From assembly GCA_947364235.1 (NCBI GenBank), contig CANARY010000005.1, forward strand, positions 124,001-188,000: 64,000 bases of DNA. The letters are read 5' to 3'. The notes below the pieces were generated by a model that saw only the letters and a program-made list of their open reading frames with translations, was not told where the DNA came from and did not search any database. This DNA is from an uncultured Candidatus Melainabacteria bacterium (GTDB lineage: Bacteria; Cyanobacteriota; Vampirovibrionia; Gastranaerophilales; Gastranaerophilaceae). Both the position numbers and the translations under genes were made by a program. Shown piece by piece: positions 1 to 64,000 of the stretch (positions within the stretch are counted from its first letter, which is position 1; each line of letters begins with the position of its first letter).

Positions 1-2
1 CC

Positions 3-836
3 TTACTTACAGTCCAACCCCAAGTCCAAGGTCGGCGCTTTTGCAACAATTGCACTAGACGAAATTATATCAACGCCTGCAGCTGCTATGTCTTTAACCG
101 TAGAAAGATTTACGTTGCCGCTTGCTTCAACAACAGCTTTGCCATTAATTAATTTAACACCTTCTGCCATTTGATCTAAAGTCATATTATCAAGCATAAT
201 AATATCAACTCCGCAAGCAAGAGCTTCTTTTACCTGCTCCAGAGTGTCACATTCAACTTCAATCTTATGAGCGTGTGAAATATGCTGTTTTAATTTATTT
301 ACAGCTTTGGTTAACGAACCTGCGTATTTAATATGGTTATCTTTTATCATTGCACAGTCCGCTAAATTAAACCTATGCAAGCTTCCTCCGCCTGTTTTTA
401 CAGAGTATTTTTCAAATGCCCTAAATCCTGGAGTAGTTTTTCTTGTATCTACAATCTTAGCCTTATACTCACCAATAGCATTCTGATATTTATTAGTCTC
501 AGTTGCAATTCCGCTCATACGCTGAATATAATTCAAAGCAGTACGCTCACCCATCAAAATATATCTTGCAGGCCCTGAGATATCCGCAATTTTATCACCT
601 TTTTTTATCACATCGCCATCATTAAAATAAAACTTAATCTCAATTTTTGGAGAAAGAATTTTAAAAACTGCTTCAAAAACAGCCTTACCGCAGAAAATAC
701 CATCAACTCTGGTATTTAATACACAACTCATCTTATCATCTTCTGAAGTTAAATAATCAGTAGTAATATCACCAAATCCAATGTCTTCCTGCAAAGCAGA
801 CTTTACATGCTCTTCTATAAAAAAATTATTTAGCAT
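3..836 (-). CDS. nadC: Quinolinate phosphoribosyltransferase (decarboxylating)
   Basis: Converts quinolinate and PRPP to nicotinate mononucleotide, the last committed step of de novo NAD synthesis in the cytosol. The 277-residue protein is full length for the family. Visible are the PRPP/quinolinate-binding stretch TRKTTPG (131-137), the GG-x2-LHRFNL segment (149-157), KDNHI (165-169), EVE (193-195) and EASGN (237-241). The start codon lies inside the end of nadB (11-nt overlap), so the pair is translationally coupled. nadA is not in the window. Assignment is secure. Confidence 0.96.
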   Translation of the reverse strand: MLNNFFIEEHVKSALQEDIGFGDITTDYLTSEDDKMSCVLNTRVDGIFCGKAVFEAVFKILSPKIEIKFYFNDGDVIKKGDKIADISGPARYILMGERTALNYIQRMSGIATETNKYQNAIGEYKAKIVDTRKTTPGFRAFEKYSVKTGGGSLHRFNLADCAMIKDNHIKYAGSLTKAVNKLKQHISHAHKIEVECDTLEQVKEALACGVDIIMLDNMTLDQMAEGVKLINGKAVVEASGNVNLSTVKDIAAAGVDIISSSAIVAKAPTLDLGLDCK

Positions 837-2412
837 AAACCAATTCCCTCTCTATATTCTTTGAAAAATCCGAACGGCAATGAGCCCCTGCAGATTCTTT
901 TCTATTAATCGCACCTTCAATTATCAAAGAAGCTGCTGTCAGCATATTACGATATTCGTACTCATCTTTGTTAAGGCACTTTCTAGTCCTGTTAAAATCT
1001 TTTTTAAGTTTATTTACTTCATTTTTTGCATACAATAAAGCTTCTTCAGTGCGAATAATTCCAACATTATTCCACATTAAATCCTTAAGCTGAGATTTTA
1101 AACTTTCAATATCAAAATCAACGTCGCTTAGAGGCTGAGAATAAACATCGATAATTCGTCTGATATTTTCATCAATCTTCTTAGGGGTTGATAAATTCGC
1201 AAAAGATAAATAATCCGCAAGCTCGTACGCACAAACAACACATTCCAAAAGCGAATTGCTTGCAAGCCTGTTTGCTCCATGCAAACCAGTAGAAGCACAT
1301 TCACCAATAGCATATAAACCTTTTATAGAAGTTTTTCCTTCTACACCAGCTTTAATTCCACCCATACTGTAATGAGCAGCTGGAGCAACAGGAATAGGCT
1401 TTTTAGAAATATCAATACCTGATTCATCGCATCTTTTTGATATTGTAGGAAAACGCTTAAATAGTTTAGCATGGTCTATCATAGAAGCATTTAAAAATAC
1501 ATTAAAAGTATGCTCTTTACTCATTTCGCTATAAATAGCACGTGTAACAATATCTCTTGGTGCAAGCTCTCTTTTATCATGATAATTAACCATAAACTCG
1601 TCACCGCTATTATTGATTAGCTTAGCTCCTTCACCGCGAACAGCCTCTGAAATCAAAAATCTGTCTTTACTTTTAGGATTAAGCGCCAGCGCTGTAGGAT
1701 GAAACTGAATAAATTCCATATCTTTAATAACAGCCCCTGCATTGTAAGCCAAATCAATTCCATCACCAGTAGCTCCATCAGGATTCGTTGTATATTTATA
1801 AAGCTGACCAACCCCGCCAGTAGCTAAAACAAGCGCTGATGTATAAACGATTTCATGCTCTCCAGTCAGTTCGTTATAAACAATTACACCTTTGCACTCC
1901 TGTTCTGAATCAACAAGAAGCTCTGCTGCAAAAGCATTTTCCATAATAACAATATTACCGTCATTACGCACTGCACGGCATAAAGCTTCTGTAATCTTTC
2001 GTCCTGTAGCATCGCCGCCTGAATGCAAAATTCGTCTTACACTATGAGCTGCTTCAAGAGTAAATGTAAGTTTTCCATTTGCATCTCTGTCAAACTCAAC
2101 TCCGTTTTCTATTAAATCGTTGATGACTTCATCAGAAGCTTGTGAAATGTACTCGACAGCTTCTCTGTCATTCAAACCTGCCCCTGCTGTCAATGTGTCT
2201 TCAATATGACTCTCTACGCTGTCATCAGAATTTTGTTTCAAAACGCCCACAATCCCGCCTTGTGCGTATAAAGAATTACTATTGCCAAGATATGATTTCG
2301 TTACTAAAAGAACCCCGTCAGGCAAATTCATTTGTTGAGAAACTTTTAGTGCGGCATACAAACCCGCAGCCCCGCTTCCAACAATTACCACTGAATATTC
2401 GGAATATTTCAT
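826..2412 (-). CDS. nadB: L-aspartate oxidase
   Basis: FAD flavoprotein that oxidises L-aspartate to iminoaspartate, feeding NadA and then NadC. The 528 residues begin with a Rossmann FAD-binding motif (VVIVGSGAAGLYAAL, 8-22). The AAHSVRRILHSGGDATGR segment and the later HPTAL and GLHGANRLASNSLLE motifs are typical of the succinate dehydrogenase/fumarate reductase flavoprotein superfamily and of NadB. The start is preceded by GGAGTGGAG. In an anaerobe the electron acceptor is likely fumarate rather than oxygen (inference). First gene of a nadB-nadC operon. Confidence 0.95.
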   Translation of the reverse strand: MKYSEYSVVIVGSGAAGLYAALKVSQQMNLPDGVLLVTKSYLGNSNSLYAQGGIVGVLKQNSDDSVESHIEDTLTAGAGLNDREAVEYISQASDEVINDLIENGVEFDRDANGKLTFTLEAAHSVRRILHSGGDATGRKITEALCRAVRNDGNIVIMENAFAAELLVDSEQECKGVIVYNELTGEHEIVYTSALVLATGGVGQLYKYTTNPDGATGDGIDLAYNAGAVIKDMEFIQFHPTALALNPKSKDRFLISEAVRGEGAKLINNSGDEFMVNYHDKRELAPRDIVTRAIYSEMSKEHTFNVFLNASMIDHAKLFKRFPTISKRCDESGIDISKKPIPVAPAAHYSMGGIKAGVEGKTSIKGLYAIGECASTGLHGANRLASNSLLECVVCAYELADYLSFANLSTPKKIDENIRRIIDVYSQPLSDVDFDIESLKSQLKDLMWNNVGIIRTEEALLYAKNEVNKLKKDFNRTRKCLNKDEYEYRNMLTAASLIIEGAINRKESAGAHCRSDFSKNIERELVYAK

Positions 2413-2491
2413 TTCTCCACTCCGCTAGCTTACTACTTAATATAATTTTAAACCAAACAAAGTAAAGAGAGTATAAATTAAATATTAAGAT

Positions 2492-3268
2492 TTAATGAAT
2501 TGTTAGTGATAAAATTTTTGGATGCAGCGCATCTTCTATAATAGAAGCTTCTAAATCTATTCCTGGAGAATACTGTTTTGCCAATTTAATATCTTCGTTA
2601 TATCCAGCTAAATCACCCATAGATTTTTTCACAAGAGCTCTATCAGCATACGCTCTAGAATTACTATTGTTTCTATCAATAGCCAAGTTCCAAACATTCA
2701 ATGCAACATCCGGTCTTCCAACTGAAATATAAATATTAGCCATACAAGCAAAGCCGGCATAAGCAGCTGGATCTTGATTAAGCATTGCATTACAATATGT
2801 CATAGCTTCTCTGTAATTTCCTGCATTTCTAAATAACATTGCTACTTTTAAACTGTCATTGAAGCTTATTGAACCGGAATTTATAAAATCACTCAAAGCT
2901 CCTTTTTGATCTCCAAGAAACAACTTTATTTCAGCTCTATCCTTATATAGAGATTTAAGTTCAGCATCAGAAGCATAAGAAGGTAAAGAAGCAATAGCTT
3001 TATCCATTTCCACTAATGCAGTCTTTCTATCCGGATACATTTTTGCAAGATAAATGGCATTATTTCTATGGAACATATATTCATTAGCTTGACTGCTTTT
3101 AACCATTTTAGAAAAGAAAAACTTAGTATTATTTACCCAAAAACAAAGCTGTACAAACTTATTTCCAGGCGGACTGCAAAACCATGCCAGAAACAAAAAA
3201 CCTAATATTATGCATACCAGAAATTTTACATCATCTTTACGACTCTGTTTTTTAAAATTTGTTATCAT
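2492..3268 (-). CDS. Membrane-anchored TPR protein
   Basis: A 258-residue protein of unknown role. An N-terminal membrane segment (about residues 15-32, VKFLVCIILGFLFLAWFC) is followed by helical repeats resembling tetratricopeptide units (for example ALSDFINSGSISFND, REAMTYCNAML, DVALNVWNLAIDR), so it probably scaffolds a protein complex at the membrane. I chose the ATG at 3268, behind GGAAGAGAG, instead of an upstream start that would add 28 unlikely Cys/Phe/Tyr-rich residues. It lies 87 bp downstream of the metalloprotease gene on the same strand and may be the last gene of that operon. Confidence 0.75.
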   Translation of the reverse strand: MITNFKKQSRKDDVKFLVCIILGFLFLAWFCSPPGNKFVQLCFWVNNTKFFFSKMVKSSQANEYMFHRNNAIYLAKMYPDRKTALVEMDKAIASLPSYASDAELKSLYKDRAEIKLFLGDQKGALSDFINSGSISFNDSLKVAMLFRNAGNYREAMTYCNAMLNQDPAAYAGFACMANIYISVGRPDVALNVWNLAIDRNNSNSRAYADRALVKKSMGDLAGYNEDIKLAKQYSPGIDLEASIIEDALHPKILSLTIH

Positions 3269-3355
3269 GAAATAAATTCTCTCTTCCTTCTGTATATATT
3301 TTATACCATAAACTAAAAAAAATAAAGTAGACAAGTTACATTTGTAACACAAATA

Positions 3356-4057
3356 TTAAAAAATAATTTTTTTGATTTCCAATACTTCCGGAATAGAAGT
3401 ACATTCCAATCGGCGGCAGATATTCGGAGCTGACTTAAGAGCTGAAGCTTTGTCCATAAAAAACAATTCAAATAACCTTGCCCACAACTCTGAAGGCTGA
3501 TTATAATACTTATTAAGCTTATTTATTTTTGCATTAATTTTCGCAATATTTTTTTGATTATACTTAAGCTTAACATAAGCTTGCTCAACCTCAGTTAAAC
3601 TGAATGCAAACATCAAATTTCTTTCTATTTTTTTAAATGGCTCTGAAACTTTAAAATCAGGATAAATAGATTTAATTTGTTCAGCAAGAATTTTATTTTC
3701 TATACTTAATTGTTTTTTAGCATCAAATAAAGAAGAAGCAAAATCTTTCGGAATATTTTTTACTGTTACATCCAAAAGTTCTTCCTGCTCTTCATCTGAT
3801 AAATCTTTAAACACAAAATCCAATGATTTGAGAGTCTTATCATATTTATAATGTATAAAATGAGCAAATTCGTGAAGCAGAGTAGATGAAACCGAATCCT
3901 CGTCAACATTTTTAGAAATATCAATTCTATGGGAATTCTTTCTGCTCATAAAAATTCCCTTATTACCCCGGGCTTTATTCTTGCCGAGATTAACTTGAAC
4001 CCCTAAACTCTCAATATATCTCGTTAATTCTAAGACTCGGTTTCTTTTATCAGCCAT
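3356..4057 (-). CDS. HExxH zinc metalloprotease-like protein
   Basis: A 233-residue protein with a zinc-metallopeptidase signature, LLHEFAHFIHY (HEFAH at 62-66), in the context seen in ImmA/IrrE-type and related gluzincin-like peptidases. The rest is Lys-rich and helical and ends with a segment of the type PSELWARLFELFF, which resembles the third-ligand region of such peptidases (the E of SELWAR could be the ligand). Its start lies 28 nt inside cutA, so translation is coupled. No signal peptide, so it is probably cytoplasmic. The substrate cannot be inferred. Confidence 0.7.
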   Translation of the reverse strand: MADKRNRVLELTRYIESLGVQVNLGKNKARGNKGIFMSRKNSHRIDISKNVDEDSVSSTLLHEFAHFIHYKYDKTLKSLDFVFKDLSDEEQEELLDVTVKNIPKDFASSLFDAKKQLSIENKILAEQIKSIYPDFKVSEPFKKIERNLMFAFSLTEVEQAYVKLKYNQKNIAKINAKINKLNKYYNQPSELWARLFELFFMDKASALKSAPNICRRLECTSIPEVLEIKKIIF

Positions 4058-4350
4058 TTTAAATAATCTTCACTACAATCAATAATAGGCAGAGCAATCA
4101 CTTCCGGTACAGAATAAGGATGCATATCTTCAATAACAAGCTTAATCTTAGCATAATTCGTACGCCTTGTTTTAATCATCATTAAAACTTCATTTTCTTC
4201 ACAAATTTCGCCCTCCCAGGAAAATTTTGAAGTCACTTTATCAATCATACTGATACACGCTGCAAGCTTATGTTTAAGCAAAATATTAGCAATGTCTTTT
4301 GCAGTCTTTTTTTTAGGTACTGTACAATAAATAACAATAATATCCATCAC
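4030..4350 (-). CDS. cutA: CutA-family divalent cation tolerance protein
   Basis: A 106-residue protein that matches CutA in length and pattern: an N-terminal beta strand (IIVIYCTVP), AACISMI, SKFSWEGEICEENEVLMMIKT and the C-terminal HPYSVPEVIALPI motif are all characteristic. CutA forms a PII-like trimer whose biochemical role is still uncertain despite the historical link to copper tolerance. It starts 6 nt after the stop codon of the GlcD-type oxidase and overlaps the metalloprotease gene downstream. Assignment is secure, function is not. Confidence 0.93.
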   Translation of the reverse strand: MMDIIVIYCTVPKKKTAKDIANILLKHKLAACISMIDKVTSKFSWEGEICEENEVLMMIKTRRTNYAKIKLVIEDMHPYSVPEVIALPIIDCSEDYLKWLIKETES

Positions 4351-4356
4351 ATCTCC

Positions 4357-5745
4357 TTATAATTTAAATATTTTATCGGGATTTAATATATTATTTGGGT
4401 CAAAAACTTCTTTTATTTTTTTCATGCATTTTAAAGCTTCATCATCAATATTCCTTGCAAGATACGCAATTTTTTCACTTCCGATTCCATGCTCAGCAGA
4501 AATCGTACCTCCTAAAGAGTTTGCAAGTTCATAAATTTCAGCTTTTGCCGAGCAGTATTTCTTGAATTCATTTTCGTTTTCAAGATTTAAAGCTATTTGC
4601 GGATGAATATTTCCATCGCCGAGATGTCCTACCATACACACCATAAGCCCGTATTTATCGCATATATCTTTACATCCTCTAACAACTTCAGAAATCCTGG
4701 AACGCGGGACAATTATATCATCAGAAAGCACATCCGGCGCCAGCTTTGCAGTTGCAGCAAAACTAGCCCGCCTTGCTGTCCAAACAGCTTCTTTCTGCTC
4801 TTCTGTGACAGCGGCTTCTACAAATTCTGCTCCAGCAGAATTTAAAGCCTCGAAAACTTCTTGCTGCTGAAAGTTCATAGAACTTTCAAAACCATCTATC
4901 ACTATAAGAAGCATAGCTTCTTTATCAAAATGAAGCCCGCAAGGATAAAATTTTTCTACAGTACAAATCGAGTTCTTGTCCATAAAATCAATCGCTGCTG
5001 GGAAAATTTTTCTTTTTATAATATTATTAACACCATCAACTGCAGCTTCCAAAGTACCAAAATAAGCAAGAATTGTCCTATCAGACTGCGGTTTTGGTAT
5101 TAGCTTAAGCTCTGCTTCAACAACAATTGCAAGAGTACCTTCGCTTCCGATTATCAATTGGTTTAAATGATAGCCCGCCGCATCTTTTATTGTTCCCTTG
5201 CCTAATTTTACAAGTGAACCGTCTGCCAGTACAACTTTAAGACTCAAAATATAATCTTTAGTAGTACCATATTTAAACCCCATTGCTCCGCCGGAAGACT
5301 GAGCGATGCTGCCTCCTATAGTTGAAACTTTATAATTAGAAGGGTCTGGCGGATAAAACAATCCTTCAGCTTCTGCGATTTTCTTAATCTCGCCAAGAAC
5401 TGCTCCCGGCTGAACAGTCATAGTCATATCAATAGTATTGATATCTAAAACTTTGTTCATTTTGGAAAAATTCAAAACAATTCCGCCTCTTGGACAAGTG
5501 CATGCTCCTACCATATTTGTACCAGCACCGCGGGAAACTACAGGTATCTTCTTGCTATCAGCATATCGTAAAACTTCCTGAACCTGCTCTATAGTTTCAA
5601 CAAAAACAACAGCATCCGGAGAAATATGTGAACCGCAAAAATTCATAGAATCTTCTGCATAGCAGTATAATTCTTCCTTACCGGTTAGTACATTTTCCCT
5701 TTCAACTATTTTGGCTATATTTTCAATATCATTTTTCAACAACAT
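4357..5745 (-). CDS. glcD: GlcD-type FAD-linked (S)-/(R)-2-hydroxyacid dehydrogenase
   Basis: A 462-residue flavoprotein of the FAD-binding type 4 (VAO/GlcD) family, oxidising a 2-hydroxyacid such as glycolate or D-lactate. The FAD pyrophosphate-binding stretch VVSRGAGTNMVGAC is near residues 70-83, followed by DPSNYKVSTIGGSIAQSSGG and KYGTTKDYILSL. The C-terminal domain carries GHLGDGNIHP and the closing SAEHGIG motif of GlcD proteins. No GlcE or GlcF partner is adjacent, so the electron acceptor is unknown. It overlaps the giant coiled-coil gene upstream by 17 nt. Exact substrate uncertain. Confidence 0.88.
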   Translation of the reverse strand: MLLKNDIENIAKIVERENVLTGKEELYCYAEDSMNFCGSHISPDAVVFVETIEQVQEVLRYADSKKIPVVSRGAGTNMVGACTCPRGGIVLNFSKMNKVLDINTIDMTMTVQPGAVLGEIKKIAEAEGLFYPPDPSNYKVSTIGGSIAQSSGGAMGFKYGTTKDYILSLKVVLADGSLVKLGKGTIKDAAGYHLNQLIIGSEGTLAIVVEAELKLIPKPQSDRTILAYFGTLEAAVDGVNNIIKRKIFPAAIDFMDKNSICTVEKFYPCGLHFDKEAMLLIVIDGFESSMNFQQQEVFEALNSAGAEFVEAAVTEEQKEAVWTARRASFAATAKLAPDVLSDDIIVPRSRISEVVRGCKDICDKYGLMVCMVGHLGDGNIHPQIALNLENENEFKKYCSAKAEIYELANSLGGTISAEHGIGSEKIAYLARNIDDEALKCMKKIKEVFDPNNILNPDKIFKL

Positions 5746-8700
5746 GTGATGCTATTTTTTCAATACTTTTGTTTAATTTTGCGATTTGCCTATCCATACC
5801 GCCGACTTTTTTAGTTAATTGAGCAGTATCTTTAGGGTCAAAAGTTGATATTACATCTGCAAGCTTAGACTCTAATGAGTTAATTTTTGCCTGCTGTGAT
5901 GACATCTTATCATCTATCGCAACCAAAAATCTATTCAGAGTTTCTTCAAGCGGCGCCATATCAATTTTATTATTCTTATTACTGATTGTAGTCTCTACAA
6001 TTACCTTGTCAAGTTTTGCTTCAAGCGAAGCAATTTTTCTAGCCTGCTTATCAAAAACATTACTTAAAGCTTCTATTAATTCTGCGCTGTCAGAATCATC
6101 TTCTGCTTCTGCTTTTAAATCTTCAAGCATTACTTTTATCTGACCAATATCATCAAGTGTTTCAACTTTATCAGAAATTGCTGTAATTTGTGCACCTGCA
6201 TTATCAACCCATTCTGCAAGATATTCAAATACCTGGTTAAATACCTGGTTTGTTTTTGCACCATTATGAATCATTGTATTAATTGCACCCAGTTTATTGT
6301 CTATACGATCCAAACCTGATTCCTGAGCAAAGTTTCTTGTTCTTTCATCTATATCATTTATAACAAGCTTGAAATCCTGCAAATTTTCCTGCAAAGCCTT
6401 ATTAGATTCATCTGACGCAAGAATAAGCCTATTCGTTCTTGTGCTGATACTTACGACATCTTCGTTTAAAGTATTAAAAAGTGAATAAATTTCATTTGTT
6501 GAAGCAATTAAATCTTCAAGTTCTTTGGATTTATTATTCTCTTTGATTTCATTCAAGCTTAAACGCAATCCTGCAATATCAGATTCTAAATCTTGAAGGC
6601 TGTAAACGTAATCAATATTGCCGTCAGAAGATATAATTGATGTTATTTTTTCATTGATTAAGTCAATATCTTCTTTCAACGCATCAACTTTATTTTCAAC
6701 AACAGCAATAGTTTCCACACCATCTACAGTAGTTACAATATGACTTAAAACTGTTATAAGCTCAGAATGTTTTGCTTGTATAAAATCTAGAATTTCTTCC
6801 TGTTCTGTGACAAAAGAAATCTGGTTAAATATATTCAAAAACTGAGTTATTACATCTGATTTTAAAGAATTAAGCTCTTGTGCAATATTTTCATCTTGAG
6901 AACTCAACTTGGATCCAAGCTCATTTAAAGAATTTAAAACATTGTATTTCACAATAGAATTAAGCTCAGTAAGCTCAGGAAGATTTGAACAGCATAACTC
7001 ACTGATATCTTCTAAATATCCAAATTGTTCTCTTATCAAAGTTTCAATATCGCCAATTTGCTTATTTAACGTATCATCATTAGACTGATTTAAAATTTGA
7101 GCTTTTAAATCTGCAAAACTCATTGTTAAGTCATCAATTCCATCATTTATGCATTCAAGAACCGACATTACAGTTTTGCTAATCTCATCTTTAGAAGCTG
7201 CAAACTGAGCTGCTAAATCTCTCACAGATGCTTCTATATGCTCAAAAGAACTATTATACCTTGTAGAAATTAACTTAACTTCTTCATATTTATCAACCAC
7301 TGCATCAGTAAATTTCTTATCAAATAAAACAAATTTATCCTTGATATCAGCAGAAATATTCGATTTAATGAACTCTTGAATTTGTCTATTTAAATTTTCC
7401 GACATAGAAGTAATAATTACTTCATTTGTTTTTTTCATATCAGAAATTGCATCGTCAAACACGCTAGCTTCAAGCAATTTACCGGAAGCAGCCAGTATAT
7501 CTTCTGCAGAACGGCTAAGCTCTGCTCCAATATTATCCAATTTTGAGTTTAAAGCAGAATTGTCAGATTTAATATCAAAGTAAGATTTCAACTCATCAAT
7601 ATGTTTGTAAATACAATCTTCTACAGAATTCTCTATCTGAAGAGCAAGCTTAGCAATTTCATCTTTCTGGAAATCTTTAAGCATACTCATTTGCTCAATT
7701 AAATCCCCTACAATAACATCTGTCTCTTTTTCAATACTGTCAACAAGAGAACTAAGTTCACTATTTACTAAATTTGCAATAAAATCTCTGCAAGCAGCAA
7801 TTGCTTGATGATTTAATTCAATTTGTTCAATAATCTTATTTGTAAACACTTCCATTGTCTGCAATTCTCCTGCAGAAATATCAGCACTTACTACAAGCAG
7901 CGAATTCACCTTATCATCAATTGAAGCCTCAATATTTTCAATAGCCTGCTTTCCGCTATTGATTATTGATTCAGAAATCGCTGACATTTCAGATTTAGTA
8001 ACATCGCCCATTTGAGATAAAAAGCTTAAAGAATTTTGCTCAAAGATTGTCTGCATTCTCTGATATAATTCTTCTAAATCAGAAGAAATTTTATGCACTT
8101 TCTTTGAAATATCCTCATTCATTACTACAGAAGCATCAGAAAGATTTTTAACACCAAGTGAAATTTCACTAAACTTATTATTAACTTCTTGAGCTTGTAT
8201 CTCTAACCCGGAGTCTACAAACCTTGCGATATCATCCAGCTGCGCTTTTAAATTGCCTGCAAAAGCATTGTTATTGTCTTCCAGCTCTTTTGCAAAAACA
8301 TCCAGTCTGCCCTTCAAAGTTTCATAATCAGCAGAAGCAAGCTCAACATTTTCAGCAAGAATCTGTTTTAAGCTTTCAGTAATTTGAACCAAGCTGTTTG
8401 AAGTAACAGTATTTTGTTCTTCAAGCGTTTTACTTAAAACAGAGTTAAGTTCAAGAACTTTGTCATTAATAAATCCAACCTGAGCATCATTTTTGACAGA
8501 TATATTATTGAATAAATTTTCGACCTGAGTTTTATATTGCGCTAAATTCTCAATAACAGTATCTCTTACAGTTACTGCAATATTTGTCAGCCCAATGTTT
8601 AATCTTTCTGCGTTAACAGCATCATTCTGAGCAAACAAATTAACAAGATTTTGATTTAAAATCTCAAAGTTAGATTCTATTAATGAAAGCTGCCTTGTCA

Positions 8701-11548
8701 AATCTTCATCTATATTTGCATCAACAGTATTAACCTTATCCCTAAGCTTTGCAAAATCCTCTGTTAAAACATCTACACTATTTTTCAAGTCTTCAGTATA
8801 TTTCTCATTAAAATTATTTAATAAAGACTTTAAAGAAACAAAATTGTCAAGAATTTTTGCTAAAGTTGCAGATAAAGAAGCTGTTGTATTATTAGTCAAA
8901 GAATTTACAGATTCTTCAAGATTACAGAATTTTGAAATCACATCATCTACACGAGCATCAATATTATCGATAAGCTCATCAACCTGCGATTCTAAATCAT
9001 CAACTGTATTGTCAACTTTTTTATTAAAATCTTTTCTAATAAAATCAATTACTTCATGATTGTTGCTTTCAACTTTTAAAGAAGCAGCTGCAAGCTGTTC
9101 AGTCAGCTCCTCTACATTAAGCCTTAAAGTACCGATAAGCTGAGTCATCTCATCTTTAAGTTCGTTTTTTGCATCGTTTGCAGCCTGAAGATTTTTTGAA
9201 TACAAAGTTTCAGATGCAAACTTTATTTCACTTAATTTATCAGCATTTTCGCAGGTAAATTCTTGTTGAAATTCGGAAACTTTATCCAATATGGCATTTT
9301 TTAAAGAAGTAAGCTTATTATCAAAATCAGTTTTTAAATTATCAGTAGTTGTAATAACTCCATTAATATTGTTAAATAAACTATCACTTACATCCCCAAG
9401 ATTGTCTTGTACTTCAACAAGCTTCTCATAAGAAACTTTAATATCATTTCTTATGCTTTCTGTATCTGACACAATTAAAGAATTAAGAGCATCAAGCTGA
9501 CGGCTGGTGTCTTCGTTTAAACTTTTAATATTGTTATCAACCTGAGCTCGTATAACTTCAACAATATCTCTTACATTTTCTACATAACTCAATGTGCTAT
9601 CGCTGACAGTTCTAGAAATATCATCAAGCTTAGCATCTATAGCTTCAATATTTGCATCATTTGACGCGCTTACATAAGATAAAATATCGACAATAGACGA
9701 CATGATATTATCAAGCACGCCCTTAATACCGCTAAGCGCAGTACCTTGAAGCTGCTTAAACTCAGCTTCGCTGCTTTCCAGCTTGCTTATTAAAAGCTCA
9801 TATTTGCCAAATAAGTCGTTTGAAAGCTTGTCTGCAAGGTCACCGGTTGATGTTTCTATCGAATCTGCAAGCTCCTGCTTTGCAGCGTACAAATCAACCT
9901 TCAAATCTTTTACATGATTAACAAAATCTAAAGCAAGTACGTCTTCAACAGCTGTTTTTAAACCAGAAAATTCAACTTTCGCATTGTTAAACTCAATAAC
10001 AGATGCGTCCATTTTATAATCCAGCACCCCGGATAAATCTTTTATATTACTTATTTGGTCAAAAAGCTGGCCTGCTGTTTTTTCAACAGACTCTTCCTGT
10101 TTTTCAAGAGATTTGTTTAAACTGCTTTCAAACATTGCCAGCCTGTCTGTAATATTTGAAAAGATTGCATTATTTGCAGAAGTATTATTTTCATCAATTT
10201 GAGAAAGTACAAGCTTTAAACCAGAAATATTATCTTCAACCTCTGCAAAATTCTTTTCACAAAGTGCAGATATTAACGCATGTGCCTGAGCGAGCTTTTC
10301 TGAAAGATTGTCTGCATTAGATACAATCTCATTTAAAGTTCTTGTTGCATTCGCATCTATAAGCTGAATTGTTTTGCCTGTTTCTGCACTGACATGCTCG
10401 CGTAAATCATGTTCAGATTTATTTAAATCAGCTGCAAGTGCTTTAAAACCTGTATTTATATCAAGAGCCTGAATCGCGGCATTGATATTTTGAAGCTCAA
10501 GAGAAGAGTTTTCAGCCATGTTCTGCAAAGTAACAGAACTTTCAAATATACTTTTAAGAGCACCCTCAAGAGAAGATTTAAAATCATCAAATGCTTCATT
10601 TGATGAAATCATTGCCAAAACTGCTTCTAATTCATTAAGCTTATCAAAAAGCGCACTAAAACTTTGCTCTTCTTTATTTGAAAGTATAGTTTTTAATCCT
10701 GCTATAATATCAACAGAAGCATCTATCTTATCAGCCAGATTATCAATCTTATAATACTTATCAGCAAGATTGTCTACAGATTCAACCAGTGCCTGCTCAT
10801 GAGCAGCTAAATCGCTTATCCATTTTTTAGTTGCTGCTAAATCATCACTGGTAGCAAGCCCTTTGATTGCATCTTCAAGCTGTAAGTTCTTTTTATCAAG
10901 TACTTGAAGAGTAGAAAGTATGGTATTAAAAGAGTTTGCAATATCAGTAATTTCTTTGCCGAACTGATTAATATTTTCAGCCGGATCAATTTCGGAAATT
11001 GCATTAACAATAGCTTTAAAGTTTTCATTTAAATTCAAAACAATTGAATCAAAACCGTTTGTAACTCTTTCTAAGTCATTTTTTAAATATGAAATATTTT
11101 TTACGATTTCTCTTTTTTGCGAATCATCTGACCTTAAAGCATCCAGCCTTAATGTAATATCAGATAAAGTTTCTTTTTGAGATACAACTTCCCTTGAAAA
11201 AACGGATAAATTAGTCGCAACAATATCAAACAGCTCTTTTACTTCGTTAGATTTTAATGCTTCAGAACTATTCTTAAGAAGGTTTGAAAATAAAGATTCT
11301 ATTGCTCCAAACTTAGACAATAAAACATTATGACGCTCATCAAGATTTTGTTTCAATTCAGACAAAAATATTTTAATTAAATCAATATCTTCTTCCGTAT
11401 TGATTTTTTCCAGCTTAGAATTAATGCCTGATAAAAGTTTATCAACATCGGAAGTATTTAATATCCCCTGTGCTCTTATTGAGTTTAGCAAGGTTTTAAT
11501 CGTATCAAAGTTCTCTGTAATCTCCGTAAAATTATTTAAATCTGCCAT
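5729..11548 (-). CDS. Giant coiled-coil protein of unknown function (1939 aa)
   Basis: I do not recognise this protein. It is 1939 residues of almost continuous predicted alpha helix, rich in Asn, Ser, Asp, Glu, Leu and Ile, with repeated degenerate units of the type L-x2-I-x2-S-L-x2-I. There is no signal peptide, transmembrane segment, Walker motif, or Gly/Pro-rich linker that I can see. It ends in a Lys-rich helix. SMC-like ATPase heads are absent, so it is not a condensin; methyl-accepting signalling hairpins are not evident either. A structural cytoskeletal or scaffold role is conceivable. It has its own strong promoter and overlaps glcD by 17 nt, making it the first gene of the operon. 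Confidence 0.9.
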   Translation of the reverse strand: MADLNNFTEITENFDTIKTLLNSIRAQGILNTSDVDKLLSGINSKLEKINTEEDIDLIKIFLSELKQNLDERHNVLLSKFGAIESLFSNLLKNSSEALKSNEVKELFDIVATNLSVFSREVVSQKETLSDITLRLDALRSDDSQKREIVKNISYLKNDLERVTNGFDSIVLNLNENFKAIVNAISEIDPAENINQFGKEITDIANSFNTILSTLQVLDKKNLQLEDAIKGLATSDDLAATKKWISDLAAHEQALVESVDNLADKYYKIDNLADKIDASVDIIAGLKTILSNKEEQSFSALFDKLNELEAVLAMISSNEAFDDFKSSLEGALKSIFESSVTLQNMAENSSLELQNINAAIQALDINTGFKALAADLNKSEHDLREHVSAETGKTIQLIDANATRTLNEIVSNADNLSEKLAQAHALISALCEKNFAEVEDNISGLKLVLSQIDENNTSANNAIFSNITDRLAMFESSLNKSLEKQEESVEKTAGQLFDQISNIKDLSGVLDYKMDASVIEFNNAKVEFSGLKTAVEDVLALDFVNHVKDLKVDLYAAKQELADSIETSTGDLADKLSNDLFGKYELLISKLESSEAEFKQLQGTALSGIKGVLDNIMSSIVDILSYVSASNDANIEAIDAKLDDISRTVSDSTLSYVENVRDIVEVIRAQVDNNIKSLNEDTSRQLDALNSLIVSDTESIRNDIKVSYEKLVEVQDNLGDVSDSLFNNINGVITTTDNLKTDFDNKLTSLKNAILDKVSEFQQEFTCENADKLSEIKFASETLYSKNLQAANDAKNELKDEMTQLIGTLRLNVEELTEQLAAASLKVESNNHEVIDFIRKDFNKKVDNTVDDLESQVDELIDNIDARVDDVISKFCNLEESVNSLTNNTTASLSATLAKILDNFVSLKSLLNNFNEKYTEDLKNSVDVLTEDFAKLRDKVNTVDANIDEDLTRQLSLIESNFEILNQNLVNLFAQNDAVNAERLNIGLTNIAVTVRDTVIENLAQYKTQVENLFNNISVKNDAQVGFINDKVLELNSVLSKTLEEQNTVTSNSLVQITESLKQILAENVELASADYETLKGRLDVFAKELEDNNNAFAGNLKAQLDDIARFVDSGLEIQAQEVNNKFSEISLGVKNLSDASVVMNEDISKKVHKISSDLEELYQRMQTIFEQNSLSFLSQMGDVTKSEMSAISESIINSGKQAIENIEASIDDKVNSLLVVSADISAGELQTMEVFTNKIIEQIELNHQAIAACRDFIANLVNSELSSLVDSIEKETDVIVGDLIEQMSMLKDFQKDEIAKLALQIENSVEDCIYKHIDELKSYFDIKSDNSALNSKLDNIGAELSRSAEDILAASGKLLEASVFDDAISDMKKTNEVIITSMSENLNRQIQEFIKSNISADIKDKFVLFDKKFTDAVVDKYEEVKLISTRYNSSFEHIEASVRDLAAQFAASKDEISKTVMSVLECINDGIDDLTMSFADLKAQILNQSNDDTLNKQIGDIETLIREQFGYLEDISELCCSNLPELTELNSIVKYNVLNSLNELGSKLSSQDENIAQELNSLKSDVITQFLNIFNQISFVTEQEEILDFIQAKHSELITVLSHIVTTVDGVETIAVVENKVDALKEDIDLINEKITSIISSDGNIDYVYSLQDLESDIAGLRLSLNEIKENNKSKELEDLIASTNEIYSLFNTLNEDVVSISTRTNRLILASDESNKALQENLQDFKLVINDIDERTRNFAQESGLDRIDNKLGAINTMIHNGAKTNQVFNQVFEYLAEWVDNAGAQITAISDKVETLDDIGQIKVMLEDLKAEAEDDSDSAELIEALSNVFDKQARKIASLEAKLDKVIVETTISNKNNKIDMAPLEETLNRFLVAIDDKMSSQQAKINSLESKLADVISTFDPKDTAQLTKKVGGMDRQIAKLNKSIEKIASHVVEK

Positions 11549-11584
11549 ATAGTTACTCTATCCCACATTCTACATTCATATCTT

Positions 11585-11613
11585 ATTATATACTAATATA
11601 AAAATAGTGACAA
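11585..11613 (-). promoter_or_regulatory. Promoter of the giant coiled-coil operon
   Basis: On the minus strand, TTGTCA (11613-11608), a 17-nt spacer and a consensus TATAAT (11590-11585) lie about 37 nt before the start codon. The -35 box is shared, on opposite strands, with the divergent spmA promoter. Prediction from sequence only. Confidence 0.65.
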
Positions 11614-11635
11614 ATACCATTTTTTTTTCTAATAT
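11607..11635 (+). promoter_or_regulatory. Leaderless promoter of spmA
   Basis: GTGACA (11607-11612), a 17-nt spacer and TAATAT (11630-11635) put the expected transcription start at the A of the spmA ATG, 6 nt beyond the -10. No Shine-Dalgarno is present. The -35 box coincides with that of the divergent giant gene. Confidence 0.55.
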
Positions 11636-11641
11636 TAAGTT

Positions 11642-12223
11642 ATGAATTATATATTTTTCTTACTTATAGCTGTATCCATACTTGCTGGAATTGTAAACAA
11701 CACACTTGATAAAGTTGTAAGCGCCATGCTCGCATCTTGTAATACAGCAGTAGAAATTGCATTATCTCTTATAGGAATAATGGCATTCTGGCTTGGAATA
11801 ATGCGAATTGCAGAAAAAGCCGGGCTTGTTCAAATCATTTCAAAACTTCTTTATCCGATTACACGATTTCTGTTTAAAGACGTAAAAAAAGACAGCCCTG
11901 CTGTTGGAAACATTGCAATGAGCATTACTGCAAACGCTCTCGGCTTAACGAATGCAGCGACTCCAATCGGCCTAAAAGTAATGAAAGAACTTCAGGAAGA
12001 AAACCCTAAAAAAGAAGAAGCAACTGACGCAATGTGTATGTTTCTTGGAATGAACACAGCAGGCTTCCAAATAATACCTGCAACAGTCATTGCAATACTA
12101 GTAGGATTTGGCGCTAAAAACCCTACAGATATCATTCTACCGACACTTATTGTTACAACACTATCATTTTTAACAGCAATTGCAGCAGCTTTAATCTTAA
12201 AGAAAGTGTGGAAAAATGATTGA
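11642..12223 (+). CDS. spmA: Spore maturation protein A-like membrane protein
   Basis: A 193-residue multi-pass membrane protein of the SpmA / nucleoside-recognition (Gate) family. It shows hydrophobic segments at about 1-20, 36-55, 125-150 and 160-187, and the family motifs SITANALGLTNAATPIGLK and FLGMNTAGFQIIPATVIA. In Bacillus SpmA and SpmB act in spore core dehydration, but the pair is widespread in non-sporulating bacteria, where its role, perhaps transport, is unknown. It overlaps spmB by 8 nt. It seems to be translated from a leaderless mRNA. Confidence 0.9.
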   Translation: MNYIFFLLIAVSILAGIVNNTLDKVVSAMLASCNTAVEIALSLIGIMAFWLGIMRIAEKAGLVQIISKLLYPITRFLFKDVKKDSPAVGNIAMSITANALGLTNAATPIGLKVMKELQEENPKKEEATDAMCMFLGMNTAGFQIIPATVIAILVGFGAKNPTDIILPTLIVTTLSFLTAIAAALILKKVWKND

Positions 12224-12740
12224 AAAATTTTCTCTTTACATCCTTCCAATAATGATTTTGACAATTTTAACTACTGCTTTATTCAAAAAAGTTCCAGTTT
12301 ACGAAGAATTTATTGAAGGAGCAAAAGACGGTTTTAAAGTCGCAGTTTCAATAATACCTTATCTTGTAGCAATAATTACAGCTGTTTCAATGTTTAAAGC
12401 GTCCGGAATTCTCGATTTTGCTAAGAATTTTGCATCAAGTATTGTTCCGCCTGATATTGTACCTATTATGCTCACTCGCTCACTTTCAGGCTCTGCAGCT
12501 CTTGGACTTTTCTCTGACATTGTAAAAGATTTCGGTCCTGACTCATATATTGCAAAACTTGCAGCAATCATGGTCGGAAGCTCTGAGACAACATTTTATG
12601 TGCTTGCTGTATATTTCGGCTCAATTGGTATCAAAAAATACCGCTACGCACTGCTTACAGGAATTATTGCAGATATTACAGGTATTGTACTAGCAATTTG
12701 GGCTGCGCGCTTGTTCTTTCTTGCCAGCAGCGTGTCGTAG
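12216..12740 (+). CDS. spmB: Spore maturation protein B-like membrane protein
   Basis: A 174-residue partner of SpmA. Hydrophobic helices occupy most of the chain (about 5-22, 42-62, 115-135, 145-170). The segment PIMLTRSLSGSAALGLFSDI and the MVGSSETTFYVLAVYFGSIGIKK stretch are diagnostic of SpmB. Its start lies within the last codons of spmA. Its last 65 bp are read in the opposite direction by the zinc-ribbon gene, so the two transcripts converge and overlap. No spore genes are visible in this window. Confidence 0.9.
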   Translation: MIEKFSLYILPIMILTILTTALFKKVPVYEEFIEGAKDGFKVAVSIIPYLVAIITAVSMFKASGILDFAKNFASSIVPPDIVPIMLTRSLSGSAALGLFSDIVKDFGPDSYIAKLAAIMVGSSETTFYVLAVYFGSIGIKKYRYALLTGIIADITGIVLAIWAARLFFLASSVS

Positions 12741-13053
12741 AACATATATTATTCCTATCCGCTGCAACTGTTTTCATCAAAGCAGCAAAATTAATATCTA
12801 CAAAATTAATCTGCTCCAGCTTCTCCACCATAAACTCTTCACTTCCGCAATTAGCGCAATACCTTAGCTGCGGCATAACCTGACCGTTTTTAACCATAGT
12901 CTTAAGCTTTACTCCGCAGCAAGCACAACGTGTTATATACCACTCATTTTTTATCAGCTTCCCGCAGTCAGGACAATAAGCACAGTCTCTATCAGGTGTT
13001 ACATGCTCATGCCTGCAAGTTCTTGTTATCTTAAATAAATCTGTAATAAACAT
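12676..13053 (-). CDS. Zinc-ribbon protein of unknown function
   Basis: A 125-residue protein with three successive CxxC pairs (CPDCG, CACCG, CANCG at about residues 27-72) preceded by CRHEH and C-x2-Y-C segments, giving one or two zinc-ribbon folds. There is no signal peptide or recognisable catalytic domain; regulation or nucleic-acid binding is possible but unproven. The first 100 residues look well conserved in type, while the last 20 overlap the spmB coding region in antisense and may be poorly constrained. I do not recognise the family. Confidence 0.65.
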   Translation of the reverse strand: MFITDLFKITRTCRHEHVTPDRDCAYCPDCGKLIKNEWYITRCACCGVKLKTMVKNGQVMPQLRYCANCGSEEFMVEKLEQINFVDINFAALMKTVAADRNNICSTTRCWQERTSAQPKLLVQYL

Positions 13054-13158
13054 AAGTTAAACCTCACTAATATTTATTTAATTATTAAGTTTAATTTATC
13101 AATATATGTAAAGAAATGTAACATTAATATCAATTATTTACCAAAAAAATACTTTATA

Positions 13159-13252
13159 TATATAAGGATATTAATCAAGAATTTGAATATATACACATAT
13201 ACTACACTTCACACATTAAAGTTTTTAGAGTCGATACAGACTCTTTTTTTTG
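13159..13252 (+). ncRNA. Possible small RNA with intrinsic terminator
   Basis: An orphan plus-strand terminator, AGAGTC-GATACA-GACTCT followed by eight T (13227-13251), has no plus-strand gene within 480 bp upstream. A plausible promoter (TTTACC at 13137, TATATA at 13159) would give an RNA of roughly 80 nt. It might instead end read-through from spmB. The rest of the 250-bp gap is AT-rich with GGGGTAAA repeats at its right end. Confidence 0.3.
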
Positions 13253-13303
13253 GGGTAAATATATTGGGGGTAAATTGAGACTACAAGTATAATTTATTTA
13301 CCC
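13251..13303. repeat. GGGGTAAA / TTTACCCC repeat cluster
   Basis: Two GGGGTAAAT copies (13252-13260, 13266-13274) and one inverted copy ATTTACCCC (about 13296-13304, abutting the purB stop codon) can form a 9-bp stem around a 20-nt loop. A similar cluster lies at 58981-59068. Function unknown. Confidence 0.5.
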
Positions 13304-14581
13304 CTAAAATCGTTTAAAGACCTTATCAATATTCTTCAAATAATCACTTGTATCAAAACACTCTTCAAGTTCGGCATCAGTTAAAACACCTTCACTCCTC
13401 ATACCAGCCTTAAAATCACCGCCGTTCAAAGCATCGAGCGCATGTTTTTGTACTATTCTGTATGCTTCCTCTCTTGTATAACCTTTTTCTTCAACAAATT
13501 TTAGAAGTATTTTTTGTGAATATACAACACCGCCGTATAAATTAGTATTTTTGAGCATGTTATCTCTATGAATAACAAGACTTTCTATAACCCCTTTAAA
13601 TCGATGGAGCATAAAATCAACAAGAATTAATGAGTCCGGAAAAATTATTCTTTCAGCTGAACTATGCGAGATATCTCTTTCATGCCAGAGATTAATATTT
13701 TCATAAGCTGTTATCATATTGGAGCGAACAACTCTTGCCAGCCCGCATAAATTTTCGCAAAGAACAGGATTTTTCTTATGAGGCATCGCAGAAGAACCTT
13801 TCTGGTTCTTTCCAAAACCTTCTTCAACTTCTCTTACTTCTGTCTTTTGCAAATGTCTTATCTCTGTTGCAAACTGCTCAATAATAGAAGCTAATAAAGC
13901 CAATGCAGACATAAACTTAGCATGCCTGTCGCGCGAGATAATCTGAGATGATATTTTTGCCGGTTTTAATCCCAATTTTTTACAAGTTATTACCTCAATT
14001 TCAGGAGGAACATTACTATAAGTACCAACCGGCCCTGAAATTTGTCCCGCTGATATTTCATCAAGAGCGTCTTTAAAAGTTTTACTCGCCCTTTCAAGTT
14101 CATCAAGCCAAGTAAGAAGTTTGAATCCAAAAGTAGTAACTTCTGCGTGAACTCCATGAGAACGCCCGATACAAATTGTACCTTTTTCCTCAAAAGCTCT
14201 TCTTTTCACTGTTTTTATAACTTCATCAAGTTCTTTTAATATAAAATTTGAGCTGTCAACAATTTGAAGTGCAAACGCTGTATCGATTACATCGGAGCTT
14301 GTAAGTCCCATGTGAATATACTTTGCATTATCTTTTCCAACTGATTCATTTACAGAAGTCAGAAATGCAATCACATCATGCCTGACTTCGCGTTCAACTT
14401 CGTCAATTCTTTCCAAAGAAAATCCTGCTTTTTCTTTTATTTCTTTTAAGGCATTTTGAGGTATTATACCTTGCTCAGCATAAGCCTCGCACACAGCCAG
14501 TTCAACCCTAAGGTAATAATCAAATTTTACCCCTAAATCCCATATTTTTTTTACTTCTTCACGTGAATATCTATCAATCAT
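13304..14581 (-). CDS. purB: Adenylosuccinate lyase
   Basis: Cleaves SAICAR to AICAR and adenylosuccinate to AMP plus fumarate in purine synthesis. From the ATG at 14581 the protein is 425 residues and begins MIDRYSREEV, as PurB proteins usually do. The family signature SSAMPHKKNPVLCENL carries the catalytic loop serine, and HMGLTSSDVIDTA and GRSHGVHAE (catalytic His) are present. A GTG 15 nt upstream would add five residues but would remove the match to typical PurB starts. TATAAT ends 6 nt before the ATG and no Shine-Dalgarno is seen, so the mRNA is probably leaderless. Confidence 0.95.
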   Translation of the reverse strand: MIDRYSREEVKKIWDLGVKFDYYLRVELAVCEAYAEQGIIPQNALKEIKEKAGFSLERIDEVEREVRHDVIAFLTSVNESVGKDNAKYIHMGLTSSDVIDTAFALQIVDSSNFILKELDEVIKTVKRRAFEEKGTICIGRSHGVHAEVTTFGFKLLTWLDELERASKTFKDALDEISAGQISGPVGTYSNVPPEIEVITCKKLGLKPAKISSQIISRDRHAKFMSALALLASIIEQFATEIRHLQKTEVREVEEGFGKNQKGSSAMPHKKNPVLCENLCGLARVVRSNMITAYENINLWHERDISHSSAERIIFPDSLILVDFMLHRFKGVIESLVIHRDNMLKNTNLYGGVVYSQKILLKFVEEKGYTREEAYRIVQKHALDALNGGDFKAGMRSEGVLTDAELEECFDTSDYLKNIDKVFKRF

Positions 14582-14587
14582 AAAGTT

Positions 14588-14593
14588 ATTATA
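14588..14593 (-). promoter_or_regulatory. -10 box of leaderless purB transcript
   Basis: TATAAT on the minus strand, 6 nt from the purB ATG. It starts just after the terminator hairpin of the upstream gene; no good -35 is visible. Confidence 0.5.
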
Positions 14594-14597
14594 CACT

Positions 14598-14627
14598 AAA
14601 AAAGGAAGGCTTATGACCTTCCTTTTT
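14598..14627 (-). terminator. Intrinsic terminator of the small secreted protein gene
   Basis: AAAGGAAGG, a 7-nt loop and CCTTCCTTT with a T run on both strands, directly after the stop codon of the gene ending at 14631. Confidence 0.75.
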
Positions 14628-14630
14628 AAC

Positions 14631-14972
14631 CTATTTCTTTAAAGATTTCCAATAATCTTTTTCTGCTTGAATTGCATCTTTAGTATTTTGACGTCTTGCT
14701 TCAGCTTCTTTTCTTTGTTTTTCTAACTCTGCTTGACGCTGTGCTTGTCTAGCTTCTGCTGCTTTTTTATTAGCTTCCTGCTGTTTTTTCCATTCAGCTT
14801 GTTTTGCTTCATTAGCTTTTCTGTTAGCTTCAGCCTTTGCGTTTAATTCTTGTTCTTTTTGTGTAACAGGAGCTAGTTTCTTGTTAACATAGTTTTGTAA
14901 TTGAGATTCTGCAGCTGATGCAATAGTCATAGTAAATGCCATAACTGATAAAACACTTAATAATTTTTTCAT
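14631..14972 (-). CDS. Small secreted Lys/Ala/Glu-rich helical protein
   Basis: A 113-residue protein starting at the ATG at 14972, which follows GAAAGGAG; an upstream in-frame start would mask the signal peptide. Residues 1-20 (MKKLLSVLSVMAFTMTIASA) form a typical Sec signal peptide with an A-S-A cleavage site. The mature chain is a single charged helix full of KKQ, EAN, EARRQ and AEKDYWK, with no Cys. It is likely periplasmic and may coat or stiffen envelope structures; no family is recognised. Monocistronic with its own terminator. Confidence 0.75.
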   Translation of the reverse strand: MKKLLSVLSVMAFTMTIASAAESQLQNYVNKKLAPVTQKEQELNAKAEANRKANEAKQAEWKKQQEANKKAAEARQAQRQAELEKQRKEAEARRQNTKDAIQAEKDYWKSLKK

Positions 14973-15030
14973 AATTAAAACTCCTTTCTTATGTTCATTA
15001 TTAAAGCATGGAATAAGATTATTTTTCAAG

Positions 15031-15036
15031 TATAAT
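15031..15036 (+). promoter_or_regulatory. -10 box of leaderless tagA-like transcript
   Basis: TATAAT ends 6 nt before the ATG at 15043, with no Shine-Dalgarno between them. The -35 region is poor. Confidence 0.5.
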
Positions 15037-15042
15037 ATTGTT

Positions 15043-15762
15043 ATGAGTGTTGAGTTATTAGGGTTTAATATAGATAATTATACATTTGAAGAAGCTGTTA
15101 TTAAAGCAAAATCTTTGATAGATGGAGATAAAGTTACCCAAGTTGTAACAATAAATCCTGAAATGTTTGAAGCAGCAGAAAAAGACCAGGCTTTTTCAAA
15201 TATTATAAGAGATGCAGAAATGGTTATACCTGACGGCGTCGGAGTAAAAATAGCGCTTAAGCTAACTGGAAAAGACGCTGCTAGAATCCCGGGAGTTGAT
15301 TTCGCAAAAAGACTTCTTAAAGAAGCTGCTCTAAGTAATATTCCAGTTGCCATAATCGGTTCTAAAGAAGAAGTCGTTACAAAAGCAGTAGAAAACCTTA
15401 AAAAAGAAATCAACGGCCTTAACATTGTGTACTATCATAATGGCTATTTTGATAATGATGAAATGATTTACAATGAGTTAAAGCAGCACTCGCCAAAACT
15501 AATATTAGCTGCACTTGGTTCACCAAGACAAGAAAAGTTTATTTACAGTGCAAAATCTAAACTTAATCCAGCACTTATGATTGGTATCGGCGGAAGCTTG
15601 GATGTTTGGTCAGGAGCTGTAAAAAGAGCACCAAAAATATTTCAAAAACTTGGTCTAGAGTGGCTCTATAGAACAGCATGCCAGCCTTCAAGGCTTAAGC
15701 GAATATTTCCAGCACTGCCATTGTTTTTAATAAGAGTTTTAAATTACAAAGAAAGATTATAA
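15043..15762 (+). CDS. WecG/TagA/CpsF-family glycosyltransferase
   Basis: A 239-residue GT26-family enzyme, which in known members transfers N-acetylmannosamine or a related sugar to an undecaprenyl-linked GlcNAc in teichoic acid, enterobacterial common antigen or capsule synthesis. Motifs visible are TINPEMFEAAEKD, DGVGVKIALK, RIPGVDF, LAALGSPRQEKFI and GIGGSLDVWSGAVKRAPKIFQKLGLEWLYR, the last being diagnostic. It acts at the inner face of the cytoplasmic membrane. It is followed 3 nt later by the transketolase subunit gene. Exact donor and acceptor unknown. Confidence 0.9.
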   Translation: MSVELLGFNIDNYTFEEAVIKAKSLIDGDKVTQVVTINPEMFEAAEKDQAFSNIIRDAEMVIPDGVGVKIALKLTGKDAARIPGVDFAKRLLKEAALSNIPVAIIGSKEEVVTKAVENLKKEINGLNIVYYHNGYFDNDEMIYNELKQHSPKLILAALGSPRQEKFIYSAKSKLNPALMIGIGGSLDVWSGAVKRAPKIFQKLGLEWLYRTACQPSRLKRIFPALPLFLIRVLNYKERL

Positions 15763-15765
15763 ATT

Positions 15766-16599
15766 ATGCTAACAGATATTGAAAAAGAAGATTTAAAAAA
15801 ATCCGCAAACGAAGTCAGACAAAATATAATAAAAATGGTTCACAACTCTAAATCAGGACATCCAGGCGGTTCTTTATCAGGTGCAGATATTTTAACAGTT
15901 TTGTATAAAAAAAGCCTTAATATCCCGGCAGATTGGGATAAATCCGCAAACTTTGAAATCAGAGACCGTTTTATTTTATCAAAAGGCCACGCATCTCCGC
16001 TTCTTTATTCAATCTTAGCAATGAAAGGCATTATAAAGCAAGAAGACTTGATAACTTTTAGAAAAATCAACTCAAAACTTCAAGGCCATCCCGCAAAACA
16101 CTATCTTCCAGGAATTGAAACTTCAACAGGTTCGCTTGGGCAGGGACTTTCAATAGGATGCGGAGTTGCTCTTGGGCTAAAACTTAAAAATAACCCTGCA
16201 AATGTGGTTGTTTATACCGGCGACGGAGAGCTTCAAGAAGGCTCTTGCTGGGAAGCTTTTATGCAGGCTGCACACAAAAATTTAAATAACTTAATTGCAA
16301 TAATCGACCGCAACAGGCTGCAAATCGACGGCTGCACTGAAAATGTTATGGCTTTAGATGATTTATCTTCAAAGCTTAAAGCTTTTAACTGGGAAGTAAT
16401 TGAAATAAATGGTCACAACTATGATGAGATTTATGAAGCTGTTGAAAAAGCAAAGTCTTCAGCCAAACCTTGCGCGATCATTGCAAATACAGTAAAAGGC
16501 AAAGGATGTTCTTTCATGGAAAATCAAGCCGGCTGGCATGGTAAAGCTCCAAACGATGAACAATTAGCGCTAGCTTTGCAAGAATTAGGAGCAAACTAA
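15766..16599 (+). CDS. Transketolase, N-terminal (TPP-binding) subunit
   Basis: A 277-residue protein covering only the N-terminal pyrophosphate domain of a split transketolase. It has SGHPGGSLSGADIL, SKGHASPLLYSIL, GSLGQGLSIGCGVALG, the TPP motif GDGELQEGSCWEA to IIDRNRLQ, and the closing KGKGCSFMEN. Split transketolases usually have the C-terminal subunit gene directly downstream, but here a short Cys-rich gene follows (TAATG overlap) and then a convergent gene. The partner must be encoded elsewhere. Role: interconversion of sugar phosphates in the non-oxidative pentose phosphate pathway. Confidence 0.92.
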   Translation: MLTDIEKEDLKKSANEVRQNIIKMVHNSKSGHPGGSLSGADILTVLYKKSLNIPADWDKSANFEIRDRFILSKGHASPLLYSILAMKGIIKQEDLITFRKINSKLQGHPAKHYLPGIETSTGSLGQGLSIGCGVALGLKLKNNPANVVVYTGDGELQEGSCWEAFMQAAHKNLNNLIAIIDRNRLQIDGCTENVMALDDLSSKLKAFNWEVIEINGHNYDEIYEAVEKAKSSAKPCAIIANTVKGKGCSFMENQAGWHGKAPNDEQLALALQELGAN

Positions 16600-16802
16600 T
16601 GAAGACTTGTCCGTTTTCATCAAACAGAGAATGTAATAATGAATGCCCGCTCTATATTGCACCAGAAGAGCTTAACGAGTTTGTAGCAGCGCGTTTATCT
16701 TCAATAGGTATAATTAGCCGCAAAGAAGGTGAATGTTCGCTCAAAATGCTTGCACTTAGCCAGGGCAGATTTATTTTCGAAAACACCACCACCCGCGGGT
16801 AG
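16599..16802 (+). CDS. Small Cys-containing protein of unknown function
   Basis: A 67-residue protein translationally coupled to the transketolase subunit (shared TAATG). Its N-terminus has the pattern CPF-x7-CNNECPLY, which suggests metal or Fe-S binding, and a further Cys lies at about 47. I do not recognise a family. The last two codons and the TAG stop belong to a dispersed repeat with a CCCGCGGG core, so the natural end of the gene may have been altered by that element. Confidence 0.6.
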   Translation: MKTCPFSSNRECNNECPLYIAPEELNEFVAARLSSIGIISRKEGECSLKMLALSQGRFIFENTTTRG

Positions 16803-16830
16803 GGATAAAGGCGGAAATGAATTTGGCTTG
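16792..16830. repeat. Dispersed 39-bp repeat with CCCGCGGG core, copy A
   Basis: CCCGCGGGTAGGG, then (A)TAAAGG-N3-AAATG-N-AT-N2-GGCTTG. The same element with one gap and about six mismatches lies on the other strand at 59038-59075. It contains the stop codon of the gene ending at 16802. Confidence 0.7.
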
Positions 16831-16838
16831 AGTTCAAA

Positions 16839-17561
16839 CTACAAGTTCAGAGTGCTGTACAAAAATACTCCCACCGAAACACTTAAATTCAAAGATTCAA
16901 CTTTGTTATCCATCTCAATTGTTACGTTTTTGACTGCAAAGTTTTTCAACTCTTCACTTAATCCTGTAGATTCTGCTCCAAACATTATAAGAATCTTTTC
17001 TGCAGGTTGATAATCTTTCAGCCAAATAGTATTTTCAGCTTTTGGCAAAGTAGCAATTCTCTCATACGAAGTAAATTTATCCAAATCTTTGAATTCATAA
17101 ACAGGGATTTTCCACAAGTTACCAACTGAAGAGCGGACACATTTAGGATTATACAAATCAACTGTATCACCGTACAAAACAACCGCATCAACCCCAAAAG
17201 CAGCAGATGTTCTTAAAATTGTTCCAAGATTTCCCGCATCTTTAATATTTTCTAATAAAACCACTTTTTTATACGAATCTTTCCATTCGTGTTTAACCAT
17301 TCTTGCTGCAGCAACAGCTTTAGGAGGAGTTGTTGTTGAAGAAATTTTAGATAGAACAGCTTCTGTTGCTTCAATTGCATCCGGAAATTCAGCAGAGCCT
17401 TCTTCTTTAAAAATGTGAACAATTTCAAGTCCTGAATCAATCGCTTCTTTAATACATTTTTCACCCTCTAAAAGAAAAAGCCCTTTCTCATCTCGATGTT
17501 TTCTCTGTAAAAGTTTTGCAGTTTCTTTGACCAGTTCGTTACTAACGCTTGTTATCTTCAT
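16839..17561 (-). CDS. TrmH/SpoU-family RNA 2'-O-methyltransferase
   Basis: A 240-residue SPOUT methyltransferase. The N-terminal substrate-binding domain (residues about 1-85, with FLLEGEKCIKEAI) is followed by the knotted catalytic domain: NIKDAGNLGTILRTSAAFGVDAV (motif 1), MFGAESTGLSEEL (motif 2) and DNKVESLNLSVSVGVFLY (motif 3), which bind S-adenosylmethionine. The architecture matches RlmB or TsnR-type rRNA methylases, but the target nucleotide cannot be told from sequence. The start overlaps the end of the Xaa-Pro peptidase gene by 4 nt. Confidence 0.9.
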   Translation of the reverse strand: MKITSVSNELVKETAKLLQRKHRDEKGLFLLEGEKCIKEAIDSGLEIVHIFKEEGSAEFPDAIEATEAVLSKISSTTTPPKAVAAARMVKHEWKDSYKKVVLLENIKDAGNLGTILRTSAAFGVDAVVLYGDTVDLYNPKCVRSSVGNLWKIPVYEFKDLDKFTSYERIATLPKAENTIWLKDYQPAEKILIMFGAESTGLSEELKNFAVKNVTIEMDNKVESLNLSVSVGVFLYSTLNL

Positions 17562-19006
17562 AAAATTTCAAATTCCTTCAGCCATTCTTTTTCTTGCTCA
17601 GACAGCAAATCATAATTAATAAGCTTGCCTTCATAACCCATTTTAACAAAAGAATGAATTTTTCCATCCATTTTGTAACAGGAATTTTCAAGCCTTACTC
17701 CAAAATAATCAGGATTGTAAAGCCCAGGCTCAATAGTAAAAGTCATGCCGTCTTTGATTTCTGTATGCGCAATTTCTGTTTGATTTAAAGCGGGAGGAGC
17801 TTCGTGCACATTAATTCCTATCCCATGCCCTAAGCCGTGTCCAAAAGTAAAACCTTCAATATTATTATCCAATATTGAATGCGCTAACGCATCATATTCA
17901 AAGCCTGTTTTAAAATCCGCATAGAATGTGCTTAAAAATGTTTTTAAAACAGTAGTATACACCTGCCTTTGAATCTGCGAAGGTTCGCCTTTCACAAAAA
18001 CACGTGTAATATCAGTTGCCAAACCTGTTTCATAATAAGCACCGCAATCAATTAAAACTAAATCACCTTCTCTTAAAAAAACATCTTTAGCATTTTTAGC
18101 ATAATGTGCTAATGCAGAGTTTTGATTAATCGCAACGATTGAGTTAAAACTCAATGATTTTGCACCATATCTTATAAATTCTTCACGCAAACGCTTAGAA
18201 ATATCAAACTCAGATAAATTATCATTAGATTCAATATACTCTCGAATTGCCATAACAGCTTTGTCAGTAGCCTCAAATGCTTCTTTATAAGCTTTTATTT
18301 CGCTGGCACTCTTAACCGCTTTCATTGCTTTAACCGGCGAATCCATGTGAACAGGTTTTTTGATTAGCGCATAATCATAAGCATTTATTGATTTTTTATC
18401 AACCAGCAGCTCTTCTTCATAAGAGCTTATATCAGGATTTAATATCCTTTCAGACCCCTTAATCAAAAGCTTGACATAAGCCTTCGAAGAACAGTCTTTG
18501 GAAAAATCCCTTAAACCGGTCAAATAAGAAACTTCCTCAAGATTTGTAATAAACATTGCTTTTTCGGGGGTAAAATCAATAGGCGCAAGAGCTTGAACAG
18601 GGTTAGAATGAGGTTCTGTATAATCGTTAACAGGATCACTGTTTAATAATTTTACCTTAAAACCATTAAAACTTTCTAATCTTGTTTGAGAAACTTTTTT
18701 TGCAGTAATTCCCAGTATTTTTCCAGGCTCAAGGAGTTTACGAATTTCTTCGTCCTGTTTTTGCCCCAGCTGAAGCTTAACAACCGTAATACCTTCAAAT
18801 ACTTCGTTATCAGCCTGAGTATGATATCTGCCGTCAACAAATAAATAAATCTTATCCGATGTAATTAAAGCATCTCCTGTTGAGCCTGAAAAACCAGTAA
18901 GAGTATATCTGGCATTTTCGCTTAAAGCGGAATACTCCACCAAATACTCATTGGTGGAGTTTACCAGTAAATAATCTAGACCTAATTTCTGTAATAAATT
19001 ATTCAT
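17558..19006 (-). CDS. pepP: M24 Xaa-Pro aminopeptidase
   Basis: A 482-residue metallopeptidase releasing the N-terminal residue before proline. The N-terminal creatinase-like domain is followed by a pita-bread catalytic domain with the metal ligands in DCGAYYETGLATDITR (Asp, Asp), FGHGLGHGIGINVHE (His), and the C-terminal TIEPGLY and RLENS segments (Glu, Glu). I use the ATG at 19006; a TTG one codon earlier is less likely. It overlaps the parvulin gene upstream by 8 nt and the methyltransferase gene downstream by 4 nt, forming a three-gene operon. Confidence 0.93.
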   Translation of the reverse strand: MNNLLQKLGLDYLLVNSTNEYLVEYSALSENARYTLTGFSGSTGDALITSDKIYLFVDGRYHTQADNEVFEGITVVKLQLGQKQDEEIRKLLEPGKILGITAKKVSQTRLESFNGFKVKLLNSDPVNDYTEPHSNPVQALAPIDFTPEKAMFITNLEEVSYLTGLRDFSKDCSSKAYVKLLIKGSERILNPDISSYEEELLVDKKSINAYDYALIKKPVHMDSPVKAMKAVKSASEIKAYKEAFEATDKAVMAIREYIESNDNLSEFDISKRLREEFIRYGAKSLSFNSIVAINQNSALAHYAKNAKDVFLREGDLVLIDCGAYYETGLATDITRVFVKGEPSQIQRQVYTTVLKTFLSTFYADFKTGFEYDALAHSILDNNIEGFTFGHGLGHGIGINVHEAPPALNQTEIAHTEIKDGMTFTIEPGLYNPDYFGVRLENSCYKMDGKIHSFVKMGYEGKLINYDLLSEQEKEWLKEFEIL

Positions 19007-19277
19007 CAATTCCTGTACATTTAATCAAGTGCCATCCAAATTGAGTTTCTACAGGTTCAGACACTTCGCCTTCTTTTAAAGCAAAAGCAGCATCTTCAAA
19101 AGGTTTAACCATCATACCTCTGCCAAACCATCTTAAATCACCGCCATCACGACCTGATGGGCATTTTGAGTATTGTTTTGCTAAATCTTCAAATGCAATA
19201 CCGTTTTTAATATCCATTAACAAATTTTCTGCTTGTTCTTTAGTATCAACTAAAATATGGCTCGCTCTTATTTTCAT
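18999..19277 (-). CDS. Parvulin-type peptidyl-prolyl isomerase
   Basis: A minimal 92-residue rotamase equivalent to E. coli PpiC. It has KIRASHILVDTKEQAENLL at the N-terminus, FEDLAKQYSKCPSGRDGGDLRWFGRGMMVKPFEDAAFALKEGEVSEPVETQFGWHLIK, which is the full parvulin core, and the conserved catalytic histidines (ASHIL and GWHLIK). No signal peptide, so it works in the cytoplasm. First gene of the ppiC-pepP-trmH cluster; AAGGAG precedes the ATG. Confidence 0.95.
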   Translation of the reverse strand: MKIRASHILVDTKEQAENLLMDIKNGIAFEDLAKQYSKCPSGRDGGDLRWFGRGMMVKPFEDAAFALKEGEVSEPVETQFGWHLIKCTGIDE

Positions 19278-19309
19278 AATAAATTTCTCCTTCTTGATAA
19301 TTCTAACAT

Positions 19310-19340
19310 AAAAAGGACGAATATAAAATCCGTCCTTTTC
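19310..19340. terminator. Hairpin between ppiC and rplA
   Basis: AAAAGGACG, an 11-nt loop and CGTCCTTTT form a stem with A/T tracts on both sides; it could terminate in either direction. Confidence 0.5.
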
Positions 19341-19370
19341 TTAAAAAAAAGGCTAACCTTACGGTTAGCC
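19341..19370 (-). terminator. Terminator of the secE-nusG-rplK-rplA operon
   Basis: On the minus strand GGCTAACC-GTAA-GGTTAGCC is followed by eight T, immediately after the rplA stop codon. It shows that rplJ and rplL are not cotranscribed here. Confidence 0.8.
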
Positions 19371-19377
19371 GTAAATA

Positions 19378-20103
19378 TCAACCAACAATTTCTTTAACTT
19401 CTGATTGAAGGTTCTTCGAATCAATCTTAATACTTGGTCCCATTGTAGTTGTCAAGTAAATAGATTTTACGTAAGTACCTTTTGCAGCAGAAGGTTTTGC
19501 TCTAAGAACTGCATCAACTAATGTTCCGTAGTTCTTAACTAAGTCTTCGATAGTAAATTGAACTTTACCGATAGGACAGTGAATCATACCCTGTTTATCA
19601 GCTCTAAATTCAACTTTACCAGCTTTAGCATCTTTAACTGCTTTAGCGATATCCAAAGTAACAGTACCTGTCTTAGGGTTAGGCATTAAACCTTTAGGAC
19701 CTAAAACTCTACCTAATTTACCAAGCATACCCATACAGTCAGGAGTTGCAATTAATGTATCAAACTCAAACCAGCCGCCAGCAATTTTATCAATAATATC
19801 TTCTGTACCGTAGAAATCTGCTCCTGCGTCTTTTGCTTCGTTAACTTTAGGTCCTTTAGCAATAACGCAGACACGAACTTCTTTACCTAAACCTGCAGGT
19901 AATACTACAGTTGATCTAATTTGCTGCTCAGCGTGTTTAACTTCAATACCTAATCTCATGTGGCATTCAACTGTTTCATTGAATTTTGCAACTTCTTTAG
20001 ATACTTCTTGTAATTTAACCAAAGCATCACGACCGCTAGCCGGTTGTTGGAAATCAGCTAACAATTCTTGAAGCTTCTTTTGTTTTTTAGTTATTTTTGA
20101 CAT
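19378..20103 (-). CDS. rplA: 50S ribosomal protein L1
   Basis: Binds 23S rRNA at the L1 stalk and represses its own operon in many bacteria. From the ATG at 20103 (AAAGGA spaced 9 nt) the protein has 241 residues. Conserved stretches are [43 protein letters not shown] and the C-terminal [17 protein letters not shown]. Two earlier in-frame starts (20151, 20118) lie inside a hairpin and are rejected. It follows rplK, and the intergenic hairpin resembles the one before rplK. Confidence 0.95.
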
Positions 20104-20119
20104 TTTTATTATTCCTTTC

Positions 20120-20151
20120 ATGGTGTTAGCGGACAAATTAAGTCCTTCCAT
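20120..20151 (-). promoter_or_regulatory. Leader hairpin before rplA (probable L1 site, copy 2)
   Basis: On the minus strand ATGG-AA-GGAC-loop-GTCC-GCTAACA-CCAT, directly followed by GAAAGGA, the rplA ribosome-binding region. It has the same 32-nt layout as the hairpin before rplK. Confidence 0.5.
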
Positions 20152-20182
20152 TGTTCATATTGTAACTTATTCAGGAGTACAA

Positions 20183-20611
20183 TTAACCTTCTTTAACTGT
20201 AACACCCATAGCTCTGCAAGAGCCTTTAATCATTTCCACAGCAGCTTCCATAGAAGTAGCGTTCAAATCATTCATTTTAATTTTTGCGATTTCTTCTAAT
20301 TGAGCTTGTGTAATTTCACCAACTTTAGTTTTGTTAGGCACAGCAGATCCTTTTGGAATATTTAATGCCTTTTTAATTAAAACTGGAGCTGGTGGAGACT
20401 TAGTTACAAAAGTGAAACTTCTGTCTTCATATACATCGATAACAACAGGGATAATGTATCCTGCTTGAGATTCAGTTTTAGCATTGAACTGTTTGCAGAA
20501 ATCCATGATGTTAACACCATGCTGACCCAGAGCCGGACCAACTGGAGGTGATGGGTTAGCTTTACCTGCTTGAATTTGCAGTTTAATTTTTCCTACTACT
20601 TTTTTTGCCAT
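20183..20611 (-). CDS. rplK: 50S ribosomal protein L11
   Basis: A 142-residue protein of the GTPase-associated centre. The N-terminal domain has [35 protein letters not shown], the proline-rich segment that binds thiostrepton; the C-terminal RNA-binding domain ends with [12 protein letters not shown]. Full length. It is preceded by AAAGGAG, which lies just behind a structured leader, and sits between nusG and rplA as in most bacteria. Confidence 0.97.
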
Positions 20612-20624
20612 TTTGTTCTCCTTT

Positions 20625-20656
20625 CGTGGTACTAACGGGGGGCATCCCCTTCCACG
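20625..20656 (-). promoter_or_regulatory. Leader hairpin before rplK (probable L1 site, copy 1)
   Basis: On the minus strand CGTGG-AA-GGGG-ATG-CCCC-(CCGTTAGTA)-CCACG, then AAAGGAG. Stem, 3' internal bulge (GTTAGTA versus GCTAACA) and distance to the Shine-Dalgarno match the hairpin before rplA. Confidence 0.5.
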
Positions 20657-20665
20657 TTTTTTATC

Positions 20666-21277
20666 TTATAATTTTTGTATTTGCTTATATTCCAACTCTA
20701 CCGGAGTTTCACGTCCGAATATAGAAACCATTGCTCTAAGCTTAGCCTTATCTGGATAAACTTCTGTAATATCACCAACAAATTCAGCAAATGGTCCTGA
20801 AATAATTCTAACTTTTTCACCAACTTTAACATCCATTTCAACTTTTTGAGTTTGAGCTGTTGAACGGTGAATAATTTTCTTGATTTCACTATCTTTAGCA
20901 GGAATAGGCTTCTTAGCAGAACCTACAAACTTAGTAACACCTGCTGTATGCCTTACTACATACCAGCTGTCTTCGTCCATAATCATTTCTACTAAAACAT
21001 AACCTGGGAAAATCTTTTCCTCTTTTTCCTGTTTTCTTCCGCCTTTAATCTGGGTAATAGTCTTCTGCGGAACTTCTACTCGGAAAATTTTATCTGCCAT
21101 GTTCATATATTCTATACGTTTTTCAAGGTTGCTTTTAACCTTATTTTCGTATCCTGAATAAGTGTGAACAATGTACCAGCGTTTTTGATTTTTCTTATCA
21201 GAAGATTTTGGAGCATCAAATTCCGGTGTTTCTTCCGCCAATTCTTCATTCATAATGTTTTCGTCTTTTTCAGTCAT
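20666..21277 (-). CDS. nusG: Transcription termination/antitermination protein NusG
   Basis: A 203-residue NusG with an acidic N-terminal extension of about 30 residues, then the NGN domain (RWYIVHTYSGYENKVKSNLEKRIE, EEKIFPGYVLVEM, WYVVRHTAGVTKFVG) and a C-terminal KOW domain (GEKVRIISGPFAEFVGDITEVYPDKAKL). It couples RNA polymerase to Rho or the ribosome. It follows secE by 17 nt. Confidence 0.97.
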   Translation of the reverse strand: MTEKDENIMNEELAEETPEFDAPKSSDKKNQKRWYIVHTYSGYENKVKSNLEKRIEYMNMADKIFRVEVPQKTITQIKGGRKQEKEEKIFPGYVLVEMIMDEDSWYVVRHTAGVTKFVGSAKKPIPAKDSEIKKIIHRSTAQTQKVEMDVKVGEKVRIISGPFAEFVGDITEVYPDKAKLRAMVSIFGRETPVELEYKQIQKL

Positions 21278-21294
21278 TATTCTTACCCTTCAAA

Positions 21295-21495
21295 TTAAAA
21301 CTTTGATAATAACATTTTGAATATTATATCCACAAAGTAAATAAATACTGTAAATATAAACACTATGGCAACAACAAAAAATGTTTCTACAACAACCTGA
21401 TGTTTTTCGGGCCAGGTAATTTTGCCCCACTCAGTTCTTACGCCTTTAAAATATGATATTATATTTTTTTTTGCTGTTTCAAAAGTATTATTCAT
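21295..21495 (-). CDS. secE: Preprotein translocase subunit SecE
   Basis: A 66-residue single-span SecE: an amphipathic cytoplasmic helix (FKGVRTEWGKITWPEKHQVV) followed by one transmembrane segment (VETFFVVAIVFIFTVFIYFV). The Trp-x6-P motif WGKITWP is typical. It partners SecY/SecG in the Sec channel and heads the secE-nusG-rplK-rplA operon, directly downstream of the tRNA-Trp gene. Confidence 0.95.
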   Translation of the reverse strand: MNNTFETAKKNIISYFKGVRTEWGKITWPEKHQVVVETFFVVAIVFIFTVFIYFVDIIFKMLLSKF

Positions 21496-21526
21496 TTACT
21501 CAATTACCTTTATATTTTAAATAATT

Positions 21527-21599
21527 CGCGCCCTGAAGGACTCGAACCCTCGACATCCGGTTTTGGAGACCGACGTTCTACCGACTGAACTAAGGACGC
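21527..21599 (-). tRNA. trnW: tRNA-Trp (CCA anticodon)
   Basis: The minus strand folds into a full cloverleaf: acceptor GCGTCCT/AGGGCGC, D stem GTTC/GAAC, anticodon loop CTCCAAA (anticodon CCA), T loop TTCGAGT with GAGGG stem, discriminator G. CCA is not encoded. A tRNA-Trp gene before secE is a common bacterial arrangement. Confidence 0.95.
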
Positions 21600-21605
21600 A
21601 CGTTA

Positions 21606-21622
21606 GGTGGCAAAGTGCCACC
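21606..21622. other. Hairpin between rpmG and trnW
   Basis: A perfect 7-bp stem GGTGGCA-AAG-TGCCACC without a T tract. It may be a processing site between rpmG and the tRNA in a shared transcript. Confidence 0.4.
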
Positions 21623-21630
21623 AGCTATAC

Positions 21631-21798
21631 TTATTTTGTTTCTTTATGAGTAGTATGCTTTTTGCAAGAAGGGCAGTATTTGCTTAACTCTAATCTGTCC
21701 TTAATGTTTTTTTTGTTTTTTACAGTTGTGTAATTTCTTTCTTTGCAATCTTCACAAGCAAGAACTACCATTCTATCGTTTTTACCTTTGATACCCAT
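21631..21798 (-). CDS. rpmG: 50S ribosomal protein L33
   Basis: A 55-residue protein (begins [18 protein letters not shown]) with two zinc-ligand pairs, CEDC and CPSC, in the pattern of zinc-binding L33. It has AAAGGAA before the ATG. It lies upstream of trnW, secE and nusG, as in Cyanobacteria-related and many Gram-positive genomes, and is probably in the same transcript. Confidence 0.95.
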
Positions 21799-21850
21799 TT
21801 CTAAGTTCCTTTATATTACCGTTAAATTGTTCTTTTTATGAGACCTATCT

Positions 21851-21875
21851 AAAAAGAATGTGCTAAACACATTCT
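21851..21875 (-). terminator. Terminator of the long flagellin gene
   Basis: On the minus strand AGAATGTG-loop-CACATTCT followed by TTTTT, 70 bp after the flagellin stop codon. Confidence 0.7.
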
Positions 21876-21944
21876 CTCAAAATTCGGCGTATGAATAAAT
21901 TCTAAAATAAACAAAAATAAATTGCAAATAATTGTGAAGATTTT

Positions 21945-23621
21945 TTACAGAAGCTGAAGAGCAGCAGCAGGAGCCTGGTTTGCAGTCGAAAGAAGTGTTG
22001 CTGAAGCCTGCTGCAAAATCTGATTTCTGATATATTCACTTGAAACCTCCCCTATATCAGCATCACGCATCGTTGACAAAGATGAAGTAATATTATCTAC
22101 ACTCACACTTATACTCTCCAGTGCAGATTCCAGCCGATTATAAACTGAGCCTATCTCAGTCTGCTTACTGCTTACAACAGACATTATGCTGTCAATACGA
22201 TTTAAAGCCTTTCGAGCACTTTCTGAGCTTGAAATCGCCATACCGGATATTGAAAAATCAAATGCAGTATCAATCATTATTTGAGATTCCATGCCTGAGT
22301 TAATACCAACCTGAAAATAAATTTCTGTATTTATTTGAGGCTGGAGTAAAGCGGCTCCAGGAAGCATACCGCTTAATATTAATTCTTTTAGCTCTGCAGA
22401 AGTTACTCCTGTTACACCGGCAGCATTACCTAAACCAACTCCGCCTGTTTGGCCTGATTTCTGAGTGTCCCAATAACAAGTATTGAGAGTCCCGTTATCA
22501 TTCCAGCCTAGAAATCCGGCAGTATTACTATTTCCTGTAACACTTCCTGAAGAATAAGATTTTGAAATACTTCCTTGAGAATTCTGGCCAACAAGTCCGC
22601 CGACACTTGTATTGCCTGAAACATCACCCTTCGAAAAACTATTTGTTATTGTTGAATTATCTGTATTATGCCCGACAAGCCCGCCTGCTCTGTAATCATC
22701 TGCACTTACAGAGGCTAATGAATAACAATCTTTTACAACTGAGCTGTAAATATTGCTTCCTGCAACAGCTCCAACATCACTGTAACCGGAAACTCTTCCA
22801 GCTACAAAACAGTTGGAAATTGTACTATTATAACTATAGCCTGCAATAGCTCCAACCCACATTTTACCGTTTACTTCTGCATCTTCCAGCCCAAGATTAG
22901 TAATTTTACCGCCTTCCATCCTCCCAATTAATCCAACGTAATCATAAGTATCGCGATTAAGGATTAAATTTGTAATCGAATGACCATTACCATTAAGCTC
23001 ACCCGTAAAAGGATTATTTATATTTCCAACTACATCCCAGTTATAACCCGACAAATCAATATCTTTCATCAAAATGTATTTTCCGCCTAAGTTATTTTTC
23101 ATCGCTTGAAGCTGGTCAGCAGTTTTAATAATAGAATAGCCTTGAGCTAAAGCTTCTTCCTCTGTTAAAATAGCAACCTCTTCGTCATTTGTTATAATAG
23201 GCTCTTTAAAAAGTTTAATGCCATTATACTCCGCATTTGAAATAATTCTTCTTATTTCATCAATACGTATATTAAACTCTGCCTGAATAGCATTTAGCGA
23301 ATCTTTTCCATATATACCGTTTGAAGCTTGCTCTGCAAGATCACGCATTCTGGATAAATGAGATGTCACAAGATTTAAATTTTCTTCTGCTGTCGTAAGT
23401 AAATCCATACCCATTGCAGTATTGCTTTGAGCTATCTGATAAGATGATAATTTACTTGAATATTGAGTTGAAATCGAATAACCAGCTGCATTATCACCAG
23501 CATGGTTTATTTTAAAACCAGTAGTTAATTTTTCAATTGCACTATTCAACCTTGCCGTAGAACAAGCAAGATTTTTTTGCACAATATTACTCACGTGATT
23601 TGTGGTTATAGTTAAACTCAA
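21945..23621 (-). CDS. Flagellin with GLUG-repeat beta-helix insert
   Basis: A 558-residue flagellin. Residues 1-140 match the N-terminal D0/D1 helices (LNSAIEKLTTGFKINHAGDNAAGYSIS, RMRDLAEQASNGIYG) and about 431-558 the C-terminal D1/D0 (YNRLESALESISVSVDNITSSLS to TANQAPAAALQLL). Between them sits a segment with YILMKDIDLSGYNW (182-195), FTGELNGNGHSITNL, and six GLUG-type repeats of about 27 residues (229-385, for example VGGLVGQNSQGSISKSYSSG) as found in adhesins and IgA-protease-like surface proteins. The start is TTG at 23621 with AAGGA 9 nt upstream. It would place a beta-helix domain on the filament surface. Monocistronic. Confidence 0.88.
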   Translation of the reverse strand: MSLTITTNHVSNIVQKNLACSTARLNSAIEKLTTGFKINHAGDNAAGYSISTQYSSKLSSYQIAQSNTAMGMDLLTTAEENLNLVTSHLSRMRDLAEQASNGIYGKDSLNAIQAEFNIRIDEIRRIISNAEYNGIKLFKEPIITNDEEVAILTEEEALAQGYSIIKTADQLQAMKNNLGGKYILMKDIDLSGYNWDVVGNINNPFTGELNGNGHSITNLILNRDTYDYVGLIGRMEGGKITNLGLEDAEVNGKMWVGAIAGYSYNSTISNCFVAGRVSGYSDVGAVAGSNIYSSVVKDCYSLASVSADDYRAGGLVGHNTDNSTITNSFSKGDVSGNTSVGGLVGQNSQGSISKSYSSGSVTGNSNTAGFLGWNDNGTLNTCYWDTQKSGQTGGVGLGNAAGVTGVTSAELKELILSGMLPGAALLQPQINTEIYFQVGINSGMESQIMIDTAFDFSISGMAISSSESARKALNRIDSIMSVVSSKQTEIGSVYNRLESALESISVSVDNITSSLSTMRDADIGEVSSEYIRNQILQQASATLLSTANQAPAAALQLL

Positions 23622-23674
23622 TACAACATATCCTTATATACTTATTATATGCTGAACATCTTATTTGTCAATCA

Positions 23675-23703
23675 TCGGGTATTATTTGTGCTAAGATTAT
23701 AAT
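23675..23703 (+). promoter_or_regulatory. Promoter of glmU
   Basis: TTGTCA, a 17-nt spacer and consensus TATAAT (23698-23703), then AGGAGG before the ATG at 23718. Confidence 0.7.
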
Positions 23704-23717
23704 AGGAGGTTGAAGAA

Positions 23718-24983
23718 ATGATTAAATCAATAATTTTAGCGGCTGGCAAAGGCACAAGAATGAAATCTGAAATGCCAAAAGTATTACATACAATTTTTAA
23801 CAAAGAATTAGTTGGATATATTTTAGATGCAGTTAATGGTATTACAGACGAAAATTTTGTTATAGTAGGCCACCAGGCAGAACTTGTTGAAAAGTACATA
23901 AAAAATAATTATGAAAACTCAAAATGTATATTGCAATCACCGCAATTAGGAACCGGACATGCAGTAAGCATGGCGCTTCCTTATCTTAAAGATTATGAAG
24001 GAGATATTGTTATTCTTTGCGGCGACACTCCGCTTATAACTTCGGAAACAATTAAAGAATTTGTTGAAAGTCATAAAGCTAATAATTCAGATTTAACAGT
24101 AATGAGCGCTATTTTTGAAAATCCTGCAAATTATGGACGAATTGTTAGAAATTCAGATGGCTCTTTAAACTCAATTGTGGAAGAAAAAGATGCTTCTTCT
24201 GAACAAAAAGCAATTAAAGAAATTAACGCAGGAATTTATTGTTTGAACTGGACTAAAATCAAATCAGCTTTTTCTGAGCTTAAATCTAATAACGCACAAG
24301 GCGAATACTATTTAACAGACATTGTAAAATGGGGTAATGAAAATGGATTAAAAGTAAACGCATATACTCTTAAAAATAACGAAGAAATATTCGGCATTAA
24401 CTCAAAAGCTCATCTTGCAGAAGCTTCAAAGATGCTTAATCAAAGAGTTATAAACAAACATCTTGAAAACGGAGTTCAAATTATTGATCCGCAGTCAACT
24501 TGGATAAGTCCTGATACAGAGATTGGTGCTGATACTATTATTTATCCATCTTGTTATATAAACGGAAAAAACAAAATTGGAAAGCATTGTAAAATTGGAC
24601 CATTTGCTCACTTAAGAGGAGATGTTATTCTTGAAGACAACGTTAAAATAGGAAATTTTGTTGAAGTCAAAAAGACTACAATAAAATCTCACACAAATGC
24701 TTGTCATCTTTCTTATTTAGGCGACTGCGAAATCGGTTCAGATGTAAATATAGGAGCAGGGACAATTACTGCGAATTACAACCCTTTAACAAAAATCAAA
24801 AGCAAAACCATTATTAAAGACAATGTAAAAATTGGCTCAAACTCTGTTCTTGTAGCTCCGCTTACTATAGAAGAAGGAGCAAACGTCGGAGCATTGAGTG
24901 TTATTACTAAAAATGTACCAGCTTGGGCATTAACACTCACAAGAGCTCCTCTTAGAGTTTTAGAAAATTGGGTAAAAAAATAA
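23718..24983 (+). CDS. glmU: Bifunctional UDP-GlcNAc pyrophosphorylase / GlcN-1-P acetyltransferase
   Basis: Makes UDP-GlcNAc for peptidoglycan and surface glycans. The N-terminal uridyltransferase domain begins LAAGKGTRMKSEMPKVLH; LCGDTPLI and NAGIYC are present. The C-terminal left-handed beta-helix has hexapeptide repeats (IGADTIIYPSCYINGKNKIG, IGPFAHLRGDVILEDNVKIGNFVEVKK) and the acetyltransferase-site segment GAGTITANYNP. At 421 residues it is about 35 shorter than E. coli GlmU, missing only the far C-terminal tail. Ends at a strong bidirectional terminator. Confidence 0.95.
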   Translation: MIKSIILAAGKGTRMKSEMPKVLHTIFNKELVGYILDAVNGITDENFVIVGHQAELVEKYIKNNYENSKCILQSPQLGTGHAVSMALPYLKDYEGDIVILCGDTPLITSETIKEFVESHKANNSDLTVMSAIFENPANYGRIVRNSDGSLNSIVEEKDASSEQKAIKEINAGIYCLNWTKIKSAFSELKSNNAQGEYYLTDIVKWGNENGLKVNAYTLKNNEEIFGINSKAHLAEASKMLNQRVINKHLENGVQIIDPQSTWISPDTEIGADTIIYPSCYINGKNKIGKHCKIGPFAHLRGDVILEDNVKIGNFVEVKKTTIKSHTNACHLSYLGDCEIGSDVNIGAGTITANYNPLTKIKSKTIIKDNVKIGSNSVLVAPLTIEEGANVGALSVITKNVPAWALTLTRAPLRVLENWVKK

Positions 24984-24985
24984 AA

Positions 24986-25014
24986 AAAAAGCGGCTATGA
25001 ATGCCGCTTTTTTT
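24986..25014. terminator. Bidirectional terminator between glmU and the glycosyltransferase
   Basis: AAAGCGGC-TATGAAT-GCCGCTTT flanked by A and T runs, between two convergent genes and touching both stop codons. Confidence 0.85.
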
Positions 25015-25690
25015 AAAACCTGTATTTAATCAAAGCCCATATCGCTTGAACGCCGTCTTTCCAGCCGATTTTCTTACCTTCTTCGTTTGTGCGTGCATTA
25101 TATGAAATTGGTACTTCCATAAATTTTACCCCTCGTTTTAAAACTTTAGCTGTAATTTCCGGCTCAAAATCAAATTTATTAGACTCGATTGTAATGTCTT
25201 TGATTACATCAGCTCTGAAAGCTTTGTAACACGTTTCCATATCGGTAAGGTAAGTGCCATACAAAATTCGCGTCATAAGAGAGAGAGCAACATTAGCTAA
25301 ATAACTCATAAGTAAAAATTTACCGCTGTTTCTTGTATCTGCAAGCCTTGAACCATAAACAACATCAGCAGCACCTGTTGTTATAAGATTTACAAGAGGT
25401 TTATAATCTTCCGGATTATATTCCAAATCAGCATCTTGAATAATAATTACATCTCCGTCAGCTGCGTTTAAACCGGTTCTTAAAGCTGCCCCTTTGCCCA
25501 TGTTCTGCTTATGATATAAAACTTTATAAGGAAGTCCTGCGTAAAGTTCACGCGTCCCGTCTGTTGAAAAATCATCAATCAGAATAATTTCTTTTTCCAA
25601 GCCGAAGTCAACCTTTTCAATCTGCTTTAAAATTTCAAGCAGTGAATTTTTTTCATTATAAACAGGTACAAGTATTGAAATCTTATTCAT
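25013..25690 (-). CDS. Family 2 glycosyltransferase (dolichol-P-mannose synthase-like)
   Basis: A 225-residue GT-A enzyme without membrane helices. It has ISILVPVYNEKNSLLEIL, IDDFSTDGTREL, GKGAALRTGLNAADGDVIIIQDADLEYNPED (catalytic DxD-like QDAD), and VVYGSRL, all typical of polyprenyl-phosphate sugar transferases of the DPM1 type. It would move a sugar from a nucleotide to a lipid carrier for envelope or flagellin glycans (inference). GGGGAGC precedes the ATG. Monocistronic, divergent from the signalling operon. Confidence 0.88.
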   Translation of the reverse strand: MNKISILVPVYNEKNSLLEILKQIEKVDFGLEKEIILIDDFSTDGTRELYAGLPYKVLYHKQNMGKGAALRTGLNAADGDVIIIQDADLEYNPEDYKPLVNLITTGAADVVYGSRLADTRNSGKFLLMSYLANVALSLMTRILYGTYLTDMETCYKAFRADVIKDITIESNKFDFEPEITAKVLKRGVKFMEVPISYNARTNEEGKKIGWKDGVQAIWALIKYRF

Positions 25691-25714
25691 GTAAGCTCCC
25701 CAAATAATTAATTG

Positions 25715-25743
25715 TTGTCTGCAAACGAATTTTATTATATTAT
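25715..25743 (+). promoter_or_regulatory. Promoter of the HD-GYP signalling operon
   Basis: TTGTCT, a 17-nt spacer and TATTAT, about 22 nt before the start codon; the leader holds GAGAGGG. Confidence 0.5.
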
Positions 25744-25765
25744 AAAATAAACAAGAGAGGGTGAA

Positions 25766-27433
25766 ATGACTTTAGAAAATTTTATTTATGAGTCAGTTTC
25801 AGAAATACTCGACGGCGGGTATGAAGAAGTAAAAGAAGTTATTGAAAAACACAAAGATATTTACAAAGATGACACTGCTATATGTTTTAGCCTGCTTGCG
25901 CTGGGTGCTTTTTTAAAAAAAGATTATAACAGTTTTTATCAGTTCATGAATGATGCAGATTTTCTTGTTGATCAAGCAGAAAGTACAATCACCAAAATAT
26001 TGCATGAAATGATACTTGGATTTGTTAATTTTTCAGAAAAAAATACGGCACTTTATGCAATCAATTACAATAAAGCGCGAAAACTTTCTATTAAAAATCA
26101 AAGAACAGATTTCTTTGAAAAAATGAATAAACTTCTAAAATGTCCTCCAATAAGTCATTATAATAACCATAACCAGACTAAAGATCCTCTTATAGCACTG
26201 GTTAATATAGGTCAGGCTGTTGCAGCAGAAAAAAATATTAATTTATTAATAAAAACAATCGCAGAAGAAACTAAAACAGCTTTAAATGCTGATAGATGCA
26301 CTGTTTATCTTTATGATAAAGATAAACATGAGCTTTATTCTAAAGTTGCAACCGGCTTAGATATAAAAGAGCTAAGGATACCTGCTGATAAAGGACTTGC
26401 CGGACATGTTATGCAGACAGGCGAAACTATTAATATAAAAGATGCATACAGCGATAAACGATTCAATTCTGATGTAGATAAGAAAACAGGTTACAGAACA
26501 AAAACAATTCTTTGCATGCCGATAAAAAACTTTACTCAGGAAATTATAGGCGTATTTCAGGTTCTTAACAAATTCGATGAATACTTTACTCCTGATGATG
26601 AAGACTTACTTGTTGCAATCGCTTCAAGCGCAGGCATTTCTCTGGAAAATGCACAGCTGTTTGAAAGGCAGAGAAAACTTTTAGAAGAACAAAAAGTTGT
26701 ATTAGACAGCTTTATTGAAACATTAGCAACATCCATTGATGCACGCGATAAAATCACATCTGGTCATTCTTCCAGGGTAAAAATGTATGCATCTTTGATT
26801 GCTCAAGAATTTGGCATGGAAAAAAATGATTTATATATTCTTGAAAAAGCTGCCGCACTTCATGATATCGGGAAAATAGGCATAAGAGATTCAGTCCTTC
26901 AAAAAGAAGGAAAGCTTACACCGGAAGAATATAAACACATTCAGCAGCACGTAGAAATCACGCATCATATCTTAGAAAAAATTCACATGTCAAAGGATTT
27001 TCAAGAAATTACAGAAATTGCCTGCTCTCACCACGAAAAATTTGACGGCAGCGGTTATTACAGACATCTTAAAGGCGAAGATATTCCATTTGGCGGCAGA
27101 ATACTTGCGGTATCTGATGTTTTTGATGCAATAACTTCAAAAAGGCATTACCGTGACAAGATGCCGATTGAAAAAGTTATTGATATCATTAAAAACGGAG
27201 CAGGTACACATTTTGACCCGCTTGTTGTAGAAAAATTCCTTGATATAAAACTTAACAAAATAGTCGATGTTTTTACAACCGAAAACTACATGACTATTGA
27301 AAAAGAAGATTTAAAAACTTTAGAGAAATATAATCTACTTGATTTATATTACTCAATAGTAAATAATTGTAGTAACAAATTACTGCAAGTTTTTAATACT
27401 TATTATGTAGGCATTGATTTAGAGCATGAATAA
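25766..27433 (+). CDS. GAF-HD-GYP signalling protein, probable c-di-GMP phosphodiesterase
   Basis: A 555-residue cytosolic protein. An N-terminal helical region (1-145) precedes a GAF sensor domain (about 160-300, DRCTVYLYDKDKHEL, GLAGHVMQTGETINI, VLNKFDEYFTPDDEDLLVAIAS) and an HD-GYP domain (about 325-500): LHDIGKIGIRD, HVEITHHIL and HHEKFDGSGYYRHLKGEDIP. The signature GYP reads GYY here, with the metal-binding His/Asp set retained. Known HD-GYP enzymes hydrolyse cyclic di-GMP. Heads an operon with a TPR protein and two response regulators, next to motility genes. Confidence 0.88.
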   Translation: MTLENFIYESVSEILDGGYEEVKEVIEKHKDIYKDDTAICFSLLALGAFLKKDYNSFYQFMNDADFLVDQAESTITKILHEMILGFVNFSEKNTALYAINYNKARKLSIKNQRTDFFEKMNKLLKCPPISHYNNHNQTKDPLIALVNIGQAVAAEKNINLLIKTIAEETKTALNADRCTVYLYDKDKHELYSKVATGLDIKELRIPADKGLAGHVMQTGETINIKDAYSDKRFNSDVDKKTGYRTKTILCMPIKNFTQEIIGVFQVLNKFDEYFTPDDEDLLVAIASSAGISLENAQLFERQRKLLEEQKVVLDSFIETLATSIDARDKITSGHSSRVKMYASLIAQEFGMEKNDLYILEKAAALHDIGKIGIRDSVLQKEGKLTPEEYKHIQQHVEITHHILEKIHMSKDFQEITEIACSHHEKFDGSGYYRHLKGEDIPFGGRILAVSDVFDAITSKRHYRDKMPIEKVIDIIKNGAGTHFDPLVVEKFLDIKLNKIVDVFTTENYMTIEKEDLKTLEKYNLLDLYYSIVNNCSNKLLQVFNTYYVGIDLEHE

Positions 27434-28943
27434 AACATTACAAAAACTATTAATAGCTGCATTAATTCTTACAGGGGTATCATCTGTATCAGCTGAAGAA
27501 TCAAAACCTTTAAAAGTAAAGGCTGAAGCAAATGCTGCAAATATGGAAATGGTAGTAAAAGATAATTTTATTAAATCTAAATACGCTTCTGCTGAAAATA
27601 GATTTGCCCAGAGTAATGTTAAAGCATCTTATGATGATTTCAATGACCTCATTCAAAGAGCTTCGCACGAAGATTATGTATTTCTTGTATACGGTATAAA
27701 AATGGCTGAATATGGCTTTTTTGACCTAACAAATGACTTATTGACAAAGCTGGATAAAAACGGATTTACTGACTCGTATATTAAAGACATCAAAAGGTTT
27801 TATTACCCTTCTTCAATGGTCAGCCAGCGTGATTTAATATATCTTGCAGATGCTTATTCCAATATCGTTTACAACAATATGGCAATAGAAACTACTTCTG
27901 AGCTTTTAAACAGCAATCAAGCAAGTGAAAGCGATTATAAAAATTATTTAATCGCACTTGGATATTACAAATCTAACAACCTTGCACAAGCTTTGAAATA
28001 CATTAACAATGCGATTGTTGAGAATGATACAAATGTAAATTATTTATCTTTAAAAGCAAAAATTCTGGCAGATTCAAATAAGCCGAAACAAGCACTTAAA
28101 ACTCTTGAAAAAATCAAAAAAACAGAATTTTTAACTCTGGACTTTCAGAAAAAAATTCGAGCAATAGAAGAATATGTTCTTTACAAAACATCAAAAGATG
28201 ATCCTTTAAAAGATTACCACCTTGCATATTATTATCATTTACAGGAAAAAAGCCTTCTTGCTGCAAAAGTGCTTCAATCATCTGTATTACAGGCAAAACA
28301 ATACAGTCCGTTAATATTCTCGCTTCTTGGCAAAATTTATTATGATAATGATGATGCTCAAAAAGGAGAAGAGTTTGCATCAAGAGCGTATAGAGAAGAT
28401 AGAAACAATTATCTGGCTGTTATTACTCTTGCTGATTTGAACTATGAAAACAGAAAGTTTGAAGATGCTTTAAAATATTACCAAAAAGCAAGAAAATTAA
28501 CTAAAGACATTGAACCTTCTGTAGGACTTGCAAAAACTTATCTAGCTTTAGAAAAAGACAAAAAATCGAAGAAAATCTATGAAAAACTTTTGAAAAAATA
28601 CGAAAGTAATGAAGCTTTACTTGTTGATTCTCTTCAAGTGTTCCCATATAAAGCAGATGATTATCTTCCAAAAGTTGCAGCAATAGACATTTCAAACAAT
28701 GAAATCTGGCTTGGACTTGCAAATCTGGCAATCAGAGACAAAAATTTTACACAAGCAGCAGCATATCTTAATAACTCATATTATATAGATTCAAATAATT
28801 TTAAATATTATTATTACCTTAGCCTTGTTCTCAGGGCAAAAGGAGATATAGAACTTGCTAATCAGTCTTTAATCAGATGCTCTGCTTTAAATTCTGATTA
28901 TGCAGCAGATGTAAATCCGGGGCATAGTGTGTATGAAAAGTAA
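27426..28943 (+). CDS. Secreted TPR-repeat protein
   Basis: A 505-residue protein with a Sec signal peptide (MNKTLQKLLIAALILTGVSSVSA) and a mature chain of tetratricopeptide-like helices (for example NLAQALKYINNAIVENDTNVNYLSLKAKILAD, KKSLLAAK-type units, KFEDALKYYQKARKLTKD, NFTQAAAYLNNSYYIDSNNF). It is probably periplasmic and a protein-protein scaffold. The ATG overlaps the stop codon of the HD-GYP gene by 8 nt, and its end overlaps the first response regulator, so all are translationally coupled. Specific partner unknown. Confidence 0.85.
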   Translation: MNKTLQKLLIAALILTGVSSVSAEESKPLKVKAEANAANMEMVVKDNFIKSKYASAENRFAQSNVKASYDDFNDLIQRASHEDYVFLVYGIKMAEYGFFDLTNDLLTKLDKNGFTDSYIKDIKRFYYPSSMVSQRDLIYLADAYSNIVYNNMAIETTSELLNSNQASESDYKNYLIALGYYKSNNLAQALKYINNAIVENDTNVNYLSLKAKILADSNKPKQALKTLEKIKKTEFLTLDFQKKIRAIEEYVLYKTSKDDPLKDYHLAYYYHLQEKSLLAAKVLQSSVLQAKQYSPLIFSLLGKIYYDNDDAQKGEEFASRAYREDRNNYLAVITLADLNYENRKFEDALKYYQKARKLTKDIEPSVGLAKTYLALEKDKKSKKIYEKLLKKYESNEALLVDSLQVFPYKADDYLPKVAAIDISNNEIWLGLANLAIRDKNFTQAAAYLNNSYYIDSNNFKYYYYLSLVLRAKGDIELANQSLIRCSALNSDYAADVNPGHSVYEK

Positions 28944-29580
28944 CATTTTAATTGTAGAAGACCATGAGTTAACCAGATTCGGACTTAAGACAGCTTTTGA
29001 AGCATGCGATTTTATTGAAAAAATTTATGAAGTAGAGTCTGCAGAAAAAGGTATTGATATTGCTTCTTCTAACGAAATAAACTTGATAATCATGGACTTG
29101 GGGCTTCCTGGCATGAACGGAATTGAAGCAACCAGACAAGTTAAAGATTTAAACAAAGATATAAAAATTGTTGTATTAACTTCACACAATGATGAACAAG
29201 AAGTTCTAAACAGCTTAAAAGCAGGAGCAAATGCTTATTGTTCGAAAGAAATTAACCCTAAAAGGCTTATTCAGGTTGTTCAATCTGTTTTAGACGGAGC
29301 AGCATGGTTTGATCCTTCTATTTCACATATTGTATTAGAAGCTGCAACAAAATCTCAGAGTACAAGTTCTTCTAAGCCTGAAAAAAACTACAGTTTAACT
29401 TCACGCGAAACCCAGATTTTAAAACTTATTACAGAAGGTTACAGCAATATTGAAATAGCTAAAGAACTTTTCGTAAGTATTAATACAACAAAAGCGCATG
29501 TGGCAAGCATATTGCAAAAACTGGAAGTAGATGATAGACTACAAGCAGCACTTAAAGCTTTAAAAGAAAGATTGGTTTAA
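28933..29580 (+). CDS. NarL/LuxR-type response regulator
   Basis: A 215-residue regulator. The receiver domain (1-120) has the acidic pair ED, the phosphoacceptor Asp in IIMDLGLPGMNG, the conserved Thr in VVLTS and Lys in CSKEI. A linker leads to a LuxR helix-turn-helix (YSLTSRETQILKLITEGYSNIEIAKELFVSINTTKAHVASILQKL). I prefer the ATG at 28933 over a GTG two codons earlier. No histidine kinase is encoded nearby, so the phosphodonor is unknown. It is followed 3 nt later by a second regulator. Confidence 0.92.
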   Translation: MKSNILIVEDHELTRFGLKTAFEACDFIEKIYEVESAEKGIDIASSNEINLIIMDLGLPGMNGIEATRQVKDLNKDIKIVVLTSHNDEQEVLNSLKAGANAYCSKEINPKRLIQVVQSVLDGAAWFDPSISHIVLEAATKSQSTSSSKPEKNYSLTSRETQILKLITEGYSNIEIAKELFVSINTTKAHVASILQKLEVDDRLQAALKALKERLV

Positions 29581-29583
29581 CGA

Positions 29584-30204
29584 ATGGATGGAATCGCTTC
29601 AATACTTGTGGTTGATGATAACCCGAAATACTTAGCAGATGCACTTCCTATGTACGGATACGATGTAACTGTTGCAGAAGACGGGCTTGAAGCTTTAAAA
29701 ATCCTTGAACAAAAAGAAGGAGCTTTTGATTTAATCCTGCTTGATGTTATGATGCCTAACATGGATGGCTGGGATACTTTAAAAGCCATCAGAAGCAATA
29801 AGAAAATTAAATATATACCTGTAATTATGATTACAGCTGTAAGCGAAGACCAAAAAGTTGTTTCAGGCTTAAGAATAGGTGCTGATGATTATGTTGTAAA
29901 ACCTTTTATTCTGCCAAATCTTCTTGCAAGAATTGAAGCAGTGCTAAGAAGATGCGAATGGCAGAAAGAATCAGCGCCAAAACAGGAAATCAACAAAAAT
30001 GTGAATATAGATGCTCTTACTCCTAAAGAAAAAGAAGTTCTCGCACTTGCTGCAAAAGGAGCAAGTAACCAAGAAATTGCAGATAAATTATGCGTAAGAG
30101 ACGTAACTGTAAAAACGCATTTGAATAGTATTTTTAAGAAGCTAAAAGTTTCAAATAGAACGCAGGCTGTTTTGCTTGCAATGCAGATAAATTTAATTAA
30201 TTAA
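29584..30204 (+). CDS. Response regulator with OmpR-like receiver and LuxR HTH
   Basis: A 206-residue regulator. The receiver has VVDDN, LLDVMMPNMDGWD (phosphoacceptor), MITA and VVKPF, closer to PhoB/OmpR-type receivers than to NarL, yet the output is a LuxR helix-turn-helix (LTPKEKEVLALAAKGASNQEIADKLCVRDVTVKTHLNSIFKKLKVSNRTQA). Such combinations are common in Cyanobacteria (family knowledge). Two regulators in tandem suggest joint or competing control of target promoters. Lies 12 nt before the pentapeptide gene. Confidence 0.92.
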   Translation: MDGIASILVVDDNPKYLADALPMYGYDVTVAEDGLEALKILEQKEGAFDLILLDVMMPNMDGWDTLKAIRSNKKIKYIPVIMITAVSEDQKVVSGLRIGADDYVVKPFILPNLLARIEAVLRRCEWQKESAPKQEINKNVNIDALTPKEKEVLALAAKGASNQEIADKLCVRDVTVKTHLNSIFKKLKVSNRTQAVLLAMQINLIN

Positions 30205-30216
30205 AAGGAAAAATCA

Positions 30217-30738
30217 ATGTTATCAAAAGAAGAATTAGTAAACCTTGTATTAACTGATGTCGAAGCGTTCAATCAGGAAGTAAAAAGCGGAAACGTAGAT
30301 TTAAGCGAAACAGATTTTAGCGGCTCAAACATTGAAGGAGCTGAGTTTGTGAATGTTGATTTAACATCTTCATCTTTTGCTGATGCACATCTTACAGAAG
30401 TAAAATTTGATTGCAGCGACTTAACTTCTGTTGATTTTACAAGAGCAAATATCATTGAGTGTACTTTTAACGAAGCAGTTTTAAACGGAACAGACTTCAG
30501 CTATTCAAAAGTTGATTACAGTAATTTTTCCGATGCAGATATGGCAGGTTCAATATTCCAAGGAGCAGAACTTACAAACACAGATTTTTCTATGTCAGAA
30601 AACTTAAGTGCATGCAGGTTTGACGAAGATACTGTTTGGCCTGATAATGAATATCTGCCGGAAGAATTTGACTCCAGCTGCTCTTCTGACTTGTCATCAT
30701 TACAAGATGAAGACGATTTTCAGCAGTCTGACTATTAG
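30217..30738 (+). CDS. Pentapeptide-repeat protein
   Basis: A 173-residue protein with about 20 pentapeptide units A(D/N)LxX-like (LSETDFSGSNIEGAEFVNVDLT, ANIIECTFNEAVLNGTDF), which stack into a right-handed quadrilateral beta helix between residues about 25 and 135. The C-terminal tail is acidic (DSSCSSDLSSLQDEDDFQQ). There is no signal peptide. Function of such proteins ranges from DNA mimicry to unknown. Last gene of the signalling operon; it converges with the next gene by a 4-nt overlap. Confidence 0.9.
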   Translation: MLSKEELVNLVLTDVEAFNQEVKSGNVDLSETDFSGSNIEGAEFVNVDLTSSSFADAHLTEVKFDCSDLTSVDFTRANIIECTFNEAVLNGTDFSYSKVDYSNFSDADMAGSIFQGAELTNTDFSMSENLSACRFDEDTVWPDNEYLPEEFDSSCSSDLSSLQDEDDFQQSDY

Positions 30739-31382
30739 ATTAAAAAATCTATCTCAACTTCTTTAGATTTTACAGGTGTGTAATTTGTTTCAGCTTGTAA
30801 TTTTTTAAACTGCGGAATAATATGCCTTTTAGGACATTTCATTGAAATATACCTTTCACCGGCTTTTCCCGGATAGAATCCTTTTTCTTTATATTTTGAA
30901 ACAAGGTCAAAAGCGCTATTAAGCATAGCTTCCAAAACTATTTGTCTAGGCTTTGAAGTTTTGGCATTTTGAAACAGCTGGCAAAATAACGTACTTCCGG
31001 CATAATTCACCTTTTCGTTAACCCCAACTGGAATAGAAGAAATTCCTAATAGATTAATTGTTCTTCCTTCTTTTTGAACAGCCATAATACCGCATGGTTT
31101 TTGTCCGCTTACTGCAAGATATTTTTTTATGGATTTATCTAAAGCAGCATTAATTGTAAAATTTAACACATCCTGCCAGCTTTTAGCATCATGCTCTGCT
31201 AAATCCGGCATAAGTTCAGGAATATTTATTTTATCTCTCAATTTTTCTAAAAATTTTGTATCTTTAGAAGAAAGCTCATACAAATCAATATGGGTACTCT
31301 TGCTGTTAAATATGTTTTTGGCAAGTGCAATCTTTCTGGCTTGAAAGTTTAAATTATTTGAATTTGAAATTTGCATACGCAA
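30735..31382 (-). CDS. Unknown protein with N-terminal LNFQARK motif
   Basis: I do not recognise this 215-residue protein with confidence; the middle (about 85-165, PCGIMAVQKEGRTINLLGISSIPV and STLFCQLF) has a loose resemblance to GNAT acyltransferases. Near the N-terminus, NNLNFQARK (residues 9-17) matches a short tag seen in several proteins of this window. No signal peptide. The start could be TTG at 31382 (AGGG spaced 7 nt) or ATG at 31376. Lys/Arg-rich at the C-terminus. Own transcription unit. Confidence 0.65.
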   Translation of the reverse strand: MRMQISNSNNLNFQARKIALAKNIFNSKSTHIDLYELSSKDTKFLEKLRDKINIPELMPDLAEHDAKSWQDVLNFTINAALDKSIKKYLAVSGQKPCGIMAVQKEGRTINLLGISSIPVGVNEKVNYAGSTLFCQLFQNAKTSKPRQIVLEAMLNSAFDLVSKYKEKGFYPGKAGERYISMKCPKRHIIPQFKKLQAETNYTPVKSKEVEIDFLI

Positions 31383-31440
31383 ATATAAACCCTATAAAAA
31401 TAAAGAATTGCTCTGAGTTAATAAAAATTTACAATAGCTC

Positions 31441-31469
31441 TTGTCAAATCAAATCGTTTAAGGTACACT
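31441..31469 (+). promoter_or_regulatory. Promoter of rpmB
   Basis: TTGTCA, a 17-nt spacer and TACACT (31464-31469), about 34 nt before the ATG, with AAGGAAA as ribosome-binding region. Confidence 0.45.
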
Positions 31470-31503
31470 TATATTACACTGGTAGAAAGAAGGAAATATA
31501 ACA

Positions 31504-31695
31504 ATGTCAAAAAAATGTGAAGTATGCGGAAAAACTCCTATTAAAGCAGCTAAATTAACATTCTCTCATAAACAAATTGTAAAAAGACAATCTCCAAATT
31601 TACAAGATATTAGAGTTAATGTAAATGGTCAAACAAAGAAAATGACAGTTTGTACTTCTTGCTTAAAAGCAGGCAAAGTTCAAAAAGCTGTATAG
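31504..31695 (+). CDS. rpmB: 50S ribosomal protein L28
   Basis: A 63-residue L28 with the two Cys pairs CEVCGK and CTSC, which bind zinc in many bacteria, and the basic stretch KRQSPNLQDIRVNVNGQ. Monocistronic, with its own promoter and a strong terminator shared with the convergent tlyA gene. Confidence 0.95.
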   Translation: MSKKCEVCGKTPIKAAKLTFSHKQIVKRQSPNLQDIRVNVNGQTKKMTVCTSCLKAGKVQKAV

Positions 31696-31718
31696 TTTTT
31701 CTACAAACAAGGATTATT

Positions 31719-31749
31719 AAAAGAGCCGGTAAAATACCGGCTCTTTTTT
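31719..31749. terminator. Bidirectional terminator rpmB/tlyA
   Basis: AAAAGAGCCGGTA-AAA-TACCGGCTCTTTT with T runs on both strands; 13-bp perfect stem. Confidence 0.9.
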
Positions 31750-32581
31750 AATTAAGATTTATATGTGCCTGTTCAACAACATCCATAATCGAAATATCTA
31801 TTTCTTCAGCTTCCGTTGCAAACCAAACAAGGTATTCTATATTACCTGCAGGACCTTTGATTGAAGAGTACGTAAGGCCTTTTATTACATACCCAAGCTC
31901 TTTTATACATTCTAAAACATTTCCAATCACCATCTTGTGAATATTTTTGTCTTTAACAACTCCGCCTTTTTCAACAAGCTCTTTTCCTGCTTCAAACTGA
32001 GGTTTTATAAGGCAAATCATTTCATGAAATTCAGGACACATAAGCGTTTTTAAATTAGGCAGCACTTTTGTTAAAGAAATAAATGATAAATCAGAAACAA
32101 GCAAATCTGCAAACGGCTCATTTTCCGAATAAATATCCTCAACTCCGCAAATTTTAAGATTTGTTTTTTCGATAGTTTTAACCTGCTCAGAGCTTCTTAT
32201 TTTCCAATCCAATTGACCGTAACCAACATCTACTGCATAAACATACTTTGCACCGTTTTGCAAAAGGCAGTCAGTAAAACCTCCTGTAGAAGCTCCTGCA
32301 TCAAAACAAATTCTGTCTTTTACAACAACATCAAAACTTTCCAAAGCTTTTTTAAGCTTAAAACCGCCTCGAGAAACAAAAGGCATTGATTTGACTTTAA
32401 AATCATACTCTTTAGATGGATCAATCTGAAATCCTGCTTTTGTAATAACTTCGGTTCCAATCATAACATTACCGGCTAAAATTGCAGCGGAAGCTTTGCT
32501 TTTGTTTTCAAAAAAGCCCAAATCAACCAAAATTTTGTCTAAACGTTCTCGAGATTTACCCAATGATTTACCCCTTTTCAA
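31748..32581 (-). CDS. tlyA: TlyA-family rRNA 2'-O-methyltransferase
   Basis: A 277-residue protein with an N-terminal S4 RNA-binding domain (RLDKILVDLGFFENKSKASAAILAGNVMIG) and an FtsJ-like methyltransferase domain (VSRGGFKLKKALESF, CFDAGASTGGFTDCLLQNGAKYVYAVDVGYGQLDWK). In Mycobacterium TlyA methylates 16S and 23S rRNA at cytidines; the hemolysin label is historical. It overlaps the tatD stop codon by 4 nt. Confidence 0.93.
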   Translation of the reverse strand: MKRGKSLGKSRERLDKILVDLGFFENKSKASAAILAGNVMIGTEVITKAGFQIDPSKEYDFKVKSMPFVSRGGFKLKKALESFDVVVKDRICFDAGASTGGFTDCLLQNGAKYVYAVDVGYGQLDWKIRSSEQVKTIEKTNLKICGVEDIYSENEPFADLLVSDLSFISLTKVLPNLKTLMCPEFHEMICLIKPQFEAGKELVEKGGVVKDKNIHKMVIGNVLECIKELGYVIKGLTYSSIKGPAGNIEYLVWFATEAEEIDISIMDVVEQAHINLN

Positions 32582-33342
32582 ATTTCAAAAAATCTTTCTG
32601 CATTCTCAGTCGTAATATCGATTATTTCTTCAACCGGCATATTTCTCAATTTTGCAATTTCTTCCGCGACATAATAAGTATAAGCCGGTGTATTCGGTTT
32701 ACCTCTAAATGGAACAGGTGTAAGGTACGGTGAATCAGTTTCCAAGACCAGCTTACCAAGAAGTACTTCCTGTGCAACTTCTTTCATTTTAACAGCGTTT
32801 TTAAAAGTCACAACCCCGCCTAACGCGATATACCAGCCTTGTTTTACGCATTCACGCATAAATTCTACGCTTCCTGAAAAGCAATGAAACAAGACCTTTG
32901 AGCCTTCATTATATGCTTTTAATAAATCAAAAGTATCTTTATGCGCTTCTCTATCATGAACAACAATAGGCAAATTTAATTTATTGGCAAGTTGAATTTG
33001 TTTTATAAAAACATCTTTTTGCAAATCAACAAATGACTTATCCCAGTAATAATCAAGCCCGATTTCACCGACAGCTTTAACTTTAGGATTTTTAGCATGT
33101 TCTACAAGCTTTTCTTCAACTTCAGAAGTATAAGTTTTAGCTTCAGAAGGAAAAATTCCAACCATTGCGTAAAAATCTGTATAAGCTTCAGCTGTTTCAA
33201 TAACTTTACTGAGAGTTCCAACTTCAACAGCAGGAATTAGAACTTTTTTAACATTATATTCTGCCATTTGCTTAATTGTTTCAGTTAAAGGCGCTTCAAG
33301 CATATCTATATGGGCATGCGTATCTATTAAATAATCTTTCAT
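32578..33342 (-). CDS. tatD: TatD-family metal-dependent hydrolase
   Basis: A 254-residue TIM-barrel amidohydrolase. Metal ligands are visible in DTHAHIDM (HxH), the Glu in AVGEIGLDYYWD, His in VVHDREAH and LFHCFSGS, and Asp in LETDSPYLTP. Family members are 3'-5' DNases or act on modified amino-acyl esters. Full length. Part of a minus-strand run pfkB, nuclease, tatD, tlyA. Confidence 0.93.
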   Translation of the reverse strand: MKDYLIDTHAHIDMLEAPLTETIKQMAEYNVKKVLIPAVEVGTLSKVIETAEAYTDFYAMVGIFPSEAKTYTSEVEEKLVEHAKNPKVKAVGEIGLDYYWDKSFVDLQKDVFIKQIQLANKLNLPIVVHDREAHKDTFDLLKAYNEGSKVLFHCFSGSVEFMRECVKQGWYIALGGVVTFKNAVKMKEVAQEVLLGKLVLETDSPYLTPVPFRGKPNTPAYTYYVAEEIAKLRNMPVEEIIDITTENAERFFEI

Positions 33343-33359
33343 AAAAGAATTATATCACG

Positions 33360-33983
33360 CTAAAAACAAACACATGAATATTCACACTTGCAATCTTTCT
33401 TTTTATTCGGAACTTCTTCTGTATTAATTTGTTCTAGTGTTTGCAGCAAGCGCATTTCATATTCTTGAGCAAGTTCCGGAGTACAAGAAATTTTAACTTC
33501 ATCCTTGTTTTTTAAATCTATATACACGAAATTAACTTTTTCTGTCTTAAAAAAAGCTCGAACAGCTAATATATAAATCATTGTCTGAAAATCAAATTTT
33601 GCATTTTTAGGAGCAGCGCCGGTTTTGTAATCAAGAATAAAGTATTCATCCTCTTTCTTAACAAGCGCATCAATACGTCCTCCAAAGAAAACTCCACCAA
33701 GCTTTACAGCAAGATTGTATTCAGTATTTACTACCTCATAAGAAAAATATTTTATACCTTTCAAGTACTCCCAAACCAGGCGCTCACGTTCAGTCAAAGA
33801 GTTTTCCATCTTATCAATATTTTCCCCTCGTAAATAATACGAAGCCAGAGCATGGATATTTTTACCAAACTCAAAAATATCATCATTAACAGGCATAGAA
33901 ATATTTTTTACGTATTTTAAATAGAACTTTTTTGCACAGATTTCATAAGTTTTAAGCATGTTTGGAGAATATTGAGTGAACAT
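33360..33983 (-). CDS. PD-(D/E)XK nuclease, Cas4/RecB-like with likely Fe-S cluster
   Basis: A 207-residue stand-alone nuclease. The start SPNMLKTYEICAKKFYLKY contains the first Cys (16) and motif of Cas4/AddB-like nucleases; the catalytic core is GRIDALVKKEDEYFILDYKTG (Asp and D-x-K), followed by FDFQTMIYILA, and the C-terminus has a Cys cluster CKCEYSCVC that would supply the other Fe-S ligands. No cas genes are nearby, so the role is probably DNA repair (inference). Its ATG lies 6 nt after the kinase stop codon. Confidence 0.85.
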   Translation of the reverse strand: MFTQYSPNMLKTYEICAKKFYLKYVKNISMPVNDDIFEFGKNIHALASYYLRGENIDKMENSLTERERLVWEYLKGIKYFSYEVVNTEYNLAVKLGGVFFGGRIDALVKKEDEYFILDYKTGAAPKNAKFDFQTMIYILAVRAFFKTEKVNFVYIDLKNKDEVKISCTPELAQEYEMRLLQTLEQINTEEVPNKKKDCKCEYSCVCF

Positions 33984-33989
33984 TTGCTC

Positions 33990-35033
33990 CTAACCCTCTA
34001 AATACGTATATTCAGAGTCTTCTGCCAATTTTTTCTCTATTTCTTCAAAAGTAATCAGTCCTTCTGTTGCTCCAAATTCTGAGACAACGCTGGAAGAATT
34101 TACAGAAGCATACATTAAAGATAATCCGACATTCAAATCTGTTCTCTGCAGCGCTCCGCAGAAGGTTGAAGCAAATGCATCTCCTGCTCCAAGAGTCGAA
34201 ACAACCGGAGCAGGATAAGTCGGGCAGAAATAGAATTTTTGACCATCATAAGCATAAGCACCTTTTCCGCCGTCAGTGATAACAATAATCTGGTAATCCA
34301 TGACCTTCATTGTTTCAAGCATTTTCTTAATATCACGATGAATTATGTCATGAGAAAATTTTTCAGTTTTAGTATCCGGCCTTACCTGAATTCCTGTTGT
34401 CATCATTGCTTCTTCTTTATTCATAACCACAATATGCGCCGATTTTAGAATATGCTTAATATGTTCAAATCCTCGTTTAATGCTTGTAGTACCTGCATTG
34501 AAACAAATTTTTGTACCATGCTCGTGTGCATAATCAACAATAGGTTCTAACACTTTATTAGACTCGCCGTTTAATGGAGCAACATACAATAAATCAGCTT
34601 CTTCTATCGCTTTAAAATTGATTTCACTTTCTAATATTTGAGCGTTTGCACCTCTATGAGCAAGAACAGTTCTATCTCCTTGAAAACTTACAAGAATAAT
34701 TGAAAAACCTGTGGAAGTTTGCTTGTTTTGAATAATATGTTCGAGATTAACAGTACGCCCTTTAAATGCTTCTAAAACTCCTTCTGAATAAATGTCTTCT
34801 CCTATTTTAAATATTGCAGAAGTATCAAAACCAAGATTCGCAAAATTACATGCTGTATTTACACCGCCGCCGCCGACATTTGATGAAAAACCTGATATAT
34901 CAATTTTAGCCCCATAAGGGTAGCTCATAAAATCAGAACTTTTATTTTTAGAGGCTACTGATACAATGTTAGCCTCGTCGCATTCAACAAATACATCCAT
35001 TGTTGCACTTCCTATTGTTAAAACCTTAGTCAT
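33990..35033 (-). CDS. PfkB-family carbohydrate kinase
   Basis: A 347-residue ribokinase-fold kinase. I set the start at 35033 because GGAGG of the ribosome-binding site lies inside the alternative upstream start. Motifs: GSATMDVFVE at the N-terminus, GGGGVNTACNFANLGF (sugar-binding first signature), DGGKGAYAY and the C-terminal second signature STLGAGDAFASTFCGAL with the catalytic Asp. The substrate (ribose, fructose, adenosine or a nucleoside) cannot be deduced. First gene of the pfkB-nuclease-tatD-tlyA operon. Confidence 0.9.
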   Translation of the reverse strand: MTKVLTIGSATMDVFVECDEANIVSVASKNKSSDFMSYPYGAKIDISGFSSNVGGGGVNTACNFANLGFDTSAIFKIGEDIYSEGVLEAFKGRTVNLEHIIQNKQTSTGFSIILVSFQGDRTVLAHRGANAQILESEINFKAIEEADLLYVAPLNGESNKVLEPIVDYAHEHGTKICFNAGTTSIKRGFEHIKHILKSAHIVVMNKEEAMMTTGIQVRPDTKTEKFSHDIIHRDIKKMLETMKVMDYQIIVITDGGKGAYAYDGQKFYFCPTYPAPVVSTLGAGDAFASTFCGALQRTDLNVGLSLMYASVNSSSVVSEFGATEGLITFEEIEKKLAEDSEYTYLEG

Positions 35034-35053
35034 AATAACCTCCATAAATATAT

Positions 35054-35066
35054 AATAGCAAAAAAA
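35054..35066 (+). promoter_or_regulatory. AATAGCAAAAA element upstream of the gene at 35105
   Basis: TATAAT directly followed by AGCAAAAA, resembling the elements before the genes starting at 43775 and 57455. Probably -10 box plus initially transcribed region. Confidence 0.35.
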
Positions 35067-35104
35067 ATATTTTTGCGTTTAAATAAAATAGAGGTATTAG
35101 AATA

Positions 35105-35509
35105 ATGAATTTGACAATAAATAATGTAAACTTTAACGGAAAAAACGAAGTAATATACGGACTTAAAAAGGCTGCAGAAGAAGCAAGGAATATTAAAAAA
35201 GAATGTGCTTACCTGTATGGTCCACGACCAATAAACAAAACCGAAAATATACACAAAGCACAAGGAGCTCTTGATGCATACACAAATATGGTTGTACACG
35301 ATAAATCTTTTATCGAATCCATCAACGAAATATCAAAAGATAAAGGGATAATAAATTCTCTGAAAGAAACTTTAACAACTATTAGAACTCCTTACGGCGA
35401 CTTATTTCCAAATGAACGCTTTATCGAAGCTATACAGAAATCAGTTAAAAAAGCTGAGATAAATGCTTCTTCAAGCGTAGAAAACTTTTTAAACCATTTT
35501 AAAATGTAA
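35105..35509 (+). CDS. Unknown protein with N-terminal VNFNGK motif
   Basis: I do not recognise this 134-residue, mostly helical, Lys/Glu/Asn-rich protein. It begins with INNVNFNGKNE (residues 5-15), one of the clearest examples of the short N-terminal F-x-G tag found in several proteins here. No Cys-rich region other than one Cys, no signal peptide, no membrane segment. Monocistronic, divergent from the PfkB operon, 180 bp before a flagellin gene on the same strand. Confidence 0.7.
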   Translation: MNLTINNVNFNGKNEVIYGLKKAAEEARNIKKECAYLYGPRPINKTENIHKAQGALDAYTNMVVHDKSFIESINEISKDKGIINSLKETLTTIRTPYGDLFPNERFIEAIQKSVKKAEINASSSVENFLNHFKM

Positions 35510-35560
35510 ATAATTGTAAAAATCTCAAGACAGCATAGTGTAAAATTTATTGAGTTATTC

Positions 35561-35566
35561 TATAAT
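35561..35566 (+). promoter_or_regulatory. -10 box of flagellin gene at 35689
   Basis: TATAAT (35561-35566) would give a leader of about 115 nt. No convincing sigma-28 (GCCGATAA) box is present. Confidence 0.35.
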
Positions 35567-35642
35567 GTTTGTATAAAAGGATATGTGAATTATATATAAA
35601 TAAAAAGAGAGATTATGTAATTCGCTTTGATTAGGGAATAAT

Positions 35643-35668
35643 GTGCAGATGGTAATTTAAAGCTGCAC
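35643..35668 (+). promoter_or_regulatory. Leader hairpin before the flagellin gene
   Basis: GTGCAG and CTGCAC pair around a 14-nt loop in the long 5' leader. TTAGGGAAT occurs both just before it (35631-35639) and again over the start codon, which could allow alternative folding or binding by a CsrA-like regulator (inference). Confidence 0.3.
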
Positions 35669-35688
35669 CGAGTCAGAAAGGTTAGGGA

Positions 35689-36576
35689 ATGGCTCTTACT
35701 ATAAATACAAACATGTCGTCTTTGATTGTTCAAAGTAATTTAAATGCAGCGACAAACATGTTAAATCGTTCTATTGAAAGAATGACAACAGGGTTTAAAA
35801 TAAACCACGCATCAGATAACGCTGCGGGCTATTCCATTGCAATTAACTGGAAAAAACAATTAAGTTCACTTGATATTGCAGCCGATAATGCAGCTACCGG
35901 TTCTGATATGATGACAACACTAGAAGACACTTATTCTTTAGTTTCTTCCCATCTTCAACGTGTAAGAGATTTAACAGAACAAGCTGCAAACGGAACTTAC
36001 GGTTCTGAGTCTTTAAAAGCAATAAGTTCTGAAATTACAGCAAGGTTAGAAGAAATCGACCGTATTGCAAGTAATTGTGAATTTAACGGACTTTATATGA
36101 TGGATGGCACAATGAAAAATGACATCTTTCTTCAGGTAGGATTATATAGTGATACTAACAGCCAGATAACTCTCAGCAAAGACTTATTTTTAGATGCTCA
36201 CGTATCAACATTATTTACAGATTTTGGAGATACTGCAGATGCAACAATTGAAAGCGTAGCTAAGCTTTGTTCAGGCTATGACGGTTCCAAAATAACCGGC
36301 GGTCAAAAAGATATGCTGAACAAAATTGATGGTGTAATTAACCAAATTTCATCAAGAAACAGCATATTAGGAGCGGCACAAAATAGAATTGAATCTGCAA
36401 CAGAATCAATAGGAGTTCAAACAGAGAATTTAACATCTTCTCTTTCTACACTCAGAGATTCTGATATTGCAGAAGAATCTTCAAACTATATAAAAGCGCA
36501 AATATTGCAGCAAGCTTCAGCATCATTGCTTGCAACTGCAAATCAAGCGCCGAGTATAGCATTAAACTTATTATAA
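35689..36576 (+). CDS. fliC: Flagellin
   Basis: A 295-residue flagellin of compact type. N-terminal D0/D1 (MALTINTNMSSLIVQSNLNAATNMLNRSIERMTTGFKINHASDNAAGYSIA, RVRDLTEQAANGTYG) and C-terminal D1/D0 (AQNRIESATESIGVQTENLTSSLSTLRDSDIAEESSNYIKAQILQQASASLLATANQAP) are intact; the middle domain is short (about 145-200). It is exported by the flagellar type III system and lacks a signal peptide. The 558-residue paralogue at 21945 shares both ends. Long structured 5' leader, own terminator. Confidence 0.95.
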   Translation: MALTINTNMSSLIVQSNLNAATNMLNRSIERMTTGFKINHASDNAAGYSIAINWKKQLSSLDIAADNAATGSDMMTTLEDTYSLVSSHLQRVRDLTEQAANGTYGSESLKAISSEITARLEEIDRIASNCEFNGLYMMDGTMKNDIFLQVGLYSDTNSQITLSKDLFLDAHVSTLFTDFGDTADATIESVAKLCSGYDGSKITGGQKDMLNKIDGVINQISSRNSILGAAQNRIESATESIGVQTENLTSSLSTLRDSDIAEESSNYIKAQILQQASASLLATANQAPSIALNLL

Positions 36577-36616
36577 AAACTAAATTTGTTGTTGATTGGG
36601 ATATGTACTTATATAT

Positions 36617-36641
36617 GAGCTTGAGAAATCAAGCTCTTTTT
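36617..36641 (+). terminator. Terminator of the short flagellin gene
   Basis: GAGCTTGA-GAAA-TCAAGCTC followed by TTTTT. Confidence 0.85.
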
Positions 36642-36711
36642 ATTGTGCAGATTACATAAACACTTTTTGAACAATCGTCCTAAATCAACCCAATACATTA
36701 ACCCTCCACGC

Positions 36712-36740
36712 TTTACATTTCACCCTGTTTCTGATAAACT
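36712..36740 (+). promoter_or_regulatory. Promoter of fabI
   Basis: TTTACA, a 17-nt spacer and TAAACT (36735-36740), about 36 nt before the ATG; AGAGGAG serves as ribosome-binding site. Confidence 0.45.
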
Positions 36741-36775
36741 TATCCTTGTAGATTAGGTAAAGAGGAGTTTTATTT

Positions 36776-37579
36776 ATGGATTTAATGAAAGGGAAAAAAG
36801 GTATAATTTTTGGCGTTTCAAACACTCACGGTATCGCTTACGGTATTGCAAAACAATTGTTTGAACAAGGCGCTGATATTGCTTTCACATACGCAGGCGA
36901 AGCTATGGAAAAAAGAGTTCGTCCAATTGCAGAAGAAATGAACGCTAAGTTAATCATGAGCTGTGATGTAACTAAAGAAGAAGAAGTGGAAGCAGTATTT
37001 AAAGAATGTGAAAAAATCTACGGCAAGCTAGACTTTGTAGTTCACGCTGTTGCTTTTGCTCCAAAAGAAGATTTAATGGGCAGATTTGTTGACACTTCAA
37101 AAGAAGGCTGGGATATCGCTCTAGGTGTAAGCGCTTACTCACTTGTTAGAGTTTGCAGACACGCTGAGCCTATCATGAATGAAGGAAGCTCTATTTTCGC
37201 ACTTACTTACCTTGGCTCAGTTCTTTCTGTTCCAAGCTATAATGTAATGGGCGTTGCAAAAGCTGCATTAGAATCTGCTATGAGATTCTTAGCTGTTGAT
37301 TTAGGTGCTAAAGGCATCAGAGTTAACTGCTTATCATCTGGTCCTGTAAAAACACTTGCTTCTATGGGTATTGCAGGTTTCTCAAAAATGCTTAAAGCTG
37401 CAACAATGAGAGCTCCAATGAAAAGAAATGTTTCTCTTGAAGATGTAGGAAGAGCTGGTTTATACTTAGCATCTGATCTTTCAAGCGGTACAACAGGCGA
37501 AGTTATATACTGCGACTGTGGATGCCACTCAGCTTATGCTTCATCTGAAGAAATGGATGTTATTTCTAAAGCTGAATAA
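36776..37579 (+). CDS. fabI: Enoyl-ACP reductase (NADH)
   Basis: Last reductive step of fatty acid elongation. The 267-residue SDR protein has GVSNTHGIAYGIAKQLFEQGA (nucleotide binding), HAVAFAPKEDLMGRFVDTS, LTYLGS and the catalytic Tyr/Lys in SYNVMGVAKAALES, with the FabI-specific substrate loop (SSGPVKTLASMGIAGF). Full length. Triclosan-type inhibitors target this family. It is terminated by a strong hairpin, then an unrelated secreted protein gene begins. Confidence 0.95.
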   Translation: MDLMKGKKGIIFGVSNTHGIAYGIAKQLFEQGADIAFTYAGEAMEKRVRPIAEEMNAKLIMSCDVTKEEEVEAVFKECEKIYGKLDFVVHAVAFAPKEDLMGRFVDTSKEGWDIALGVSAYSLVRVCRHAEPIMNEGSSIFALTYLGSVLSVPSYNVMGVAKAALESAMRFLAVDLGAKGIRVNCLSSGPVKTLASMGIAGFSKMLKAATMRAPMKRNVSLEDVGRAGLYLASDLSSGTTGEVIYCDCGCHSAYASSEEMDVISKAE

Positions 37580-37590
37580 TAATTCTATTA

Positions 37591-37622
37591 AGGCGGATTT
37601 GCGTTTTGCAAATCCGCCTTTC
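37591..37622 (+). terminator. Terminator of fabI
   Basis: AGGCGGATTTGC-GTTTT-GCAAATCCGCCT with a short T run. The stem is nearly identical to that after metK. Confidence 0.8.
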
Positions 37623-37646
37623 TATACAAAATATAGGAAAGTTTAT

Positions 37647-38030
37647 ATGAAAAAATTTTTATCATTTTTATTCTTACTAACAGTTATTCTTTTTAGTGCC
37701 AATCAAGCAAATTCAATGTCTTATGAAGAAGCATCTAACGATTCTAAGCCTATGGCGCTTCTTATTTACGCTTCTTGGGCTGATGATATAGATAAAGTTA
37801 AACAAACTTTTGATACTCTTGCTCAAAGATACGATAAAAAATACAACTTTGTTACTTTAGACATTGCTTCAAGTGATACAAAAGTTTTTAACAAAAAATA
37901 CCACATCTATCCAAACCTTCCTTATGTTCTTCTATTCAAAGACAGAGGTAAAATTTCAAGATACTTGCAAAAAGATTGTGCTATAGATAATTCTTGCTTT
38001 GCACAAAAGCTAGATATGTTTTCCAATTAA
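37647..38030 (+). CDS. Secreted thioredoxin-fold protein without active-site Cys
   Basis: A 127-residue protein. The start at 37647 gives a clean signal peptide (MKKFLSFLFLLTVILFSANQANS). The mature part has the thioredoxin pattern: MALLIYASWADDIDKVKQTFDTLAQRY, FVTLDI and the cis-Pro strand NLPYVLLFKD, but WCxxC is replaced by WADDI, so it cannot do dithiol exchange; two Cys remain near the C-terminus (DCAIDNSC). Probably a periplasmic chaperone or scaffold. Function not known. Confidence 0.75.
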   Translation: MKKFLSFLFLLTVILFSANQANSMSYEEASNDSKPMALLIYASWADDIDKVKQTFDTLAQRYDKKYNFVTLDIASSDTKVFNKKYHIYPNLPYVLLFKDRGKISRYLQKDCAIDNSCFAQKLDMFSN

Positions 38031-38108
38031 TTTGTAAACTTTTGTAAATATTATCTTAAAACATGAAATCCGTCTGGAGAAAAATACTTTATATGTATAT
38101 ACAAATGT

Positions 38109-38114
38109 TATACA
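38109..38114 (+). promoter_or_regulatory. Possible extended -10 for the 53-residue gene
   Basis: TGT-TATACA, about 33 nt before the ATG; weak -35. Confidence 0.3.
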
Positions 38115-38146
38115 CATGAGATGATATTTAGAAAGGACGGTAATAT

Positions 38147-38308
38147 ATGGGACCAAATGTGGACGGAGCACATAGCACAAATTCGGTTAAGCCTTTTTGG
38201 ATGCAGCAACAGGATAATACTCCAAAAGAAACTCAAACAGATAAGTTAAAAAAAGGCAATGTATGGGACTATGCGGCTTCAATGCAAGCAGGAGCTTTTC
38301 AGGGCTAG
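38147..38308 (+). CDS. Small protein, 53 residues, unknown function
   Basis: A short reading frame starting at ATG 38147 with AAAGGACGG as ribosome-binding site and its own terminator 25 bp behind the stop. The protein is polar, with PFWMQQQ and an aromatic C-terminal part (KKGNVWDYAASMQAGAFQG). No signal peptide or membrane segment. The strong signals at both ends argue for a real, separately transcribed gene. I do not recognise it. Confidence 0.6.
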   Translation: MGPNVDGAHSTNSVKPFWMQQQDNTPKETQTDKLKKGNVWDYAASMQAGAFQG

Positions 38309-38331
38309 TTAACTAGCTTATACAAAAATTT

Positions 38332-38360
38332 GAGACCGGTAATAAACCGGTCTCTTTTTT
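38332..38360 (+). terminator. Terminator of the 53-residue gene
   Basis: GAGACCGGT-AATAA-ACCGGTCTC followed by TTTTTT. Confidence 0.9.
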
Positions 38361-38385
38361 CGCATATATTTAATGTTTGCTTTGT

Positions 38386-40143
38386 TTAGTCATTAACTTT
38401 TTGTTTGAATACATGATCTTTTCTGTCTTGTTCAATATTTGGTGTATCAATTTCAAACACATAAGCATCAGCTGGAGCTAAGTTAACCTTTAGTTCATTT
38501 GCTTCAACTTGAAATTCACTTACATCACCATATTCAGGAACCATATTTACAAGTTTTTGGTCTTCTTTTAATCCAGGAATTTCAATAATACCAGTCACGT
38601 TTCTGTTAGGGTTTTTATTTGCTACAACCAAGATTGTTTTTCCATTATTATGTCTTGCATAAGTAATTATCTGGTCATATTTGTCTTCGCGTTTTTCAAG
38701 TTCAATAAAACTGCTGTTTTTATCTGCAAGAACATCCAGATTTTCACTTCTCATTTTGAGAACCCCTTTCATAACCCTTTCTATATCAGGAGAATCTCCT
38801 CCCGGCTGTCTTGAAAGGTTAAATAATGCAAGACGGTATCTGTGTTCATTCATTAATGTTTTACCAGTATAAGTTTCAATATTATCTGTGTCTCTGTATT
38901 TGTAATCATAATAATCACCTGTTTGGAAACCATCAATAAAATACGGGTTACACATTGGTATAGTTGATTGAAGAACAGTTGTGAGTTTACAGAAATTTTC
39001 TCCGCCGTGAATCATTGAAGAGCTGTCATCATGTGTCAAGAATGAACCAATAACGCTTTTTCCGGCAGGAAGTCTATATGACATATCTAGATTTGATTTT
39101 ACATAATCATTAAATTCTGTACAGTTTCTCCAATCATGAAAAATATGATATTGTCCATAGTATTCATCAAAACCAGCTTTTAACAAATCTTCCGGTCTGT
39201 CATAAGGCATATTAATCATTGGAGAAGCGCATTCGTAAGTATAGCTTTCTGCAAGCCATGCAAATTCAGGGTCTCTGTCATGAGAATATTTAATCAAAAT
39301 ATCCCAGAATTCAGGCGGTTTCGCTCTTGCTACGTCAGCTCTTATACCGTCTAATCCTAAATCTATACAAGCATCTACATACTGTTTATGCATTTCTAAA
39401 AGTTTTGGGTTTAAAGTTCTTTGAGCTTCATCTGCCCAAGGTTCAAACATTCTGATATCAGCCCAGCCTTGAGGAGTTTTATCTTCACCGTTCCTGCCAT
39501 AAGCCATTAAATCCGGCTCAGCTTCAAACATATCAACAGAAGCACAGCTTGGAAGGTCAAGCATAACTCTTATACCGCGTCTATGACATTCATCAATAAA
39601 AGCTTTGAACTGCTCATTAGGGCTCCTTGGATCGTCTTTTTCAATAATCATTGGGTCAATCGCAAGGTCGCCTTCATCTGTTACATATCTTGCAGGAGAA
39701 TAAAGAGAACCCGCAGTTCCCATAGCATTCTTTTTGCCGGTCGGATGAATTGGAAGTATATGAAGAGTGTTTATACCATCTTCTTTAAGCTCATCTAACC
39801 TTGAAATTGCACTTAAAAATGTTCCAACTTTTTCTCCGGTTGATAAAGTAACTTTATCATCACCGTTTAAATCCTGCGCTGTAAATGTTCTTGGAACAAT
39901 TGCCATCATAACAGACTCATTATTTCTAATCATTGAACGCAAATTATTTTTATAAGGTTCTGTTTTTACAGAGCTTAAGTCAACTTTTTTTACCGCAGCT
40001 GCGTTCATCAAAGCTAAATTATCAAGATATTTTGACGATACATCTGTATCAGCTGCTTGATTGATTTCAGGTTTTGTTTGAGGAGCTTGCACTGCTGCAT
40101 CAGCTCTAAAGTTAATAGGCATAATTTTAGTTATTTGCATCAT
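38386..40143 (-). CDS. GH13 alpha-amylase-family protein with N-terminal INFRADA motif
   Basis: A 585-residue glycoside hydrolase family 13 protein. The (beta/alpha)8 barrel starts near 75; catalytic signatures are GLDGIRADVARAKP (nucleophile Asp270), FAWLAESY (acid Glu299) and GSFLTHDDSSS (Asp372), while region I (RVMLDLPSCAS) lacks the usual N-H. No signal peptide; instead, the N-terminus carries MPINFRADA (residues 8-16), matching the shared F-x-G/A tag. It is the last gene of an operon with two large membrane proteins and overlaps the middle gene by 17 nt. Substrate and location unknown. Confidence 0.88.
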   Translation of the reverse strand: MMQITKIMPINFRADAAVQAPQTKPEINQAADTDVSSKYLDNLALMNAAAVKKVDLSSVKTEPYKNNLRSMIRNNESVMMAIVPRTFTAQDLNGDDKVTLSTGEKVGTFLSAISRLDELKEDGINTLHILPIHPTGKKNAMGTAGSLYSPARYVTDEGDLAIDPMIIEKDDPRSPNEQFKAFIDECHRRGIRVMLDLPSCASVDMFEAEPDLMAYGRNGEDKTPQGWADIRMFEPWADEAQRTLNPKLLEMHKQYVDACIDLGLDGIRADVARAKPPEFWDILIKYSHDRDPEFAWLAESYTYECASPMINMPYDRPEDLLKAGFDEYYGQYHIFHDWRNCTEFNDYVKSNLDMSYRLPAGKSVIGSFLTHDDSSSMIHGGENFCKLTTVLQSTIPMCNPYFIDGFQTGDYYDYKYRDTDNIETYTGKTLMNEHRYRLALFNLSRQPGGDSPDIERVMKGVLKMRSENLDVLADKNSSFIELEKREDKYDQIITYARHNNGKTILVVANKNPNRNVTGIIEIPGLKEDQKLVNMVPEYGDVSEFQVEANELKVNLAPADAYVFEIDTPNIEQDRKDHVFKQKVND

Positions 40144-42685
40144 CGCTCACCTGCTTCTGTAAATTATGTGGATTTCTTATCTTACCAAATGTAAACTGTG
40201 CTAAAATAGCAGCGCCAAAGACTGTTCCGCCAATTGCAGAAGCTATTCTAAACCATTTTTGTTTTCCATATTGTCTTTCTGCCGCGTTTTTTACTAAATC
40301 AACAGAATTTTGTGCAACAAGATTGAATTTAGCCATTCTGGTTTTAGAAGATTTTGTATAGTTTTCAAGAACACCAGTATCCAAAATATGCTGAGGTTTT
40401 GTAAAGTCAATATTGTTGTTACCCATAATATCTTTAAATCTCTGGATATATTTTTGTAATCTTCCTGAGACATCACCGGATGCAACATATTGTGAAATAC
40501 CAAGCCCGTTTTTTGTACCTTTTTGCAATTCTTGAGACCAGATAGTATTCATCATGTCTTTATAGAAAGTAGGATTGTTTATAGTATTAAGCTTCATTGT
40601 ATGCTCAGAAGATGTTCCGCTTAATAAAGCTTCTTTACCAGCTTTAAGAATTGCCTGCTCATATTCACCTTGAGGCATAGGGCGTTTATAAATATCAAAC
40701 AAATGAAGAACTCTGTTAAATGAATTTTTAGCACCTTGATATCTTTCAATAATTCTTGAAATTTCAAGATTTTTAGAAGAGCCGACACCTTTTGCGTTAT
40801 GCTTAGCATAGTCAAGACGTTTTGCTTCACTCTCGCTCCAGTAATTAAATCCGGCAAATTTGTCTTTTTTTATACCATCAAGAATATCAAACAAATCTTG
40901 TTTTGACTCAACTGAATTAGAAAGTGTTGATACATCTTCTTTTACCAGCCTATCAACAGTATTTTTAAATCTGCCGATAGAATTCAAGCGTTTTGCAGTG
41001 TTATTATAGTTGTTTTCAATACCGGAAATTAAATCTTTTAAATGCGAAGCTTCAGCATCTTTACCATTTAAGCTTACTTCCATCTCAGATATAACTTTTG
41101 TAAGCTTCTCAACAGCTTTCTGATATTTTGCATCATCTTTTACAAGCTCTGTAAGTTTTTTATCAAAAATTTCTTTTGCATACTTATCAGAACGTCTCAT
41201 TTCGTTTAAGTCTTTGTATTTAATACCGAGAACATCAAACAATGTTTGTTCAAACTTGCCGTAAGAACGAGCAAGTACAGTTTCAGGAGCATACTCAACT
41301 TTGAATGATTTACATTTATCAAGAGTTTTTTGATTTGCTTTAAATTCTCCAAGTACTTTGGCAAAGTCAACAACATCTTTAATACTGTTTTCGTTTACAA
41401 AACGTGATTCAGATGATTGAATATTTTTTGAAATGTTTTCTAAAACTTCATTCTGATAAGCTCTCAATGCAGATTTCGGCATATTTGTTTCACTAGCCAT
41501 CTTACGTTCAAATAGATTTCTAAGCTCACCTTTGATATTAAGAAGCTGCTCTTCTGTTATTTCTTTAGAACCTGCACTATCAAGAATTTCTTTGATTTCT
41601 GCAGAAGTCGGAACAAACACTTTTTCTAATATAGCTTTATTTCTTGAAGGCAAATTCTTTTTAATAGAATTGACAATCTCATCAGCAGTTTTATCTTGAA
41701 TTAAGAAAGATTTTTCACCATTTTTTCCTATCTTAAAGATATTTGTTAAATCATTTCTTATACCTTCAGAAGCAATTGAGTCCATATCTTTTGTTAAAAG
41801 CTTCATAAGATTATCAAACTCTGCTGCAGGAAGCTCTTTTCCATTATAATTAGAAAGAATTTTTTCAACATCCTTACTTAGTTTATTCGAAGGAATAGAT
41901 GCAGCATCTTCACTCATCTTTTCTGTAAGGTGAAGCATTTTTGTAATCGTTGCATTATAGCCGGCATTTCTTGATTTTTCGAGAGCAGGAGCAATAACTT
42001 TTTCCAAACCTCCGCAAATCAAAGCTGACATAACCGGCACAACAGCCGCAGTCATCATCCAAAGAGTATTATTCTGGATTGCGATTTTTCTCATTTGCTC
42101 TTTTACAACATCGTTACGATTTTTAATTCCTCTTGGAATTCCCAGCCTATCGCCAATAATATCTAAATCTTCACCAGGATAATCTTTTTGATACATATCA
42201 AATGGTATGTAGTTTGGATCTTGAAGAACAGCTTTTTTTCTTCCTTGATCATCAACATATTCTTTACCAATATCAAATCCATGAACCAGTCTTGATGGAG
42301 TATTAATTGCAAGCATCGGATAAAGTGACATAGAAGCCAAGAAAGCACCTAAGCCGGCATACTCCATAATACGAACCATAGGATTTTTTGTTCTTGCAGC
42401 CAGCACTGTTGCAATACCTATACCGCCAAGCTTAAGCCCTGCATCATTAAGCCTTCCAAGCTGGTGGTCATTAGCATTACCATCAAAACCGTCTTTTATA
42501 GCTTTAAAATCATAAGCAATATCTTTCAAAAAATACTTAGGAGCAGTCAGCAAAGAATCATGAACAAGATGCCCTTCCGGAGGAAGCGGTCTAACATAAC
42601 CTTCAGTTTTTACTGCTCCTTTTGCATCTTTATAAGGAACATGAGACTTAGTATTATCAATATTTGAAACAGGATTTATCGCCAT
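40127..42685 (-). CDS. Large membrane-associated protein of unknown function (852 aa)
   Basis: I do not recognise this 852-residue protein. Hydrophobic segments lie at about 86-127, 208-237 and 815-837; the 550 residues between the second and third are Lys/Glu-rich helices with coiled-coil character. It has no Sec signal peptide and starts MAINPVSNIDNTKSHVPYKDAKG. A PNYIPFDMYQKDYPGEDLDIIGDRLGIPRG segment may be a domain core. It sits between a membrane protein and a GH13 enzyme in one operon, 1 nt after the former and overlapping the latter, so the three probably work together. Confidence 0.8.
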   Translation of the reverse strand: MAINPVSNIDNTKSHVPYKDAKGAVKTEGYVRPLPPEGHLVHDSLLTAPKYFLKDIAYDFKAIKDGFDGNANDHQLGRLNDAGLKLGGIGIATVLAARTKNPMVRIMEYAGLGAFLASMSLYPMLAINTPSRLVHGFDIGKEYVDDQGRKKAVLQDPNYIPFDMYQKDYPGEDLDIIGDRLGIPRGIKNRNDVVKEQMRKIAIQNNTLWMMTAAVVPVMSALICGGLEKVIAPALEKSRNAGYNATITKMLHLTEKMSEDAASIPSNKLSKDVEKILSNYNGKELPAAEFDNLMKLLTKDMDSIASEGIRNDLTNIFKIGKNGEKSFLIQDKTADEIVNSIKKNLPSRNKAILEKVFVPTSAEIKEILDSAGSKEITEEQLLNIKGELRNLFERKMASETNMPKSALRAYQNEVLENISKNIQSSESRFVNENSIKDVVDFAKVLGEFKANQKTLDKCKSFKVEYAPETVLARSYGKFEQTLFDVLGIKYKDLNEMRRSDKYAKEIFDKKLTELVKDDAKYQKAVEKLTKVISEMEVSLNGKDAEASHLKDLISGIENNYNNTAKRLNSIGRFKNTVDRLVKEDVSTLSNSVESKQDLFDILDGIKKDKFAGFNYWSESEAKRLDYAKHNAKGVGSSKNLEISRIIERYQGAKNSFNRVLHLFDIYKRPMPQGEYEQAILKAGKEALLSGTSSEHTMKLNTINNPTFYKDMMNTIWSQELQKGTKNGLGISQYVASGDVSGRLQKYIQRFKDIMGNNNIDFTKPQHILDTGVLENYTKSSKTRMAKFNLVAQNSVDLVKNAAERQYGKQKWFRIASAIGGTVFGAAILAQFTFGKIRNPHNLQKQVSDDANN

Positions 42686-42686
42686 A

Positions 42687-43775
42687 CTAAATCACCGTAC
42701 TTTCTTTTGATTTGTCCATAATATCTTTATTTGCTAATTTACCCATATGTCTCGCTTTATAAATTACATTTGCCACTCCGCCCGCAGTAAGAGCCATTGT
42801 AAAAAGAAGCCATCCTTTTCCAGCATGCTTCATAAAACCTTTTTTGCCGGCTTCACCTGTCCAAAGAGTTTTTGAAGCCCCTGCAAAAGATTTTCCAAAT
42901 GCTTTTGAAATTTCTACAAAATTTTCACCTGCATTCTTCATACGGCTGCCTAATTTAGTAAAAATACCTTCTCCCGGCTTTGCAATGTGGCGTTTTCTGC
43001 CTGCAACCGCATCAAAGAAACGACTCCAATCATTTTGAACAGCAAGTCCTACACCGACTCCAGCCCAAGCATAAGAAGCAAGACTCTTCGCAGTTTTTGC
43101 AGTAGAAATTACGCTTTGGATTATCGGGGTAGTTTCTGTTACAGAATCGTTTAGATTTTCACCCAGACCAATTTTCTTAGCAATATTGTCGTAATATTTT
43201 ATACCAATATCTTTTTGAATAATATCTTTTCTAAAAAACTCTCTGCTGTCGTAAATTTTTCTCTGCTGAATCTGAGGTTCTATATTTGCAGCTTCACCTG
43301 CTTCTTTAGGAAGAGGATAATAAACATGCTCTATCGGAAGTTCTATATCAACACCTGTTCCCCAATGGACAGGGCGTGTAACAAGGTCATTTGCAAGAGT
43401 TTTGAACACACCGTACAAAACAACTCCAAGAGCCATCTTATTTCCGTTTAAGTTTGCTATTTTTTGAGATTTTGGACTCAAATCTTTCAGCATATTAAAT
43501 AAACCCATAAACATTGCACTGCCTAAAAGATAAGGCACAATTCCCATAGAAAGAAATTCATAGAAATCTGAGTTTACATCTCCTCTAAAACCTTTAACAG
43601 GATACTGCAAAAAAGCGTTAGTAGTTTTCTGGAACTTTTGGTTCATTCTTGTTCCGAGCGTATTCGGTAAAATACGTGATTCTACTTCGCCGACAGATTT
43701 TGAAGCCTCATCTTTCTTGTCAGCTTTTTTACCGAACGCAACTTTATTGTCTGCTAATCTTACCGCTTTAATCAT
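42687..43775 (-). CDS. Multi-pass membrane protein with N-terminal VAFGKK motif (362 aa)
   Basis: I do not recognise this 362-residue protein. The N-terminus (MIKAVRLADNKVAFGKKADK) carries a variant of the F-G tag. Hydrophobic segments lie at about 75-97, 110-125, 238-252 and 320-340, separated by basic loops; the middle holds RPVHWGTGVDIELPIEHVYYPLP. It is the first gene of a three-gene operon with the 852-residue protein and the GH13 enzyme. The promoter region holds the AAATAGCAAAAAT element also found before the giant GH13 gene. Confidence 0.78.
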   Translation of the reverse strand: MIKAVRLADNKVAFGKKADKKDEASKSVGEVESRILPNTLGTRMNQKFQKTTNAFLQYPVKGFRGDVNSDFYEFLSMGIVPYLLGSAMFMGLFNMLKDLSPKSQKIANLNGNKMALGVVLYGVFKTLANDLVTRPVHWGTGVDIELPIEHVYYPLPKEAGEAANIEPQIQQRKIYDSREFFRKDIIQKDIGIKYYDNIAKKIGLGENLNDSVTETTPIIQSVISTAKTAKSLASYAWAGVGVGLAVQNDWSRFFDAVAGRKRHIAKPGEGIFTKLGSRMKNAGENFVEISKAFGKSFAGASKTLWTGEAGKKGFMKHAGKGWLLFTMALTAGGVANVIYKARHMGKLANKDIMDKSKESTVI

Positions 43776-43821
43776 ACAAACCCCATCTGGTATCTATATA
43801 TAAAAAGTCCCTAAAAAACTT

Positions 43822-43844
43822 ATTTTTGCTATTTATAAAGCATG
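43822..43844 (-). promoter_or_regulatory. AAATAGCAAAAAT element, copy at 43.8 kb
   Basis: On the minus strand CATGC-N5-AAATAGCAAAAAT, then 28 nt to TATAG and the start codon 46 nt away. The same 13-mer with CATGC at identical spacing lies before the gene starting at 57455. Confidence 0.5.
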
Positions 43845-43923
43845 AACTTTACATATTGTTACAATGTTTTAGAAATATAAAACACACACAATTAACTTAC
43901 CAAAAACAAAAAAAATATTCAAT

Positions 43924-43950
43924 AAAAAAGGACTTATAAAGTCCTTTTTT
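43924..43950 (-). terminator. Terminator of the ferritin operon
   Basis: AAAAAAGGAC-TTATAAA-GTCCTTTTTT; symmetrical stem with T run on the minus strand. Confidence 0.75.
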
Positions 43951-43953
43951 AGA

Positions 43954-44442
43954 TTAAGCTCTTTCACTTAACTCTTTGTCCATAAGATAAAGAGCAACTT
44001 TATCATCTCCAAATAGTTCTAAGCGTTTGATGATGTTTTTGATATTTTGTTCTTCTTCAATTTGTTCATTTATAAACCAGTCAATAAAAGAAAGAGTTGT
44101 TCTGTCGCATTCTTCCTCTGCAGCTTTTGCAACTTTCATTACAGATTCTGTTATGCATTTTTCATGCTCATAAATTTTATTAAAAACAGAAATTATTCCT
44201 TGAAATTCAAACTCTGGCGTTTTAATCTGTTTCAAAGTAACAAAGCTGTTTCTTTCTATCAAATAATCAAATAGCTTAAGTCCGTGTTCTACTTCTTCTT
44301 TCGCTTGAAGCTTGAGCCATGAAGAAAATCCGAAAAGTCCCAGCTCTTTCATATAAGCAGACATTGAAAGATATAAATAACCGGAATAAAACTCTTTATT
44401 AATCTGTTCATTCAGTATTTCATTAATTTTTTCACTAATCAT
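43954..44442 (-). CDS. ftn: Ferritin
   Basis: A 162-residue non-haem ferritin (four-helix bundle) that stores iron as ferric oxide. Ferroxidase residues are visible in INKEFYSGYLYLSMSAY, KLQAKEEVEHGLKLFDYL (E-x-x-H) and the later EEECDRTTLSFIDWFINEQIEEEQ segment. No haem-ligand Met of bacterioferritin is evident. It overlaps the desulfoferrodoxin gene by 8 nt, linking iron storage with superoxide removal. Confidence 0.95.
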   Translation of the reverse strand: MISEKINEILNEQINKEFYSGYLYLSMSAYMKELGLFGFSSWLKLQAKEEVEHGLKLFDYLIERNSFVTLKQIKTPEFEFQGIISVFNKIYEHEKCITESVMKVAKAAEEECDRTTLSFIDWFINEQIEEEQNIKNIIKRLELFGDDKVALYLMDKELSERA

Positions 44443-44827
44443 TTTTATTCTCCCCCCAAAGTCCGTGTATATTACAGAACTCTATTGCATCAATTTCTTC
44501 CGGCATGCAGGTAATATTAAACTCTGCAATTTCATTAGGATTGAGATATTTTAAATGAAGCTCTGATTTATCTTTCTTATAAATCTCTATAAACTGAATA
44601 TAATGCTCAGGAATCATCGGATGACTTTTAACCTGTACATATCTTTCACTTTCCCTAAACTCAACAACCGGTGCGTGCTTTTCGCCTGTTTCGGATTTAT
44701 CATGCTGAATAGTTTGCAATTTCATCGGCTCTCCGCAGCAAACAAGCTCGCCTGCACCTGATAAAATAACCTGCACAAGATTTCCGCAAATATTGCATTT
44801 ATACAACTGTAATTTTTCTGTAGACAT
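44435..44827 (-). CDS. dfx: Desulfoferrodoxin (superoxide reductase)
   Basis: Reduces superoxide to hydrogen peroxide in anaerobes and microaerophiles. The start at 44827 (GGAGGTGG) gives 130 residues. The N-terminal desulforedoxin-like domain has YKCNICG and LVCCGEPM (four Cys for FeCys4 centre I); the SOR domain has GEKHAPVVE, SHPMIPEHYIQFIEI and the C-terminal CNIHGLW, with His and Cys ligands of centre II. Full set of ligands, so 2Fe-SOR type. Coupled with ferritin. Confidence 0.95.
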   Translation of the reverse strand: MSTEKLQLYKCNICGNLVQVILSGAGELVCCGEPMKLQTIQHDKSETGEKHAPVVEFRESERYVQVKSHPMIPEHYIQFIEIYKKDKSELHLKYLNPNEIAEFNITCMPEEIDAIEFCNIHGLWGENKND

Positions 44828-44856
44828 TATCCACCTCCAACTTAATTTTATCGGGT

Positions 44857-44871
44857 TAAATATTATTCTCA
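44857..44871. promoter_or_regulatory. Possible Fur/PerR-like operator
   Basis: TAAATAT-T-ATTCTCA resembles a 7-1-7 Fur-family box (one half good, one half degenerate). It lies between the divergent dfx/ftn and YkgJ-like promoters, overlapping their -35 regions. Confidence 0.3.
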
Positions 44872-44900
44872 TTGCCGAAGCAGGCAATTTATGGTACTAT
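44872..44900 (+). promoter_or_regulatory. Leaderless promoter of the YkgJ-like gene
   Basis: TTGCCG, a 17-nt spacer, and extended -10 TGGTACTAT (hexamer 44895-44900), 7 nt from the ATG at 44908; no Shine-Dalgarno. Confidence 0.6.
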
Positions 44901-44907
44901 TTTGGAT

Positions 44908-45645
44908 ATGGATAATTTTTTTGCAGCAAATAATACACAGGAAACAAACTCTCTTAATTCGCAGTATGACAATCTAAAAGATAACTACGAAAAGATATTT
45001 ATTGAAGCCGCAGAAAGCATTAGACGCGAAGTTAACAAGTTCAAGCCGGAAAATCCTTGTGAAAAATGTCAAATTAAGGACTGTAAAATTGAAACAAAAG
45101 ATGTTTTTGCACCTTATCCAATGAATTGCGAATACAGAGACTGGCAGCTTAAAATATTGACTTTCCTCTCCGGAGATTACAGACAAAAACTTAAAGCTGC
45201 TTACAAAGCAATCATGGACAAAAAAAACGAATACTCCTGCTCAAGATGCGCAGCCTGCTGTCAGCTTGCAACAAGTGAATACTCTTATCAGCAGTTAAAA
45301 CAAAGAGCTATGCGAGGTGATAAATTCGCTAGTGATTTTGTTTCAGTTTTTGTTCCTTACGAAAATGAAGATGAAGCTAAAAAAGCAAATCCTGAATATT
45401 TTGAACTTCTGAACGAACTTGTTGAAGATAAAGTTTATTATTATTACTGTCCAAAAATGAAAGACAATCTATGTACAGATTATGAAAACAGACCTGATAT
45501 CTGCAAAGATTTTCCGCATAATCCGCTTAAGCTTTTGCCTTCTTCATGCTCTTTTAACAGCTGGAAAAATGAGATTACCCATGATGCAATGCTTTTAAAA
45601 GCAAAAGTAGATATTATAGATTTTTATAAGGATAAATTACAATAA
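44908..45645 (+). CDS. YkgJ-family Cys-cluster protein
   Basis: A 245-residue protein with the Cys cluster of the zinc- or Fe-S-binding YkgJ/UPF0153 family: CSRCAACCQLA (C-x2-C-x2-CC), followed by YYYCPKMKDNLCTDYENRPDICKDFPHNP. An additional N-terminal region has CEKCQIKDC. The family function is uncertain. I use the ATG at 44908, which fits the leaderless promoter; a TTG at 44872 lies in the promoter itself. The gene ends with a 1-nt overlap with rlmN, opening the long plus-strand operon. Confidence 0.85.
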   Translation: MDNFFAANNTQETNSLNSQYDNLKDNYEKIFIEAAESIRREVNKFKPENPCEKCQIKDCKIETKDVFAPYPMNCEYRDWQLKILTFLSGDYRQKLKAAYKAIMDKKNEYSCSRCAACCQLATSEYSYQQLKQRAMRGDKFASDFVSVFVPYENEDEAKKANPEYFELLNELVEDKVYYYYCPKMKDNLCTDYENRPDICKDFPHNPLKLLPSSCSFNSWKNEITHDAMLLKAKVDIIDFYKDKLQ

Positions 45646-46676
45646 TGATTTTAGCCGGAATGACTTTGGGAGAATTGGAAGATTTAATGAACAAGCTTGG
45701 AGCAACAAAATTTCGCGCCAAACAAGTTCATAATTGGATTTACGCAAAATCAGTTTCAACAATTGACGAGATGACAAATCTTTCCAAAGATTTTCGTGAA
45801 CAATTGAAAGAAACAGCAAGTGTTACCGAAACAAAAGTAAAAATAAAACAAGTCAGTAAAGATGGAACGATTAAGTATTTAGTCGAATTTCCTGACGGAG
45901 AATGTGTAGAAACGGTTCTCATGCGCTTCGATAACCGAGCAAACTTGACAGCTTGCGTTAGTTCGCAGGTCGGGTGTGCTGTAAACTGTTCTTTTTGCGC
46001 AACAGGAAAAGGCGGTTTTAAAAGAAACTTAACTTATCAAGAAATCATAGAACAAGTCTTAACAATTCAGCGCGATACAGGGCTTAAGGTTACTAATATC
46101 GTGTTTATGGGACAGGGCGAACCGCTTTTAAATCTTGACAACGTATTAAAAGCACTGGATATTTTTAACAATGATTTTCAAATCGGAGCAAGAAGGATTA
46201 CCATCTCTACGAGCGGTATTATTCCTGGTATTAATAAGCTATCAGAGTTAGAACTTCAATCAACTCTGGCAATTTCGCTTCATGCTCCAAATCATGATTT
46301 AAGGCGCGAACTAATGCCGATTGAAAACAGGTATCCGATTAATGAGTTAAAAAAATCGCTCAAAAACTACATCGATAAAACAGGGCGCAGAATTACAATT
46401 GAGTATATTTTAATCCACGGTTTTAACGATAACCCTGCTGTTGCAAAAGAGCTTGCGAATCTATTAAAAGATTTAAAATGCAATATAAACTTAATCCCAT
46501 ATAATTCTGTTATTGAAAATGATTATAAGAAACCTTCAAGCAATGATATTATGAAATTTAAGTATCTCCTTGAGCATTCAGGGAAAAAAGTTACCGTAAG
46601 GCTTGAGCGCGGAGCTGATATTGATGCGGCTTGCGGTCAATTACGCGGCAGGGAAAGGGCGCAAAAGGGTGAATAA
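45645..46676 (+). CDS. rlmN: 23S rRNA/tRNA adenine-C2 methyltransferase
   Basis: Radical SAM enzyme methylating A2503 of 23S rRNA and A37 of some tRNAs. The 343-residue protein has the Fe-S Cys motif CAVNCSFC (C111, C115, C118), GQGEPLLN, and the catalytic C-terminal Cys in AACGQL. Starts MILAGMTLGELEDL. Overlaps the preceding and following genes, consistent with a translationally coupled operon. Confidence 0.96.
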   Translation: MILAGMTLGELEDLMNKLGATKFRAKQVHNWIYAKSVSTIDEMTNLSKDFREQLKETASVTETKVKIKQVSKDGTIKYLVEFPDGECVETVLMRFDNRANLTACVSSQVGCAVNCSFCATGKGGFKRNLTYQEIIEQVLTIQRDTGLKVTNIVFMGQGEPLLNLDNVLKALDIFNNDFQIGARRITISTSGIIPGINKLSELELQSTLAISLHAPNHDLRRELMPIENRYPINELKKSLKNYIDKTGRRITIEYILIHGFNDNPAVAKELANLLKDLKCNINLIPYNSVIENDYKKPSSNDIMKFKYLLEHSGKKVTVRLERGADIDAACGQLRGRERAQKGE

Positions 46677-48555
46677 CATTTTCGAAAAAAATATTCAGGC
46701 ACTTGCTGCAAAAAACATTGAACTTGCAGAAAAGCTTGTTAAATATATTCCTACAGATATTCCGCAGCTCATTAATGAAAACGGAGCGTATAATTTAATA
46801 TACAAAAATATTCCGCTTCACCATCCTGCCAATCCTTTAGGAGAAGCGCGTGAAATTTTCTCAATGGCTGAAAACACTCCTGTAACAATACATCTGGTTT
46901 TCGGTATTGGACTGGGTTACTTGTTCCAAGTTGCTTCTGCAAATTCTGCCGGCACAGTTATACTTTATGAACCTGATTTAAATATATTAAAAATTGCATT
47001 CTCACTTGTAGACTTTTCAGAAGATATTTATAAGAACAATATTTTTATAGCTGAAACATTAGAAAAAACAGGAGAGTATTTATATACTAAATCTAATACG
47101 AAAAACCTTCCTCTTATGCTTTCTACAACTAATTACAGAGAGTTGAACAGCAAAAATTTTAACGAAATGGTTGAAAAGCTTCAAAGGATGATAGGCTCTT
47201 ATAACCTTGATTTAAAATACACTCAGGAAAAATTCTATCCGCTTGTAAGAAATATTTTAAATAACATACCAAACCTTATAAAAGAACCTCCTCTAAGCTC
47301 AATCAAAGATTTTTATAAAGGAAAAACAGCAGTGGTTGTATCTGCCGGTCCTACTTTAGACAAAAACATTGAAACAATAAAAAAATACCGTAACAATGTA
47401 GTATTAATTGTTGTAGGAACAGCAATGAAAACGCTCAGCCGGCATGGCATTACTCCAGATTTCTTATGCATTATTGAAACTTACGATTCTTCTAAACAAA
47501 TTGAAGGGCTTGATTTATCAGAAGTTAACTTCATAACAGAACCTTTTTCAAACAAGAACTTAAGAAAATTTAAGTTTAAACAAGTATTTTCACATTTATC
47601 GTCAAACCTTCCTGTTAACTCAATATGGAGTAATTTAATCAATGAAAATAGAGAAGAATATCTATCTAAAGGAACGGTATCTTACACAGCTTTAAATTCT
47701 GCAAGAATTCTCGGATGCTCTAAAATCGTTATGGTCGGGCAGGATTTAGCATACATTGAAGGTCAATGCTACAGTAAAGACTCTGCTTATAAAGACTTGA
47801 AATGCACTTGTAATGAAGGTAAATGGAAAATAACAGCAGCAAATTTCGAAGAGTTTGCGAATTCTTTAAGTAATTCTGCTGATATAGAGAAACGAAGAAC
47901 TGCGGCTTTAAGAAGACTTGAAAATTTAAACAACTCTCTATACTACGTAAAAGGTATTCAAGGAGATATGATTCCAACTGAATCTGTTTATGCAGCGTTC
48001 ATCAAGCCTTTAAGCGAGTTTGCAGAAATACATAATGACCGCGAATACATTAATACATCTATGGTTGGTGCTCAAATTGACGGTTATAAAAATATGGATT
48101 TAGAAGAAGCTTTGAAAGACTCTAAACCTATTGAAAACAGAAACATTGTTTTTGATTACAAATTTGATTTAGAAGAAGTTAAATCAAAACTTAAAGATGA
48201 AGTCTTGAAGCTGCAAAATATTTTATCAGATATAGAAAGCGGAAAAAAATATTTGAAAGCTTTGAATAATGATTTTAAAAGGCACAAAAATCCGACCGTT
48301 GAAGTTTTAAAAAGCTTAAAAAAAGCCTCAGCTGTATTTTTAAGCCTGAGTGAAAAAAATGCAGATACAATTTTTGATTTCATTACTGCTGCCGAAAAAA
48401 TCAATGTTGATTACGAAATGAAAATGGCAAGAAACTTTAACACAATCACTTTAAAAACATTAATAGAAAAGCTTTCAGCTTATTTTGAAAATGGAGAAAA
48501 GAAAACAAAATCAGTAATAGCATTAATTGAAAAAACAATCGGAGAGATTCAATGA
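46669..48555 (+). CDS. maf: Maf/DUF115-family motility accessory protein
   Basis: A 628-residue member of the Maf-type (DUF115, 6-hydroxymethylpterin pyrophosphokinase-like fold) family, implicated in transferring nonulosonic acids such as pseudaminic acid to flagellin. It starts at GTG 46669 (MNNIFEKNIQALAAKN), behind AAAGGG, inside the end of rlmN. The central fold shows GKTAVVVSAGPTLDKNIETIKKY, VVGTAMKTLSRHGITPDFLCIIETYD and ILGCSKIVMVGQDLAY. The C-terminal 150 residues are Lys-rich helices. The two flagellins here are likely targets (inference). Confidence 0.85.
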   Translation: MNNIFEKNIQALAAKNIELAEKLVKYIPTDIPQLINENGAYNLIYKNIPLHHPANPLGEAREIFSMAENTPVTIHLVFGIGLGYLFQVASANSAGTVILYEPDLNILKIAFSLVDFSEDIYKNNIFIAETLEKTGEYLYTKSNTKNLPLMLSTTNYRELNSKNFNEMVEKLQRMIGSYNLDLKYTQEKFYPLVRNILNNIPNLIKEPPLSSIKDFYKGKTAVVVSAGPTLDKNIETIKKYRNNVVLIVVGTAMKTLSRHGITPDFLCIIETYDSSKQIEGLDLSEVNFITEPFSNKNLRKFKFKQVFSHLSSNLPVNSIWSNLINENREEYLSKGTVSYTALNSARILGCSKIVMVGQDLAYIEGQCYSKDSAYKDLKCTCNEGKWKITAANFEEFANSLSNSADIEKRRTAALRRLENLNNSLYYVKGIQGDMIPTESVYAAFIKPLSEFAEIHNDREYINTSMVGAQIDGYKNMDLEEALKDSKPIENRNIVFDYKFDLEEVKSKLKDEVLKLQNILSDIESGKKYLKALNNDFKRHKNPTVEVLKSLKKASAVFLSLSEKNADTIFDFITAAEKINVDYEMKMARNFNTITLKTLIEKLSAYFENGEKKTKSVIALIEKTIGEIQ

Positions 48556-48998
48556 AAGTTTTAATCCAAAGAGTAAAAAAAGCTTCCGTAACAATAGATA
48601 ACAACCTGTATTCTTCAATAAATAATGGTATTTTAGCATTAGTCGGAATAGAAAAAGGAGACACTCAGGGAGAAGTTCAAAAACTCGCAAAAAAGATTGT
48701 AAACTTAAGAATATTTCCGGATGAAAATGACAAAATGAATCGTTCAATAATCGATATCCGAGGAGAAATGCTTATTGTTTCACAGTTTACACTTTGCGGT
48801 GATTGTAAAAAAGGAACCCGCCCGAGTTTTGATAAATCAGCTTCTCCTGAGGATGCAAATAAACTTTATGAAGATTTTATAAAAGAAGTTCAAACTTACG
48901 GAATTCAAACAGGAACCGGTCAGTTCGGTGCAATGATGGATGTTGAATTAATAAACGACGGCCCTGTAACATTTATGCTTGAGGTAAAAAATGGATGA
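48552..48998 (+). CDS. dtd: D-aminoacyl-tRNA deacylase
   Basis: Removes D-amino acids mischarged onto tRNA. The 148-residue protein has MKVLIQRVKKASV, VSQFTLCGDCKKGTRPSFDKSA and the diagnostic C-terminal GPVTFMLE with the Gly-cisPro motif that enforces chirality. ATGA overlap with maf and 8-nt overlap with rsmH. Confidence 0.96.
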   Translation: MKVLIQRVKKASVTIDNNLYSSINNGILALVGIEKGDTQGEVQKLAKKIVNLRIFPDENDKMNRSIIDIRGEMLIVSQFTLCGDCKKGTRPSFDKSASPEDANKLYEDFIKEVQTYGIQTGTGQFGAMMDVELINDGPVTFMLEVKNG

Positions 48999-49914
48999 TT
49001 TTAAACATTATACAGTAATGCTCAATGAAGCAGTTGACGCTTTAGAATGCAAAGACGGCAAGATTTATGTTGACTGTACCTTGGGAGGCGGTGGACACAG
49101 CGAGCTCATATTGCAAAGAATTTCTCCTAACGGAAAGCTAATTTCTTTCGATATTGATGATGAAGCTATCGCGCATGCCACTGAGCGTTTAAAAAATTAT
49201 CCAAACCTTACAATTGTAAAATCTTCTTACACCAATATTAAAAAAGAACTTAAAAAACTTGGAATTGAGAAGATTACAGGCGGTGTAATTCTGGACTTAG
49301 GAGCTTCTTACCATCAACTTACAAAAGCTGAAAGAGGATTCTCTTTTTCAAAAGACGCACCATTAGATATGAGATTCAACATGCAAAGTGATTTTTCCGC
49401 TTATGATGTGGTAAATACATACAAAGAAGATGAGCTTGTAAGGATTTTTAGTGAATATGGAGAAGAACGATTTTCGAAACGCATTGCAAAAAAGATTGTC
49501 GAAATTAGAAGGACTGAGCCGATTAGAACAACAAAAGAGCTCGCTGATATTGTTATCAGTGCGACTCCTAGGGTTAAGTCTAATATACACCCTGCTACAA
49601 GAGTGTTTCAAGCTATTCGAATAGAAGTAAATAATGAGTTAAAAAATGTAAATTTTGTACTACATGACATATTGGATTTATTGGATAAAGATGGTATAAT
49701 TTCTGTAATAAGTTTTCATTCTTTGGAAGATAGAATTGTAAAACAAATCTTCAAGTTTGAAAGCCAGAAGTGCAGATGCAATGAAATGATTTGCAAATGC
49801 CCGCCGCCAAAGATAGAGTTAGTAAATAAAAAACCAATTATGGCGAGCGAAAAGGAGATTTTGGAGAATCCGCCGTCACGAAGTGCTAAGTTAAGGGTTG
49901 TAAGAGCTATATGA
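48991..49914 (+). CDS. rsmH: 16S rRNA m4C1402 methyltransferase
   Basis: A 307-residue RsmH (MraW). It has YVDCTLGGGGHSELIL (SAM binding), DLGASYHQL, RGFSFSKDAPLDMRF, TTKELADI and VISFHSLEDRIVK. The typical division cluster (mraZ, rsmH, ftsL, ftsI) is reduced to rsmH with an FtsL-like gene behind it. ORF boundaries fit the overlap with dtd. Confidence 0.97.
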   Translation: MDDFKHYTVMLNEAVDALECKDGKIYVDCTLGGGGHSELILQRISPNGKLISFDIDDEAIAHATERLKNYPNLTIVKSSYTNIKKELKKLGIEKITGGVILDLGASYHQLTKAERGFSFSKDAPLDMRFNMQSDFSAYDVVNTYKEDELVRIFSEYGEERFSKRIAKKIVEIRRTEPIRTTKELADIVISATPRVKSNIHPATRVFQAIRIEVNNELKNVNFVLHDILDLLDKDGIISVISFHSLEDRIVKQIFKFESQKCRCNEMICKCPPPKIELVNKKPIMASEKEILENPPSRSAKLRVVRAI

Positions 49915-49954
49915 CGCCGATGGATTAAAACTTGGGAGCAGAGGAGTTAACACA

Positions 49955-50473
49955 TTGGTTTCGGCATTAAAAGTCAATAATAAATCACAAAACGGACTTA
50001 ATTATTTTATCAAAAAATTAGCAGGTGAACATAAATACCAAACGCGTGAAAAAAAGACTTTTCTCGATAAATCTGTTCAAAATTTAGCTGTTAATAGTAT
50101 AATAGAAGGGTACTTTCCAAAGGAGAATTTTGTTAAAGATATGGCAATTAAAAGAGTAAATAAAATGTTATGCGTCATATTAAGCTTACTTATCGGAGTT
50201 GTAGTTGTAAGCTACTACTTTGTTATCTCCTGTGAAATGAAATTAAATGATTTAAGCAGACAAACAGTTATTCTCAATAACGAAAACGAAGAGCTTCAAA
50301 ACAGGCTTGATACTTTAAAATCATTTAATAATGTAGATAAAACTTTACAGCAAAACAACATGCTGCAGCGCGCCGGACAAGTAATAGAAACCCCGGAAAT
50401 AACTGTTGATAGTTCATTGCCGGCAAAACACGCTGCTAAAAAGAAAATTTTTGATTACGCAATAGGATTTTAG
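49955..50473 (+). CDS. FtsL-like septum protein
   Basis: A 172-residue bitopic protein. A cytoplasmic N-terminal part of about 65 residues is followed by one transmembrane helix (MLCVILSLLIGVVVVSYYFVIS) and a short coiled coil (EMKLNDLSRQTVILNNENEELQNRLDTLK), the FtsL architecture. Its place directly after rsmH supports this, though sequence alone would not prove it. Start is TTG at 49955 with AGAGGAG 8 nt upstream. The partner ftsI is not in this window. Confidence 0.75.
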   Translation: MVSALKVNNKSQNGLNYFIKKLAGEHKYQTREKKTFLDKSVQNLAVNSIIEGYFPKENFVKDMAIKRVNKMLCVILSLLIGVVVVSYYFVISCEMKLNDLSRQTVILNNENEELQNRLDTLKSFNNVDKTLQQNNMLQRAGQVIETPEITVDSSLPAKHAAKKKIFDYAIGF

Positions 50474-50475
50474 CC

Positions 50476-51390
50476 ATGCTCAAAATAGTCTGCGGAGCCG
50501 GTAACGAAGATTATGAGAGCGTTAAGCGCTTGGTTTATATTTATGCAAAAGCCGGATGTAAATGTTTTGATTTATCAGCCAGAAAAGAAATTTTAGAAGC
50601 AGCAAAAGAAGCAGCAAAAATAGCCGGTACTGCTGACTTAAAATACTGCGTAAGCGTAGGTATTAAAGGTGATAAGCATATTGCAAAAGCGCAAATAAAA
50701 GACAGTATTTGCATAAAATGTAAAAACTGTTTTAGAAACTGCCCTAATGATGCAATTTATTCTTCAATTATTATTGATGAAAAAAAGTGTATCGGATGCG
50801 GAGTTTGCGCAAAAAAATGCCCGGCAGGCGCGATTTCTATGACAGAAAAAGATGTTAATGTCAAAGAAATTCTGCCTTATATGGTTCAAAATGGAGTAGA
50901 AATATTAGAGCTTCATGTAATGGGACATGATAAAAAAGACTTGGAATATAAATGGAACATAATTAACGAGTGTAACCCTAAATTTGCTTCAATCTGTATC
51001 GACCGTGAAAACTTCGGCAACAAAGAAGTCTTGTCGCGCATTCAAGAAATGATTTCTCATAGAAAGCCTTACACAACTATCATCCAAGCTGATGGTATTC
51101 CGATGAGCGGAGCGGAAGACGATTTCAAAACAACTCTTCAAGCAGTTGCAATGGCAGAAATCATTCAAAATGCAGACATGCCGGTACATATAATGCTCTC
51201 AGGAGGAACAAACTCAAAAACAGCTGAGCTTGCAAAGCTTTGCGGAATAAATTACTGGGGAATAGCAATCGGTTCCTGGGCACGAAAAATTGTTAAGCCT
51301 TACACTTCTGCACCTGACTTTTGGGAAAATACCGAGATACAAAATAAAGCTGTTGAAACGGCAAAAGAATTGATTAGAGCTTCTGTTTAA
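50476..51390 (+). CDS. ldpA: LdpA-like Fe-S protein (circadian clock input homologue)
   Basis: A 304-residue protein with two 4Fe-4S clusters: C79, C82, C85, C89 and C105, C108, C111, C115 (CIKCKNCFRNCP and CIGCGVCAKKCP). The N-terminal LKIVCGAGN...YIYAKAGCKCFDLSA and the C-terminal IIQADGIPMSG, IMLSGGTNSKTAELAKLCGINYWGIAIGSWARKI follow the pattern of cyanobacterial LdpA, which senses redox state for the circadian clock. Here there is no visible kai gene, so its role is likely a more general redox one. Two nt after the FtsL-like gene. Confidence 0.85.
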   Translation: MLKIVCGAGNEDYESVKRLVYIYAKAGCKCFDLSARKEILEAAKEAAKIAGTADLKYCVSVGIKGDKHIAKAQIKDSICIKCKNCFRNCPNDAIYSSIIIDEKKCIGCGVCAKKCPAGAISMTEKDVNVKEILPYMVQNGVEILELHVMGHDKKDLEYKWNIINECNPKFASICIDRENFGNKEVLSRIQEMISHRKPYTTIIQADGIPMSGAEDDFKTTLQAVAMAEIIQNADMPVHIMLSGGTNSKTAELAKLCGINYWGIAIGSWARKIVKPYTSAPDFWENTEIQNKAVETAKELIRASV

Positions 51391-52795
51391 GTATTCTTCC
51401 TATAGCTTTTTCAAAATCAGCAAATGATATTGAAATACTCTTCAAATCATCATAACTAAATTTCTTTGCGTCCATTTTGGCAAACATTCCTAAGCGTTCT
51501 AGAGCATTAAAATACGCATCAGAAATCATTTCGGCAACATCTGAACCATTAAACTTGCCTGCAAACATTTTTTGAATAAGGTTTTCTACCGAAACATCTG
51601 ATTGTATCGGCTGATTTTTTGAATGAATACTAAAAATCTGTTTTAAGCCTTCTAAATTCGGCATAGGTACTTCCAAATGCAGACCGAAACGTCCCGAAGC
51701 AAGCAGAGCCGGATCAATAAGCTTAATCATATTAGTTGCTGCAATAATGAAAGCAGGCACTTTACTTTTTTCTAAATCACTCATACAACCTAGGAATTGA
51801 TTGACCATAGGATCATCAAAACGGGCATTCGAAGAACCGTCTCTTGTTTTGCCAATAGAGTCAAATTCGTCAATAAAAGTAATAGAAGGAGCATTAGCAG
51901 CAGCTTTTTTAAACATATCTCTTATTGCAGATTCAGATGCTCCAACATGTGAAGATTTAAATTCATTTGCATTGTATTCATTATATTTTGCACCTACTTC
52001 ATTCGCCAGAGCCTTTCCAAGAAGGGTTTTGCCGCATCTTGGCGGTCCATAAAGCATTATACCTTTATTAAGTCTTATATTTTCAAACACTTGAGGATAG
52101 TTAACCGGGCGCACAACATACTTTCTAAGCTGTTCTATAACATCATCTAATCCGCCTACATCAGCAAATGTAAACCCTTTTTTATCGGCCTTTGATAAAT
52201 TTTTTGCAGAAAGAGAAGCAATTGAGCGCCGATTGAAGTCTGCAATATTATTTATAGTTCTTACTTGTAAATATTTTTCAGCATTTGAAGTATTGAATTT
52301 ATAAGGCGGTTTAAATAACAATTTTGGCTCTTCACGCCACAACATTTCCCCTGTTCCAAGTTCTACTCCGTCATGCAGCTCCACAATAGCTCCAGTTTTA
52401 AACAGGTGCTCTTTTGATTTTAATTCATCTTTTGGACGTTTAATCATTAATGACGAAAATATTCCGCTGCCTAACACAAGAGCAAAATACTTTTTATCCT
52501 GTTTAAATATAGCAAAATCAGAATCAATCTCTTCTTTGTTCTTTAAGTCACTTTCTTCAACTTTCAAAGTATATTTCTTTAAAATTGGCGTTACAATCTT
52601 ATTAGAATATTGTTCCAGAGTCATATCTGCACGTTCCGGATTTGAAGTCACCACAAGAAGTGAATTATTATCAAGAGCTTCTATCCCGTATCTAAATCTT
52701 TCCGACAAATTCGGCGCACCAAAAATACCATTAAAAACCGGCTTTTTGACCGGCGCAATATAACTTACGCTGCTATTTATACCCGCTACTTTCAT
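51374..52795 (-). CDS. AAA ATPase with N-terminal PVFNGIFG motif
   Basis: A 473-residue AAA protein. Walker A is GPPRCGKT, Walker B ITFIDEFD, sensor 1 IIAATN, and arginine-finger segment LLASGRFGLHLE, placing it near the FtsH/p97/Vps4-type AAA group. The N-terminal 200 residues are not typical of these; they begin MKVAGINSSVSYIAPVKKPVFNGIFG with the tag at about 18-26. No transmembrane segment or protease domain. It lies 25 bp behind the giant GH13 gene in the same operon, and converges with ldpA (17-nt overlap). Confidence 0.88.
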   Translation of the reverse strand: MKVAGINSSVSYIAPVKKPVFNGIFGAPNLSERFRYGIEALDNNSLLVVTSNPERADMTLEQYSNKIVTPILKKYTLKVEESDLKNKEEIDSDFAIFKQDKKYFALVLGSGIFSSLMIKRPKDELKSKEHLFKTGAIVELHDGVELGTGEMLWREEPKLLFKPPYKFNTSNAEKYLQVRTINNIADFNRRSIASLSAKNLSKADKKGFTFADVGGLDDVIEQLRKYVVRPVNYPQVFENIRLNKGIMLYGPPRCGKTLLGKALANEVGAKYNEYNANEFKSSHVGASESAIRDMFKKAAANAPSITFIDEFDSIGKTRDGSSNARFDDPMVNQFLGCMSDLEKSKVPAFIIAATNMIKLIDPALLASGRFGLHLEVPMPNLEGLKQIFSIHSKNQPIQSDVSVENLIQKMFAGKFNGSDVAEMISDAYFNALERLGMFAKMDAKKFSYDDLKSISISFADFEKAIGRILKQKL

Positions 52796-52820
52796 ATCCT
52801 CTGCGACTTTCTAATTTTTA

Positions 52821-55800
52821 TTATACATTCACTCCAAATTTTTCGCCTTCTTTAACAGTTTCATACTGCTTATAAGGATTTGACGCAAAATTGTACTGTT
52901 TATTGTAATACACTTTCTTCGGAGCTCCTCTGAATATAATATTTTTGATATGTTTTAAAATCATAACTCCGTTTTTAGAAGTCATACTATCCATGATGAT
53001 TTTCTTACCATCTTTTCTAACAATACCAGTCTTTCCGCCTACCTGTTTCACAACGTATTCAGCTTTATCACCGGCTTTTGCATTAGCAAATATTGTTCCT
53101 GCAGGAATTGCAACCCCAGCTCCAAGAACAATCATATCAATTTCAGAAGGTTTAACCTCAGGTTTAACTCTGTTAGAAAAGTCTACATCACCTGCATTAA
53201 ATACAGTTACAGTCATATCTCCGTTTGCACTTTGCATCATATACGCAAGTTTCGCAAGTTCTCTTGATAACTGCCTTTGCTCTGCTTGAAGTTGTTCTTT
53301 CTTAGCACCTTCCGCTTTTTCAATTTCACCCCATATTTGATTTAATCTTTCCTTAATTTCGGTTCTTGTTTTACCATTAACCAAAATTTCAGCAGAATAA
53401 GGAGTACCATTATTCAAAGGAGCAAGTTCAGGATTGCTTCTGTCTTTCAAAGCACCGTTCATTGCAGACATAACACTTCTTCTGTATTTTGCAATATCAG
53501 ACTCGCCTTCAACCTCAGTCCAAGGAAGAGCATTTCTGTTCTGCAAATAAACATTCTTAGCTTTTTCTTCATAACCTGTCATGCCCATTTCGTCACCGGC
53601 ATACATTGTAGGAATACCGGGAAGCCCTTTTAAGAATTCCATAATCATTTCAGCTTTTCTAACAGCAGGTTCTGTTGCTGATTGATAAAGCTTATCAATT
53701 ACAGCTTGTTTATTATCGATTGATTTGCCTGTTTTAAACTCAACTTGTTTTGCTGCCATCTCAAGAGAACGTCTCAAATCTCTTGCTGCATAACCATTCT
53801 TACGCATTGCATTTACAGGGTTTTCAATACGCTTAAATTCTTCTGTATTAGAAGCTACTGTATGCTTATCATATTTTTCTGCAAACGCTTTAAAACCATT
53901 ATCTAATGAAACTTTTGCACCAGTCTCAAGATAAGCATCTTTAAGTAATTTTACCAATTGTACGGTATACAAGCTATATTTAGCATAGCTGCCTTGAGAA
54001 CCCAAAATATCTCTTGCATTAGCTTCGTTATGTTCTTTTATCTCAGCATCTAAATCTGCCCAGTCTAAATCTCCGTGCACTAAGTAATTTGCTAAATCCA
54101 TTTCATTAGCTTTTTTAATTACGGCGTCGATTTCAGCCTGAGAAAGAGTCTTTCCGGATAATTTTAAAATTTCTTTGAAAGCTTCGTCTAAAGATGAAAG
54201 TTCTTTAATCTTAATTTTGGTCATGCTTTCTGTAACACCTTTTCCGAGGTAATTACCGTTAGTTAAGTCTACCAAAGCATCTATTAAGCGTTTCTTGTCA
54301 TTTTCTGCAATTGTATTATCTTCATTAATAACATCCATCAACAGCTTACTTACTGCAATTGCTTTTGAGCTTTCAGTCAAGAAATAATTGTTGTTATCAA
54401 CATTTAATCTAAGCTCAATTGGAATGTCAGCATTAGTTTTAGCTCCTGAAAGTACTTTTATTGCAGCTTCCCTTGCACTATGTCCTTGATTGAAATTTTT
54501 CCAGTCATTGAGAAGATTAGCGTGGAAAAGTTTCATATCAACTGCAAGTCCGTGAATCATACGCGGTTTGTCGTGGTTGCCCATAAATGTGTATAAGTTT
54601 CTCAAATAATCTACACTTCTTGTCTCCATCAACAAATCAAAACGAGCTTTAAAACGGTCATGTGAAGATGATTCACCATCTCCTGTATCAAATGCAGGAG
54701 CAAAGTTTGTTAACAAATCCGTAAAGAAATAAGAATAACCAGCTTCAGATGTAATACCTGTCTGAGCAAAGAACTTGGCAAAAGCATCAGGTTCGCCGTT
54801 AAATTTCTGACCAAGATTTGTCTTATTTGCATAAGGATAAACCTTTTGACCATAAGTATCTTGCATCAATTCTGGAATATCAGTAAGTTCAGCTACAATA
54901 TAAGAATTCTGGTTTTCAGATTTTACAGCCTGAACAAACTTAGACCAAAACTGAATTACATCATCCCAGTTGTCATCAAATGCATTGTCTTCGTTACGAA
55001 TTGCATCCATATCCATAACGTCTTTCGCTGCATCTAATCTCCAGTCCAAACCTAAAGCTGATTTATCTGCAAGAGCTTCTGCTATTCTGAAGCTGGATGT
55101 ATCAGTTCCTGCAATTCTCTTAGAAATTGAATCTGCTACAAAATTGATATCTGAATGTGATAGTTTCTTCAAACCTTTTCCAATTTTATTAGCAAGCTTC
55201 TGAGCTTCATCTTCAGGGCTGTTTGCATTAATACCCAGAGCTTTAAGAGTTGTGCCTTCTTTTAAAGCATCATAATCATAAGTTATTTCTCCGGTATTGA
55301 TAATTTTTGTCTTAAAGCTGTCGCCGCCTAAAGATTTTAAAAATGCATACTTTGTAATGTCCTGCCCCATAAGCTCCATTACATATTCGCCATACTCGGT
55401 ATAATCACCGTTTTTGTCTAACAATTTTTCATTAGAAGTTTCATTAACTTTTTTAATAATCGCATCTGCAAAATCTTTTAGTTCATTATTAAAGAAGCTG
55501 TTTACCTTTTTGTAATTGCTTACATAAGGCTGGACAAGATGCGGATTATTCTGTTTCATCAAATCAAACCTTGAAACACCAATTGTCTCTTCTGTTGCAG
55601 CTCTATTTGAAAAATAAGATGTTGCAAGAACCCCGACAGTATTATCGCCAAACTCCAGAGTATCTAAAGGAAGCTTCATCAATGATTTAATAGTAACATC
55701 GTCTTTAACATCAACACCTTTTGGAGAAAGAACATAGTGTCCATTTAAAATATTAGTTAACACATTTGTGCTAATCTTTGCTTCTTCCGGAAGCTTACCT

Positions 55801-57455
55801 TCCTTTACAAGCTTGTCGATTGCTTCTGCAGACTTCGCACTGCCTATTGTCTGAGCAATGTACATAGTCTGAATATCTTTTACTTTGGCGGTCCAGTATT
55901 TACCAGCTTGAATAGCAGCATCCTGAACTTCTCTCGCACCACGTTCGTACATTTGTCTTTCATAATCCCGTTCAGAGCGGCTTACAATCGCTTGAAGATT
56001 TTTTTCGTCATAACCTGAAATATGGTAATTCATTTTCACCATATCTGTATTAGCATCCCAGGTTACAAATCCGCCTTCTGTCTTTCTTGTCAATTTGAAA
56101 TTAGAAAGATTCATTAAAAGTTCAATACCTTCCTGAGTGTTCAAATCAATATTTTTACCATGCTTTTTAATTAACTCATTTACTGCATCAAGATTCTTTA
56201 AAACCTCTTTAAAATCCCTTATTGGAACAATGTAGTTAATAAGAGTGTCATCATGAGAATTAATATCAAGTTCTTTCCCGGAACGTATATTTTCATAATT
56301 AATAATTGCTTTGTTATAATCCGCTATTTGACGTTCACTTGCCTGTGTCTTGTCATAAATCTGACCGTCTATTTCTTTATTTGGATTAAAATTTGGATTT
56401 ACCTTTGCTTTATAAGTACCATCTGCTTGTTTTTCAAAATTATACGGCGCGTTTATAAATCTCAACCCGGCATTTTCCGCATTCTTAGGCATAACACCAA
56501 ATCCCAAAGCAGCGTCTTTAATTCCATTCATTCTAAAATGGTAATAGAATTGAGGATTATGCTCTGCCCATCTTGCTGCATATTGAAAACGAATACCTTC
56601 AAGCCCTTCTGAAGTAAAAGTACCATCATATACATATTTCATACCATTTGCATATAAATCACGGAAGAAAGAGGCAAAGTTTTCAGTATTTCCCATATTC
56701 GGAGAAACCTGCATATTATTTTTATTCCAATAACCAAGAGACCAAGCTTTAGAACCGTTTGCCATTGGAGTTGAAAACATAATTTTATAACCGTTTTCTT
56801 TTAAATAAGGTATTGCTTTCTGAGCACCCGCAATACTTCCGCCGTATACGTTAGAAAAATTCTTGACTACTCCTTCCATTTTTTTCTGGTAGTCTTTATC
56901 ATAATATATTTCACCAGTATTTTCTTCAGTAAATCCTCTATACATTGCGCCAGGCATTAAAGAATCTGGAGTTACTAAATAACCTGCGCCTTGAACCATT
57001 GGAGTTGTACCTCTGCGGGATACAAGCGTGTGGGTATAATTGCTTATAGAATCTGCTAAAAGATCGTCATGAACCTGCACCCTGTTAACATATTCACCAT
57101 TTTGAAGCTTTACTTTTACACCTGTATCAGCACCTTCCCAAATAACTTTACCGGTAGATTTGTCTTTTCTTACCACTTTATAAGCAAAAGGAGTATCTTT
57201 ATCAAAGTTTGTAAGCTCTTGAAGATTTACATCAACGCCTTCAGGTTTTAATTGCACAACAGCAGCAGGAGTCTGCGAGATTTTATGATTATATTTATCA
57301 GTCGGAACTGCCCTGAAGATTTGAATTTCACAAGTTTCATTATCACTATCATACGGGTAATTAAAATGCATAATAGTTTCACCAACGTCATTTTTTATGT
57401 GCTGATAACCTTTAAACCCAATATGAGAAATACCGTTAATCTTATTTACAAACAC
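52821..57455 (-). CDS. Giant GH13 amylase-like protein (1544 aa) with N-terminal IGFKGY motif
   Basis: A 1544-residue protein. An N-terminal immunoglobulin-like/CBM48-type domain (about 15-120, ETCEIQIFRAVPTDKYNH) precedes a GH13 barrel: region I-like KYVYDGTFTSEGLEG (about 275), region II GLDWRLDAAKDV (about 805, nucleophile Asp), region III YIVAELTDIPE (about 857, Glu), region IV FMGNHDKPR (about 961) and GIPTMYAGDEMGMTGYE (about 1280). Some 530 residues are inserted between regions I and II. There is no signal peptide; GISHIGFKGYQ is the tag. Start GTG at 57455 with AAGGAG. Intracellular or tag-targeted glucan enzyme. Confidence 0.85.
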   Translation of the reverse strand: MFVNKINGISHIGFKGYQHIKNDVGETIMHFNYPYDSDNETCEIQIFRAVPTDKYNHKISQTPAAVVQLKPEGVDVNLQELTNFDKDTPFAYKVVRKDKSTGKVIWEGADTGVKVKLQNGEYVNRVQVHDDLLADSISNYTHTLVSRRGTTPMVQGAGYLVTPDSLMPGAMYRGFTEENTGEIYYDKDYQKKMEGVVKNFSNVYGGSIAGAQKAIPYLKENGYKIMFSTPMANGSKAWSLGYWNKNNMQVSPNMGNTENFASFFRDLYANGMKYVYDGTFTSEGLEGIRFQYAARWAEHNPQFYYHFRMNGIKDAALGFGVMPKNAENAGLRFINAPYNFEKQADGTYKAKVNPNFNPNKEIDGQIYDKTQASERQIADYNKAIINYENIRSGKELDINSHDDTLINYIVPIRDFKEVLKNLDAVNELIKKHGKNIDLNTQEGIELLMNLSNFKLTRKTEGGFVTWDANTDMVKMNYHISGYDEKNLQAIVSRSERDYERQMYERGAREVQDAAIQAGKYWTAKVKDIQTMYIAQTIGSAKSAEAIDKLVKEGKLPEEAKISTNVLTNILNGHYVLSPKGVDVKDDVTIKSLMKLPLDTLEFGDNTVGVLATSYFSNRAATEETIGVSRFDLMKQNNPHLVQPYVSNYKKVNSFFNNELKDFADAIIKKVNETSNEKLLDKNGDYTEYGEYVMELMGQDITKYAFLKSLGGDSFKTKIINTGEITYDYDALKEGTTLKALGINANSPEDEAQKLANKIGKGLKKLSHSDINFVADSISKRIAGTDTSSFRIAEALADKSALGLDWRLDAAKDVMDMDAIRNEDNAFDDNWDDVIQFWSKFVQAVKSENQNSYIVAELTDIPELMQDTYGQKVYPYANKTNLGQKFNGEPDAFAKFFAQTGITSEAGYSYFFTDLLTNFAPAFDTGDGESSSHDRFKARFDLLMETRSVDYLRNLYTFMGNHDKPRMIHGLAVDMKLFHANLLNDWKNFNQGHSAREAAIKVLSGAKTNADIPIELRLNVDNNNYFLTESSKAIAVSKLLMDVINEDNTIAENDKKRLIDALVDLTNGNYLGKGVTESMTKIKIKELSSLDEAFKEILKLSGKTLSQAEIDAVIKKANEMDLANYLVHGDLDWADLDAEIKEHNEANARDILGSQGSYAKYSLYTVQLVKLLKDAYLETGAKVSLDNGFKAFAEKYDKHTVASNTEEFKRIENPVNAMRKNGYAARDLRRSLEMAAKQVEFKTGKSIDNKQAVIDKLYQSATEPAVRKAEMIMEFLKGLPGIPTMYAGDEMGMTGYEEKAKNVYLQNRNALPWTEVEGESDIAKYRRSVMSAMNGALKDRSNPELAPLNNGTPYSAEILVNGKTRTEIKERLNQIWGEIEKAEGAKKEQLQAEQRQLSRELAKLAYMMQSANGDMTVTVFNAGDVDFSNRVKPEVKPSEIDMIVLGAGVAIPAGTIFANAKAGDKAEYVVKQVGGKTGIVRKDGKKIIMDSMTSKNGVMILKHIKNIIFRGAPKKVYYNKQYNFASNPYKQYETVKEGEKFGVNV

Positions 57456-57498
57456 CTTCAGAAACTCCTTCTATAAATATAAAGAATGTAAAAGAATA

Positions 57499-57521
57499 AT
57501 TTTTGCTATTTTACAGGCATG
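57499..57521 (-). promoter_or_regulatory. AAATAGCAAAAAT element, copy at 57.5 kb
   Basis: On the minus strand CATGC-N5-AAATAGCAAAAAT, then 28 nt to TATAG; start codon 43 nt away. Identical in the 13-mer and spacing to the copy at 43822-43844. Possibly a -10 plus initial transcribed sequence. Confidence 0.5.
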
Positions 57522-57606
57522 TAAAACAAAATTTTTACAAAATTTAATATTGTATATAATACACATTATCACTAAATTTTACATATATAATTATATTACA
57601 TCAAAA

Positions 57607-58953
57607 TTAAATGTCTATGCCTGACATCATATTAACAAGGGTATCAATAGTGTTTTGCATATTAACAGAATCTGTCGTTCTCTGCTGTAAAAACGCATTT
57701 ACCTTGGGCATCATATCAATTGCAATATCGAGTTTAGGATTTGAGCCCCTTTGGTACATACCTACATCAATCAAATCCTTGTTTTCTCTATACATTGCCA
57801 TAATTTTTCTCATCTTAGCAGCAGCCTCTTTATGAGGCTGCGAAGCAATCGCAGACATAAGTCTCGAAATACTTCCTAAAACATCAATCGCAGGATAATG
57901 GTTTGCCTCTGCGACTTTTCTAGATAAGAAAATGTGACCATCTGTAATACCTCTGACTGTATCTACAATCGGATCATTAATATCATCCCCTTCCATCAAT
58001 ACGGTATAAAATGCAGTAATCGAACCTTTAGGACTGTTACCTGCACGCTCCAAAACCTTTTGAAGCCATGAGAATATTGAAGGAGGATAACCCTTCATCG
58101 TTGGCGGTTCACCAATTGAAAGCCCGACTTCACGCCCTGCCATTGCACAGCGGGTTACAGTATCTGTCATCAAGAAAACTTTTTTACCTTGGTCTCTAAA
58201 GTACTCACAAACAGCGGTAGCTGTCAAAAGGCATTTCTGTCTGATTAAAGGCGGCTGATCACCTGTAGAACAAACTAAAACAGATTTTTTCATGCCTTCA
58301 GGCCCAAGAGCGTCTTCAACAAATTCTTTAACTTCTCTGCCGCGTTCTCCGATTAGAGCAACAACGTTAACATCCGCATCAGAGTTTCTTGCAATCATAC
58401 CGAGAAGTGTACTTTTACCTACACCAGAACCGGCAAATAAGCCCATACGCTGACCGCAGCCAAAAGTTAAACAAGAATCAATTGCCCTCACACCAGTAGA
58501 AAACATTTCATTGATAATTGGTCTTTCAAAAGGTCCGGGAGGCGGACCTTCAACAGGACGCCAAAGAGCCCCTTCTATATCCATAGGCTTGCCGTCTATC
58601 GGCTCACCCATAGGATTTATCAAACGTCCCAGAAGAAAGTCCCCTACAGGAATAATAATAGGCTTTCCAGTTGTTGTAACAAGACTACCCTGACCGATGC
58701 CTGTGCCGTCATAAAGCAAAAGAAGCTGCGCTGCATCACCTTTGAAAGCAACAACTTCTGCAGGTTTCTTCTCTCCGTTTGCAGCTTCAATATAACAAAG
58801 GTCGCCAATCTTAAGCCCGGGGAGTTTAACCTCAACCGTTAACCCAAGAAGCTTTGATACACTTCCTTTAAACTGATACAAGTCGAGGTTTTCAATAGTA
58901 TCACTCACCCGTGTTTTTAAATTATCAATAAATTCCTGATTAACACCTTCCAT
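57607..58953 (-). CDS. fliI: Flagellar export ATPase
   Basis: A 448-residue rotary-type ATPase energising type III flagellar export. Walker A GLFAGSGVGKST, Walker B region KVFLMTDTVTRCAMAGREVGLSIGEPPTMKGYPPS, and the FliI-like ITAFYTVLMEGDDINDPIVD segment are present; N-terminal beta-barrel has GLTVEVKLPGLKIGDL. Distinguished from F1 beta by GDDINDP and SIFSWLQKVLERAG. A sole flagellar apparatus gene here; fliH and fliJ are not adjacent. The mRNA is probably leaderless. Confidence 0.94.
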   Translation of the reverse strand: MEGVNQEFIDNLKTRVSDTIENLDLYQFKGSVSKLLGLTVEVKLPGLKIGDLCYIEAANGEKKPAEVVAFKGDAAQLLLLYDGTGIGQGSLVTTTGKPIIIPVGDFLLGRLINPMGEPIDGKPMDIEGALWRPVEGPPPGPFERPIINEMFSTGVRAIDSCLTFGCGQRMGLFAGSGVGKSTLLGMIARNSDADVNVVALIGERGREVKEFVEDALGPEGMKKSVLVCSTGDQPPLIRQKCLLTATAVCEYFRDQGKKVFLMTDTVTRCAMAGREVGLSIGEPPTMKGYPPSIFSWLQKVLERAGNSPKGSITAFYTVLMEGDDINDPIVDTVRGITDGHIFLSRKVAEANHYPAIDVLGSISRLMSAIASQPHKEAAAKMRKIMAMYRENKDLIDVGMYQRGSNPKLDIAIDMMPKVNAFLQQRTTDSVNMQNTIDTLVNMMSGIDI

Positions 58954-58959
58954 AAGTTT

Positions 58960-58988
58960 ATTTTAGCACAGATTGAACACGGGGTAAA
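58960..58988 (-). promoter_or_regulatory. Leaderless promoter of fliI
   Basis: On the minus strand TTTACC (58988-58983), 17-nt spacer, extended TGC-TAAAAT (58965-58960), 6 nt from the ATG. Confidence 0.55.
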
Positions 58989-59002
58989 CAAACATTTACC
59001 CT
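58982..59002. repeat. GGGTAAA-loop-TTTACCC inverted repeat
   Basis: A 7-bp palindromic stem with 6-nt loop CAAACA, overlapping the -35 box of fliI. It resembles the cluster at 13251-13304. Confidence 0.5.
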
Positions 59003-59037
59003 GAGAATTTGTATACACCAAGCTTGTATTCCCGCGC

Positions 59038-59075
59038 CAAGCCTGATGCATTTATTCCTTTACCCTACCCGCGGG
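59038..59075. repeat. Dispersed 38-bp repeat with CCCGCGGG core, copy B
   Basis: Minus strand: CCCGCGGGTAGGG-TAAAGG-N3-AAATG-N-AT-N2-GGCTTG, matching copy A at 16792-16830. It contains the TAG stop codon of the oxidoreductase gene. Confidence 0.7.
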
Positions 59076-60441
59076 CGCAGATTGTTTGCGCGACATAAAC
59101 TCCGGATGCTGAAGCTTGAATCAAACCTCTTGTTACTCCTGCACCATCACCGATTGTAAACAAGTTTTTAACTCCTTCAGTTTCAAGTTCATTAGTCAGC
59201 TTAACTCTTGCAGAATAGAACTTAACCTCTATACCATAAAGAAGCGTGTATCTTGAAGCAGTTCCTGGAGCAATTTTATCAAGTGCAAACAACATTTCAA
59301 TAATACTTTTCATTTGTCTGTAAGGGATTACAAGGCTTAAATCTCCAGGAGTTGCACATGAAAGTGTCGGAGTTATTATACTTGAGTTAATTCTATCAGG
59401 AGTAGAACGTCTGCCTTCAAGCAAATCTCCAAACCTTTGAACAAGAATACCGCCTGCTAACATATTTGCAAGGCTTGCAATATGCTGACCGTAAGCAATA
59501 GGTTCTTTAAACGGCTCAGTAAATTTCTTGCTTACCAGAAGCGCGAAGTTTGTATTCTTAGTCTTAATATTAGCATAGCTGTGACCGTTTACAGTAGAAA
59601 TTCCATTATAATTTTCTTGAACAACTTCACCGTTAGGATTCATGCAGAAAGTTCTAACTTCATCACCAAAAGTAGGAGAGTAATAAACAAGTTTTGATTC
59701 ATACAACTTATCAGTCAAAGGTGCAAACACAGGTGCTGGAAGTTCTACACGCACTCCGACATCAACTGCATTATTTACCATACCAATCTTGTTTTTAGCA
59801 AATTCTTGAGTAAGCCAGTCAGCTCCTTCTCTGCCAGGAGCAATAATTGTATATTCAGCTTTTATAGTATCGCCATTATCAAGAACAATACCTTTAACCT
59901 GCTCACACTCAACAATTAGACTTTGAGCAGACACATTATTTAAAATAGTAATTCTTTCATCTAAGTAGTCCTGCATGTGTTTTAAGACATCCAAGCTTCT
60001 TTCTGTACCTAAATGTCTAACTGGAGAATGGACGAGCTTAAGCTCTGCAAGAGCAGCTTCGCGTTCGATTTCTCTAAACACTTCCATATCTGTACCAAAA
60101 ACTTCATCAGTTGCCCCATGCTCCAAATACATATTATCAGCATATTTAATAAGGTCTTCTACCTTTTCTCTTGACATGTAGTCAACAAGGTGGCCGCCAA
60201 CATCAGGAGTCAAAGTTAATTTGCCGTCAGAAAAAGCGCCTGCTCCGCCCCATCCGCATAAAAGTCCGCAGCGTCTGCAATTAACACACTTAGGAGAACC
60301 TTCTCTAATTGGACATTTTCGTTTTTCAATCTTTTGTCCTTTTTCAATAAGAATTATCTTCCAATCCGGACGAAGCTTAATAATTTCCAGCGCAGAAAAA
60401 ATTCCGGCAGGACCGGCACCAATAATCGCAACATTGTACAT
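59065..60441 (-). CDS. FAD-dependent oxidoreductase (COG2509-like)
   Basis: A 458-residue flavoprotein with an N-terminal Rossmann FAD motif (VAIIGAGPAGIFSALEI) and a Cys cluster, KCPIREGSPKCVNCRRCGLLCGWGGAGAFSDGKL, typical of the uncharacterised COG2509 dehydrogenase family; the end has LFTIGDGAGVTRGLIQASASGVYVAQTI. It probably reduces a double bond or quinone; the substrate is unknown. AGGAG precedes the ATG. Its last residues (ARG) and stop come from the dispersed CCCGCGGG repeat. Confidence 0.85.
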   Translation of the reverse strand: MYNVAIIGAGPAGIFSALEIIKLRPDWKIILIEKGQKIEKRKCPIREGSPKCVNCRRCGLLCGWGGAGAFSDGKLTLTPDVGGHLVDYMSREKVEDLIKYADNMYLEHGATDEVFGTDMEVFREIEREAALAELKLVHSPVRHLGTERSLDVLKHMQDYLDERITILNNVSAQSLIVECEQVKGIVLDNGDTIKAEYTIIAPGREGADWLTQEFAKNKIGMVNNAVDVGVRVELPAPVFAPLTDKLYESKLVYYSPTFGDEVRTFCMNPNGEVVQENYNGISTVNGHSYANIKTKNTNFALLVSKKFTEPFKEPIAYGQHIASLANMLAGGILVQRFGDLLEGRRSTPDRINSSIITPTLSCATPGDLSLVIPYRQMKSIIEMLFALDKIAPGTASRYTLLYGIEVKFYSARVKLTNELETEGVKNLFTIGDGAGVTRGLIQASASGVYVAQTICARG

Positions 60442-60593
60442 AACTATACTCCTAAACTACCCTATTACTTATTTACAATATATCAAACAGATATTATAAT
60501 CAACTCTTATATACACCCATTCTATTTGATTATATACTCCTAATTCTAAAGAATAATTTTTTGTAAAAACACTAATATTTCGTAACATATCGA

Positions 60594-60622
60594 TTGCTAA
60601 AATGCCAATTTTATGCTACAAT
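60594..60622 (+). promoter_or_regulatory. Promoter of the 50-residue gene
   Basis: TTGCTA, a 17-nt spacer and extended -10 TGC-TACAAT (60617-60622), with a leader of about 78 nt ending in AGGAGAAAAAAG. The rest of the 265-bp divergent gap is AT-rich and holds nothing else I recognise. Confidence 0.65.
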
Positions 60623-60706
60623 AAACCCATAAAATTCGTGTAGAAAATTAACTGGTTAAGAATAGATTTTTATATAAACGTGTGTTACTAAAATAGGAGA
60701 AAAAAG

Positions 60707-60859
60707 ATGAAGCTACTCTCTAAAAAAACAAAAACAGTTAAGTCTACTTTCAATGACGAATTCGAAAACTACTTGAAAAAACAACAAATCAAAACAACTT
60801 TTAACGGGTATGAAATTGAATCATTCTCCTGGTATAAAAAGGCTTTGGGGTTAGCTTAA
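60707..60859 (+). CDS. Small basic protein, 50 residues
   Basis: A short frame at ATG 60707 with an excellent ribosome-binding site (TAGGAGA) and a strong promoter upstream. The protein is Lys-rich (KLLSKKTKTVKSTF) with an aromatic C-terminal helix (FSWYKKALGLA). No Cys, no signal peptide. The start and stop are well framed by promoter and terminator, so it is probably genuine; the family is unknown to me. Confidence 0.6.
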   Translation: MKLLSKKTKTVKSTFNDEFENYLKKQQIKTTFNGYEIESFSWYKKALGLA

Positions 60860-60900
60860 ATTTTATTCACGGAGATTTTGGGAAAAACAAAAGTTTAACA

Positions 60901-60929
60901 AAAGGGTGAAGCAATACGCTTTGCCCTTT
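60901..60929. terminator. Terminator of the 50-residue gene
   Basis: AAAGGG-TG-AAGC-AATAC-GCTT-TG-CCCTTT hairpin with a 2-nt internal loop, shared by two convergent genes. Confidence 0.55.
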
Positions 60930-61608
60930 ATTCATTAGGTTTCTTAGTTCCGACTGCCATTCCCGGAAACATTAATATTGCAGGTATAACTCTTGCTGCA
61001 TTATGCACCCAGCCGGCGTTAGAAATATAAGATGCACCTGCAACAACATCATCAACGTGCGCTGAAAAATCTATAATTTTCACTCCGCGTTCATTTTTGT
61101 TATTAAATAACACATTACTAAGCTTATTCATCAAAAAGTTTGCAAGATAAACACCTGTAAATATACCCGCTAATGAACCTGCAGCTTGAGCTGCTTTACC
61201 ATATTTCTTTGAAATATTATGAAACAAAGCTACTGTCAATATAGGAATAGAAATATTACCCATCTGCATTACTGCTTCACGTTTTTTTGCCTTACGGTTT
61301 ACAGGATCTTTATCAATAATATACCCTCCTGCAAGCCCGCCAAGACAAGTTCCTGCACCAATTGCAACAATTTCCTTAGCAAGGAAATCTGTTTTTGCTA
61401 AAAAAGAATTTTTGAAATTCTTTGTCATTTTTAACGGATTTAAAGAATACCCCGATTTCTTTGCAAGCAAAGCTAAACTTGCAGCTATACCAAGAGCTGT
61501 AGTTCCTGCAACAATAGTTTTTTCTTTTGCTGAATAATCACTATTCATAGATATTTTATGTTCAAAAGCTGGCTTCTGGATATTACAATTTAACGGGCTT
61601 ATATTCAT
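60928..61608 (-). CDS. Multi-pass membrane protein of unknown function (226 aa)
   Basis: I do not recognise it. Hydrophobic segments at about 30-48 (TIVAGTTALGIAASLALLA), 81-99 (IVAIGAGTCLGGLAGGYII), 118-132, 142-160 and 208-222 indicate about five membrane helices rich in Gly and Ala. The N-terminus, MNISPLNCNIQKPAFEHKIS, has a weak form of the F-containing tag (PAFEHK, residues 13-18). AAGGTAG precedes the ATG. Monocistronic. Confidence 0.75.
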   Translation of the reverse strand: MNISPLNCNIQKPAFEHKISMNSDYSAKEKTIVAGTTALGIAASLALLAKKSGYSLNPLKMTKNFKNSFLAKTDFLAKEIVAIGAGTCLGGLAGGYIIDKDPVNRKAKKREAVMQMGNISIPILTVALFHNISKKYGKAAQAAGSLAGIFTGVYLANFLMNKLSNVLFNNKNERGVKIIDFSAHVDDVVAGASYISNAGWVHNAARVIPAILMFPGMAVGTKKPNE

Positions 61609-61672
61609 AACACTACCTTCCTGATATGATAAAACATCTCAAGAATAAAATTTGCGCAAATATTAAAAAATC

Positions 61673-62149
61673 TTAACACATTGGAGAATAAAACTTAGAA
61701 ATTTCTTCAAAATATTTTTCTAAAGCTTTATAACCGTTATAAATTTCATTAGTAACAGTAGAATAACGACTTGCTACAATATATTTAAGTTCTTTGCATC
61801 GAATTTGAAGAAGATTGTCAGCATCTTTGCGCAAAAGCTCATTGCCGGAAGTTGACCATTTTTTCAAATAAGAAAGTTCTTCATTAATTTGTTTAATTGT
61901 CGAAAATTCTAAAGTGTTAAAATCATATTTCTTCAACAATTGAAGTTCTGCATTATTTATTCGGCTCTGAACTGCTTGAAACCTGTATACTTTTTTAATA
62001 ATCACATAGTTATCAGCAACTCTTCTGTGAGAATACGGAACAGAACTTTTTGCAAGTAAAGCTGATGTCGAAAGCGCTGTAAACGAATCATCATCTCTTG
62101 ATAAAGTACTTTGTATTGGATTTACTGTTTCTATCTTCTTATTAATCAC
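61673..62149 (-). CDS. Unknown helical protein (158 aa)
   Basis: I do not recognise this 158-residue protein. It is mostly helical with charged heptad-like stretches (QAVQSRINNAELQLLKKYDFNTLEF, NEELSYLKKW). I choose GTG 62149 with AAAGGAG 9 nt upstream; a start 57 nt earlier would cover the ribosome-binding site. No signal peptide or F-x-G tag. It ends FYSPMC. Separate transcription unit between a membrane protein and metK. Confidence 0.6.
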   Translation of the reverse strand: MINKKIETVNPIQSTLSRDDDSFTALSTSALLAKSSVPYSHRRVADNYVIIKKVYRFQAVQSRINNAELQLLKKYDFNTLEFSTIKQINEELSYLKKWSTSGNELLRKDADNLLQIRCKELKYIVASRYSTVTNEIYNGYKALEKYFEEISKFYSPMC

Positions 62150-62240
62150 GAGCCCAAACTCCTTTATAAAATTCCCCTTAAAACTATGATACATAAAGCA
62201 TGCCAAATTGTCATCAAAACTTTAAAATTTTTTACAATTA

Positions 62241-62274
62241 AAAAGGCGGGTTTGCAAATGCAAACCCGCCTTAC
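62241..62274 (-). terminator. Terminator of metK
   Basis: On the minus strand AAGGCGGGTTTGC-ATTT-GCAAACCCGCCTT followed by TTT. Stem almost the same as the fabI terminator at 37591. Confidence 0.85.
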
Positions 62275-62290
62275 ATTTAAAAACATTAAT

Positions 62291-63559
62291 CTAGCAAAGA
62301 GCGCTAGTTGACAAAGACTTTTTTAAAGTTTCTACTTTATCCAAGTTTTCCCAAGGAACAACCAAGTCTGTTCTGCCGACATGACCGTAAGCAGCAAGTT
62401 TCTGATAGAATTTACCGCCATTTTTAGCAGGCAAGTTTCTCAAATCAAAGTTTGAAATAATTGCAGCTGGTCTTAAATCAAAGTTCTTACGAACAAGTTC
62501 AGAAATTTCGTCGTCTGAAATTCTACCTGTTCCGAAAGTATCAACAAAAATTGAAACAGGTTCAGCAACACCGATTGCGTAAGCAAGCTCAATTTCACAC
62601 TTATCAGCAAGTCCTGATGCAACAATATTCTTTGCAACATATCTTGAAGCGTAAGCAGCTGATCTGTCAACTTTTGTAGGATCTTTTCCTGAGAAAGCTC
62701 CGCCGCCGTGACGAGAGTAACCGCCGTAAGTATCAACAATAATTTTTCTTCCTGTCAAACCTGAATCACCTTGTGGTCCGCCAACTACAAATCTTCCTGA
62801 TGGATTGATTAGAATAATAGTTTCTGAATCAGGTTTAATTGCTTCTGTTTCAAAAACATAATCAATAACTAACTTTTTCAAGTCAGAATTAATAATTGAT
62901 TGAACTTTTGAATTATCGCTTTCACCATTGATTTCAGCAGCATGCTGTGTAGAAAGCAACACTGTATGAATTCTTGAAGGTTTTCCGTCAACATATTCAA
63001 CAGTTACCTGAGATTTTCCATCCGGTCTCAAGTAGTTTAAAAGTCCTTCTTTTCTAACTTGAGCTAATCTGTAAGAAAGCTTATGAGCAAGGCTGATTGG
63101 CAAAGGCATAAGCTCCGGAGTTTCGTTACAAGCATAACCAAACATGATGCCTTGATCACCTGCACCAATATTAGAAGTTTCGCTTGATGAAGTATCAGCG
63201 TTTTCACTTCTTGTTTCTAAAGCTTTGTTTACACCGCCTGCAATATCAACAGACTGTTCATCAATACTAGTTAAAACAGCACAAGTATCGCAGTCAAAAC
63301 CGCCGCCAGCTTGTCCTTCATAACCAATATTTCTAACAGTATTTCTAACAACCTGCGGAATATCAACATAACAATTTGATGTTATTTCTCCGCAAACAAG
63401 AACCATACCTGTTGTAGCAGTTGTTTCAGCAGCTACTCTAGATTGCGGATCTTTTGTCAAAAATTCATCCAATATTGCATCAGAAATCTGATCGCAAACT
63501 TTGTCGGGGTGTCCTTCTGTAACTGATTCAGAAGTGAATAAAAATTTCTTTGATGTCAT
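62291..63559 (-). CDS. metK: S-adenosylmethionine synthetase
   Basis: Makes SAM from methionine and ATP. The 422-residue protein has [24 protein letters not shown] (ATP/methionine loop), [12 protein letters not shown] and [20 protein letters not shown], all family signatures. Somewhat longer than the E. coli 384, because of a C-terminal extension ([30 protein letters not shown]). It has its own promoter and a 66-nt leader in which I see no known SAM riboswitch. Confidence 0.97.
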
Positions 63560-63624
63560 CTTTTTCTCCTTAATTTATACTTCCGGTAAGGTTTTTAATT
63601 CCGACCCGGTTACACATTAGCAAC

Positions 63625-63653
63625 ATTCTAGTATGAAGCAAATAAAAAAGCAA
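63625..63653 (-). promoter_or_regulatory. Promoter of metK
   Basis: TTGCTT, a 17-nt spacer and TAGAAT (63630-63625) on the minus strand, about 65 nt before the ATG. Confidence 0.6.
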
Positions 63654-63682
63654 GAATGTATTAAGCACACTCTTGCTTTTTA
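63645..63682 (-). terminator. Terminator of clpP
   Basis: AGCAAGA and TCTTGCT arms around a 15-nt partly paired loop, followed by TTTTTT on the minus strand. Its 3' arm overlaps the metK -35 box. Confidence 0.7.
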
Positions 63683-63696
63683 TTAATATTTTTTAA

Positions 63697-64000
63697 TTAA
63701 ACTGCTGAAGTTACAACTTTATCGATTAAACCATATTCAACAGCTTCTGCTGCAGAAAGATAATGGTCTCTTTCACAGTCTTCTTTAACTTTATCAAACG
63801 GCTGGCCAGAGTTTTCCGCCATAATTCCGATTAACATGTCTTTCATTCTCAAAATTTCTTTTGCTTCAAGCTCAATATCAGTTGCTTGGCCTTTTGCACC
63901 TCCTAATGGCTGGTGAATCATAATTCTGGCACTCGGTAAAGCCATTCTCTTACCTTTTGCTCCTGCTGATAAAAGGAAAGCTCCCATAGAAGCCGCTTCA
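63697..64000 (-). CDS. clpP: ATP-dependent Clp protease proteolytic subunit, C-terminal part
   Basis: Partial: the 5' end lies outside the window. The visible 100 residues start at the catalytic serine segment [10 protein letters not shown] (Ser), then [18 protein letters not shown] (catalytic His) and [21 protein letters not shown] (catalytic Asp). The tetradecameric peptidase works with ClpX or ClpA/C. It ends 137 bp before metK, separated by a terminator. Confidence 0.95.

Follow-up and report, generated by a model that had tools for sequence, protein, structure and literature searches.

This locus raises the question of whether a flagellin with a GLUG-repeat insert between its conserved ends is a working filament protein, and what such an insert would do there. 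The gene lies in a stretch of 64,000 nucleotides (the window, meaning the whole of the DNA analysed; Table 1) from an uncultured Candidatus Melainabacteria bacterium, probably gut-dwelling, with a genome of 1.93 Mb in 12 contigs. Flagella have been documented in the Melainabacteria/Gastranaerophilales group (PMC3787301). We consider it probable that the gene encodes a filament flagellin with a GLUG/M26-type beta-helix as its outer domain, and that it is a stable member of a paralog repertoire part of which is switched by poly-G tracts.

Table 1 Features of the GLUG flagellin locus and of the compact flagellin, in window positions
Feature	Position	Strand	Basis
GLUG flagellin gene, 558 aa, TTG start	21945..23621	-	ORF; Flagellin_N, Flagellin_C, Glug, M26_N
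N-terminal D0/D1 arm, residues 1-140	23202..23621	-	Pfam Flagellin_N; PDB flagellin matches
GLUG/M26-type parallel beta-helix insert, residues 143-430, D2/D3 position	22332..23195	-	Glug and M26_N matches; pLDDT; 3n6z
C-terminal D1/D0 arm, residues 431-558	21948..22331	-	Pfam Flagellin_C 474-558; flagellin matches reach upstream to 432
AAGGA Shine-Dalgarno-like element, 9 nt ahead of TTG start	23631..23635	-	Common to orthologs
Sigma-70 type promoter, TTGACA (-35), 16-nt spacer, TATAAT (-10)	23644..23671	-	12/12 consensus positions
glmU-like gene, divergent neighbour, ortholog synteny marker	23718..24983	+	ORF, named from sequence
Compact flagellin, 295 aa, D0/D1 only	35689..36576	+	Flagellin_N and Flagellin_C

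The first-pass annotation had described a flagellin with a GLUG insert, and the gene is indeed there: the open reading frame has the expected extent, and both flagellin ends and the insert are recognised by Pfam. Flagellin_N covers residues 5-139 (E = 2e-28; 99.6 bits against a cut-off of 26.6) and Flagellin_C residues 474-558 (E = 1e-16; 61.4 bits, cut-off 23). Between them, Glug matches in three separately significant stretches (E = 1.5e-15; 56.9 bits, cut-off 20.5) and Peptidase_M26_N at residues 168-275 (E = 2e-8; 34.1 bits, cut-off 27.7). The motifs on which the description had rested are legible in the translation, namely DIDLSGYNW, FTGELNGNGH and six GLUG-type coils. The placement of the insert between the conserved ends stood, while its length had been put too low at about 270 residues, the D1 arms enclosing about 288 (143-430).

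Structurally, the insert was modelled by AlphaFold2, from an alignment of 40 sequences, as a parallel beta-helix at the D2/D3 position, which bears out the beta-helical fold that had been proposed. The mean pLDDT of the protein is 82, and residues ~150-420 mostly reach 90-98. The best match to the modelled insert is 3n6z, a putative IgA1 protease (Z = 33.3, rmsd 2.5, 266 residues aligned), and solved IgA1 proteases match as well (Z = 24.6-29.4); given this structural match and the Pfam E-values, a chance resemblance can be excluded. With the beta-helix of M26-type IgA1 proteases (3n6z, 7uvk, 6xja) the insert thus has in common its fold and its GLUG/M26_N family (Z = 24.6-33.3), but there the helix belongs to large proteins that are known or putative proteases, whereas here it stands alone inside a flagellin without a catalytic part. 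Rod-shaped surface domains of this kind also occur in adhesin-like proteins. Likewise, flagellinolysin (PMC5595980, PMC7643111) carries a folded foreign domain in the central hypervariable region of flagellin, but that insert is a metallopeptidase and ours a beta-helix; HExxH is absent from the 558-aa translation and Pfam reports no peptidase catalytic domain, so the protein is not a flagellinolysin-type protease. The giant flagellins of marine gamma-proteobacteria also have large outer domains, some with repeats, replacing D2/D3, although in the accessible part of that report the DE and DX region inserts are not GLUG and a leader switch is not described (PMC6248924). In the open-access papers searched we did not find flagellin and GLUG together in one paper.

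The arms of the predicted model match filament flagellin structures, from filaments and crystals alike, with Z of ~18-20.5. We see little reason to read the protein as the hook-filament junction protein FlgL or a secreted relative, which we hold to be very improbable: the FlgL model TIGR02550 does match it, with 85.9 bits, but this is under the cut-off of 127.2, NCBIfam groups the protein with flagellins, a separate FlgL adjoins a FlgK-like gene on contig C6, and the arms match filament flagellins best. As a filament flagellin, it would leave the cell through the flagellar apparatus and would polymerise by means of its D0/D1 arms, with or beside the compact flagellins, and the beta-helix would project outward from the filament surface. 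Such display is likely; the orientation of the helix is not fixed by the model, because the linkers joining it to the arms are poorly modelled (pLDDT <50 at 141-147 and 424-430).

A GLUG insert had been thought unusual for a flagellin, which does not apply within this lineage. The 11 Flagellin_N matches in the genome comprise five compact flagellins, five GLUG flagellins and one FlgL, so that at least 5/10 flagellins carry GLUG inserts (two of the five are cut at contig starts), and all GLUG matches of the genome fall within flagellin ORFs. Maf-like and FliI-like genes are present in the window, and further flagellar genes, named from sequence, lie on contig C6 (FlgK-, FlgL- and FlgH-like, FlgH being the outer-membrane ring protein). 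The protein encoded at window 46603-48555 is MptE-like and matches the Maf N-terminal domain; its gene resembles those of flagellin glycosyltransferases, which suggests that the flagellins may be glycosylated. The window also encodes, at 50476-51390, an LdpA_C domain protein with 4Fe-4S motifs; this family is known from cyanobacteria, and its presence is a hint of cyanobacterial-side ancestry. Taken with the flagella and the FlgH-like protein, the LdpA_C domain suggests an organism of the Melainabacteria/Gastranaerophilales type.

Syntenic orthologs were found beside glmU in five other species, the 5′ end of glmU being legible upstream of L061-L064 and L071. Four are intact, at 58% identity to the window gene, and one is frameshifted, a T8 run within its insert marking the split (L125, G062:C7 ~102619), which may reflect a real mutation, slippage or an assembly error. 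The possibility, raised beforehand, that the insert would be missing in relatives fails because it is kept in them. As for the gene being a silent copy, the window gene and the four other orthologs are intact, as are its promoter and start site, with the G062 copy as the frameshifted exception. Towards the intact orthologs, the insert shows 48-51% identity and the arms 64-70%, and with a dN of 0.18-0.45 against a dS ranging from about 1.5 to saturated, the insert is under purifying selection yet evolves more quickly than the arms.

These data bear on two further explanations. That the GLUG flagellins are a store of silent or seldom used copies recombining with an expressed locus would fit their number, the frameshifted ortholog, and the 55 identical bases, inside the N-terminal region of two GLUG paralogs, with which contigs C7 and C12 both open (G000:C7:1-55, C12:1-55). 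The common bases mark an assembly break at paralog repeats, the first 35 of them occurring nowhere but at those two contig starts. The window gene argues against this explanation, which we judge decidedly improbable: it has a perfect promoter of its own, its start site and location are conserved, and purifying selection on it is strong. A stronger contender, possible though clearly not our first choice, is that the insert serves as an antigenic cover, as a shield against phage or TLR5 recognition, or as an outer domain that adjusts the mechanics of the filament, and not as a ligand-binding adhesin. Flagellar outer domains have been described as hypervariable and as able to alter motility in viscous surroundings (PMC8931119, PMC10256154); the insert has diverged more than the arms, and the switching discussed below would fit antigenic diversity. 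On the other side, the fold is known from large surface and secreted proteins, and also from GLUG ORFs of ~4,000-11,000 aa, which is at most suggestive of binding. We favour a displayed helix that most likely would bind a surface or glycan, or else vary the exposed antigen, and consider the adhesive role proposed at first plausible, its standing as a minor filament component being conjectural.

Many genomes of the genus encode GLUG flagellins, as do several other genera of the family; from a second family of the order, one sampled genome has them, and outside the order, the phylum sample yielded none at the cut-off used. In a tree of the arms, built quickly and containing long branches, one branch (support 96) sets all 38 compact flagellins apart, and the orthologs of the window gene make up a clade of their own (support 99). 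The giant ORFs of relatives (G045:C4, G039:C158, G043:C67-C68, G126:C5) have GLUG stretches that, in the genus, match the flagellin insert at 41-48% identity, and they are possible sources or relatives of it. Two giant flagellins were also encountered, one of 1,796 aa with a large insert without Pfam Glug (L168, G016:C15) and one of 997 aa with a G9 leader tract (L169, G125:C28).

How the window gene is expressed can be judged from its upstream region. The syntenic orthologs L061-L064 likewise show TTGACA and a TATA-rich -10, and AAGGATA starts at position -14 both in the window gene and in each of L061, L062, L063 and L064. Since the AAGGA site starts the flagellin itself, the window gene is without leader-ORF control, and since neither strand of the window contains a G8 run, switching by a poly-G tract does not apply to it. 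From the perfect sigma-70 promoter together with direct initiation, the gene is probably constitutive, and would act as the stable, always-on member of the repertoire. A known RNA element was looked for in the leaders, and for the window and the loci tried, Rfam returned no match other than tRNAs.

In many paralogs, the AAGGA-type element sits before an upstream ORF (uORF), not before the flagellin start. In the same genome as the window, two further GLUG flagellins have longer leaders whose uORF contains a G11 tract (L006, G000:C2:183705-183715; L008, G000:C5:107444-107454), and at G11 both uORFs end ahead of the flagellin start. Among flagellins with enough upstream DNA, such tracts (>=8 G within 350 nt upstream) precede 21/73 GLUG flagellins and 0/43 compact ones. 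The raw count of the script was 20/72 versus 1/44 (Fisher p = 3e-4), the sole "compact" positive, L155, being a GLUG flagellin cut by a contig end, which we moved to its proper class. A sequencing artefact is argued against by the position of the tracts inside contigs, their conserved flanks, their occurrence in many genomes and the existence of interrupted versions (L066, L095); the C65 run in which L096 ends probably is one. The close relatives L132 and L133 have G9 and G13 in near-identical leaders, lengths that are approximate as they come from assemblies. The paralogs thereby display two hallmarks of slipped-strand variation, a length difference between close relatives and a frame-changing tract position, the latter in 22 leaders. 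As separate observations, the upstream regions of six GLUG flagellins in other genomes (L083, L090, L093, L094, L107, L113) contain a GC-rich repeat (CCCTCGCCCCTTG.GGGAGAGG and similar), possibly a mobile repeat standing in for the leader, and the same genome as the window has poly-G tracts within or adjoining tandem ORFs that show DPPY methyltransferase motifs (L059, G000:C7:110033-110043, 110607-110615), which are candidate phase-variable DNA methyltransferases.

For the 22 tract-bearing leaders (the 21 above and that of the 997-aa flagellin), a small ORF can be traced through the tract in every case, with one length class leaving it open to the flagellin start (two classes in L147). The overlap of the open uORF with that start is 1-14 nt long and in every case out of frame, and an in-frame open path was found in 0/22. 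Dinucleotide shuffles of the stretch from tract to start gave an expectation of 6.3 open paths against the 22 observed. The same overlap occurs without a tract: among leaders with an AAGGAT-type element and no tract, 12/14 uORFs overlap the start (1.3 expected). As the samples are related sequences, so that probabilities are not independent, and the search was exploratory, the probability products denote strong enrichment and not exact p-values. At their assembled length, 10 of the 12 tract-bearing GLUG leaders with a recognised element stop early and would be OFF. A further 29 GLUG flagellins have neither tract nor recognised leader element, and the leader match of L150 looks like a chance element.

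These statistics suggest slipped-strand switching of the flagellin repertoire via translational coupling. In many paralogs, the AAGGA-type element would start a leader ORF that terminates at the flagellin start codon, and in some of these paralogs this ORF would cross the mutable poly-G tract. Slippage would alter the G count and hence the frame of the uORF; in the ON state, ribosomes would terminate on the flagellin start and be coupled to it, and in the OFF state they would stop early. Alternatively, the tract could serve as a target for an sRNA or as an element of mRNA structure that tunes translation by its length, as the variable G-repeat in the leader of H. pylori tlpB, regulated by the sRNA RepG, would suggest (PMC8295292). 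We regard this as unlikely, because neither an off-frame open path in 22/22 leaders with an in-frame path in none, nor the retention of uORF overlap in tract-free leaders, would be expected if the G-run alone mattered. The tlpB leader resembles the coupled leaders proposed here in having a variable G tract in the mRNA leader, but tract length here would also set the frame of a coupled uORF. Similarly, poly-G/C phase variation in Campylobacter (PMC8355987) combines a mutable G tract with a surface protein, a likeness confined to our paralogs, but here the tract lies in a short leader ORF overlapping the next start and would act by coupling. In the open-access papers searched on phase variation and uORF coupling, we did not find a tract placed in a coupled leader ORF.

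The switchable leaders are the more surprising feature, and they belong to the paralogs, not to the window gene. On balance, we lean towards a picture in which a probable gut lineage has beta-helix flagellins, several of them phase-switched by poly-G through a coupled leader ORF, with the window gene and the compact flagellins making up the basal filament.

Flagellar outer domains are usually treated as antigens or as spacers with a mechanical role, and enzymatic flagellin inserts are a recent discovery. The lineage that carries these beta-helix flagellins is little studied, and what is new here is the combination of poly-G tracts and start-overlapping uORFs in GLUG flagellin leaders, a signature that can be searched for in other genomes. 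If true, this would be a mechanism of flagellar phase variation apart from DNA inversion and from tracts within the structural gene. An IgA-protease-family beta-helix on several flagellins per genome, some of them apparently switched, would unite motility, surface display and phase variation.
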